A DNA stretch of 45,400 bases, taken from contig JANYBX010000151.1 of the NCBI GenBank assembly GCA_025360615.1, positions 1 through 45,400 of the forward strand, written 5' to 3'. Origin of the DNA: Opitutia bacterium. GTDB lineage: Bacteria > Verrucomicrobiota > Verrucomicrobiia > Opitutales > Opitutaceae. Below are positions 1-45,400 of the stretch, piece by piece (position 1 is the first letter of the stretch; every line of letters begins with the position of its first letter). Both the position numbers and the translations under genes were made by a program. Below the pieces are notes generated by a model that was not told where the DNA came from, did no database searches, and worked only from the letters and a program-made list of their open reading frames with translations.

Positions 1-453
1 GCCAGCGGCACCATCGCCGGCGCGTGGGAAGGCGCTGTTCACGGCTTGCCCGCCGTCGCACTCTCGCAAGACCTCAGCTTCGAGGCCTTCGAGAAATTAA
101 AAAACGAGCGGGGCATTCCCGACGCCCCGCTCCTCGCCACGCTGCGCGCCTCGGCGCAACACGCCGCCCGCCTCGCGCCCGCCCTCGCCGCGGCCACCGC
201 GCCGCGCAGCTTCACTGTTCACAATCTCAACTTTCCGTTTCCTTGCCACGCCGCGTCCGAAACGCGCCGCACCGTTCCCGCCCGCGTGATCGTCCCCGGT
301 TTGTTCAGCCCGGCGGATGACGACGGCACGCACCGTTTCGTCTTCAAACTCGGCGACGATATTTCCCCCGCCGCCCCGCTCACCGACCGCGCCACGCTCG
401 CCGCCGGCCACATCAGCCACACCGTTCTCGACTACACGAAACTTGGCTTTTGA
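1..453 (+). CDS. surE: 5'/3'-nucleotidase SurE, C-terminal part (5' end outside window)
   Basis: Frame 1 is open from base 1: ASGTIAGAWEGAVHGLPAVALSQ resembles the conserved SurE SGTVxxAxExxxxGxPAxAxS segment; stop at 453. Confidence 0.8.
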   Translation, partial: ASGTIAGAWEGAVHGLPAVALSQDLSFEAFEKLKNERGIPDAPLLATLRASAQHAARLAPALAAATAPRSFTVHNLNFPFPCHAASETRRTVPARVIVPGLFSPADDDGTHRFVFKLGDDISPAAPLTDRATLAAGHISHTVLDYTKLGF

Positions 454-504
454 TTTTCGTTCCGCTTTGCGCCGGCGCCGCTTTGCGTTTCATCTCACGT
501 CTTC

Positions 505-1482
505 ATGATCGAAGTTTCCCAGCTCACGCGTGTCTTCCGCACCTACAAAAAACGCCCCGGCTTCTGGGGCGGGGTGCGCGGACTTTTCAAGCGCGACTTT
601 GAGGAGACGGCCGCCGCAAAGGACATTTCCTTCACCATCGCCGAGGGGGAGTTCGTCGGCTTCCTCGGGCCCAACGGCGCCGGGAAAACCACCACGCTCA
701 AAATGCTCGCCGGTCTCATCTATCCGACGAGCGGCACCGCCCGCGTCGCCGGCTACGACCCCACGAAGCGCGAAAACGCCTACCGCCGCCTCTTCGCCCT
801 CGTGCTCGGCCAGAAAAACCAGCTCTGGTGGGATCTCCCCGCCATCGAGTCGTTTCACCTCCTCCGCGCGATCTACAGCATCCCCGCCGCCGAGTTCAAA
901 GCCACGCTCGACGAACTCGTCACGCTCCTCGACGTGGAGAAAAAACTCAACGTCATGGTCCGCGAACTCTCCCTCGGCGAGCGCATGAAGATGGAACTCA
1001 TCGCCGCGCTACTCCACCGGCCGCGCGTGCTCTTTCTCGACGAACCGACCATCGGCCTCGACGTGGTCTCGCAGAAAAACGTCCGCCAGTTTCTCCGCGA
1101 GTATAACCGCAAGCACCGCGTCACCATTTTGCTCACGAGCCACTACATGGCCGACATCAAGGAACTCTGCGAACGCGTGATCGTGATTCATAAAGGCTCG
1201 AAAATCTACGACGGCGCCCTCGACCGGCTTGAAGCGGGCTCGGGCAGCCGCAAAAAAATCATCACGTTTCTCCCGGGCGATGGAGCGTTCCCTGAGACTT
1301 GGCGCTCCCACCTCGGCGAATCGAAACGCGACGCCGAGACCGGCAAGTTCATCGTCCGCGTGCCCGCCGAAAATCTCATCGCCGTCTCGCAGGAAATCCT
1401 AAGCACCGGCCCCGTCGCCGACATCACCATCGAGGACATCCCCCTCGAAGACGTGATCGCGGAGCTGTTTCAGTCGCGGTGA
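505..1482 (+). CDS. ABC-2 type transporter ATP-binding protein
   Basis: 325 aa; Walker A GPNGAGKTT, signature LSLGERMKMEL, Walker B VLFLDEPT, H-loop LLTSHY. Confidence 0.93.
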   Translation: MIEVSQLTRVFRTYKKRPGFWGGVRGLFKRDFEETAAAKDISFTIAEGEFVGFLGPNGAGKTTTLKMLAGLIYPTSGTARVAGYDPTKRENAYRRLFALVLGQKNQLWWDLPAIESFHLLRAIYSIPAAEFKATLDELVTLLDVEKKLNVMVRELSLGERMKMELIAALLHRPRVLFLDEPTIGLDVVSQKNVRQFLREYNRKHRVTILLTSHYMADIKELCERVIVIHKGSKIYDGALDRLEAGSGSRKKIITFLPGDGAFPETWRSHLGESKRDAETGKFIVRVPAENLIAVSQEILSTGPVADITIEDIPLEDVIAELFQSR

Positions 1483-1485
1483 ATT

Positions 1486-2373
1486 TCAACCGAGACGCTC
1501 GCCATACGCAGCCAACAATTGATGCATGGCCACGGGCACTTGCCACGCTGGCACCAGCTGAAGCATCAGTTTTTTAAGACCGTCAAACGCCCGCCACGCG
1601 GCTTTGTGCAGATCATCATGTTCGAGCCGGGCGTTCACCTGCACCAGCGCAAGTTCATCGGGTTCCAGCAAAGACTCCACCCTGCGGCCGAGTCCGAAAG
1701 AAGGGAGCGGAAATCCCCGACGCTGTCGAAACTCACGCATCAATCGAAAATTTGTCTCGGCGAGCGAGCGGTGCAGCACGTGTTGGGCTGCGGCGCATTC
1801 ACCTCGCTCGATTTTTTGCAGGATCCAAAGCAGGTCACAGAGAAAAATGTCCGCCAAGGCACCAGCCTCACCATCGTTAAGTCGGACCCCTGGCATTTCC
1901 GACGCAACTCGTTCGTAGAATACGCGCCACTCTTTCTGGCCCTTGAGAAAACGATAACCCGAATACAGACACGTGGCGATTTCGTTCAGTGCTTCACGCG
2001 GAAACCTTCCCCTGCGATGCAGACCGCAGGCAATCGCCAGTCGCGCAAATTTCATTCTTACAGCCGGCACGATCACCAAATCAATTTGTCCTGCCGCAAA
2101 TAGCGCCGTTACTTTCCGCACCCCGCCCGTGGCCTGCCGCACTACTTGAAGTGCGAATTGCTGGCTCGGCAATGCACGCGTCCAATCTACCCGCTCAAAC
2201 CGCGCCGCGTCTGAGGTTACGATCTGAAGGTCGAAATCCGACCAACTATCCAAGCCCGCCGGCTCTTCTGGTGCCCGTGCGCTTGAACCGAACAACACCG
2301 CCGATTGAACTTCGGGCTCGGCGTTTAGCCAAACGGAGATTTCAGGTAGCAAACCGTGCCGCGCGTCGTTCAC
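1486..2373 (-). CDS. nucleotidyltransferase-domain protein (aminoglycoside adenylyltransferase-like fold)
   Basis: 295 aa, GTG start; VLFGSSARAPEE...SWSDFDLQIV fits the GSxxR...D(F/Y)D NTase motif; start overlaps upstream gene stop by 4 bp (GTGA). Confidence 0.65.
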   Translation of the reverse strand: MNDARHGLLPEISVWLNAEPEVQSAVLFGSSARAPEEPAGLDSWSDFDLQIVTSDAARFERVDWTRALPSQQFALQVVRQATGGVRKVTALFAAGQIDLVIVPAVRMKFARLAIACGLHRRGRFPREALNEIATCLYSGYRFLKGQKEWRVFYERVASEMPGVRLNDGEAGALADIFLCDLLWILQKIERGECAAAQHVLHRSLAETNFRLMREFRQRRGFPLPSFGLGRRVESLLEPDELALVQVNARLEHDDLHKAAWRAFDGLKKLMLQLVPAWQVPVAMHQLLAAYGERLG

Positions 2374-4151
2374 AGGCTTCGCAGTGAAATCAAAATTTCC
2401 GTTCCGTCCATTCCCGGCCCGGCGTGGATTTCTCCGTGGTGCAGCCTGAGCACTTCCTTTGCGAGGAACACCCCGAGGCGGCCTTGGTTCGGCACCATGT
2501 CATCCGCCGGCTCGGGCAAGATCCCTTCAAGTTCGAGGTGCTTGCCCTTGAGCGAAAGCATCGCGGTGAGTTCGGCGCCCTTGCCGGTCGAGCGGACTTG
2601 GAGCGTCAGCTGTCCGGCGTTCAGGGCGATGCGGTTTTCGAGCACGCACGCAATCAGCGAGCGCAGGGAAAACTCCACCAAGTCCCGCGCCACCGCGAGC
2701 GGCACCGGTTCCGGGCCCACCTCCACGCGCAGGCCGAGTGACGCGCTCACCGCCTGGGCCAGCTCGCGCATATCCACGGCCGTCGGCTCCGCCTCGTGGA
2801 GCGCCTGCATGAGGCCGATGTTACCGTTGAGCGCCTCTAGTTTCGCGACATCGCCCCGGGCCGCCTCCAGCAAGGGTGGCGGGATATTTTTCCCCGTGCC
2901 GGCCTGGCGAAAAGTCGTGAGAGAGACCAGCGCGTTGCCCAATTCGTGATTGAGCGTGAGCCCCAGCTCCCGGAGGAGCGCACGGCGTTCGGCGCGTTCG
3001 CGCTGCACCCCATCCTGCCGCTCCACGCTCGCCTCCTCCCAAAACGCCCAGGTGCCGCCTGTCTCTGTGATGGGCCCGGCGCTCGCGCGAAATGGCTGGC
3101 CGGTCGCAGGAGTCACGCGGCAAAGCGTCTTCGCGATGCGGGCCTCGCCGATCAACGCGCGCACGGTGAGCGGCACTTGGCGCGGGGGATTTTCGTCGGG
3201 ACCGAGCACCAGCGTGCCGGGCAAATATTTCGCCGCGAGCGTGGTCTGCTCGGCGAGGTGGTGGAGCCGGCTGTGCTGCGCACACTTCGCCAGGAAGTGC
3301 CGCAGCAACCGCGCATAAAACACCACGCGCGTGCGATCCGACTCATCGTAAGGCTGGCCGTCGTCGCGCATGCCGAGCGCGATGAGACCGTGCAACCGGC
3401 CGTTTTCGTGGATCGGCGCGAGCAGGCGCGCGCCCCAGAGCGCGAGCCGGTTTCGCACCGCGAGTTCCGCGACGGGATCGGCCGGGCCTTCCCAGAGCGT
3501 GCCGTCGATCACGACCGGATGGCTTTCAAAAAAGCCCACGAGCGGATCATCCAGCCGGAAAAAAGACGTGCCCCGGTCCGCGCGAAATCCCTCGGCTTCC
3601 CGCAGGAAAAAAACCGCGTGCGAGGCGCGCAGCAGATGCTGCGAGGCGCGGCGAAATTCCGCGATCAGCCGGTCGCGCGTGTCGAGACTCTCCACCGCCC
3701 CTTCGAGAAAATCCCACAGCTCCGCGGCATCGACCAACGACGATGTGCGCGCCGGCAGGCGCACGGGTTCCGCGCGCCGCGTTTTCTCCATGAGCAACTC
3801 GATCATCGATTGCTTCTCCGCCATCTCCTCGATGAGTGGCAGAAATTCCCGCAGCCGCGTCGCGCTCTCTTCGTAGGTGAGATAAATTTTCGCCCGCCCC
3901 GAAAGCTTCGCCTGCTCATACGGGAGGCTGCGCGCTTCGCCCACGAAGATCGTCGGGCAGCGCGCGAGCGACGGCGGCAGATGCGCCTCGGACGTGGCAT
4001 CGAGCACGACGACCGCCGCGAACCCCGGTGACGTTCCACCCGCCAAGGTCTGCGGCGCCATGCGCAGTGCGGTGCGACCCGGCGGCACCTGACGCTCCCA
4101 CGACTCCGCCAGGGCGGTGTCAGCAGTTGCGAGGATGATTAGGGTCGGCAT
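2370..4151 (-). CDS. GAF/histidine-kinase-like protein, catalytic domain probably degenerate
   Basis: 593 aa; receiver-like N-terminus, GAF-like middle (LLAPIHENGRLHGLIALG), H-box-like TLNHELGNALVSL, but no DxGxG G1 box in the C-terminal ATPase-like region. Confidence 0.7.
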   Translation of the reverse strand: MPTLIILATADTALAESWERQVPPGRTALRMAPQTLAGGTSPGFAAVVVLDATSEAHLPPSLARCPTIFVGEARSLPYEQAKLSGRAKIYLTYEESATRLREFLPLIEEMAEKQSMIELLMEKTRRAEPVRLPARTSSLVDAAELWDFLEGAVESLDTRDRLIAEFRRASQHLLRASHAVFFLREAEGFRADRGTSFFRLDDPLVGFFESHPVVIDGTLWEGPADPVAELAVRNRLALWGARLLAPIHENGRLHGLIALGMRDDGQPYDESDRTRVVFYARLLRHFLAKCAQHSRLHHLAEQTTLAAKYLPGTLVLGPDENPPRQVPLTVRALIGEARIAKTLCRVTPATGQPFRASAGPITETGGTWAFWEEASVERQDGVQRERAERRALLRELGLTLNHELGNALVSLTTFRQAGTGKNIPPPLLEAARGDVAKLEALNGNIGLMQALHEAEPTAVDMRELAQAVSASLGLRVEVGPEPVPLAVARDLVEFSLRSLIACVLENRIALNAGQLTLQVRSTGKGAELTAMLSLKGKHLELEGILPEPADDMVPNQGRLGVFLAKEVLRLHHGEIHAGPGMDGTEILISLRSL

Positions 4152-6127
4152 GGAAAGGTAACGCGAAACGTCGCACCTCGGCCGGGAGCCGGTTGGTCGA
4201 CGGAGATTGTGGCATTAAGGTTCGTCAGGATGTCTTTGCATATTGCAAGTCCAAGGCCAAAACCAGAGGACTTGGTCGATTGGAACGGCTGGAAGAGCCG
4301 AGGCCAGATCGCCGACGAGATACCCGGGCCACTATCAGACACAGATAACTCTATTCCATTCTGTGTATTACGCGTTTCTATCTGCACCCATTTTTCCCCA
4401 AATTGCGTCTCAACCGCTTGAATGGCGTTGAAGCAAAGATTCAACAATACTTGCTTCACCGCCGCCGGATCCGTGTGCGCCGCATCGGCTGTCGCCTGAA
4501 AATGGGAGCGAAGCTCGACGTTTTTCCCCGCCGCTTTTGAGGCGACGAGATCGATACTCTCCCGCAACACCGTGTGCAGCTCGATCATTTTTGCGGAGTA
4601 AACGCGCGGCGAAGCCAGATCGAGCAGTTGCTCCGTGAGCCGGTCGATGCGCGTGACTTCATCGCTGATCAGTCGGAAAAATTTATCCCGAAACGCCTGG
4701 TCTTGGTAATGGTCCGGGAGGAGCTGGACGAAGGTTTTGATCGAGACAAGCGGGTTGCGGATCTCGTGCGCGAGACTCGCGCCGAGCAAGCCGACCGTGG
4801 CGAGTTGCTCCGCGTGCTGCGCCTTCGCGGAGAGATGGGCGCGCTCAAGTGCGTTCTCGATGATCGCCGCCAGCTCGAGCAATTGCAGCACCTGCGGATA
4901 GGTAAACGGCCGGCGCGACGCCGCCACGCCCACGCCGACGAGTGCACTCAACGTCGGTCCCTCGCTATGCACCAGCACGCCGAGGCTGTAATCGGCCAGA
5001 AGTTTCCCCAGCACGATGCGCGCCGGTGTCGGTCTCTCGCGCGCCAGCCGCTCCGGCGTCGCCCAGCGGATCTGCTTCATGAGTTCCGCCACGCTGGAAT
5101 CTGCCGGCACCTCGACGCCGCCGCCTTGGTAGGCGCCCTCCGAACCCGAAAGCACGAGCGCGTGATCCGTTTGTCCCCAACCCTTAAGGATGGAGAGAAA
5201 CGCGAGTTCCAGTTTGTCGATCTGCGCCTCCTTGCCCGCCGCCGCGAATGCCGCCTGCCGCGCACTGGTCGCCTGCGGATAAAACTGAAACGCCTGGTTG
5301 AGCCAGCCGTTCAGCGATGAAGCGAACCAGAGCGTGAGCGCCGTCGTCGCGAGAAAATCAAGCGGCGACGGCAGCAATGGCGCCAAGCCGATATTCAGCG
5401 CGTAAGCTACGGCAGCGCTTACGAGGACGAGCACTGCTTTTTCGGCACAGACGATGATGACCTGACGCGCGTTGAAAATGCGATTCGTCGTGATTGCGAT
5501 GACGGTACCAGCATAAAATAAAAGAACCACGAGCGGCTGTAGTCGAACTAACCGTCGGTCATGCGTCACGGCGTTCAATGCCATAAGCACGAGAATCAAC
5601 GTTGTCATCGCACACCCGCCCATCAGCCAGACCTGTAATTCCAGTCGTCGGCTTCCGATCAGTTTTTTCATCGCTCGAAAGGTATCGACGAGCAGCAATC
5701 CATAGAGCACGAAAAGCGACACAGTATAGCCATGATAGCCCCATCCTCGTATCCGGTGCTCTGGTGTGGAAATAGACGGGATAAAGAACTCCGTAAATGG
5801 AACGATCGTGAGCGCAGCTGATAGCACGGCCCAAACAAAGCCGTTGCGCATGGTTGCTCGCATCCATTCAGCCGAAGTATTTGCAATACTCTGTTGAACG
5901 ACCCAAAAATGAATCGGTATCGAGGCACTGACGGCGCAAGTCAGCCGCAACCAAAAGAGTCCATTCGTCGAAGTGAACGCCTCGTGCAAGCATAGCAGCC
6001 AAATTGATAAATGCAGCGAACAGGTGAAAACCACGCGATTAACCACGCGGCCCGGATTGGACCACAAAATCAGAATCCCGACCGCAGCCACGACTATCGT
6101 GGTGATAAGTGCCGTGGTGATTAGCAT
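4139..6127 (-). CDS. membrane sensor histidine kinase (N-terminal multi-TM, GAF-like, HisKA, HATPase_c)
   Basis: 662 aa; multiple hydrophobic N-terminal helices; H-box SLAHEIRNPLVSIKTF; N-box LLNLCFNAIQA; DSGPGI and GFGLGLAICKDI. Confidence 0.9.
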   Translation of the reverse strand: MLITTALITTIVVAAVGILILWSNPGRVVNRVVFTCSLHLSIWLLCLHEAFTSTNGLFWLRLTCAVSASIPIHFWVVQQSIANTSAEWMRATMRNGFVWAVLSAALTIVPFTEFFIPSISTPEHRIRGWGYHGYTVSLFVLYGLLLVDTFRAMKKLIGSRRLELQVWLMGGCAMTTLILVLMALNAVTHDRRLVRLQPLVVLLFYAGTVIAITTNRIFNARQVIIVCAEKAVLVLVSAAVAYALNIGLAPLLPSPLDFLATTALTLWFASSLNGWLNQAFQFYPQATSARQAAFAAAGKEAQIDKLELAFLSILKGWGQTDHALVLSGSEGAYQGGGVEVPADSSVAELMKQIRWATPERLARERPTPARIVLGKLLADYSLGVLVHSEGPTLSALVGVGVAASRRPFTYPQVLQLLELAAIIENALERAHLSAKAQHAEQLATVGLLGASLAHEIRNPLVSIKTFVQLLPDHYQDQAFRDKFFRLISDEVTRIDRLTEQLLDLASPRVYSAKMIELHTVLRESIDLVASKAAGKNVELRSHFQATADAAHTDPAAVKQVLLNLCFNAIQAVETQFGEKWVQIETRNTQNGIELSVSDSGPGISSAIWPRLFQPFQSTKSSGFGLGLAICKDILTNLNATISVDQPAPGRGATFRVTFPCRP

Positions 6128-7329
6128 CGCTGCAAAATCAAACTGCTATTCACCGAACCCAAACCGTGCGAGTTAACCAGAGTGATGTCATGATTCACGG
6201 CCATTGAACGATTGCTCAGTCGAAACTGGCAATCAGGGTCGGGGAAATCCCAGTTTATCGTTGGCGGAATAATTCGATGTCGATGTCCCAGTGCGGCAAC
6301 CGCGACTTGAATAGCCGGAGCAGCACCCAACGGTGTGCCGATTGCGGCCTTGATCGAACCGGTCGGCATGCCGTCAAGATTTGCTCCAAACAAGGCGCGC
6401 ATCGCCTTCGCTTCCCCTCTATCTATCAATTTATGGCCGGGTCCCCATGCGCTGATGACCTCAATTTCCGAAAGCCGAATGTTGGCCTCTGCGGCGGCCA
6501 GCTTTCCGGCGGCTTTCATTCCTCCGCACAAGTTGTCGGTGTCATCGTTGGCAAAGCCGTAACCCATGATGTAACTGTAGCCGAGGCGTGGACTGCTTTC
6601 AGGTTCAAGCACCAACATGCAGGCACCCTCACCCACGACTCCTGTCGTTCGCCAAAGATCAAAAGGCCGGGCCAACCGTTCGGGCATCTCAGTCGTGGCA
6701 GGAGTCAATTCTGCCGCTCTAAATTCCACGAGTGGAAACCGATGCAATGGCGCTTCTGTTCCACCACAAATTGCTATCTCAGCCTCGCCGTATGCGATAA
6801 TTGAAGCCGCATAGCCAATCGCGTCCAAGCCTGAACAACATTGATTCGACATCGCCACGGTTCGCGCAGGAATGCCGAGCACTTGGTTGACCGCGTTCGC
6901 TACACAACCATGGCCGACGTTGTAAATCGATCGGGGCAATGCTCCGCGCGCGCCTTTCTGGACAACGCTGTCCACCGAACTGAGAATCCCTCCAAAATCC
7001 ATGATCGACGAACCGGTCACCACAACGGTGTTCGCAGCGGCAAGTTCATCGATTGAAATACCTGCGTCGCGTATCGCTAAAGCCGTCCCACCCACCGCAA
7101 ATAGCGTGTGCCGCGCCGCTCCCTTTGGTAACAATGAGCAATCCACATATCTCCCCAAATCAAACCGGTCGATATAGGCTGCCACAAACGGCCCCAAGCC
7201 TTCATCCAACTTCGTAAACACCCGCACCCGGCTCACCGGCTCCAGAATTCCCTTCCAGAATTCCTCCTTTCCGATTCCTGCCGGCGTCACCGGCCCGATG
7301 CCTGTAATTTTAACGCGTCTCCGCTTCAT
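6121..7329 (-). CDS. beta-ketoacyl-ACP synthase-like protein (FabF/KAS fold) with substituted catalytic His positions
   Basis: 402 aa; VKITGIGPVTPAGIG start, NQCCSGLDAIGYAASIIAYGEAEIAICGGTEA, GSIKAAIGTPLGAAPA, C-terminal NSHGLGSVNSSLIL; colinear with FabF. Confidence 0.87.
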   Translation of the reverse strand: MKRRRVKITGIGPVTPAGIGKEEFWKGILEPVSRVRVFTKLDEGLGPFVAAYIDRFDLGRYVDCSLLPKGAARHTLFAVGGTALAIRDAGISIDELAAANTVVVTGSSIMDFGGILSSVDSVVQKGARGALPRSIYNVGHGCVANAVNQVLGIPARTVAMSNQCCSGLDAIGYAASIIAYGEAEIAICGGTEAPLHRFPLVEFRAAELTPATTEMPERLARPFDLWRTTGVVGEGACMLVLEPESSPRLGYSYIMGYGFANDDTDNLCGGMKAAGKLAAAEANIRLSEIEVISAWGPGHKLIDRGEAKAMRALFGANLDGMPTGSIKAAIGTPLGAAPAIQVAVAALGHRHRIIPPTINWDFPDPDCQFRLSNRSMAVNHDITLVNSHGLGSVNSSLILQRC

Positions 7330-7361
7330 TTAAGCCAAGCGTAGGCCGCCACGGCATCTAT

Positions 7362-8513
7362 TCAAGCGCCCTGCTCCTGCACCGCGGGTAACAAGATGCG
7401 AATCGTCGTGCCCTTCCCCGGCGCCGAGGTGAGATCAAACGTCCCGCCGTGCGCCCCGATCAGGTGCCGGCAGATGCTCAGGCCCAGTCCCGTGCCGCTC
7501 GCCTTGCTGCTGAAACCGCCGTGCAGGGCGCGCTTCACCCGCTCAGGGTCCATCCCCGTGCCGTTGTCCGCGATGCTCACCTCATGGTTTTTTCCGTGGG
7601 TGGAAAACGTCACCTTCAACACCGTCGTCCCCGCTTCGAGCGAGTTCTTAAACGTGTTCTGAAAAATCCGCATCAGCTCATACTTGGAGCCGCGCACGAT
7701 CAGGCTTTGCGCTCCCTCAAGGTGGATCGCCACGTTCCCAAAAAACAACACCTGCCGCACATCCTGCGCGACCGCCACCAGGTCCACCGTCGTAAACTCC
7801 GCCGTCTTCCGCGACGACAACCGCCAGTTCTCCGAGAGATGGTGGCAATACTCCGCCGCCTTTTCCACCATCGCCGCGTAGCCGGTGATCTTGCTCGCCA
7901 TCTCGATGTCTTTTTCCGCGATCCGCCGCGCCTCCTCCGCCAGCAACGTCGCGTAGCCGATCACCACCGTGAGCGGATTGTTCAAATCGTGCACCAGCTC
8001 GACCGACGCCCGCGCCTGCCAGATCTGCGGCTCGCTGCGCTCGATCTCGTGCTTCAGCGCCACGTTCATTTCCTGCGCGTCGTTCGCCAGCTTGGCGTGA
8101 TGTCGGCGCATCCGCGTCGCCTTCACCTGCTGGCGCACCGCGTCGAGCAGCTCCGCCACGTCCGGCGGTTTCCGCAAATATTGGTTCGCTCCCGCCAGCA
8201 TCGCCTGCTGCGCCGTCAGCAACGTGCCGTAGCCCGTCAGCATGATCACGGAAACATGCGGGTCGATTTTCCGAAATTCCTCCAGCGCCCGGATGCCATC
8301 CATCTCCGGCATGCGAATGTCGAGCACCACCACCGCGTAGGACCGCAACTTCAGCTTCGCGATCGCCTCGCTCGCCCGCTCCGCCGTATCCACCGAAAAC
8401 TCCGTCGACAAAGTAAACGCGATCGATTCCCGCGGCCCGTATTCGTCATCGACGACAAGCACGACCGATCGGTCCGTGGTTATGGACGGGGCGGGGGATT
8501 TTTCCATCAACAT
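7362..8513 (-). CDS. response receiver-histidine kinase (REC-HisKA-HATPase_c)
   Basis: 383 aa; REC with VVDDE, VVLDIRMPEMDG, MLTGYG, RKP; kinase VHDLNNPLTVVIGY, ADNGTGM, GTGLGLSICRHL. Confidence 0.9.
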   Translation of the reverse strand: MLMEKSPAPSITTDRSVVLVVDDEYGPRESIAFTLSTEFSVDTAERASEAIAKLKLRSYAVVVLDIRMPEMDGIRALEEFRKIDPHVSVIMLTGYGTLLTAQQAMLAGANQYLRKPPDVAELLDAVRQQVKATRMRRHHAKLANDAQEMNVALKHEIERSEPQIWQARASVELVHDLNNPLTVVIGYATLLAEEARRIAEKDIEMASKITGYAAMVEKAAEYCHHLSENWRLSSRKTAEFTTVDLVAVAQDVRQVLFFGNVAIHLEGAQSLIVRGSKYELMRIFQNTFKNSLEAGTTVLKVTFSTHGKNHEVSIADNGTGMDPERVKRALHGGFSSKASGTGLGLSICRHLIGAHGGTFDLTSAPGKGTTIRILLPAVQEQGA

Positions 8514-8554
8514 GCGAGTGGGGCGCTCACGGAATCACTCGTCGCGGAGACTGA

Positions 8555-8569
8555 GTTGCATCATGCAAC
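8555..8569. promoter_or_regulatory. perfect palindrome GTTGCATCATGCAAC, candidate operator
   Basis: 7-bp arms around one centre base, immediately downstream of the putative -10 in the divergent intergenic region. Confidence 0.4.
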
Positions 8570-8572
8570 GCG

Positions 8573-8601
8573 TATTTGCAGTGTGCATTTCACTCTGTCA
8601 A
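8573..8601 (-). promoter_or_regulatory. putative sigma70-type promoter for the REC-HK/KAS/HK operon
   Basis: Minus strand TTGACA (8601-8596), 17-bp spacer, CAAATA (8578-8573), about 60 bp upstream of the start at 8513. Confidence 0.5.
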
Positions 8602-8649
8602 GGAGTGCGTCCTGAGGGGTTTCCCCGCTGCCACTTAAAATTTCTCCCC

Positions 8650-9939
8650 GTGAATTTCGCTCCCGCCATCATTCTCTCCGCCGCCCTCACCGGCCTCTTC
8701 GTCTGGCTCTTTCTGCGCAGCCGCCACGCCGCGCTCGCCGAACGCATCACTACGCGCGAAGAGGAAAACCGCCGCCTCACCTCCGAGCTCGCCCTCCTCC
8801 GCACCGCCCGTGACGAACTCGCCACCCAGCTCACCCGCGCCCAAAGCCACCTCGATGCCGAACGCGCCGCGCACGAGCGCCTCGTCAGCGAATTCAAGGC
8901 CCTTTCCGCCGACGCCCTCCGCGCCAACCGCGCCGACTTTCTCGAACAAGCCAAGCAAACCTTCTCGCACCTCCAGCAACAATCCGCCGGCGACCTCGAC
9001 AAACGTCAGCTCGCCATCGACGCCCTCGTCAAACCCCTCCGCGAGTCCCTCGAAAAAGTTGACGGCAAAATCGCCGACATCGAAAAAGCCCGCGCCACCG
9101 CCTACGGCGCCCTCGCCGAGCAGCTCAAAAATCTCGGCACCGCCCAGCTCCAGCTCCAAGCCGAAGCCGGCAAACTCTCCACCGCCCTCCGCTCCACCTC
9201 CTTCGCCGGCAGCTGGGGCGAACTCCAGCTCCGCCGCGTCGTCGAGATGGCCGACATGCTCCCCTACTGCGATTTTTCCGAACAGGAGACCGCCGCGTCC
9301 GGCGGCTTCCGCGCCGATCTCGTCGTGCGCCTCCCCGGCGGCCAGCGCATCGTCGTCGATGCCAAGGCCCCGCTCGAATCCTACCGCGCCGCCGTCGACA
9401 CCACCGACGAACCCACCCGCGCCGCCCGCCTCGCCGACCACGCGCAAAAAGTCCGCGGCCACATCGATGCCCTCGGCGCGAAAAACTACTGGGAGCAATT
9501 TCAACCCGCGCCCGAGTTCGTCGTCCTCTTTTTGCCCGGCGATCATTTCCTCACCGCCGCGCTCTCCGCCGACTCCAGCCTCATGGACCGCGCCCTCGCC
9601 CGCCGCGTGCTCCTCGCCACGCCCACCACGCTCATCGCCCTCCTCAAGGCCGCCTCCTTCGGCTGGCGCCAGGAAGCCGTCTCGAAAAATGCCGACGAAA
9701 TCAGCGCCCTCGGCCGCCAGCTCTATGACCGCGTCGTCGGCTTCGCCGACAACCTCGACAAAGTCGGCCGCGGCCTCGACACCGCCATGAAAGGCTACAA
9801 CCAAGCCGTCGGCTCCTTTGAAAGCACGTTGATCCCCGGCGCGCGCAAATTCGCCGAACTCGGTGCCAAAGGCGCCAAGGAACTCACACCGCCCGCGGCC
9901 ATCGAAACCGCCGCCCGCGAAATCACCAAGCGCAGTTAA
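8650..9939 (+). CDS. rmuC: DNA recombination protein RmuC
   Basis: GTG start at 8650 (in-frame ORF from 8476); N-terminal TM helix, coiled coil, then GSWGELQLRRVVEMADM, VDAKAPLESYRAAVD, GDHFLTAAL typical of RmuC. Confidence 0.9.
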   Translation: MNFAPAIILSAALTGLFVWLFLRSRHAALAERITTREEENRRLTSELALLRTARDELATQLTRAQSHLDAERAAHERLVSEFKALSADALRANRADFLEQAKQTFSHLQQQSAGDLDKRQLAIDALVKPLRESLEKVDGKIADIEKARATAYGALAEQLKNLGTAQLQLQAEAGKLSTALRSTSFAGSWGELQLRRVVEMADMLPYCDFSEQETAASGGFRADLVVRLPGGQRIVVDAKAPLESYRAAVDTTDEPTRAARLADHAQKVRGHIDALGAKNYWEQFQPAPEFVVLFLPGDHFLTAALSADSSLMDRALARRVLLATPTTLIALLKAASFGWRQEAVSKNADEISALGRQLYDRVVGFADNLDKVGRGLDTAMKGYNQAVGSFESTLIPGARKFAELGAKGAKELTPPAAIETAAREITKRS

Positions 9940-9979
9940 ATCCAGCAGGGCACGTCTCCCGCCCACCCGCCCACGCCCC

Positions 9980-10357
9980 ATGTCCGCCCCACCCCTCAGC
10001 CCACCCTCCATCGCCGGCACCTGGGAACCCATCCGCGCCGAACTCGACGCCGAGCCCGTGCCCGAACTCGTCGTCCGCCAAACCCACGTCGAGCTCACGG
10101 CCGACACCTACGTCGTTTATTTCGGCGGGCAACTCGCCGACCGCGGCACCTACCTTCTCGCCCACGGCGAACCCCACGCCTCGCTCACGCTCCACGGACT
10201 CGAAGGCCCCAACGTCGATCGCACGATCCCCGCCATTTATCAGCTCGCGGGCGACCGCCTCCGCATCTGCTACGGCCTCGACGGCACCCCGCCCACCGCC
10301 TTCGCCACCACCGAAAATTCCCGCCGCTACCTCGTCACCTACCGCCGAAAAATTTAG
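9980..10357 (+). CDS. small conserved protein, possible TIGR03067/lipocalin-like domain
   Basis: 125 aa; IAGTWEPIRAELDAEPVPE...YQLAGDRLRICYGLDGTPPTAF resembles the IxGTWxxxxxExxGxxxP...GxLxxxY pattern. Confidence 0.55.
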   Translation: MSAPPLSPPSIAGTWEPIRAELDAEPVPELVVRQTHVELTADTYVVYFGGQLADRGTYLLAHGEPHASLTLHGLEGPNVDRTIPAIYQLAGDRLRICYGLDGTPPTAFATTENSRRYLVTYRRKI

Positions 10358-10428
10358 CCCGCCGTTCCGCGCGACTTGCCGCTTGCCGCTCCTGCCCGGC
10401 CCGTTTTGCTCGCCCCACGCCGCCCCGC

Positions 10429-13400
10429 ATGTCCGCCCCCGCCCCCGCCACGTTTGAGACGTTCGAGCCCGCCCTTCGCGATCTCGTCGCCCGTTTCTCC
10501 GCCGGAGCCGTCGGCTTTCTCTCGCGCCAATACGACGAGGCGTCGCTCCGGCAGGATTTTTTAAACCCCTTCTTCCGCGCCCTCGGCTGGGATTTGGAAA
10601 ACACCGCCCGGCTCATCCTCAAGCACCGCGAGGTCGAGATCGAGAGCCGCACCCTGATCGCCGGCCGCAAAAAACGCGCCGACTATCTCTTCCGCACCGA
10701 TGGCACCGACCGCTTCGTTTGCGAGGCCAAGAAACCCTCCGAAGCCCTCGGCTCCGCCCACGCCTTCCAGGCCAAGCGCTACGGCTGGAACAAGGAAGTT
10801 CCCCTCGCCCTCCTCACCGACTTCGAGGAACTCTGCCTCTACATCGTCGCCGCCCGTCCCTACCTCGGCGATCCCGTCGAGGTCGGCCTCTGGAAAAAGT
10901 GGCACTACACCGAATATCCCGCCCACGCCCGCGAGATTTGGGATCTGCTTTCCCGCGATGCCATCGCCGGCGGCTCCATCGACCGCCTCCTCGACACGCT
11001 CCCCAAAAAGCCCTCCGGCAAAGGCCGCGCCCGCCAGCTCTGGCTCATCCGCCCCGACCGCTCCCGCGCCCTCGACACCGATTTTCTTAACTTCCTCGAC
11101 GAGTCCCGCCGCACCCTCGGCTCCGATCTCCTCCGCCACAACGTCACCGCCGATCTCCGCGCCAATCCCGCCCGCCTCAACGAGGCCGTCCAATCCATCC
11201 TCGACCGCCTCCTCTTCCTCCGCATCTGCGAAGACCGCGACATCGACACCGGCACCAATCTCCACCTCGAAGTCGAAAACTGGCGCAGCGCCACCGGTCG
11301 CCCCTCGCCCAGCCGCGCCCGCCAGTCCTTCCTCCCCGGCGTTGAAGAGCCGCCTCCGCCCTCCGGCTCGCCCACCCTCTCCACCGATATTCTCTGGCCC
11401 CGTCTCGTCGCCCACTTCCGCGCCCTCGACCGCCGCCCCGCCTCCCACGTCCCCTACTTCAACGGCCACCTCTTCAAGCCCCACTTCACCGAGGAACTCA
11501 CGGTCGGCGACGATTGGCTCGCCACTTTCCTCGACGATCTCAGCAGCGACGAATCGCCCTACCTCTTCGCCGTCATCCCCGTCGAAATCCTCGGCACCAT
11601 CTACGAGCGCTTCCTCGGCAAAGTCATCCGGCCCCACGGCCTCGGCGTCACCATCGAGGAGAAACCCGAGGTCCGCAAAGCCGGCGGCGTTTACTACACC
11701 CCGCGCTACATCGTGGACTACATCGTCGAGCAGACCGTCGGCAAACTCCTCGCCGATCAGCCGCCCGAGCAAACCCTCGCCCTCCGCCTCCTCGATCCCG
11801 CCTGCGGCTCCGGCTCCTTCCTCATCCGCGTCTTCGAGCGCGTCTGCGAGCACTGGCTCGTCTGGCTCACCGCCCATCCCAAGGCGCGCAAAAAAAATCT
11901 CTGCTGGACCGATGCCGCCACCGGCGACGTCCACCTCACCGCCACGCTGAAACGCCGCATCCTCACCGCCAACATCTACGGCGTGGACCTCGACCCCGGC
12001 GCCGTCGAAGTCACCCAGCTCTCGCTCTACCTGAAGATGCTGGAAAACGAAAACCGCAACACCCTCGCCCGCGAACGCGAACTCTTCGCCGACGAAGCCG
12101 AGCCCGCGCTCCTCCCGCCCCTCGCCGCCAACATCAAGTGCGGCAACTCCCTCATCGCCTCCGATTTCTCCCTCGACCCCGACGAACTCGTCCGCGTCCG
12201 CGCCTTCGACTGGGACGTGCAATTCTCCCCCATCATGAAAGCCGGCGGCTTCGACGCCGTCGTCGGCAACCCGCCGTATGGGATGATCGACGATGAGTCC
12301 GTGCAACGCTACGCCTCCCAAAAATATCGCTGCACCGAAGGTCGCTATGATCTTTTCGAGGTCTTTTTCGAGCAGGCCGTGAAGCTCGCAGACCGCCGAC
12401 ACGGAGCGGCCATGTTCATCGTGCCATCACCCGTTCTGAGCAACGTCTACTCGCGCAAACTCCGCCAGCTCTTCCTCCGGGAGGGGCATCTTTCCGAGAT
12501 CACTAACTTTGGCCTCGCGGTCTTCGCCGATCCAACCGTCCACACCTGCATTCTGCGATTCAGTCATCATCGCCCTCCCAAACCCGTCACTGCGATTCGC
12601 TGCCAAGTGAGCGATCCGGCGCAGTTGCGCGGCGGCTTCGACTACACGATTGCCCAGGAAGAGCTGCCACAAGGCGAACACGCGACGTTCGACATTTTTG
12701 TCACGCCCCCGCTCCGTGCCATCTGTAACAAGCTGACCACGGTATCGGCTCCGCTGTCTGAAGTTTGTTTTATCCGGCAGTGCATCAAGACTGGCGATGA
12801 TGAGAAATACGTCGCCTCCGCACCGCACCGAATGTCCGCGCCTTGGAAGCCCAGTCTTCGCGGTCGCTCCATCGATCGCTACGACACAAAAGAGCACGAC
12901 CTCTATCTCAAATATGGCGGCTGGCTCGCGCGCAACTGGCAGAACACATCCTTCTACGAAGTGGCCAAGATTGCCGTCCGTGAAACCGGCAACCGGATCA
13001 CGGCTACGCTCGATGAAGCCGACCGTTATTTCCTCAGTTCGCTCTACGCAGTCTACCCAAAAAATCCGGATGCCGCTCCTTCGCTTCGGTTCCTGCTCGC
13101 GATTATCAACAGCCGGCTTGCGAGTTGGTTTGTGCGGCTCATCGCCTATGGCCTGACCGAAGGTGCATTCACAAAGATTCGCACGAATCAATTTGGTCGC
13201 CTCCCGATCCCGCGACTCGACCTAGAAAATAAATCCGACCGCGCCCGCCATGACCGCCTCGTCGCCCTCGTCGAAAAGATGCTCGCCCTCACTCCCAAGC
13301 TCCGCGCCGCTACCGGCGAGCAGGAGCGCGCCACCCTCCAAAACGCCGTCACCGCCACCGACCACCAGATCGATCGACTCGTCTATGAACTCTACGATCT

Positions 13401-13446
13401 CACCCCGGAAGAAATCGCCCTCGTCGAAAACGCCTCCCGCCCCTGA
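10429..13446 (+). CDS. single-chain restriction-modification enzyme / N6-adenine DNA methylase (type IIG-like)
   Basis: 1005 aa; N-terminal ADYLF...FVCEAKKP nuclease-like motif; LLDPACGSGSFL (SAM motif I); FDAVVGNPPYG (NPPY motif IV); C-terminal specificity-like region. Confidence 0.9.
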   Translation: MSAPAPATFETFEPALRDLVARFSAGAVGFLSRQYDEASLRQDFLNPFFRALGWDLENTARLILKHREVEIESRTLIAGRKKRADYLFRTDGTDRFVCEAKKPSEALGSAHAFQAKRYGWNKEVPLALLTDFEELCLYIVAARPYLGDPVEVGLWKKWHYTEYPAHAREIWDLLSRDAIAGGSIDRLLDTLPKKPSGKGRARQLWLIRPDRSRALDTDFLNFLDESRRTLGSDLLRHNVTADLRANPARLNEAVQSILDRLLFLRICEDRDIDTGTNLHLEVENWRSATGRPSPSRARQSFLPGVEEPPPPSGSPTLSTDILWPRLVAHFRALDRRPASHVPYFNGHLFKPHFTEELTVGDDWLATFLDDLSSDESPYLFAVIPVEILGTIYERFLGKVIRPHGLGVTIEEKPEVRKAGGVYYTPRYIVDYIVEQTVGKLLADQPPEQTLALRLLDPACGSGSFLIRVFERVCEHWLVWLTAHPKARKKNLCWTDAATGDVHLTATLKRRILTANIYGVDLDPGAVEVTQLSLYLKMLENENRNTLARERELFADEAEPALLPPLAANIKCGNSLIASDFSLDPDELVRVRAFDWDVQFSPIMKAGGFDAVVGNPPYGMIDDESVQRYASQKYRCTEGRYDLFEVFFEQAVKLADRRHGAAMFIVPSPVLSNVYSRKLRQLFLREGHLSEITNFGLAVFADPTVHTCILRFSHHRPPKPVTAIRCQVSDPAQLRGGFDYTIAQEELPQGEHATFDIFVTPPLRAICNKLTTVSAPLSEVCFIRQCIKTGDDEKYVASAPHRMSAPWKPSLRGRSIDRYDTKEHDLYLKYGGWLARNWQNTSFYEVAKIAVRETGNRITATLDEADRYFLSSLYAVYPKNPDAAPSLRFLLAIINSRLASWFVRLIAYGLTEGAFTKIRTNQFGRLPIPRLDLENKSDRARHDRLVALVEKMLALTPKLRAATGEQERATLQNAVTATDHQIDRLVYELYDLTPEEIALVENASRP

Positions 13447-13807
13447 AGCCCGCCGCGCCGCGCTCGCCCGGGCGGCCCGCGCCGCGCTCCCGCCCGGCCT
13501 CGAGCGCGATACCATCCTCCTGCCCTGGGCCATCGGCGAAAGTGTCGTGATGGAGGCCGCCCAGTTTCTCCACGTCGCCCTGCCCGAGGAATACATCGAC
13601 CGCCTCGCCGCGAAGGCCGACCGCGTTTACCTGCACCGGCGCGGCAGCCGCTTCTGGCGGCAGATGCGCGCCCGCGGCCACGCCGGCCGCGACGCCCTCT
13701 ACATGTTCATGCGCCACTGGCTCAGCGGCCTGCTCCAGCGCGAGCGCCCCGCCCTCTTCCGCCGCCTCCCTGTCTGCTTCCACCTCGGTCGCCGGCTGCC
13801 CCGTTGA
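13385..13807 (+). CDS. hypothetical protein
   Basis: In-frame ATG at 13385 inside ORF 13250..13807; ERDTILLPWAIGESVVMEAAQFLHVALPEEYIDRL looks like a real globular protein; exact start uncertain, overlaps the R-M gene. Confidence 0.5.
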   Translation: MNSTISPRKKSPSSKTPPAPEARRAALARAARAALPPGLERDTILLPWAIGESVVMEAAQFLHVALPEEYIDRLAAKADRVYLHRRGSRFWRQMRARGHAGRDALYMFMRHWLSGLLQRERPALFRRLPVCFHLGRRLPR

Positions 13808-13820
13808 AATCCCAACATGC

Positions 13821-13849
13821 GCCGGATGCCGTCCGGCCTTTTATTTTTG
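13821..13849 (+). terminator. putative Rho-independent terminator
   Basis: GCCGGA-tgccg-TCCGGC followed by CTTTTATTTTT just after the stop at 13807. Confidence 0.55.
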
Positions 13850-14031
13850 CGGCCTCCATCCACCCAGACACGAAGACCCCGAGAGGAGAATTCCCGAAAT
13901 CGCGGAGCCGTCGTGTCACCCTGCCATTGAACTCTCGCAGCCGGAGCGGATTCCCGCCCGTGCGGCGCCCGAGACGATTCCTGCGGCTATCTTTGTTGCA
14001 ACGCCCCTCGCCCCAACCACGCTCCGCTTCG

Positions 14032-14430
14032 ATGAAAACGACCACAAATATCCTCCGTATCGTTTCGGGCTTTTTCGCCCTCGTTTCACTCTCGCTGACC
14101 ACGCACGCCATGCCCCGCGATAATGCCGCCAGCACCGTCGAGACCGACTTGAAGGCATCCTCTTCCCGGCAAAATCCCCTCCGCATCACGAGCTCGCAGG
14201 AGCGTCTGAAAGACACGTTTCTGACCGACGTCTCGATGAAAGTGTCCTGCCAGATTTCCGCCGCAGGCACCGTCGAATCCGTCAACGTCATCCGCCGCGG
14301 ACGCGATCGTGAGCTCAACGCCTCCATGCTCACGTCCCTGAAGCAGCAAAACTTCTCCCCCGTCTACGTCAAAGGCGTCGCTGTCGCGCACGAGGAAGTT
14401 CTCACCCTCACGCCGGCCGACAAAATCTAA
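14032..14430 (+). CDS. secreted protein with TonB C-terminal-like domain
   Basis: 132 aa from ATG 14032; signal peptide MKTTTNILRIVSGFFALVSLSLTTHA; SCQISAAGTVESVNVIRRGRDRELNASMLTSLKQQNFSP. Confidence 0.6.
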   Translation: MKTTTNILRIVSGFFALVSLSLTTHAMPRDNAASTVETDLKASSSRQNPLRITSSQERLKDTFLTDVSMKVSCQISAAGTVESVNVIRRGRDRELNASMLTSLKQQNFSPVYVKGVAVAHEEVLTLTPADKI

Positions 14431-14452
14431 AAAGGCCCGCCCACTCTCCCGG

Positions 14453-14489
14453 AAAAATCCCGGTGCCAGCCATGGCGCCGGGATTTTTT
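14453..14489 (+). terminator. Rho-independent terminator
   Basis: AAAAATCCCGGTGCC-agccat-GGCGCCGGGATTTTTT hairpin with flanking A and T tracts, 23 bp after the stop at 14430. Confidence 0.75.
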
Positions 14490-14556
14490 ATGCCCGTCTC
14501 GATCGAACCGGATCACCCGCGATTGCCAGTCGGGCAGCCATCCGAATCATTCAGGC

Positions 14557-15378
14557 ATGCAGCTCAGCGGCCTCTTCCTTTATCCCGTCAAATCTCTCGG
14601 CGGCTTCGCTGTCTCCAGTGCCACCGTCGACGCCCTCGGCCTCGTCGGCGACCGCCGCTTCCTCGTCATCGACGAATCCGGCCGCTTCCTCACCCAGCGC
14701 GCACTCCCGCGCATGGCCCTCATCGCCACCGCGCTCACCGCCGACGCACTCACGCTCTCCACTTCCGCCACGGGCTCGATCACCGTGCCCCGCGCTTCCG
14801 ATCCCTCGGCCCCGCTCCGTGCCGTCAACGTTTGGAAAAGCGAAAACCTCCTCGCCGAGGACTGCGGCGACGCAGCCGCCGCTTTTCTCTCCCACTTCCT
14901 CGGCACAAGCTGCCGCCTCGTCCGCATCGGTGAAAAATTTTTCCGCCCCATCCTGAAACCCACCGCGTTGGCCGGCGACATCGTCACCTTCGCCGACGCC
15001 TATCCCTTCCTCATCGTCAGCGAAGCCTCTCTCGCCGATCTCAACGACCGCCTCGTCGCCCGCGACGAAGAGGCGCTGCCGATGAACCGCTTCCGCCCCA
15101 ACCTCGTCATCACCGGCGCGCCCGCCTTTGCCGAAGACACTTGGCCGCGCCTCCGCATCGGCGAAATCATCTTCCGTGCCGGCGGTCCCTGCGTCCGCTG
15201 CCCCATCACCACCACCGACCAGCTCACCGCCGAGCGCGGCAAGGAACCCCTCCGCACGCTCGCCTCCTACCGTCGCGACGCCATCAATTCCACCGACGTC
15301 AATTTCGGCCAAAACCTCATCCACGAAACCAAGTCCGGCGTGATCCGACTCGGTGATGCGGTGGAAATTCCGAGGTAG
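14557..15378 (+). CDS. MOSC domain protein
   Basis: 273 aa; LSGLFLYPVKSLGGFAVSSATVDALGLVGDRRFLVID and MNRFRPNLVITGAPAFAEDTW, GPCVRCPITTTD are MOSC_N/MOSC signatures. Confidence 0.9.
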   Translation: MQLSGLFLYPVKSLGGFAVSSATVDALGLVGDRRFLVIDESGRFLTQRALPRMALIATALTADALTLSTSATGSITVPRASDPSAPLRAVNVWKSENLLAEDCGDAAAAFLSHFLGTSCRLVRIGEKFFRPILKPTALAGDIVTFADAYPFLIVSEASLADLNDRLVARDEEALPMNRFRPNLVITGAPAFAEDTWPRLRIGEIIFRAGGPCVRCPITTTDQLTAERGKEPLRTLASYRRDAINSTDVNFGQNLIHETKSGVIRLGDAVEIPR

Positions 15379-15468
15379 GGCGGGTTATCCCTAACCCGCC
15401 GCGTTTGGCTCCGCGCTCGTTTCGTCGCGGGCCACACCGCTTCGGCGGGTAAGGATAACCCGCCCTAC
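15375..15468. repeat. inverted pair of GTAG-headed REP-like hairpins
   Basis: GTAGGGCGGGTTATCCCTAACCCGCC (15375-15400) and the reverse-oriented GGCGGGTAAGGATAACCCGCCCTAC (15444-15468). Confidence 0.65.
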
Positions 15469-15514
15469 CCGCGCACTCTGTCGCGGCGTCCACAACCCTT
15501 ACACTTACGCCCGT

Positions 15515-15910
15515 CTACTCCTCCCCGCCGACCCGCCCGCGCCGCGACTTGTGTTTCGCGCGATGCTTCTTCGCCTGGATCATCCGCAATTTTTGCCCGC
15601 GTGATTTTTGCCGCGTCCTCCGCCGCTCCGCCTCGCGCACGGATACCACCGCCTGCGCCGCGCGCCGTCGCTGTTCGCTTAATTTTTCGACCAGTTCCGC
15701 CCACGCCAGCTCGCGATTCGCCGTCTGCGAACGCTCCCGCTGGCAACGCACTTCCGTTCCCGTCGGCCCGTGCCGCAGCCACACCGTGCTGCTCGTCTTG
15801 TTGATTTTCTGCCCGCCCGGCCCCGCCCCTCGGACGAACTTCTCCTCCACGTCGCCGAGGCGCACGCCGAGGGCCGCCAGCTTTTCGGAGATTTGGGATG
15901 GCAAGGTCAT
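15515..15910 (-). CDS. peptide chain release factor-like protein (RF-1 domain, GGQ)
   Basis: 131 aa; EKFVRGAGPGGQKINKTSSTVWLRH then basic C-terminal tail. Confidence 0.88.
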   Translation of the reverse strand: MTLPSQISEKLAALGVRLGDVEEKFVRGAGPGGQKINKTSSTVWLRHGPTGTEVRCQRERSQTANRELAWAELVEKLSEQRRRAAQAVVSVREAERRRTRQKSRGQKLRMIQAKKHRAKHKSRRGRVGGEE

Positions 15911-16008
15911 GGCCGCGCGGTTTGTTCTCTGAAACTCTTTTCTGTTCGCCGAGTCAAACCCGCCTCCTCGTTCCCACTCCGCCTCCCGTCTTCACCCCCT
16001 CTTTCGCC

Positions 16009-16968
16009 ATGCTCACCGGCCCTGCCTGGACCCAGAAACTCCGCACCGAAATCGCCAAGGCCGTCATCGGCCAGGACGCCGTCGTCGAGCGCCTCCTCGT
16101 CGCGCTCCTCGCCAACGGCCATGTCCTTCTCGAAGGCATGCCCGGCCTCGCGAAAACCCTCCTCGTCAAGTCGCTCGGCACCGCCCTCGGCGTCCAGTTC
16201 GAACGCGTGCAATTCACGCCCGACCTGCTCCCGAGCGACGTCGTCGGCACGATGATTTTTCAACCGAAGACCGGCGAGTTTACCGCCCATCGTGGCCCCG
16301 TTTTCGCCAACCTCGTCCTCGCCGACGAAATCAACCGCGCACCCGCCAAGGTCCAGAGCGCCCTCCTCGAGGCCATGCAGGAACGCCAGGTCACCATCGG
16401 CGGCCAGACGCATCCTCTGCCCAAGCCTTTCTTCGTGATGGCCACTCAAAATCCCGTCGAGCAGGAAGGCACCTACCCGCTCCCCGAGGCGCAGACCGAC
16501 CGTTTTCTCTTTAAGCTCATCGTCGATTATCCCACCGCCGAGGAGGAATCCACGATGATGCTCCGCTGGGGTCAGGTCACGAAACAGCCCGCGCTCATTC
16601 CCGCCTCCAGCGGTGAGGAGCTCCTCGCCCTCCGCGCCGAGGTGGATCGCATCCACGTCGCCCCGGCCGTGCACAACTACATTCTCGCCCTCGTCCGCGC
16701 CACGCGCGCGCTAACCGAAGGCCCGGTCGCGAAACGCCACCTTACCTTCGGCGCTTCGCCCCGCGCCTCGCTCGCACTCTATCAATCCGGCCGCGCCCTC
16801 GCCTGGCTGCGCGGGCAGGATTACGTTTCCCCCGCGCTCATTCAGGAGCTCGCCCCCGATGTTCTCCGCCACCGCATCGGCCTCACCTACGAAGCCGAGG
16901 CTCAGGAAATCACCGCCGACATCCTCATCGCCAAAGTCATCAAGACGACCCCCGTCCCCTCCGTCTGA
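16009..16968 (+). CDS. MoxR family AAA ATPase
   Basis: ATG at 16009 inside ORF 15898..16968; VIGQDAVVERLLVALLANGHVLLEGMPGLAKTLLVKSL, ADEINRAPAKVQSALLEAMQERQVTIGG, ATQNPVEQEGTYPLPEAQTDRF. Confidence 0.95.
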   Translation: MLTGPAWTQKLRTEIAKAVIGQDAVVERLLVALLANGHVLLEGMPGLAKTLLVKSLGTALGVQFERVQFTPDLLPSDVVGTMIFQPKTGEFTAHRGPVFANLVLADEINRAPAKVQSALLEAMQERQVTIGGQTHPLPKPFFVMATQNPVEQEGTYPLPEAQTDRFLFKLIVDYPTAEEESTMMLRWGQVTKQPALIPASSGEELLALRAEVDRIHVAPAVHNYILALVRATRALTEGPVAKRHLTFGASPRASLALYQSGRALAWLRGQDYVSPALIQELAPDVLRHRIGLTYEAEAQEITADILIAKVIKTTPVPSV

Positions 16969-16984
16969 TTTCGATTCGTCGCGC

Positions 16985-17896
16985 ATGATTCCCGCCGTGG
17001 AAAATCAGGAAGCCAAAATGGAAAACCCGCTCGCGCTCCTGCGCCAGCTGGAGTGGCGCGTGCGCCACGCCGTCGAAAACGTGCTCAGCGGCGAATATCG
17101 CTCCGCCTTTCGCGGCCGCGGCATGGAGTTCGACCAAGTCGTCAAATACACGTTCGGCGACGACGTCCGCGACATCGACTGGAACGTCACCGCGCGCCTC
17201 GGCGAACCCTACCGCAAAAAATTCGTCGAGGAACGCGAGGTCACGCTCCTCGTCGTTTTTGAAGACACGCCCAGCCTCCAGTTCGGCTCCGGCGCGCAGT
17301 CGAAACGTGAGGCTCTCCTCGAACTCGCCGGCCTCGTCATGCTCCTCGGCGCCGTCAACCGCGACCGCGTCGGCTTCGTCCACGTCGCGCCTGGCGGCCA
17401 TCTTTTCCGCGAACCTGTTCGCGGGCGCGGCGCGATTCTCCACGCCGCCGCCACGCTCCTCGCCCGCCCCGCGCCCGCCCCGGCCGACTCCGCTCCACTC
17501 GACATCCCGTGGCGCCTCCTCGCGCGCGCCGCGCCGAAACACAGCGTTCTCCTCTGGCTCGGCGATTTCGCCCCGCGCCCCGTGCCCGATGGCTGGAACG
17601 TCCTCGCGCGCCGCTATCAGGCGATGGGCTTCCGCGTCGACGATCCGTGGGAACGCGAACTCCCCGCGCGCGGCGCCTTTGCCGCCTACGATCCCGCCGC
17701 CGGCCGTCTCGTCACCCTCGAAAATTCCGCCGCCGAACGCGCCGCCCACGCCGCCTGGCGCACCGAGCGCGAGCAGGCGTGGACCGCGCTTTTCCCCAAT
17801 CTCCTGAGTCGCCTCGTCGTGGGCACCGAGGAAAACCGCCTCGACGCGCTCGTGCGTTTTTTCCAAGCCCGCATGAGAGCCGGCTCGATCCGCTGA
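16985..17896 (+). CDS. DUF58 domain protein
   Basis: ATG at 16985 in ORF 16859..17896; GEYRSAFRGRGMEFDQVVKYTFGDDVRDIDWNVTARLGEPYRKKFVEERE is a DUF58 hallmark. Confidence 0.92.
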   Translation: MIPAVENQEAKMENPLALLRQLEWRVRHAVENVLSGEYRSAFRGRGMEFDQVVKYTFGDDVRDIDWNVTARLGEPYRKKFVEEREVTLLVVFEDTPSLQFGSGAQSKREALLELAGLVMLLGAVNRDRVGFVHVAPGGHLFREPVRGRGAILHAAATLLARPAPAPADSAPLDIPWRLLARAAPKHSVLLWLGDFAPRPVPDGWNVLARRYQAMGFRVDDPWERELPARGAFAAYDPAAGRLVTLENSAAERAAHAAWRTEREQAWTALFPNLLSRLVVGTEENRLDALVRFFQARMRAGSIR

Positions 17897-17909
17897 GAAA
17901 TTCCAAACG

Positions 17910-18019
17910 CCAATGTTCAAAGGCCAAAGAAATCCCAAACCGCAAAATCCCGGACCCCAGCGTCCGGACTGCTTTGGATTTTCCCTGCCGTTGAAATTTC
18001 TTTGGCCTTTGAACATTGG
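17910..18019. repeat. long inverted repeat with 24-bp perfect arms
   Basis: CCAATGTTCAAAGGCCAAAGAAAT (17910-17933) and exact reverse complement ATTTCTTTGGCCTTTGAACATTGG (17996-18019), enclosing a CCGGACcccagcGTCCGG inner hairpin. Confidence 0.8.
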
Positions 18020-18037
18020 CCTTTGTGATTTTCCCCG

Positions 18038-19078
18038 ATGAAGGCGTTCGTCCTCCACGATCCGCTCTGGTTTCTTGCGCTCGCCGTGCTGCCGTTGCTC
18101 GTCTGGCTGCGCACCCGCCGCCGTGTCTCCGTGTTGGTCGTCCCGTTCGCCGCCGCGTGGCACCGCCCTTCGCTCGCATCCGCCTCGCGCTGGCCCGTCG
18201 GTCTCGCGCTCACCGGCCTCGTTCTGCTCATCGGCGCGCTCGCCCGCCCGCAGCGCGTCGAGGACAAGCGCGAGGTGCGTTCGCAAGGCTACGACATCAT
18301 GCTCGCGATCGATCTTTCTTCCTCGATGTATGCCGAGGATTACGAAAAAGGCGGCGAGCGCATCAACCGCCTCCAAGCCATCAAGCCCATCATTCAGGCG
18401 TTCATTGAGCAGCGTCCCTCCGACCGCATCGGTATCGTGCTTTTCTCCGGCCGCGCCTACACGATGGCTCCGCTCACCACCGATCACGACTGGCTCGCCG
18501 CGCAACTTGAGCGCGTGAAAATCGGCCTCATCGAGGACGGCACCGCCATCGGCGACGGTCTCGGCGTGGCCCTCACCCGCCTCGAGCAAGCCAAGCGCGA
18601 ATCCGGCGGCAAACGCCAGGGCGCCTTCGTCGTCCTCCTCACCGATGGCGCCAACAACCGCGGCGCACTCTCCCCCGCGCAAGCCGCCGATATCGCCAAG
18701 GCTCGCGGGATTCCCATCTATACCATCGGCGCCGGCCGCGATGGACGCGTGCCGTTTCCCGTTGTCGACGAACAGGGCCGCCGGGTCGGCACCCGCCTCG
18801 TCAACTCCGACCTCGACGAAGGCGCTCTCCGGGAACTCGCCGAGTCCACCCACGGAAAATTCTTCCGCGCCTTCGACGTCGGCACGGCCGAAGCCGCCTT
18901 CAAGGCCATCGACCGCGCGCAAAAAATCGAGTTTCAGTCCAAGAGTTACCTGATCACCACCGAGCTCTTCGTCTGGCTCGCCGCCCCCGCCGCCACGCTC
19001 CTCCTCGCCGCCGCGCTCCTCAGCCGAGCCCCCGGGAGCACGGGCGCCCCCGCCCGCTCCCGCCTCGCCACCGCATGA
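18038..19078 (+). CDS. batA: VWA domain membrane protein, BatA-like
   Basis: 346 aa; N-terminal TM helices, YDIMLAIDLSSSMYAEDY MIDAS, LTDGANNRG, C-terminal TM. Confidence 0.85.
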   Translation: MKAFVLHDPLWFLALAVLPLLVWLRTRRRVSVLVVPFAAAWHRPSLASASRWPVGLALTGLVLLIGALARPQRVEDKREVRSQGYDIMLAIDLSSSMYAEDYEKGGERINRLQAIKPIIQAFIEQRPSDRIGIVLFSGRAYTMAPLTTDHDWLAAQLERVKIGLIEDGTAIGDGLGVALTRLEQAKRESGGKRQGAFVVLLTDGANNRGALSPAQAADIAKARGIPIYTIGAGRDGRVPFPVVDEQGRRVGTRLVNSDLDEGALRELAESTHGKFFRAFDVGTAEAAFKAIDRAQKIEFQSKSYLITTELFVWLAAPAATLLLAAALLSRAPGSTGAPARSRLATA

Positions 19079-20946
19079 GCTTCGCCCTCCCTCCCCTCCT
19101 CTGGCTCCTCCTCGTGCCGCTCGCACTGCTGCTCTGGGAACTTACCCGTGCCCGCCGCGCCGCCGATCTTTCGCAGCCGAAAATCCTCCGCGCCGAAGCC
19201 GATGCCCACTCCCTCACGCTCTCGCCTCTTGCCCCTCAACTCTCCACTCCGAGCCCCACGCGTGCTCGCGCGTGCCTCTGCCTTGGTCTCGCTCTCACCG
19301 TCGTCGCCCTCGCGCGCCCGCAATGGGGCCGCATCGACGAGCCCGTCTTCGATCAGTCGCGCGAGATCATCCTCGCCGTCGATCTCTCCCGCTCGATGCT
19401 CACGCCCGATGTGAAGCCCTCGCGTCTCGAGCGCGCCAAGCTCCTCATCCAGTCGCTCCTCGAGCGCCTCGCCGGTGAACGCCTCGGCCTCGTCGTGTTC
19501 TCCGGCACCGCCTTTCTCCAGTCGCCCCTCAGCGCCGACTACGAAATCCTCCGCGAGTTTCTCCCCGCCCTCGGGCCCGACTATCTCCCCGAAGGCGGCA
19601 CCAACTACACCGCCCTCATCCAGACCGCCGTCGCCGCCTTCAACCACGGCTCCGCCGCCGATCGCTTTCTCATCATCCTCAGTGACGGCGAGGCCACCGA
19701 CGACACGTGGAAATCCGCCGCCGAGGAATTGAAAAAGAAAAACATCCGCGTCCTCGCCCTCGGCATCGGCACCGCCGCCGGCGCGATGATTCCCGATGGC
19801 GCCGGCGCTTTCGTGAAAGACGACCGCGGCGCCGTCGTCCTCTCCAAACTGGAACCCGGCACCCTCCGCCAGCTCGCCGACCTCACCGGTGGCACCTACC
19901 GCGATGCCAGCGCATGGGTCGATCTCGCCGCCCTCGTGCAATCCACCGTCGAGGCCGGCCGGAAGGGTAGCTTCGTGGAAAAAAAATCCGTCCGTCTCGT
20001 CGAGCGCTACCAATGGCCGCTCGCCGCCGCGCTCGGATTTTTCCTCCTCAGCTTCTGGCGCGAATTTCCCGTCCGCGCCAAACCCCGCGCCCTCGTCCTC
20101 GGCGGAGCCCGCCCTCCGGTCGCACCGCCCGCGCCCGTTACAGCCACCATCGCCGCTGCCCTCCTCCTCCTGCTCACCGGCCACGCGTCCCTTGCCCCTT
20201 CCGCTCGCGCCGCGGCCACGCTCACTCCGCCCACCGCCACTCCTCCTCCTCCCGCGCCCGGTGCCGCCCTCTCAAAAATCGTCACCCGCCTCGCCGCGCA
20301 GCCCGACTGCTCCGCCCGCGACTGGGCCGAACTCACCCTCGACACCATCACGTGGGGCGAGCACCTGAAATCCGGGCAGCAACCCGTGCCTCCTGGTCCC
20401 GTCGAAGACGCCCTCGCCGCCGTTGCCCTCGGTTCCGCCCACGATCCGAAAACCGCCGACTGGCCGAAACTCCGCCAGCAACTCGAAGACCTCCTGAAAA
20501 AACCCGACGAGCCGCCAAAACCGGATCAGAAAAAATCGCAGCCCGACCAAAAGGATCAGCCTCAGGAAAAAAAGGATCAGGACCAGAAGCAGGATCAATC
20601 CCAGCAAAACCAGCCCCCGGACAAATCGCCTCAAGACGGCCAGCCCAAGGATTCGCCCCAGAACCAAGACGACAAAAAATCCACCGACGGAAAACCCAGC
20701 GAAAGCGCCTTCGGCGACATGAAACAAAAATCACCCCCGCCCCCACCGCAGCCTCCCACGGGAGACACGCAAAAAGTCGGCGGCACCCCCGAGAAAAAAC
20801 CCGACGACGCCACTGCTGACCCCTCGCTCGCGATGCCGCTCCAGAAACTCGATCAGCTTCGCAACCAGGATTCCCCCGCGCAACTTTTCAAACTCATGCA
20901 GGGCGACCCCAAGCCCGCTCCCGCCCAAAAAGGCAAAAACTGGTGA
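19075..20946 (+). CDS. batB: VWA domain membrane protein, BatB-like with BatC-like charged C-terminal region
   Basis: 623 aa; REIILAVDLSRSMLTPDVKPSRLERAK, LSDGEATDD; low-complexity K/D/Q/P C-terminus; 4-bp overlap with the upstream gene. Confidence 0.83.
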   Translation: MSFALPPLLWLLLVPLALLLWELTRARRAADLSQPKILRAEADAHSLTLSPLAPQLSTPSPTRARACLCLGLALTVVALARPQWGRIDEPVFDQSREIILAVDLSRSMLTPDVKPSRLERAKLLIQSLLERLAGERLGLVVFSGTAFLQSPLSADYEILREFLPALGPDYLPEGGTNYTALIQTAVAAFNHGSAADRFLIILSDGEATDDTWKSAAEELKKKNIRVLALGIGTAAGAMIPDGAGAFVKDDRGAVVLSKLEPGTLRQLADLTGGTYRDASAWVDLAALVQSTVEAGRKGSFVEKKSVRLVERYQWPLAAALGFFLLSFWREFPVRAKPRALVLGGARPPVAPPAPVTATIAAALLLLLTGHASLAPSARAAATLTPPTATPPPPAPGAALSKIVTRLAAQPDCSARDWAELTLDTITWGEHLKSGQQPVPPGPVEDALAAVALGSAHDPKTADWPKLRQQLEDLLKKPDEPPKPDQKKSQPDQKDQPQEKKDQDQKQDQSQQNQPPDKSPQDGQPKDSPQNQDDKKSTDGKPSESAFGDMKQKSPPPPPQPPTGDTQKVGGTPEKKPDDATADPSLAMPLQKLDQLRNQDSPAQLFKLMQGDPKPAPAQKGKNW

Positions 20947-23489
20947 CCACCCGCATGTCCCGCCGCCTCGCTCAATTTCTCGCCCACGGCCTGCTCGGCC
21001 TCTTCGCCGCTGTCGCTCTCCACGCGCAAAGCATCCGCTGGAATCCCGCCAGCGGCGCGCTCGCCGTCGGCCAGACCACCGAACTCCAGCTCGTCTTCGA
21101 GGACTGCGCGCCGGATCAAGCCATCCCGGTCCCCAAGATCGACGGCCTCGCCCTGCAAGAGGTCGGTCGCGCGTCCAACACCTCGATCATCAATTTCACG
21201 CGCACCGACAGCGTGATCGTTAACTTCGTCGTCAATCTCACCAAAAAACAGCGGGTCACGATTCCTCCCTTCGCCGTTAACACCAACAAGGGTCGCCTGA
21301 CCACGCCCGTCGCCACCTTCGAAGCCGATGCTGCCACCGTCGGTAACACCGGCGTCGCCCTCGAAACCGCCGCCGGCTCCCGCCTCCTCGCCACGCCCGC
21401 CACCGTTTGGGCCGGCGAAGTTTTCACGCTCAACTACACCGTCGACGCCGCGCACGGCTACTCCCCCGATTTCGGCCGCGGCCAGTTCGATTGGAATCCC
21501 GAGCCGCTCCTTGCCGAGGACTGGTCGCGCCCCGAACCCCTCAACTTCCGCACCGGCACCGAGGCGCGCGACGGCCTCGCCTACCACACCCGTGCCATCG
21601 CCCGCACCCCCGGCGCCACCCGCCTCAACGCCGTCCACCAGCTCCTCAACCTCGGCGTCGGCGTCGTCGGCTTCGGGTTTTTCCAGCAGCGCCAGTATCA
21701 GCAATTCTCGCTCACCAGCGCCGCTCCGCTCCTCGAGGTGAAACCACTCCCTCCGGCCCCCGCCGGCTTCACCGGCGCCGTCGGCTCGCTCAAGCTAAAC
21801 TCCAAGGTTATCCCCGCCACCGCCTCCGTCGGCGAACCCATCACGTGGACGCTCGAGCTTACTGGCACCGCCAACTGGCCCGACCTCGCCGGCCTCCCCG
21901 CCCGCGACGTTTCAAAAAATTTCCAAGTCATCACCCCCCAGCCCAAACGCACGCTCGCCGAGGGCAAACTCTTCGAAGCCACGCTCACCGAAGACGTCGT
22001 CCTCGTCCCCACCAAACCCGGCGCCTACACCCTCGGCCCGCTGACGTTCGCCTACTTCGATCCCAAGCTCGGCCGCTACCAGACGATCACCACCCCCGCC
22101 ACCACCGTCACCGTTACCCCCGCCGTCGCGCCCGTTATCCCTAACGCGCCGTCTTCGACTCAGTCCGCCGCCGACGAATCGAAAATCCAAAATCCAAAAT
22201 CCAAAATTCTCCCCCCGCCGCCCCCCGCGGCGCTCCCCCGCGACCCGCTCCCCCGTGGTGAACTCGCCCATCACCCCCTCGCCCCGCGCAAGATTTTTCT
22301 TCTCCTCGCCGCTCCGCTAATCCTGCCGCTGCTTCTCTGGCTCTGGCTCGCGCTCCGCCGCGCCCGCGCCACCGATCCCCTCCGCCCCCGCCGCGAAGCC
22401 CACGCGCGATTGGAAAAATTGCTCGCGGACCTCCGCGCCGGCAGCCCCGCGAGCCCCCAGCGCCTCCTCCACTGGCAGCACGACACCGCCCTTCTGCTTC
22501 AAATCGCCGCCGCCGCCCCCACCCCCACTTCTCCGGAAATCGAAAATCCAAAATCGAAAATCCAAAATCTCCCCAAACTCTGGTCCGAATCCGACCGCGC
22601 CCTCTACGGTGAAAACTCCCCGCTCCCCGCCGACTGGCCCACGCGCGCGCAAGCCGCCCTCGCCGCCGCCGCCGTTCCGAAGTTTTCCCCGCTTCGCCTC
22701 TTTCTCGCGCGCAATCTCTTCCCCTTCCTCACCCTCGCGCTCCTCTTCACCGCCTCCGCTCCCCTCGCCTCCGCCGAATCCGAAATCCAAAACCCCACCA
22801 GCACCGACGGCGCCCCCGCCTACCGTCGCGGCGATTTCCCCGCTGCCGAAAAATCCTGGCGCGCCGCCCTCGCCGCCGCGCCCACCGATCCCATCGCGCA
22901 CCACAACCTTTCCCTGTCTCTCGCCCAGCAAGACCGCTGGGATGAAGCCGCCGCGCACGCCGCCGTCGCGCTCGTGCAGTTTCCCTCCAGCGAACCCATC
23001 CGCGCGCAGTTCGCCCTTGCCGCCGAAAAATCCGGCCACGTCCCCCCGACGCTTGCCGCGTTCCTCACTCCCGGCCCGCTCGAATCTCTCGCTCGCCTCG
23101 CCTCGCCCGCCTGCTGGCAACTCATCCTCTGCGCCACCGCCACCGTCCTCGCCCTCGCGCTCGCGCTGCTGCTCCACTGCGCCTACGCGCACAAGCTCCT
23201 TTGGCCCGCCGTCGTTCTCCTCGTGCTGAGTCTCGGAGTCGCGCTCGCCGCCCTGCTCGGCTGGCACCTCTACGGCGACGCCGCCGACGCCCGCGCCGTC
23301 ATCGTCTGGCGCGCCGGCACGCTCCGCTCGATTCCCACTGAAGCCGACACCGCGCAAAAAACGACGCCCCTCGCCGCCGGCTCCCTCGCCCTCGCCGACC
23401 AATCGTTTCTCGGCTGGCAACACCTCGCCTTCGAAGCCGGCCAAGCCGGCTGGGTCCGCCAGGAAGAACTCGTCCCCCTCTGGAAATAA
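20943..23489 (+). CDS. batD: BatD-like (oxygen tolerance family) protein with BatE-like TPR/SH3 C-terminal region
   Basis: 848 aa; GTG at 20943 (ATG alternative at 20955); signal peptide, FEDCAPDQAIPVPKIDGLAL, TKKQRVTIPPFAV; C-terminal YRRGDFPAAEKSWRAALAAAPTDPIAHHNLSLSL repeat. Confidence 0.78.
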   Translation: MTTRMSRRLAQFLAHGLLGLFAAVALHAQSIRWNPASGALAVGQTTELQLVFEDCAPDQAIPVPKIDGLALQEVGRASNTSIINFTRTDSVIVNFVVNLTKKQRVTIPPFAVNTNKGRLTTPVATFEADAATVGNTGVALETAAGSRLLATPATVWAGEVFTLNYTVDAAHGYSPDFGRGQFDWNPEPLLAEDWSRPEPLNFRTGTEARDGLAYHTRAIARTPGATRLNAVHQLLNLGVGVVGFGFFQQRQYQQFSLTSAAPLLEVKPLPPAPAGFTGAVGSLKLNSKVIPATASVGEPITWTLELTGTANWPDLAGLPARDVSKNFQVITPQPKRTLAEGKLFEATLTEDVVLVPTKPGAYTLGPLTFAYFDPKLGRYQTITTPATTVTVTPAVAPVIPNAPSSTQSAADESKIQNPKSKILPPPPPAALPRDPLPRGELAHHPLAPRKIFLLLAAPLILPLLLWLWLALRRARATDPLRPRREAHARLEKLLADLRAGSPASPQRLLHWQHDTALLLQIAAAAPTPTSPEIENPKSKIQNLPKLWSESDRALYGENSPLPADWPTRAQAALAAAAVPKFSPLRLFLARNLFPFLTLALLFTASAPLASAESEIQNPTSTDGAPAYRRGDFPAAEKSWRAALAAAPTDPIAHHNLSLSLAQQDRWDEAAAHAAVALVQFPSSEPIRAQFALAAEKSGHVPPTLAAFLTPGPLESLARLASPACWQLILCATATVLALALALLLHCAYAHKLLWPAVVLLVLSLGVALAALLGWHLYGDAADARAVIVWRAGTLRSIPTEADTAQKTTPLAAGSLALADQSFLGWQHLAFEAGQAGWVRQEELVPLWK
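22179..22210 (+). repeat. AAATCCA heptamer repeat inside the batD-like CDS (copy 1)
   Basis: tcgaaaatccaaaatccaaaatccaaaattct, translated SKIQNPKSKI. Confidence 0.85.
22535..22570 (+). repeat. AAATCCA/AAATCGA heptamer repeat inside the batD-like CDS (copy 2)
   Basis: ggaaatcgaaaatccaaaatcgaaaatccaaaatct, translated EIENPKSKIQN. Confidence 0.85.
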
Positions 23490-23501
23490 TCCCGCTCAAC
23501 T

Positions 23502-23525
23502 GGAGGCGGGGTGCCCCCACCCCGC
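23502..23525 (+). repeat. GGAG-headed REP-like hairpin
   Basis: GGAG followed by GCGGGGTG-cccc-CACCCCGC, 8-bp perfect stem, downstream of the batD-like gene. Confidence 0.5.
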
Positions 23526-23789
23526 AATCCCGTGACGTCACTCGACGCACCCGCTCCACCGTCTCGAAAAGAAATTCCCCGCGCGCCTATCGGCGCAACG
23601 AAGCCATCGCCGGTGGCTCTCGAAAATCTTGCGCCCCTTTGCGGCCAAAATTCCGAATCATTCCCTTCCCTCCTCCGCGCTCTCCGCGTCCTCCGCGTTT
23701 CAATTCCGGATTTCATTTATCCGCTCCCATCCCCGCGATCTGCGGATAAAAAAACCCGACCCGTTCTCGATTCCTCCCCCCACCCCGTC

Positions 23790-24245
23790 ATGCCGATCCA
23801 AGCCAAATACGTTCACACGAATCTCACCGGCCGCGACTGGCGCGGGCTCGTGCGCTTTTACTGCGATGTGTTTGGCTGCGTCCCCAAGCCCCCCGAGCGC
23901 GACCTGCGCGGCGACTGGCTCGACCGCCTCACCGCTCTCCCCCACGCGCATCTGACCGGCCTTCACCTCCGCCTCCCCGGCTACGACGCCGACGGACCCA
24001 CGCTCGAAATTTTCCGCTACGATCAAATGACCAGCGGCTCACCCCCCGTGGTGAACGAGCCCGGCTTCGGCCACCTCGCCTTCCTTGTGGACGATGTGCC
24101 CGCCGCCCTCGCCGCCGTGTTGACTGGAGGGGGCAGTGCCGTCGGCGAAGTTGTCACGACTCCCGTCACCGGTGTCGGCACCCTGCGCGTCGCCTACGCC
24201 CGCGACCCCGAAGGCAACATCCTCGAACTCCAGCACTGGAGTTAA
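23790..24245 (+). CDS. VOC/glyoxalase superfamily protein
   Basis: ATG at 23790 in ORF 23511..24245; YVHTNLTGRDWRGLVRFYCDVFGC...FGHLAFLVDDVPAALAAVL...YARDPEGNILELQHW. Confidence 0.9.
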   Translation: MPIQAKYVHTNLTGRDWRGLVRFYCDVFGCVPKPPERDLRGDWLDRLTALPHAHLTGLHLRLPGYDADGPTLEIFRYDQMTSGSPPVVNEPGFGHLAFLVDDVPAALAAVLTGGGSAVGEVVTTPVTGVGTLRVAYARDPEGNILELQHWS

Positions 24246-24286
24246 AATCATCACCCCCACGCCCCTCCTCCGCCCGTTAGGCGTTG

Positions 24287-24320
24287 AGCGTTAAAAGTTC
24301 AGCGTTAAACGTTCAGCGTT
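24287..24320 (+). repeat. 14-bp tandem repeat, 2.4 copies
   Basis: AGCGTTAAAAGTTC AGCGTTAAACGTTC AGCGTT, ending 16 bp before the A2M ATG. Confidence 0.85.
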
Positions 24321-24336
24321 CCGCCTTCTTTTCCCC

Positions 24337-27300
24337 ATGCGTCTCTCGCCCCGCCTGCTCCTCGCGTTCGCCTCCGTCCTCCTCGCCCTCGCGTCGTCCA
24401 CCTTCGCCTCCGACGACGCCACCTTCGAGTCCCGCCTTGCCGCCGCACGCTCTCTCGCCGCGGAAAATTCCCCCGCGCTCGCCCTGCCCGTCTACGCCGA
24501 GGCTCTCGCCCTCGCGCCCACGCCCAGCCTCCGCCGCCAGTGCCAGCTCGAAATGCTCGCCGCCGAGTTTGCGCAAGCGCCGCGCTACGAGACGCCGCCA
24601 AAAATCACCGCCGCCCTCGACGAACTCCTCGCGCCCTACGTCAAAAACGAAATCCCCCGCGACGCCTTCTGGGCCTCCGCCACCGAATTCTCCGCCACCC
24701 TCGGTGCCCGCCGTGATCCCGCCGCTGCCCTCGCGCTCCGCCTCACCGTCGCCACGCATTTCGGCCAGCAACCACCTTCGCCGGTCAACACCCCACTCTT
24801 CACCGACGCCGTTCGCGCCCTCGGTCGCCAGCTCGCGGCTGATTCTTTCCACGGCGATCAGAAAAAAATCCCCACCACCGTCGCCGCCTCGTTCGCCCTG
24901 CTCCGTCAAGCCGCCTCTCTCCCCTCCGAATCTCGCGCCGAGTTCGCACTCCTCCTCGCGCGTGCCTCCGCGCGACAAAGCCACCTCCTCCAACTCGACT
25001 CTGCCGACACCGCCCGCGCCTACGAAGACGCCGTGGCCCTCGCTCGCAACACGCCCATCGCTACCGCCGCCCTCCTCCACCGCGCCGACTGGCTCTCCGC
25101 TCAAGCACCATTCAACTACGACGGCTTCGATTTCACCGCCGGCACCGACGACTGGCGCGCGCGAATCCTCGCCGTCGCTCCCTCTGCCGCGCCCCCCATT
25201 TCCCACGCCGCGTTTGCGAGCCTCTTCGCCACCATCGACGACGCGCTCCACGCCTCCAACCGCGCCGCGCCGCTCGACCCCGAACTCGACGCCGTCGCCC
25301 AGGGCCTCCGCCTCCGTCGTGCGAAACTCGCCGATCCCCAACTCCTCGTCGCCGTCGGTGCCGCCTATCTGCCTGGCACCCGCGTCGTCATCGGGCTCTC
25401 CGCGCAACACCACTCCACCGTTCAGCTCGGCCTCTACCGCCTCGACGCCGCCCAGCTCGCGGAATTCGCGCAACGCCGTCGCGCCCGCGATGACGCCGAT
25501 CTCCTCCGCAACCTCGCGCCTCTCGCCTTCTGGGATCAGTCCACCGGCATCGACGGTCCGCTCGGCCGCGTTGTCACCCGCCTCAGCCTCCGCGAACCGC
25601 TCCCGCCCGGCGGCTACGTGATCGTCGCGCGAAACTCCTCCGGCCAAATCCTCAACGATCAGATTCACTGGTTCCTCGTCACTCAAGCCCGCGTCGTTTC
25701 CCACCTCGCGCCCGACGGCACCCTCACGCTTCACGCCTTCGACCAAACCGACGGCCGCCCGCTCACCCCGATCGTTGGCACGATCACGCAATCCGCCACG
25801 CACCTCGCCTTCGACTCCGCCTCCACCGACCGCGCGCAGCTCACCCTACCTTCCTCCCTTTCATCGCAGGAACCGCTCTCGATTACCGGCGAAGCCGCTG
25901 GCCAGCCCTTCACGCTCCACACCGATTTTCGCCCCCGCCCCCACGACGACCAAACCAACTGGCTATTCCACCTTCAATCCGACCGCCCCCTCTATCTTCC
26001 CGGTGAAACCGCCCGATGGAAACTCATCGTCCGCACCCACGCCGGCGGCCAGCTCGGCTTCCCCGCCGGCGCGAAAATCAAACTCACCGCCAAAAGCTCC
26101 GGTCGCGATGCCACCCCGCTCGGCACTTGGGAAGTGACCCTCAACTCCTTCGGCTCCGCCTGGGGCGACCTTACGCTCCCCGCCACGCTCACTTCCACCC
26201 ACGTCAACTTCACCATCGAACTCACCCCTCCCGGCACCGAAAAAATTTCTCACAACCTCTCCTCCTTCCGCGTGGACACTTTCCGCGCCCCCGAAGCCGT
26301 CCTGAAATTCACCGCCGCCGATCCGGAAAAAATCCGCCACGCCCTCCCCGGCGGCGAAGCCGAACTCCTCCTGGAAGCGCGCTATTTTTCCGGCGAACCC
26401 ATCGCCGCCGCCCCGCTCGAAATCAGCGCGAATTTCCAGGCTCACTGGCGCACCAGCCGCGCCACTCAGCCCGACGCCAGCGGAGATGAAACTATCAAGC
26501 TCAGTGCCACCACCGATGCCCGCGGCCAAGCCCACCTCCGCCTGCCGATCCCCGCCGCCCTCCCACCCGATTACACGCTCACCGCCTCCGCCCATCTCGC
26601 CACCGCCGGCACCGCCGCCCAGACGGAGTTCACCTACAATTTTCTCGCCGCTGGTCACGACGCCACGCTCACCGCCGCCGAAGCTTCGCCCACTCCGCCG
26701 TCTGAATATTATTATTCGAGCACGCCCTCTACTCCCTCACTCTACGCCGCCCCCGGCCAACCCATCGCCCTCGCGCTCACCACCCACGACGGCACCCGCG
26801 CTCTCACGCCCGCCCGCGGCGAAATCACGGTCCTCCGTCAAACATGGGAGGAAATCTGGCGCGCTCCCGACGGCGCGCTCCTCACCGGCCCCGCCCTCCG
26901 CGCCCGCCAACTCGAAGCCCGCATCTGGCCACCCCTCGTTCCGCCGCTCTCGCCCGCATGGGAAAAACTCCACGCCGCCTACCGCTCCGAAAAAATCTCC
27001 GCCGAACCTCTCGCCACCGACTCCACCGGCCGCGCCCGCTTCAACACCGCCGCGCTCCCGACCGGCTACTACCACGTGCTCTATCGTTCCGGCGGCGAAG
27101 CGGCCGACGAGCCGCTCGCCCGACTCGATCTTTACGTCGCCGATACCTCCACCGAATGGCTCGCCGTCGAACCGCCCAAGACTCCGCTCATCATTCCATG
27201 CTCCACCTCTCCGCTCCCCGGCCAGCCGTTGCGCGCCCTCGTCATTTCCCCTCTCGGCAGCCGGCGCACGCTGCTCCGCGTTTCCGGCGAAACCACCGGC

Positions 27301-30114
27301 GAATCCCGCATCGAGCTTTTCCCCGGAAACACCCGCCTCGTCGAATTCCCGTGGCGCGACGGCTACTGGGCCCGCGTCAACTTCGAAGCCCTTTCCCTCT
27401 CGGCCGACGCCAGCCGAATGGGGCAACTCAGTCTCACCCCGTCGCGTGCCGCCAACACCATCAACGTCACGCTCGCCCCCACCGCTGCCACCGCGCGCCC
27501 CGGGGATACAGCCAAACTCACCCTCCATACCGCCGACTCCACCGGTCGCCCCATCGCCAGCGAAGTCGCCCTCTCCGTCGCCGACGCCGCCGTCGCTTCG
27601 CTGCTCGACCGCCACTCCCTCACGCCGGCCGATGTTTTTTTCCAACTACCCTATTTACCTTCGAGCATCACCGGCTCCAGCGCCCTCGCCGCGAATCTCG
27701 GCGCAACCGAGCCGTCGGTCACCGCAATCCCGCTCAAACTAAACCTTGAGTCCGACCACATCGTGTTGAGTTCGTTTACCGTGAACACCGAGGGCTCCGT
27801 GACTGGGTATTTAGGGATGGGACCGGAGTTCATTCAATCCATCGCCCCACCCCCCGGCTCCCCCGACTCCTCCCCCCGCGTCCGCAGCCAATTTTCCTAC
27901 ACCGCGCTCTGGCTCCCCGATGCCCACACGGATGCCCGCGGCGAAGCCACCGTCACGTTCACCTACCCCGACAATCTCACCGCCTGGCAAATCGACGCCA
28001 CCGCTCTCGCCGAGGGCCATCGTTTCGGCACCGCCCACGCCACCACGCGCACCACGCTCCCGTTTCAAGCCCGCCTCCGCGCCCCGCGCGCTCTCGTCGC
28101 CGGCGATTCCGCCACGCTCTACGCCGCGCTCGTCAACGCCACCGCCGCCCCGCTCGCCACCCGCGCCGAACTGATCCTCGCTGCCCCCGCGCCGCTCACG
28201 CTCGGCTCGCCGGCCCCGCGCACGCTCTCCGTTCCCGCCACCGGCGAATCCATCCTCGCCTGGCCGCTCCGCGCCACCGCGCCCGGTTCCGCCACGCTCC
28301 GCCTCAGCGCCAACGCCGGCCGCGATGCCTCCGATGCGATGGAGCTCACGCTCCCTCTCCGCGAAGACGGTTTCATGCAACGCGGCGGCGTCACCGGTCG
28401 CGCCGAAAAAATCCCTCTCTCCGTCTCGCTCGACCTCCCCACGCCGCTCGACCCCGCGCGCAGCACCGTGCAGCTCCAAGTTTCCCCTGGCATCATCCCC
28501 GCGCTCGTGGCCGCGCTGCCCTACCTCGTCGATTATCCCTACGGCTGCGTCGAGCAGACCATGAGCCGATTCCTCCCCGCCGCCGTCGTGGCCAAAACAT
28601 TACGCGAACTCAAATTCACCGCCGCCGAAGTCGAGCGCGCCATCCTGCCACCCGGCCGCCCCGCCGCCGGCCTCGCCCACCTCGACGAAGTGATCGCCCA
28701 ATCCCTCGCGCGCCTCGTCGCCGCGCAGCAACGCGACGGCACCTTCGGCTGGTGGCCCGGCGGCGCGGCCGACGCCTACATGACCGGTTACGTGCTGCAC
28801 GGCCTCAACCTCGCCGCCACCGCCGGCCTCCCGCTCCCCGCCGATCTTCACTCCCGCACCCACGAAGCCACCCTCCGTCTCCTCCGCGAAGAAACCACCT
28901 TCACTCCCATCAACCGCACCTGGCTCCTCGCCGCCGCCACCGGTTATCCCACCGCACCCGACGACGCCACTCGCGCCTTGCTCGATAAAATCTTCACCGC
29001 CCTCTATCGCGACCGCGCCCAACTCACGCCGTCCGGCCTCGCGCTCCTCGCCCAAGCCGCCGCCGCCCTCGATCGCCGCGACGAAATTCCCGTCCTCCTC
29101 CGCAATCTCGAAAACGGCGTCGCCCGCGCGCACTCCGTCGAATTCGGCGACACCGCGCAATGGGGCCGCACTTCGGAATATTTCAACGGCCTCGACGGCG
29201 CCGTCGAGACCACCGCCCTCTGCCTGCAAGCTCTCCTCCGCCTCGCGCCCGATCATCCGCTCATCGACCCCGCCGCCGCTTGGCTCCTCCTCAATCGCCA
29301 GAGCAGCCGCTGGAGCAACACTCGCGACACCGCCCACGCCGTCCTCGCGCTCCACGCCTGCGCCCAAGCCCGCGGCGAGACCACCGCCGACGCCACCTAT
29401 ACCCTCACCGTCAACGGCCACGGCCTCGCCTCCGGCCGCTTCGACCGCTCGTCGCTCCTCGCGCCCGACACGTTCACCGTCGATCCCGCGCAACTCCGCC
29501 CCGGCTCAAACCAATTCGAACTCACGCGCACCGCCGGCCGCGCGTCGTGCTACCTCGTCGCCACCACGCAGACTTGGGCGCAGGCGGAAAACGTCCAGCC
29601 CGGCGGAAGTTTCCTAAAAATCTCCCGCGATTTCTCCCGCCTGTTCGAGCAACCTTCCCTCCTCGGCCCGACGCATTTCGTGCCGCAACTTCTCCCGTTC
29701 ACGGGCGCCGCGCTCGTGCGCGACGAACGCCTCGAATGCCGCCTCGTCCTCGAAGCCCAACACGACCTCGACTATGTGATGATCGAGTCCCCCAAGCCCG
29801 CCGGCTGCGAACCGCTCAACCCCCTCAGCGGCTGGGATGCGACGCTCCGCCCGCTCGCCGACGACGCCTCGTCCGATCGCGTAAACGATTCCCGCGGCCG
29901 CGACGAACGCACTCTTTACCGCGAGGAGCGCGACGACCGCAGCGTGTTTTTCCTGCACCACGTCCCGGCCGGCCGCTGGGAGATCCGCTACACCCTGCGC
30001 GCCGCCTTCGCCGGGGATTTTCGCGCGCTCCCTGTTACCAGCGAGGCGATGTATGTCCCCGTCATCGCCGCCCACAGCGAAGCCCGGCGTCTCACGATCA
30101 CGGAGCTTCCGTAG
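24337..30114 (+). CDS. alpha-2-macroglobulin family protein
   Basis: 1925 aa; signal peptide; SDRPLYLPGETARWKLIVR (MG domain), ALWLPDAHTDARGEATVTFTYPDNLTAWQIDATA, thioester motif YGCVEQ (about 28540-28557). Confidence 0.92.
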   Translation: MRLSPRLLLAFASVLLALASSTFASDDATFESRLAAARSLAAENSPALALPVYAEALALAPTPSLRRQCQLEMLAAEFAQAPRYETPPKITAALDELLAPYVKNEIPRDAFWASATEFSATLGARRDPAAALALRLTVATHFGQQPPSPVNTPLFTDAVRALGRQLAADSFHGDQKKIPTTVAASFALLRQAASLPSESRAEFALLLARASARQSHLLQLDSADTARAYEDAVALARNTPIATAALLHRADWLSAQAPFNYDGFDFTAGTDDWRARILAVAPSAAPPISHAAFASLFATIDDALHASNRAAPLDPELDAVAQGLRLRRAKLADPQLLVAVGAAYLPGTRVVIGLSAQHHSTVQLGLYRLDAAQLAEFAQRRRARDDADLLRNLAPLAFWDQSTGIDGPLGRVVTRLSLREPLPPGGYVIVARNSSGQILNDQIHWFLVTQARVVSHLAPDGTLTLHAFDQTDGRPLTPIVGTITQSATHLAFDSASTDRAQLTLPSSLSSQEPLSITGEAAGQPFTLHTDFRPRPHDDQTNWLFHLQSDRPLYLPGETARWKLIVRTHAGGQLGFPAGAKIKLTAKSSGRDATPLGTWEVTLNSFGSAWGDLTLPATLTSTHVNFTIELTPPGTEKISHNLSSFRVDTFRAPEAVLKFTAADPEKIRHALPGGEAELLLEARYFSGEPIAAAPLEISANFQAHWRTSRATQPDASGDETIKLSATTDARGQAHLRLPIPAALPPDYTLTASAHLATAGTAAQTEFTYNFLAAGHDATLTAAEASPTPPSEYYYSSTPSTPSLYAAPGQPIALALTTHDGTRALTPARGEITVLRQTWEEIWRAPDGALLTGPALRARQLEARIWPPLVPPLSPAWEKLHAAYRSEKISAEPLATDSTGRARFNTAALPTGYYHVLYRSGGEAADEPLARLDLYVADTSTEWLAVEPPKTPLIIPCSTSPLPGQPLRALVISPLGSRRTLLRVSGETTGESRIELFPGNTRLVEFPWRDGYWARVNFEALSLSADASRMGQLSLTPSRAANTINVTLAPTAATARPGDTAKLTLHTADSTGRPIASEVALSVADAAVASLLDRHSLTPADVFFQLPYLPSSITGSSALAANLGATEPSVTAIPLKLNLESDHIVLSSFTVNTEGSVTGYLGMGPEFIQSIAPPPGSPDSSPRVRSQFSYTALWLPDAHTDARGEATVTFTYPDNLTAWQIDATALAEGHRFGTAHATTRTTLPFQARLRAPRALVAGDSATLYAALVNATAAPLATRAELILAAPAPLTLGSPAPRTLSVPATGESILAWPLRATAPGSATLRLSANAGRDASDAMELTLPLREDGFMQRGGVTGRAEKIPLSVSLDLPTPLDPARSTVQLQVSPGIIPALVAALPYLVDYPYGCVEQTMSRFLPAAVVAKTLRELKFTAAEVERAILPPGRPAAGLAHLDEVIAQSLARLVAAQQRDGTFGWWPGGAADAYMTGYVLHGLNLAATAGLPLPADLHSRTHEATLRLLREETTFTPINRTWLLAAATGYPTAPDDATRALLDKIFTALYRDRAQLTPSGLALLAQAAAALDRRDEIPVLLRNLENGVARAHSVEFGDTAQWGRTSEYFNGLDGAVETTALCLQALLRLAPDHPLIDPAAAWLLLNRQSSRWSNTRDTAHAVLALHACAQARGETTADATYTLTVNGHGLASGRFDRSSLLAPDTFTVDPAQLRPGSNQFELTRTAGRASCYLVATTQTWAQAENVQPGGSFLKISRDFSRLFEQPSLLGPTHFVPQLLPFTGAALVRDERLECRLVLEAQHDLDYVMIESPKPAGCEPLNPLSGWDATLRPLADDASSDRVNDSRGRDERTLYREERDDRSVFFLHHVPAGRWEIRYTLRAAFAGDFRALPVTSEAMYVPVIAAHSEARRLTITELP

Positions 30115-30284
30115 GGCGTATCTTGGAAATCCCCGGAGGGGATGACCGCTCAGAGGATTCCTCCACGGGCAAATCCGGCACCTGGGGCTGTGACCCAGCC
30201 GATTTTTGCTGGGGAGAAATCGCCCGCGATCAGCGGGCTCCCTGACCTCGACGCGCCGGCGATCAGCCGAAGCGGCCGATCCCA

Positions 30285-30306
30285 GATTTTCCCCATCGGG
30301 AAAATC
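30285..30306. terminator. perfect hairpin between convergent genes, possible bidirectional terminator
   Basis: GATTTTCCC-catc-GGGAAAATC, 9-bp perfect stem between stops at 30114 (+) and 30368 (-). Confidence 0.45.
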
Positions 30307-30367
30307 CGATCAGCGGTTCCCGTGAAGCGACCGACGAATTTTATTTTTCCCGCACGGCGACTTCGCT

Positions 30368-31792
30368 TCAGGCCGGGACGTTGCCGTCGGCCGCGCGGCG
30401 CGCTTTCAAATCGACGCCAATCTGCGTCATCTTCGCTTCGTTCAGCGGATAAAAAATCACGAGGATGAGCGTCGCGAGGATCCCGAAGACAGCCGGGTAA
30501 ATGCTCATCAACTTGACCAGGCCCTGAAGCATTTCCGGGGTCTGGGCTTGATTGGCGACGAAACCAACCGAGTTGAGCATGAGCAGCGAAATCGCGCCGC
30601 CCCAACCCCAGCCAAATTTCTGCGCGAAAATCGAGGCCGAGAAGACCAGGCCGGTGGCGCGGCGGCCGGTCTTCCATTCGGCGTAGTCGGCCGTGTCAGC
30701 ATACATGGCCGCCATGAGGGCACTGAGGGGCCCGCCGGAGATCGAGCCCAGTGCGTTGATGCCCAGGATCAGCCAGACTTGGTCGGGCTTCAGAAAATAG
30801 AACGACGCGGTTGAGCCGATGGCGACGGCGAACAACAGCACGAAAGTCGGCTTGCCGCCGAGCCGGCGAACGATGAAGGGAACAAAAAACGCGCCGACCA
30901 GCGAGAGCGCCTGATTGCTGGTCTTGAAGACGGAAACGAGGCCTTCCCAGTCCCACGTCCGTCCCAGAAGGGTCTGGGTACCGATGTAATACTTAAAGTA
31001 GTACGTCTCCACGCTGCCCCGCAGCGAGCAGAAGAAGATAAAGGTAATCGTCGTGGCGAGGAGGATCCACCACGGACGATTGGTGCAGAGATCGCTGAGG
31101 TCACGGACCACGGAGGTCTGCTGCGACCGGGGGGGCTGGACCCGTTCCTTGGTGTTAAAGAACACGATCAGGAAAGAAATGATCGAAATGATACCGACGA
31201 TGACAAAGGACCAAAACCACCCCTGGCCAGGCGTGGTGGCGTTCAGCCAGCCACCTACCTTGGTCGATTTCATCAGGCACGCGGTGATCACGATGCCGCC
31301 GCCGAATGCGCCGATGAATTTGTAAGAGGAAAGCGTGGCCCGTTCCGCGGTGTTTGGTGTGAGCACGCCGAGCATCGCGGTGTAGGGGATGTTGATCGTG
31401 GTGTAGACCAGCATCAGGGCGTTGTAGGTGATGTAGGCCCAGGTCAGCTTCGCCTTCGCATCGAAGTCCGGAACGAAAAAAGTCAGGATGCCGAAGATGG
31501 CCATCGGAATGCAGGTGAAGAGCAGGTAAGGCCGGAACTTGCCCCAGCGAGACTTCGTGCGGTCCCCCAGCATGCCGATGATGATGTCGAAGATGGCATC
31601 AAAGGAGCGGCTCACTCCCTGCAGGGTGCCGGCGGCGGCTGCGGTGATCCCGAGAACGTCCGTGTAGAAAATGGGCAGGAAATCGGAGATCGATTTCCAG
31701 TAGAGGCAGGAGGCGAAGTCGCCGAAGCCGTAGGAAATTTTTTCGCGGACGCTCAGCTTTTCCGAGGCGGGATCGACAGGAGGAGTGATCAT
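30368..31792 (-). CDS. GPH/MFS family sugar:cation symporter
   Basis: 474 aa; REKISYGFGDFASCLYW, FDIIIGMLGDRTKSRWGKFRPYLL; about 12 hydrophobic helices. Confidence 0.9.
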   Translation of the reverse strand: MITPPVDPASEKLSVREKISYGFGDFASCLYWKSISDFLPIFYTDVLGITAAAAGTLQGVSRSFDAIFDIIIGMLGDRTKSRWGKFRPYLLFTCIPMAIFGILTFFVPDFDAKAKLTWAYITYNALMLVYTTINIPYTAMLGVLTPNTAERATLSSYKFIGAFGGGIVITACLMKSTKVGGWLNATTPGQGWFWSFVIVGIISIISFLIVFFNTKERVQPPRSQQTSVVRDLSDLCTNRPWWILLATTITFIFFCSLRGSVETYYFKYYIGTQTLLGRTWDWEGLVSVFKTSNQALSLVGAFFVPFIVRRLGGKPTFVLLFAVAIGSTASFYFLKPDQVWLILGINALGSISGGPLSALMAAMYADTADYAEWKTGRRATGLVFSASIFAQKFGWGWGGAISLLMLNSVGFVANQAQTPEMLQGLVKLMSIYPAVFGILATLILVIFYPLNEAKMTQIGVDLKARRAADGNVPA

Positions 31793-31825
31793 GGGGTTTG
31801 GGGTAATGAAATGGTTCGTCGCCGC

Positions 31826-33289
31826 TCACACTTTTCCGCGCCGCGCCTCGAGCTGCGTGCGGATGTCGGCCATTTTTTTCTGGGTGAGCGGAAAGCGCCA
31901 CAGAAATAGCGCCGCGAGCGCGACGCCGCAGATCGGAACGCCCGCCAGCATCGCGCGAATCCAGAAGATCGTCTCGGGCGACTGCAGCGGTTTCGCGGCG
32001 GAAAAACCCGTGAGCGCGAGCACCTGGCCGGAGAGAAAATAGCCCAGCGCACTGCCGGCTTTGTTCATCCAGGAGCCACAGGCGGAGAAGGCGCCTTCGC
32101 GGCGTTTGCCGGTGTTCAACTCGTCGTAGTCCATGATGTCGGCGCCGATCGTCTGATCCATCATGTAGTAGCTCGCGGCGACGAACGCCATCGAGCCGGA
32201 CGAGAGCACTTGCAGCCACGGGGTCGACGGCGTGTAGAGAAACCACGTGGCGCCATACGCCACCACGCCGATGGCGCAGGCGAGCAGCATGGCGGGGCGT
32301 TTGCCGATGCGCCGCGCGATGAAGGCGAGCACCGGCACGCCGAGAAATCCGCCGATCATCCACGCCGCGCCCATCACCCCGTTCCAATTGTTGGCGGACT
32401 TCGTGTCGCCGCCCGCGACGTAATAAACCGTGGCGTAGTAGCCGAGCGAGCCGACCATGCTCGACCCGAGGGAGAAGCAGAGACCCGCGAGCATTTTCAG
32501 GCGAAACGGCCCACACTGCATCGTCTCGTAGATCGACTCACGGAGTTTTACTTTCTCCGCTTGGCGCGCGGCGACGCCGGCGTAGTAGCGCTCCTTGACG
32601 TTGATAAAAACGAGCACGGCACCGATCAGCATCAAAACGCCGAGGATGCCACAATACACCTGCACGCCGAGGAGAACGTTCTGTTTCCCCGTGGCGGCGT
32701 TGTAGAAAAACGCGAGGTTCGTGAAGGGCAGGCCGACGAAGAACGCGACCTCGAAAACTTTTTGGATCACGCTCTTCACCGCCATCACGCTGGTGCGCTC
32801 GTGGTAGTCGGGCGTGAGTTCGTTGCCCAGGCTCTGGTAGGGCATGTTGAAGCAGCTGACGAACGGGATGTAGAGGAGGCTCGAGCCGAGCATCCACCAG
32901 AAATAGTTGGAGACGTTCAGCGTCGCGCCCCACCCGGGCGTGACGAGAAAGAGCAGCGGCAAACCGACGCCGGCCAACAATCCGCCCACGAGAATAAACG
33001 GCCGGCGCCGGCCGAGGCGCGAGCGGGCGTTGTCTGACAGCCAGCCGAAAAGCGGATCGGAGATGGCGTCCACGATGCGGATCAACATCAGCGCCAGGCC
33101 CACGAGCTGCGGCGACAGGCCGAGGAAAATGTTGAAGACCGGATAGGCGAGGTTCGGGTAGAGCCAGTGGCCCCACATGTCCACGGAGCCGCCCATGCCG
33201 TAGGAAATTTTCGTGCGCATCGGCACGCGATCCTCCGGCGCGGTCGTCGCCCCGCGATTCGTCGCGGCCTGGGAGTCGGGGTCGGCCAA
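31826..33289 (-). CDS. GPH/MFS family sugar:cation symporter (second copy)
   Basis: 487 aa, TTG start (ATG at MRTKISYGMGGS possible); RIVDAISDPLFGWLSDNARSRLGRRRPFILVGG. Confidence 0.88.
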   Translation of the reverse strand: MADPDSQAATNRGATTAPEDRVPMRTKISYGMGGSVDMWGHWLYPNLAYPVFNIFLGLSPQLVGLALMLIRIVDAISDPLFGWLSDNARSRLGRRRPFILVGGLLAGVGLPLLFLVTPGWGATLNVSNYFWWMLGSSLLYIPFVSCFNMPYQSLGNELTPDYHERTSVMAVKSVIQKVFEVAFFVGLPFTNLAFFYNAATGKQNVLLGVQVYCGILGVLMLIGAVLVFINVKERYYAGVAARQAEKVKLRESIYETMQCGPFRLKMLAGLCFSLGSSMVGSLGYYATVYYVAGGDTKSANNWNGVMGAAWMIGGFLGVPVLAFIARRIGKRPAMLLACAIGVVAYGATWFLYTPSTPWLQVLSSGSMAFVAASYYMMDQTIGADIMDYDELNTGKRREGAFSACGSWMNKAGSALGYFLSGQVLALTGFSAAKPLQSPETIFWIRAMLAGVPICGVALAALFLWRFPLTQKKMADIRTQLEARRGKV

Positions 33290-33298
33290 GGGGAAACC

Positions 33299-35770
33299 TC
33301 AGTAGGTGTCGGCCAGCGAGCGATGCGTGAGCGCGCGACGGAGGCCGGCGAGGGTCTGCGGCTGCGTGAATTCCACGTCCACGCTCTTGGGCTCGCCGGG
33401 AAAGAGTTCGAAGTAGTTGTCGCCGCTGCGAAACGCGATGCCGGCAAAATCGAAGGCGAACCGGTGTTGAAACGCGCTCGAGGTGAACGCGAGCGTGGCG
33501 TGCGTGGGGTCGGCGAGACGGATGTCCACCCCGGTCCGCGCCTGGGTGAGCGCGACGAAGCGCGGCGGCGCGAGAAAGACCGAATCCTCGCTCACGCAGC
33601 GGCCGTCGAGATCGAGCGCGATGCGCAGGATGAGATTTTCCGCGCCGTACTGCGCGAGCAGCGGGGCGAGCTTCAGTGTTTTCTGCTTCACGCTCTCGCC
33701 GTAGCGGAGCGGGACGGCTTTCCGCCCCGTCAGCAGCAGGCGGCCGCCGGCATGGAAAAGATCCCACTCCAACAGCCCGCGCGCCTTCGCCGGCCGGTCA
33801 TACACGGTGTAGAGGTGAACGTCGCCGACGGTCGAGCGCCGGTAGTTGCCGGTGATCGTCGTCTCATCGCCGGGCACGTGAGCCGACACCAGCGCCGGCG
33901 CGAAAAACCGCCGTGCCACGTGGTGCAGCGCGCGCCAGCGGCCGGTGAACTCGATCGAGCTCCACGAAGCGACGGGCCAGCAGTCGTTGAGCTGCCAGTA
34001 GAGCGCGCCCATGCAGTGCGGCATCAGCCGCCGGTAGTGCTCCACGCCCGTCTGCATGCAGTAGGCTTGGTTGAGCTGCGACAGATAGATCAGGTCGTCC
34101 TGCGATTTCGGGAAACGGTAGCGGCGCGACACGTAGTCGAGAATCACCTGGTTGCCACCGCGGTTTTTCTGATGGTTCTCCATCGAGGCGCCGAAGACGT
34201 TGGCATCCTCGGGCGGGCAAAACGTCGCCTGCGTTTCGGGTGAGCTGTAGCTCTGCATCCCGAATTCGGAGCAAAAGCGGAAACGCCACTTCTCGTAATC
34301 CTTCACCGGATTGCGGCGGTGCCAGACATCCCAGAAATGCGTGTCGCCGCGCTTTTCCCCGGCCTCGTGGGTGTTGATGCCATCGCCGCGATATTGGGAC
34401 GACGGCCAGTAGTCGGTGACGCCGTCGCACGCGGCCACGACCTTCGGGAGCAGGCGGTGAAAAAGCGCGTCGTAGTTTGCCCGCAGGCGCGGCTGCTTCA
34501 AAAGCTCCTCGTTGAGCTGCTCGATCTCGTTGTTGCCGCACCAGAGCGCGAGGCACGCGCGATGCCGCAGGCGAAGCACCTGCTGCTCGGCCTCCACTTG
34601 CACGCCCTTGAGAAACGCGCGGTCCCCCGGGTAAATGGCGCAGGCGAACATAAAATCCTGCCACACGAGCAGGCCGAGTTCATCGCAGAGATCATAGAAA
34701 TCTTCGCTCTCATAGATGCCGCCGCCCCAGACGCGGAGCATGTTCATGTTGGCCTCGGCGGCGCTGCGCAGGTCGCGCGCGTAGTGCTCGCGCGTGAGCC
34801 CGGCGACGAAGCTGTGCGCGGGAATCCAGTTGGCGCCTTTCGCGAAAATCGCGCGGCCGTTGACGACGAATTGAAATGTTTCCCCCGCGGCATCGGCGTG
34901 ACGGTCGAGCGACACGGTGCGGAGGCCGAGGCGGCGGATCCAGTGGCCGAGCACGCTGCCGTCGGTTCGGAGCACTTCGATTTCGAGCGTGTAGAGCGGC
35001 TGCGCGCCGTGGCCGTTGGGCCACCACAATTGCGGGTGCTCGACGACGATGCTGGTGCCCGTGCCTTCGGCGATGACCACGCTGTCGAGGGAAAGCCGGT
35101 AGCGGCACGATACGCTGGAATCGCGGCGGAGCAGCTGGGGCGCGAACCGGAGCGCGACGCGGCCGCCGGCATCGTGCCGCTGCGTCACGCGCACGTTTTC
35201 GAGGCGGTTGCCACTCCAGGTTTCGAGGCGGAGATCGCGCCAGATGCCGGCGGTAACAAAGCGCGGACCCCAGTCCCATCCGAACTGACACGGCTGCTTG
35301 CGAATCACCTGGGAGCGGCCGACGGGGTCGTTGAACTCCAGCGGGCGGTGCCCCGGGCGGTGAGTGCGGATGTAGTTCATCGCGCTGCCGAAGCGGATGG
35401 TGAGTTCGTTCGCGCCGGCCACGAGGTGCGCCTTGATCGGCCAGCGGTGGCTGACGAACATGTTTTCAGTGCGCGCGATTTCACGGCCGTTGAGCCGCAC
35501 GGTGGCGACGGTGTCGAGGCCGTCTGCCACGAGGTCGATGGTTTCATCACCGAGCAGTTCCTTCGGCACCGTGAAGCTGGCGCGATATTCCCAGTCACGC
35601 TCCTCGATCCACTGGAGGCCGGTCTCGTTCGTGCCCCAGAATGGATCGGGGATTTTCTGAACGCGCAGCAGGTCGGCGTGGACGCAGCCCGGGACGACAG
35701 CGGGCAGCCACGTTTGCCCCGAGCAATCGCGAAAGGTCCAGTCGGCGTGAGCGAGGGAAAGAATGGCCAT
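33299..35770 (-). CDS. beta-mannosidase, glycoside hydrolase family 2
   Basis: 823 aa; VPGCVHADLLRVQKIPDPFWGTNE, KQPCQFGWDWGPRFVTAGIWRDLRLE, MNMLRVWGGGIYESEDFYDLCDELGLLVWQDFMFACAIYP, ALWCGNNEIEQ, RFCSEFGMQS. Confidence 0.95.
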   Translation of the reverse strand: MAILSLAHADWTFRDCSGQTWLPAVVPGCVHADLLRVQKIPDPFWGTNETGLQWIEERDWEYRASFTVPKELLGDETIDLVADGLDTVATVRLNGREIARTENMFVSHRWPIKAHLVAGANELTIRFGSAMNYIRTHRPGHRPLEFNDPVGRSQVIRKQPCQFGWDWGPRFVTAGIWRDLRLETWSGNRLENVRVTQRHDAGGRVALRFAPQLLRRDSSVSCRYRLSLDSVVIAEGTGTSIVVEHPQLWWPNGHGAQPLYTLEIEVLRTDGSVLGHWIRRLGLRTVSLDRHADAAGETFQFVVNGRAIFAKGANWIPAHSFVAGLTREHYARDLRSAAEANMNMLRVWGGGIYESEDFYDLCDELGLLVWQDFMFACAIYPGDRAFLKGVQVEAEQQVLRLRHRACLALWCGNNEIEQLNEELLKQPRLRANYDALFHRLLPKVVAACDGVTDYWPSSQYRGDGINTHEAGEKRGDTHFWDVWHRRNPVKDYEKWRFRFCSEFGMQSYSSPETQATFCPPEDANVFGASMENHQKNRGGNQVILDYVSRRYRFPKSQDDLIYLSQLNQAYCMQTGVEHYRRLMPHCMGALYWQLNDCWPVASWSSIEFTGRWRALHHVARRFFAPALVSAHVPGDETTITGNYRRSTVGDVHLYTVYDRPAKARGLLEWDLFHAGGRLLLTGRKAVPLRYGESVKQKTLKLAPLLAQYGAENLILRIALDLDGRCVSEDSVFLAPPRFVALTQARTGVDIRLADPTHATLAFTSSAFQHRFAFDFAGIAFRSGDNYFELFPGEPKSVDVEFTQPQTLAGLRRALTHRSLADTY

Positions 35771-35800
35771 GAAGAATGAGTCAGTGTTTCCGGAGGGCTG

Positions 35801-36784
35801 TTAAAGGGAGTTCGATTTCACGAACTCCACAATCTCGTCCGCCTGACAAAAACACAGCGCCGTCACCGTGTCGGCCGCGCCGTAGTAAATCGCGATCCGG
35901 CCGGTGGCGGCATCGCAGAGACAGCCGACAGGAAAGCATACTCCAGGCACGAAGCCCGCGACTTCGTAAGGTGCCTCGGGGCAGAGCAGCGCCTCCTTGC
36001 AGCGCGCGATCACTTTCCACGGTTGCTCGAGGTCGAGCAGCATCGCGCTCATCGAGTAGACGAAGCCGTTGCAGGTGGTCGTCACGGCGTGATAAAATAA
36101 CAGCCAGCCCTCGCTCGTCTCGATGGGCGACGGTCCCGCGCCGATCTTCGTGCCCTGAAACCAGGGCCAGCCGCGGCCGGCGATGTGCCGGTGCTTGCCC
36201 CAATACGTGAGGTCCGGGCTCTCGCTCACAAAAATATCGCCGAACGGCGTGTGGCCCGTGTCGGAGGGGCGGCTGAGCATCAGGAATTTTCCGCCGAAGC
36301 GGCGCGGGAAAAACACGCCATTCCGGTTGTAAGGGAGAAACGCGTTCTCGAGCTGCTCGAAATGCACGAAGTTCGTCGTGCGGGCGACACCGATGGTCGG
36401 CCCATGATAGCCGTTGCACCATGTCACATAATACACGCCCTCAATCAGCGTGACGCGTGGATCGTAGGCGTATTCGTGCTTCGCGACCTCGGGATCATCG
36501 CAGGTGAAACTGATGGGCTTCGGCTCGAACTCGAACTTGTAACCATCCAGGCTGCGGCCGACATGGAGGTGCGGCATGCGGTCCATGCCCTCGGTGCGAA
36601 ACACGCCGATGAAGCCCTTTTGCCACGGCACCACCGCGCTGTTATAAATGCCCGTGACGCGCGGCAGCGGACGCCGGGCGATGATGGGATTCGCATCGTA
36701 GCGCCAGATGATGTCCGGGTTGCCCGCGGGTTTGGGCTGCCAGGGGAGGTTGGGAATCGCGGGACCGACGATCGAAAGTTTCAT
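35801..36784 (-). CDS. GH130 family glycosidase/phosphorylase (mannoside-type)
   Basis: 327 aa; VTGIYNSAVVPWQKGFIGVFR, YDPRVTLIEGVYYVTWC, TKIGAGPSPIETSEGWLLFYHAV. Confidence 0.88.
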   Translation of the reverse strand: MKLSIVGPAIPNLPWQPKPAGNPDIIWRYDANPIIARRPLPRVTGIYNSAVVPWQKGFIGVFRTEGMDRMPHLHVGRSLDGYKFEFEPKPISFTCDDPEVAKHEYAYDPRVTLIEGVYYVTWCNGYHGPTIGVARTTNFVHFEQLENAFLPYNRNGVFFPRRFGGKFLMLSRPSDTGHTPFGDIFVSESPDLTYWGKHRHIAGRGWPWFQGTKIGAGPSPIETSEGWLLFYHAVTTTCNGFVYSMSAMLLDLEQPWKVIARCKEALLCPEAPYEVAGFVPGVCFPVGCLCDAATGRIAIYYGAADTVTALCFCQADEIVEFVKSNSL

Positions 36785-36895
36785 GAATTGGGACGGGGAA
36801 ACCGCACCGTCCGGGGCGAAGAACCCCAGCAGGTTCGGGGCCGAGAGCAGGCGAGGAATGCGAGGGGATGCTACGCCAACGGCGGGAAAATGTTA

Positions 36896-36924
36896 ATGAG
36901 ATCCCTTGTCCGAGACTTGAGAAG
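36896..36924 (-). promoter_or_regulatory. conserved 29-bp motif, copy 1 (upstream of GH130 operon)
   Basis: Minus strand CTTCTCAAGTCTCGGACAAGGGATCTCAT; 22 nt before TAGCAT (36873-36868). Confidence 0.75.
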
Positions 36925-36972
36925 CGCCCGTGAAATAAGCCGTGAAACGACCGCGCGCCCGAGTTTGAAAGC

Positions 36973-36996
36973 AGGGCGGGTCAAAGACCGCGCCCT
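36973..36996. repeat. REP-like hairpin
   Basis: AGGGCGGGTC-aaa-GACCGCGCCCT preceded by gaaagc, same lead-in as the hairpin after hflX. Confidence 0.45.
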
Positions 36997-37078
36997 CCTC
37001 CAGAGCGCGCTGGCGCGAGCGAGTTCGCGACCTATAACGGCAGGGAAACACGGAGCGAATCATCGCGCCGGCCATTCG

Positions 37079-37143
37079 GTAGGCCCGACGTTGGTCGGGC
37101 TCCGGGCTCCGGGCTCCGGAAACCGACCAGCGGTCGGTTCTAC
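37079..37143. repeat. inverted pair of GTAG-headed REP-like hairpins
   Basis: GTAGGCCCGACGTTGGTCGGGCT (37079-37101) and reverse-oriented AACCGACCAGCGGTCGGTTCTAC (37121-37143) separated by GGGCTCC heptamers. Confidence 0.65.
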
Positions 37144-37209
37144 AGTGCAGACTTCCGCTCGAAGATTTGTCGCTCTGCCGCCACGAGGGGATGCGAAGCC
37201 AAGTCGCGT

Positions 37210-38409
37210 TTATTTTTTTATCGGCGTGAGCTTGAACAGCAGCACGTCGTGCGAATCGACGCGGGCGGTGTAGGGCTTGGTCGTATCGCCGACCGCTTTC
37301 TTCGCCCAGATGTCGCGCACCTGATACTCGCCCTCGATGGGCCAGAGGCGTTTCCACTCGACGGTGATGTCCTCGGCCGTCGCGCTGGTATTTAAGGCGC
37401 ACACGGCCCACTCCTTGTTGCTGAGTTCTTTCGCCCAGACTTCGATGTGCTTGGTCGGATCGGCGAGCTGGCGAAAGCCTTGTTTCCCGAGCGCATCCTG
37501 ATCGATCGCGAGCAGTTCCTTGTTCGTCAGGATCGCATGCACCTCGGGCTTCATGTGACGCAGGTCGTTGCCGGCGATCAGGGGCGCGGCAATGATGCAC
37601 CAGAGGCTGAAATGCGCGCGCGATTCGGCGAACGTCAGGCCTTCGTTGCCGACTTCGAGCATGTCGGGATCGTTCCAGTGGCCGGGGCCGGCGAACTTGC
37701 CGAGGCCGTCGGGGCCGTTGCTGTCGACCAGCGTGTATTGCAGGTCGAGGATGCGCTTCCAGCCCATCTCCCAGCTCTTGCGGCCGTCGTAGGAATCGTA
37801 GATGTCGCCCGTCGTGCGCCAGAGGTGGCCGATGTCGGTGGCCCATTCCCAGGGCTTGTTCTGGCCCCACTCGCAGAGGCTGAAAACCACCGGGCGGCCA
37901 GCGGTGTAGAGGGCGTCGCGCATGGTCTTGTAGGTCTCGCGCGCGTCGGCCGTGCCGTGCTCGCACCAGTCGTATTTCAAATAATCCACGCCCCACGAGG
38001 CGTAGGAAAGCGCATCCTGAAACTCATGCCCGCGGCCGCCGGGATAGCCCGAGCAAGTCTTCGTGCCCGCGCAACTGTGGATGCCAAACTTAAAACCTTT
38101 CGCGTGCAGGTAGTCGCCGAGCGCCTTCATCCCGCTGGGGAATTTCTCCGGGTCAGCCACGAGGTTGCCTTTTTCGTCGCGGGTTTTGCGCTCCCAGGCG
38201 TCGTCGATCACGATGTAGATGTAGCCGGCGTCGCGCATGCCGTTTGCCACCATCGCGTCGGCGGTTTCGCGGACGACAGCCTCGTTGATATTATTCGCGA
38301 AGGTATTCCAGCTATTCCAGCCCATCGGGGGAGTCAGGGCGAGACCGGGGAATTTTTGCGCGAGCGCGGGGGCGCACAACGCGAGAAAGAGCAGCAGGGA
38401 TTTTTTCAT
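37210..38409 (-). CDS. alpha-galactosidase, glycoside hydrolase family 27, secreted
   Basis: 399 aa from ATG at 38409; signal peptide MKKSLLLFLALCAPALAQ; LALTPPMGWNSWNTF, VIDDAWERKTRD, YLKYDWCEHG, WNDPDMLEVGN. Confidence 0.95.
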   Translation of the reverse strand: MKKSLLLFLALCAPALAQKFPGLALTPPMGWNSWNTFANNINEAVVRETADAMVANGMRDAGYIYIVIDDAWERKTRDEKGNLVADPEKFPSGMKALGDYLHAKGFKFGIHSCAGTKTCSGYPGGRGHEFQDALSYASWGVDYLKYDWCEHGTADARETYKTMRDALYTAGRPVVFSLCEWGQNKPWEWATDIGHLWRTTGDIYDSYDGRKSWEMGWKRILDLQYTLVDSNGPDGLGKFAGPGHWNDPDMLEVGNEGLTFAESRAHFSLWCIIAAPLIAGNDLRHMKPEVHAILTNKELLAIDQDALGKQGFRQLADPTKHIEVWAKELSNKEWAVCALNTSATAEDITVEWKRLWPIEGEYQVRDIWAKKAVGDTTKPYTARVDSHDVLLFKLTPIKK

Positions 38410-38441
38410 GGGTGAACGAGGTGGGGAGAAAAAGGCGGTAT

Positions 38442-39803
38442 TCAGAGCGACACGCCGCCGTTGCGGATCACGTCGCGATACCAGTAAAACGAATCCTTGG
38501 GCGTGCGGCGCTGGGTCTGGTAGTCGACGTGCACGAGGCCGAAGCGGTCCTTGTATCCCTCCATCCACTCGAAGTTGTCGAGAATGGACCAATAGAAATA
38601 TCCGGCGATGGGCACGCCGTCGTCGATCGCGCGCCGGATTGCGCCGAGGTAGCGCGCGATAAAATCGATGCGCTGCGGGTCGTGGACTTTGCCGTCGAGG
38701 TGGACGAAGTCGGTGTTGCAGTAGCCGTTTTCCGAAAACACGAGCGGCAGGCCGTAGCGCTCCGTCTGAAAGCGCGCGGCCCAGTAGGGCGCCATCGGCG
38801 CGATGTTGAGCCAGGGGAGCGTGCCGCGCGGATTGCCGATGCCCCAACCGCCGGGAAGTTTTTCGGCGTTGCCGTTCGCATCCGCGCGCACCTGCCAGCC
38901 GGAGTAGCAGTTGTAGGCGATGAAATCCGTCTTCTGCGAAATCAGCTTCATCTCGGCCGCCGTGACGCGCGGCATGTCGGCGCCGAAGGCCTTCACGCCG
39001 TCCTCCGGATATTTTCCGAACACCACGGGGTCGGCCCACCAGGCGAGGTTCCACAGCGCGCGCTCGGTGCTGGTGAAGTAGTCGCGGCGCGCGGCCTCGA
39101 TGTCGCGTTTGTCCTCGGTAGCCGGGATGCGTTCGCGGCCGGTGTGCGCGATGGCGATTTTAACTTTCCCCGTGCAGCCCGCGCGCAATGCCTGCACCGC
39201 GCGGCCGTGCGCCATCAGCAGGTGATGCGCACCGAGCAGACAGTCGGCGAACGGCAGCTTCAGCCCCGGCGCGAACATGCCCTCGTGGTAGCCGAGGCCG
39301 ATCACGCAGGGCGGTTCGTTAAACGTCATCCAGTTTTTCACGCGGTCGCCGAGCCGCTCCGCGACGATCGCCGCGTAGTCTCCGAACCACTCCACCATGT
39401 CGCGGTTCAAAAATCCGCCGCGCTGCTGGAGCGCGTGCGGCAAATCCCAGTGGTAAAGCGTGACCCACGGCGTGACGCCGGCCTCGAGCAGCTCGTCGAT
39501 CAGCCGGTCATAGAACGCGAGGCCCTTGGCGTTGGGTTTGCCCGTGCCGCCCGGCTGGATGCGCGGCCACGCGAGCGACAGGCGGTAGGCCTTGAGCTCG
39601 AGTTCGCGCATGAGCGCCACGTCTTCGCGCCAGCGGTGATAGTGGTCGCAGGCGACATTGCCGTTGTGGTTCTCGAACACTTTCCCCGGCTGCTGGGAAA
39701 ACACGTCCCACACGGAAGCGCCGCGCCCGTCCTCATCCCACGCGCCTTCGATTTGATAAGCGGCCGCGGCGGCGCCCCAGACAAAATTTTTCGGGAAAGG
39801 CAT
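38442..39803 (-). CDS. GH1 family beta-glycosidase
   Basis: 453 aa from ATG at 39803; FPKNFVWGAAAAAYQIEGAWDEDGRGASVWDVF, WMTFNEPPCV, PLVFSENGYCN. Confidence 0.95.
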   Translation of the reverse strand: MPFPKNFVWGAAAAAYQIEGAWDEDGRGASVWDVFSQQPGKVFENHNGNVACDHYHRWREDVALMRELELKAYRLSLAWPRIQPGGTGKPNAKGLAFYDRLIDELLEAGVTPWVTLYHWDLPHALQQRGGFLNRDMVEWFGDYAAIVAERLGDRVKNWMTFNEPPCVIGLGYHEGMFAPGLKLPFADCLLGAHHLLMAHGRAVQALRAGCTGKVKIAIAHTGRERIPATEDKRDIEAARRDYFTSTERALWNLAWWADPVVFGKYPEDGVKAFGADMPRVTAAEMKLISQKTDFIAYNCYSGWQVRADANGNAEKLPGGWGIGNPRGTLPWLNIAPMAPYWAARFQTERYGLPLVFSENGYCNTDFVHLDGKVHDPQRIDFIARYLGAIRRAIDDGVPIAGYFYWSILDNFEWMEGYKDRFGLVHVDYQTQRRTPKDSFYWYRDVIRNGGVSL

Positions 39804-39875
39804 AGGGTAAAGCGGGACTCGACGCACGAGCGCGCGGAAAGTGACAAATCCTAGAGCAAGCGCCGCGCCGAAGTA

Positions 39876-39904
39876 ATGAGATTGGTTGTCCCAGATATGA
39901 GAAA
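39876..39904 (-). promoter_or_regulatory. conserved 29-bp motif, copy 2 (upstream of GH1-GH27 operon)
   Basis: Minus strand TTTCTCATATCTGGGACAACCAATCTCAT; 22 nt before TAGGAT (39853-39848). Confidence 0.75.
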
Positions 39905-39919
39905 GTCCGCCGCGACGCG

Positions 39920-41284
39920 TCACTTCAGCCCGAGCTGACGCCGCACCCAGGCGTTGATCGCCTCACTCTGCTCCAGCGGATAGCTGTGCGCCTGCTCAAA
40001 CTCCACCGCCAGTTCCTTGGGCGCGGTGATGACGTTATAGGCCGCGAACGTCGAGGTGGGCGGGCAGACGTCGTCGTTGTAACCCCAGATGTAGAAGCCG
40101 GGGACTTTCAAGCGGCGCGCGAAATTCACCGTGTCGTAGTAGGTCGCCGTCTCGATTTTCGCTGGCGTCGCGTGCGGTGAAGGCTTCCCCGTGACCGCGT
40201 CTGGCATGAACGGATGCGGCCAGCCACCCGCGCGGCCATGCAACTCCGCCGACACATCGCAAAACGCAGGATGCGTCGCCGACAGCCCGGTCACGCGCGG
40301 GTCCAACGCGGCCGTCGTGATCGCAAGTTGCCCGCCTTGGCTGGCGCCCAGCACGAGGAGGTCCTTGCCGTTCCACATTTCGCGCGAGACGAGAAAGTCG
40401 TTGGCGCGCACGCAGCCGAGGTAGATGCGGCGGTAGTAATAGTTTTCCTTGTCCTCGAAATTGAAGAGCCAGTAGCCGGGGAGCGCGCTGGCGTAGAGCG
40501 CGTCGTAGACGGACTGGGCCAGGTTGACCGGGATGCCGTGCACGCCGATCTCAAGCGTGATCGCGCCGCGCGCCGCGAGATCCTTGTCGCCGGAATACGG
40601 CCGCACGCCCGCACCGGGGACGCGCAACACCGCCGGGTATTTCCCGGGGAGTTTCGGCTCGCAGAGGATGCCGAAAATCCGGGCAGGCACCGGCGCCCAG
40701 CTCGGGCCGACGTTACGGAAGCTCACATGGTAAACGTTCACCTTGTCCGTGCAGGCCTCGGGCAGAAGCGTGAGCAGCGGCTCCACGGGCACGGCGGCGA
40801 GCGCGGCTTTCTGCGCCTGCCAGAACGCATCGAAATCTGCCGGCGCCGTCTGTGTGGCGACGATTTTCTCCGGCGCAAACGCCGCCGTCGCGAGCCCGCG
40901 ATAAACTTTCCCCGCGACCTCCGCCGTCGCCACGCAGCGGAGAAATCCCGGCTGCGTCATCGTGCCGGCATCGATCACCAAGCCGTCGAGCGGCACGGCC
41001 ACCGCTTTCGCCACGCCCGGCATCATGTCGGGCGCGACGGCGACGTTGACCGAGATATTATCGATCGGCTCGTTGTCGGCGGTGACGGTAATTTTGAACC
41101 GCACCGGTGCGCCTGGCTCGTAAGTCCAGTCCCGATGGTCGGGCGCCACGCGCACCTGCACGGTCGCGACGCGCGCCATGGCTTGCGGCGGCACGGGCGT
41201 GATCGGGGTGGGTGCCGAGCGGCCAGAGGCCGCGCTGGCGACGCACGCGATGGAAACAAGAAAACGAAAACGGGAGGAAAGCAT
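39920..41284 (-). CDS. acetylxylan esterase-like (CE7-type alpha/beta hydrolase), secreted
   Basis: 454 aa from ATG at 41284; signal peptide; DFDAFWQAQKAAL, GASQGGQLAITTAALDPRVTGLSATHPAFCD, NDDVCPPTSTFAAYN. Confidence 0.88.
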   Translation of the reverse strand: MLSSRFRFLVSIACVASAASGRSAPTPITPVPPQAMARVATVQVRVAPDHRDWTYEPGAPVRFKITVTADNEPIDNISVNVAVAPDMMPGVAKAVAVPLDGLVIDAGTMTQPGFLRCVATAEVAGKVYRGLATAAFAPEKIVATQTAPADFDAFWQAQKAALAAVPVEPLLTLLPEACTDKVNVYHVSFRNVGPSWAPVPARIFGILCEPKLPGKYPAVLRVPGAGVRPYSGDKDLAARGAITLEIGVHGIPVNLAQSVYDALYASALPGYWLFNFEDKENYYYRRIYLGCVRANDFLVSREMWNGKDLLVLGASQGGQLAITTAALDPRVTGLSATHPAFCDVSAELHGRAGGWPHPFMPDAVTGKPSPHATPAKIETATYYDTVNFARRLKVPGFYIWGYNDDVCPPTSTFAAYNVITAPKELAVEFEQAHSYPLEQSEAINAWVRRQLGLK

Positions 41285-41362
41285 GACGGGGAAGGCGCGG
41301 ATGAAGGGGAAAACTAGCGGAATCGTTGACCGAAATTCCCCGCCAAAGCGAGGGGCACCAGC

Positions 41363-41391
41363 ATGAGATCCTTTATCCAAGAATTAAGAAC
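41363..41391 (-). promoter_or_regulatory. conserved 29-bp motif, copy 3 (between CE7 esterase and SSS symporter)
   Basis: Minus strand GTTCTTAATTCTTGGATAAAGGATCTCAT. Confidence 0.65.
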
Positions 41392-41540
41392 GCTGTTCCT
41401 CGCCATCGGCCCGGCGCTCTCAGTCAGGCGCGCCGCCTGTCGGACGGGCGCGAGGTTTTGTTTGCGTTGAAAAATATTTCCCCCGTTCCTCCGATTTTCG
41501 CCCGCCCTTCCCCACTCCGCGCGACGGCGATCCTTTCCCC

Positions 41541-43385
41541 ATGCAACTGCACGCCTTGGATCTCGGTATCATCGTCGGATATTTCTGCCTCGTTATCAGC
41601 ATCGGCCTCTGGGTCTCGCGGCGCGGCGCGACGGACCTCGACAGCTACTTCCTCGGCGGAAGAAAAATGCCGTGGTATCTGCTCGGCGTTTCGGATGCGT
41701 CCGGGATGTTCGATATCAGCGGCACGATGTGGCTCGTCTATGTGCTATTTCTCTACGGCGCGAAAAGCATCTGGCTCCCGTGGCTGTGGCCGACGTTCAA
41801 CCAGATTTTCCTGATGATGTTTATGAGCGCGTGGCTCCGCCGCTCGAATGTCCTCACTGGCGCCGAGTGGATGCAGACGCGTTTCGGCCGGGGGAAAGGC
41901 GCGACGCTCGCGCATCTCAGCGTGGTCGTCTTCGCGCTCGTCAACGTCATCGGCCTGCTCGCCTACGCGTTCAAGGGCATCGGGAAATTCGCCGTCGTCA
42001 TGCTGCCGTGGCGCTTCACTGGCGAGACCACCGGGCTCTTCACCGATGAAAATATCTACGCCATGATTCTCCTCGGCCTCACCTCGCTCTACGCGATCAA
42101 GGGCGGCATGGTCAGCGTCGTCATCACGGAGGTCGCGCAGTTCCTCATCCTGACCGTGACGGCACTCACCATCGGCGTGATCGCGCTCGTGAAAGTTTCC
42201 CCCGACATGATGGCGAACTCGATTCCCGCCGGCTGGATGAACCCGTTCTTCGGCTGGAAACTCGACCTCAACTGGACCGGCATCCTCGACACCGCCAACG
42301 CCGCGCTGCACGAGGACGGCAACGAATTTTTCATGATCATCTTCGGGATGATGTTTTTCAAAGGCGTGCTCTCCAGCATGGCCGGCCCCGCGCCGAACTA
42401 CGACATGCAGCGCATCCTCGCGACGCGAAATCCCCGCGAGGCGAGCCTCATGAACGGCATGGTCAACGTCGTCCTGATGTTTCCCCGCTACATGATGATC
42501 GCCGGCATCACCGTGCTCGCCCTCGCCTTCTGCATGCCGCAGATGCGCGCCATGGCGAAGCCCGACTTCGAGAAAATCCTCCCGCTCGTCCTCAGCCAGC
42601 AAGTGCCCACCGGCGTCCTCGGTTTCCTCCTCGCGGGACTCGCCGCCGCGTTCATGTCGAACTTCGCCGCGACCATCAACGCCGCCCCCGCCTACCTCGT
42701 AAACGACATCTACAAACGCTTCATCAACCCCACCGCGAGCTCCAGCAAGCTCGTCGGCCTGAGCCGGCTCGCCTCGCTCGCGTTTCTCGTCATCGGCGTC
42801 GTCTGCGGCGTGCTCACGAATCGCATCACCGATGTGATGATGTGGCTCGTCGGCTCGCTCTACGGCGGCTTCGTCGTGGCGAATTTGCTCAAGTGGTATT
42901 GGTGGCGCTTTAACGGCTACGGCTATTTCTGGGGCATGGTCGCCGGTATCGGCGGCGCCATGATCGTGCCGCCCATCGCGGAAGCCGTCGTCGGCCACAG
43001 CTTCAACCTGCTCTACACATTCCCGGTTATCTTCCTCGTCTCGATCGTGGGTTGCCTGATCGGCACGCTTCAAACCCAGCCCGAGGACGACGATGTGTTG
43101 AAAAAATTCTACAAGACGGTGAACCCGTGGGGCTGGTGGGGACCGATCCGCGCGAAGGTGATGCAGGAAGATCCCGCCTTCATTCCGAACCGAAACGCCG
43201 CGCACGATCTGACCAACGTCGCCGTCGGCATCGTCTGGCAGCTCTGCCTGGTCACGCTGCCCATCTACATCGTGCTCCAGCAATGGGCGGTGGCCGGCGG
43301 CATCCTCGCGCTGCTCGCCGTCACGTCGGTCTATATGAAGTTCAAGTGGTATGACCGCCTTGAGCCGGCCGCGCTTACGGACTGA
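41541..43385 (+). CDS. sodium:solute symporter (SSS family)
   Basis: 614 aa; DLDSYFLGGRKMPWYLLGVSDASGMFDISGTMWLVY, multiple TM helices, LAGLAAAFMSNFAATINAAPAYLVNDIYKRF. Confidence 0.93.
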   Translation: MQLHALDLGIIVGYFCLVISIGLWVSRRGATDLDSYFLGGRKMPWYLLGVSDASGMFDISGTMWLVYVLFLYGAKSIWLPWLWPTFNQIFLMMFMSAWLRRSNVLTGAEWMQTRFGRGKGATLAHLSVVVFALVNVIGLLAYAFKGIGKFAVVMLPWRFTGETTGLFTDENIYAMILLGLTSLYAIKGGMVSVVITEVAQFLILTVTALTIGVIALVKVSPDMMANSIPAGWMNPFFGWKLDLNWTGILDTANAALHEDGNEFFMIIFGMMFFKGVLSSMAGPAPNYDMQRILATRNPREASLMNGMVNVVLMFPRYMMIAGITVLALAFCMPQMRAMAKPDFEKILPLVLSQQVPTGVLGFLLAGLAAAFMSNFAATINAAPAYLVNDIYKRFINPTASSSKLVGLSRLASLAFLVIGVVCGVLTNRITDVMMWLVGSLYGGFVVANLLKWYWWRFNGYGYFWGMVAGIGGAMIVPPIAEAVVGHSFNLLYTFPVIFLVSIVGCLIGTLQTQPEDDDVLKKFYKTVNPWGWWGPIRAKVMQEDPAFIPNRNAAHDLTNVAVGIVWQLCLVTLPIYIVLQQWAVAGGILALLAVTSVYMKFKWYDRLEPAALTD

Positions 43386-43446
43386 CGTAAAAAAACCGGA
43401 CGATACGCCGGGGTTCCCCCACGTTGGACGAGCACGCTGGCATCCG

Positions 43447-43869
43447 TCAGACGACCGCCTGCTCGCCCGCCCGCGCCTCGCCCACTTCCGCTCCCACCTC
43501 CGCCCGCGCCTGGGTGATCGCCGCGAACAGCCCCTCGTGGGCAAACGGCTTCGACAGCAGCACGTGCGCCCCAAAACTTTTCGCCATCTGTAAATAGTGC
43601 TCGCCCGCCACGTGTCCGCCGCCCGACATCGCCACGATGGCCACCTGAGGGCGCTTCTTCACCAGTTCCCCGATCAGCTCCAACCCGTCGCACTCCGGCA
43701 TCAGCAAGTCCGTCAGCACCACATCGAAATTTTCCCGCGCCAAAATCCGGCGTGCCTCCTTGCCGTTGCTCGCCCACGCCACCGCGTAGCCCGACGCCTC
43801 GAGCACCAGCCGGAGCAGCTCGCGCAATTCTTCCTCGTCATCGACCACCAGGATTGAACATGCGGGCAT
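43447..43869 (-). CDS. response regulator receiver protein, single domain
   Basis: 140 aa; ILVVDDEEELRELL, DVVLTDLLMPECDGLEL, AMSGG, LLSKPF. Confidence 0.92.
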   Translation of the reverse strand: MPACSILVVDDEEELRELLRLVLEASGYAVAWASNGKEARRILARENFDVVLTDLLMPECDGLELIGELVKKRPQVAIVAMSGGGHVAGEHYLQMAKSFGAHVLLSKPFAHEGLFAAITQARAEVGAEVGEARAGEQAVV

Positions 43870-44008
43870 CTGCCGACGCTACGCCCCGCCCCATCACCCG
43901 CAAGCCGTCCGCCTCGCGCCCCGGAGTTTCAGCCGGTTTTCACAACCCCGCCCGATTGAGCAACCCGCCTTGCGGTTCAAACGCCGTCCTGTCTAGTTCC
44001 CGTTGCCC

Positions 44009-45289
44009 ATGGCCAATTTCCTCGAAGACAAACGCCCGCAAAAAATTGAACGCGCCTTCCTCGTCGGCGTGCAAACCAAGGACATGGCGCTCGGTGAAGC
44101 CGAGGAGCTTCTCGCCGAGCTCGGCGAACTCGTCGAAAATCTCAAGCTCACCGTCGTCCGCAGCACGCTGATCGTCCTCCGCACGCCCACGCCCGCCACG
44201 CTCCTCGGCAGCGGCAAGGTCGCCGAGCTCATCGAACTCGCCAAGGCCGACGACGCCGACGTGATCGTCTTCGACGAAGCCCTCACCCCCGCGCAACAGC
44301 GCAACTGGGAAAAACTCTCCGAACTCGCCGTCATCGACCGCCAGGAAGTCATCCTCCAAGTCTTCGCCGACCGCGCGCAAACCCGCGAAGCCGTCCTCCA
44401 AGTCGCGCTCGCGCGCATGCAATATTCCCTCCCTCGCCTCACCCGCGCGTGGAGCCATCTCTCCCGCCAGCGCGGCACCGGCGGCGGCATGGGCGGCGAA
44501 GGCGAGACCCAGCTCGAGCAGGACCGCCGCCTCGTCAACGACCGCATTACCGCCCTCAAGCGCGAGCTCATCACCGTCCGCAAGCAGCGCGCCACGCAGC
44601 GCCAGCGCCGCCAGCGCGTGCCCGTGCCCACCGCCGCCATCGTCGGCTACACCAATGCCGGCAAATCCTCCCTCCTCAACGCCCTCACCGGCGCCACCGT
44701 CCTCGCCGAGGATAAACTTTTCGCCACCCTCGACCCCACCACGCGCCAGCTCAACCTCCGCGGCAACCGCAAGCTGCTCGTCACCGATACCGTCGGCTTC
44801 ATCCGCCGCCTCCCCCATGGTCTCGTTGAGGCGTTCAAGGCCACGCTCGAGGAAGTCGTCGTCGCCGATTTCCTGATTCACGTCCTCGACGTGACCAACT
44901 CCAACCTCGCGCAACATCACGAGACGACGCTCGCCGTCCTCAAGGAACTCGGCGCCGTGGACAAGCCCATCATCACCGTCTTCAACAAGCTCGACGCCGC
45001 CGATCCCGCCGCGCTCAACCGCGCCAGCCTGCTCGTCCCCGACGCGCTCTACCTCTCCGCCCGCAGCGGGAAAAATCTCGACCAACTCATCGCCCGCTGC
45101 CTCGAGCAAATCGCCGACGCCGTGGACTCGGTTGACCTCCTGATCCCCCACGCCCGTTACGATGTGATTTCAAAACTCCACGCCACCGGCCACGTGCAAC
45201 ACCAGGAAGAACGCGACACCGGCGTCTTCATCCAAGGCCGCTTCCCCTCCACCCAAGCCCGTCTCTTCACGCCTTTCATCGTGAAGTGA
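44009..45289 (+). CDS. hflX: GTPase HflX
   Basis: 426 aa from ATG 44009; DEALTPAQQRNWEKL, GGGMGGEGETQLEQDRRLV, GYTNAGKSSLLNALTG, DTVGFIRRLPHGLVEAFKATLEE. Confidence 0.96.
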   Translation: MANFLEDKRPQKIERAFLVGVQTKDMALGEAEELLAELGELVENLKLTVVRSTLIVLRTPTPATLLGSGKVAELIELAKADDADVIVFDEALTPAQQRNWEKLSELAVIDRQEVILQVFADRAQTREAVLQVALARMQYSLPRLTRAWSHLSRQRGTGGGMGGEGETQLEQDRRLVNDRITALKRELITVRKQRATQRQRRQRVPVPTAAIVGYTNAGKSSLLNALTGATVLAEDKLFATLDPTTRQLNLRGNRKLLVTDTVGFIRRLPHGLVEAFKATLEEVVVADFLIHVLDVTNSNLAQHHETTLAVLKELGAVDKPIITVFNKLDAADPAALNRASLLVPDALYLSARSGKNLDQLIARCLEQIADAVDSVDLLIPHARYDVISKLHATGHVQHQEERDTGVFIQGRFPSTQARLFTPFIVK

Positions 45290-45294
45290 AAGCA

Positions 45295-45318
45295 GGGCGC
45301 GCTATCCTTAACGCGCCC
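45295..45318. repeat. REP-like hairpin after hflX
   Basis: GGGCGCG-ctatccttaa-CGCGCCC; core resembles the hairpin pair at 15375-15468. Confidence 0.5.
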
Positions 45319-45387
45319 GGTTACGCGTCGCTAACTTCATTCGCAAGAGGGTCCGAGACCCCGAAAGCTTCCTTCGGCTTGGAAGCT

Positions 45388-45400
45388 GTAGGAGCGGCTT
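45388..45400. repeat. start of a GTAG-headed REP-like element truncated by window end
   Basis: GTAGGAGCGGCTT at the very end, preceded by a hairpin AGCTTCC-ttcggctt-GGAAGCT (45366-45387). Confidence 0.4.

Follow-up and report, generated by a model that had tools for sequence, protein, structure and literature searches.

In the class II promoters of XylS (Pm) and AraC (araI1-I2), the centres of the two half-sites lie 21 bp apart and the promoter-proximal half-site overlaps the -35 box. The tandem half-site layout of XylS at Pm has been described (PMC5481539), XylR binds its own DNA only in the presence of xylose (PMC4514859), and in marine Vibrio a xylan locus is under the control of XylRA, a XylR-type protein whose motif has two repeats (PMC12125979). 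Bacteria of the phylum Verrucomicrobiota are important polysaccharide degraders. Here we analyse a contig of 45,400 bp (hereafter the window), which is the complete contig C149 of a 4.58-Mb assembly in 557 contigs (G000), and its relatives in the Opitutaceae. A preliminary description of this DNA had proposed that a 29-bp motif upstream of three transcription units defines a carbohydrate regulon. Judging from sequence comparison, we consider it very likely that these sites serve as operators in a regulon for use of the plant polysaccharide mannan, and that a XylR-type activator from a separate contig, C390, controls it in trans.

Three sites in the window and the genes downstream

All three sites are on the minus strand, exactly where they had been reported: CTTCTCAAGTCTCGGACAAGGGATCTCAT at 36896–36924, upstream of a GH130-GH2-GPH-GPH operon; TTTCTCATATCTGGGACAACCAATCTCAT at 39876–39904, upstream of GH1-GH27; and GTTCTTAATTCTTGGATAAAGGATCTCAT at 41363–41391, upstream of a CE7 esterase gene. 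They end 111 nt from the GH130 start (ATG at 36784), 72 nt from the GH1 start (ATG at 39803) and 78 nt from the signal-peptide ATG of CE7 (41284), which agrees to within one base with the 73–112 given before. Whole-genome searches for sites used degenerate patterns, and scoring with a position weight matrix (PWM) was applied to the window and to selected loci. With up to three mismatches to the 29-bp consensus, the three sites are the sole matches in the 4.58-Mb genome, and the reversed-pattern control found none. Scored with a matrix built from other genomes only, they reach 40.3, 31.7 and 36.4 bits, respectively, compared with 8.4 bits for the next position in the window and 11.9 bits for the best reversed control. 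The 29-bp motif is a real element whose boundaries need adjusting: position 1 is unconserved, and the functional element spans about 36–37 bp, made up of a 28-bp core and, 4–8 bp upstream of it, a box that is less well conserved.

The genes downstream of the sites are all on the minus strand. The first unit encodes a GH130 protein resembling beta-1,4-mannooligosaccharide phosphorylases (35801–36784; PF04041; nearest solved structures TM1225, Uhgb_MP and the mannooligosaccharide phosphorylase 5ayd), a GH2 beta-mannosidase-like protein (33299–35770; 2je8 beta-mannosidase, E = 4e-152), a GPH/MFS_2 sugar symporter (31826–33289) and a GPH family sugar:cation symporter (30368–31792; TIGR00792 above cut-off). 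The second comprises a GH1 beta-glucosidase-like gene (38442–39803; TIGR03356 above cut-off, scored on a stretch of the open reading frame) and a GH27 alpha-galactosidase gene, listed as an open reading frame at 37210–39054; its product matches alpha-galactosidases from residue 237 on, and its true start is probably downstream of the listed one, near the GH1 stop. The third is the CE7 acetyl (xylan) esterase gene (40214–41284; PF05448), with a signal-peptide-like start. Judged by their families, these enzymes, including the acetyl esterase, would suit acetylated galacto(gluco)mannan as substrate. A genome search for a GlcNAc-2-epimerase-family (mannobiose epimerase) gene returned none. Divergent from CE7 lies a sodium:solute symporter gene (41541–43385), which shares with it the intergenic region that holds the third site; a homolog of this symporter, 79% identical, is found within the mannan locus of another genome (L024).

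A XylR-type regulator and a fourth site on another contig

As had been stated, the window holds no regulator gene; because the window is a complete contig, this reflects only an assembly break or a split locus. The regulator ortholog of this genome is at C390:22244–23428 (minus strand). Its product is 75% identical to the regulator of locus L022, with the next paralog at 40%, and 84% identical to that of G130 (L041). It carries a C-terminal AraC double helix-turn-helix (HTH; PF12833, 66.7 bits; PF00165, 47.7 bits), which places it in the AraC/XylS superfamily, and an N-terminal LacI/GalR-type sugar-binding domain (PF13377, 110.5 bits), which places it in the XylR-type subgroup. The best solved relative of the regulator profile is E. 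coli XylR (4fe4/4fe7; E = 4e-56, positions 17–379 of 387). The gene directly after the regulator encodes a TonB-dependent receptor (TBDR), and between the two, in the promoter of the receptor gene, is a fourth site, ATCTCAATTGGCGGGTAACTGAACTCAT (C390:22181–22207). The expectation of an AraC/XylS-type regulator encoded elsewhere holds in that the protein has an AraC HTH and is encoded on a different contig beside a site of its own, with the correction that it is XylR-like and not XylS-like.

The TonB receptor gene is followed, in the same orientation, by genes for FG-GAP repeat, TPR and weakly GH5/DUF5060-like proteins (L037, 3624–8409, on C390), which may share an operon with it. In L024, too, the regulator has a GH5-like gene beside it.

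Conservation of the site across the Opitutaceae

Searching 200 genomes of the family for the 28-bp core with up to three mismatches gave ten further matches, and none with the reversed control. When 10–20 kb around each were read, eight of the ten were found beside XylR-type genes and/or GH130, GH2, GH1, CE7 or TBDR genes; the loci contain orthologs of GH130, GH2, GH1, GH27, CE7 and the MFS transporters together with the TBDR and a regulator with LacI-like sensor and AraC HTH. The matches in L020 and L026 fall within unrelated genes and were rejected as probable chance occurrences.

A profile search for homologs of the regulator collected 44 loci, nearly all from Opitutaceae or Opitutia genomes. 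In these and the earlier loci (958 kb), an iterated PWM identified 76 sites of at least 14 bits, while its reversed version identified none at the same threshold. Removing duplicates from loci fetched twice and intragenic matches leaves 58 distinct sites, most of them 60–150 bp upstream of TBDR, GH130, GH1(-GH27), GH2 or CE7 orthologs. As the preliminary description had anticipated, scanning the genome and its relatives located the motif upstream of mannan and glycan genes and brought up an AraC-type gene, and the motif did not recur at random or intragenic positions with similar frequency. The proposed carbohydrate regulon is borne out by a shared operator and orthologous targets in dozens of Opitutaceae; its membership is wider than was described, including the TonB-dependent receptor. 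In 11 of the 44 loci no site is within reach of the regulator homolog, and in ten of these no other regulon gene was found nearby; they may represent orphan or diverged paralogs. No site was found near the regulator homologs that are 37–47% identical (Blastopirellula, L077).

Site anatomy and promoter geometry

The consensus over the 58 distinct sites is TCTCAA-N7-RYAA-N4-WCTCAT-T-MM-C, a spacing that omits one variable position (the search pattern has N8 between TCTCAW and YAA), and the inner positions 10–13 vary freely. The recurrence of TCTCA at 21 bp noted before is recovered in the whole set, where 21 is the strongest self-repeat lag (0.44 identity, compared with 0.32 for the next), yet the repeated unit is wider than TCTCA alone. 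A GGCAA box at positions -8 to -4, strongest at receptor promoters, is a copy of the internal GRCAA placed 21 bp ahead of it, so that the unit is a half-site GRCAAN3AWCTCAW present in two tandem copies 21 bp apart. Tandem direct-repeat half-sites at about this distance are characteristic of AraC-type operators. The consensus of the TBDR sites is GGCAAaaaatCTCAAtt...g.GcAAgtgAaCTCAT, and the upstream GRCAA box of the distal half-site is better kept in these than in the three window sites, where it is poorly preserved.

The position of the site relative to the predicted promoter is fixed. Its last T is the first base of the -35 box, with TTNNC in 54 of the 58 sites, and a -10 box TANNNT begins at exactly +23, leaving a 17-bp spacer, in 51; at any other offset TANNNT occurs at most eight times. 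In the window, the predicted GH130 promoter (36868–36896, minus strand) has -35 TTAACA at 36896–36891, its first base shared with the site, a 17-bp spacer and -10 TAGCAT at 36873–36868, while the predicted GH1 promoter (39848–39876, minus strand) has TTACTT at 39876–39871 and TAGGAT at 39853–39848. The 22-nt gap reported between site and TAGCAT or TAGGAT is correct, as is the GGGAAT (41340–41335) at the same distance from the third copy, which lacks TANNNT and is one of the seven exceptions among the 58. The CE7 promoter shows TGCTGG and GGGAAT instead of the conserved -35 and -10 boxes, and may be weak, altered or differently started. With this exception, the window sites have class II geometry, the proximal half-site touching the -35 box ahead of a 17-bp spacer, and the earlier proposal of a site abutting -35 in an AraC-type class II layout extends, through the fixed boxes, to 51–54 of the 58 sites.

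This geometry bears on whether the regulator is instead a repressor or dual regulator released by its inducer, following LacI-like logic. The LacI/GalR-like sensor domain would suit such a mode of action, and the -35 TTMMC and -10 TANNNT boxes are fairly good at several sites, so that some activator-independent transcription may be possible. Against this, an AraC-type HTH with tandem half-sites abutting -35 is the usual geometry of activators, and operators of repressors more often overlap the transcription start or the spacer, and we regard repression as unlikely.

Co-occurrence of site and regulator

Among the 200 genomes, an exact match to the degenerate pattern and a regulator of at least 60% identity occur together in 28, the motif only in 8, the regulator only in 18 and neither in 146 (Fisher p = 3e-15, a significance inflated by kinship among the genomes, whose events are not independent). 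Some of the 18 regulator-only genomes carry mismatched sites, and one genome counted as motif-only (G189) has a regulator truncated at a contig end. Paralogs of GH130 have the site in only 2 of 23 upstream regions. In genus g17, it is found at GH130 in the regulator-bearing G086 and is missing there in G016, G060 and G142, where the regulator was not found. In some regulator-bearing genomes with no site at GH130, for example G130, the gene is internal to an operon. The site stands at orthologous, functionally linked genes and is absent from GH130 orthologs in the genomes without the regulator, the pattern of a co-regulated regulon.

These data also address the explanation that the sites are a real operator of a different protein, such as one of the 14 other AraC-HTH proteins or an unlinked factor, with the XylR-type gene a mere neighbour. 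It draws on the placement of this gene on another contig than the three sites in their own genome, and on the 15 AraC-HTH (HTH_18) matches in that genome. In many genera, however, the XylR-type gene sits with the sites and is followed by a TBDR gene with a site of its own. Its presence predicts the site upstream of GH130 orthologs at least 70% identical (18 of 27 regulator-bearing genomes versus 0 of 5 others, p = 0.01, the genomes being related and not independent), and the 21-bp direct-repeat layout fits an AraC-type DNA-binding domain. We consider control by a different protein improbable. A recent duplication of DNA, which would make the three copies a mobile or repeat element and not a selected binding site, is suggested by their closeness within 4.5 kb and absence elsewhere on the contig, but is refuted by the comparative data, since the upstream regions of the three units are dissimilar outside the sites and promoter boxes, positions 10–13 are free to vary, and the same core precedes non-homologous genes in many genera.

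Further candidate and look-alike sites

When two mismatches to the degenerate pattern are allowed, the genome yields 14 matches versus 6 in the reversed control, and these are mostly noise by PWM score. The genome has a single GH26 (mannanase family) gene, and 74 bp from it is a weaker site of 21.8 bits with no RCAA box (C259:7330–7356, minus strand; L187), which is oriented not to this gene but to a divergent gene for a PD40 beta-propeller protein at a distance of 65 bp. A site of this kind is not conserved beside GH26 homologs in 18 other genomes, and we list it as a candidate regulon member. In genus g13, a similar site, TTCTCAAATTTTCGAAGAGCAATCTCAT, is found near a GH130 paralog (L171 in G057:C45; L173 in G012:C40), and in G012 the contig also encodes, within 3 kb, a 48%-identical regulator; this is possibly a diverged sister regulon. 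The genome G150, in which no regulator ortholog was found, has a 21-bp tandem repeat (TCTCATCAGTAGCGCAATTCC-like; C39:38275–38490 and other contigs) that produces nine matches to the operator pattern as a look-alike array.

Proposed mechanism and comparison with known systems

Sites, targets, conservation, promoter geometry and regulator linkage are directly visible in these genomes, and a XylR-type activator would act on them as follows. Two regulator protomers would bind the two tandem GRCAAN3AWCTCAW half-sites, 21 bp apart, and, with the promoter-proximal half-site ending at the -35 box, would contact or recruit RNA polymerase upon inducer binding. This would activate GH130-GH2-GPH-GPH, GH1-GH27 and CE7, and, via the fourth site, the TBDR gene adjacent to the regulator. 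Because the target genes point to mannan sugars and not to xylose, the ligand of the XylR-type protein is probably a mannan-derived sugar, sensed by the LacI/GalR-like domain. More tentatively, and with a good deal of doubt, the regulon may be an Opitutaceae-wide one in which the activator senses a mannan oligosaccharide and not a pentose, and in which graded operators would place uptake before degradation. The grading, equally tentative, might lie in tandem half-sites that are nearly complete at the TonB receptor, as opposed to enzyme operons whose distal half-site is weaker.

A limited literature search found no description in Opitutaceae of a transcription factor motif or a regulon serving mannan use, and the present regulator, site and gene set appear to be undescribed so far. 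Operator, regulator and targets are characterized closely enough for regulon members to be predicted in new genomes, and the predicted layout of a regulated promoter in Verrucomicrobiota is now apparent (-35 TTMMC, 17 bp, -10 TANNNT). The domain architecture and promoter logic are already known from other bacteria. As in the class II promoters of XylS (Pm) and AraC (araI1-I2), there are two tandem half-sites of about 15–17 bp, each with an A box and a B box, although the box sequences differ and the sensor domains of those proteins are unrelated to the present LacI-like domain. Vibrio XylRA is likewise a XylR-type activator of polysaccharide-utilization genes with a motif of two direct repeats at several promoters; it differs in acting on xylan and xylose, in belonging to the Gammaproteobacteria and in its AT-rich motif, as the present site is unlike the AT-rich XylR-type repeats (PMC12125979). 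The closest match is the activator of the E. coli xylose operon, XylR (PDB 4FE4/4FE7), which has the same order of LacI/GalR-like sensor and AraC HTH, shows a nearly full-length sequence match and uses direct-repeat operators, whereas the protein described here belongs to Verrucomicrobiota and has mannan enzymes, transporters and a TonB receptor as its targets.
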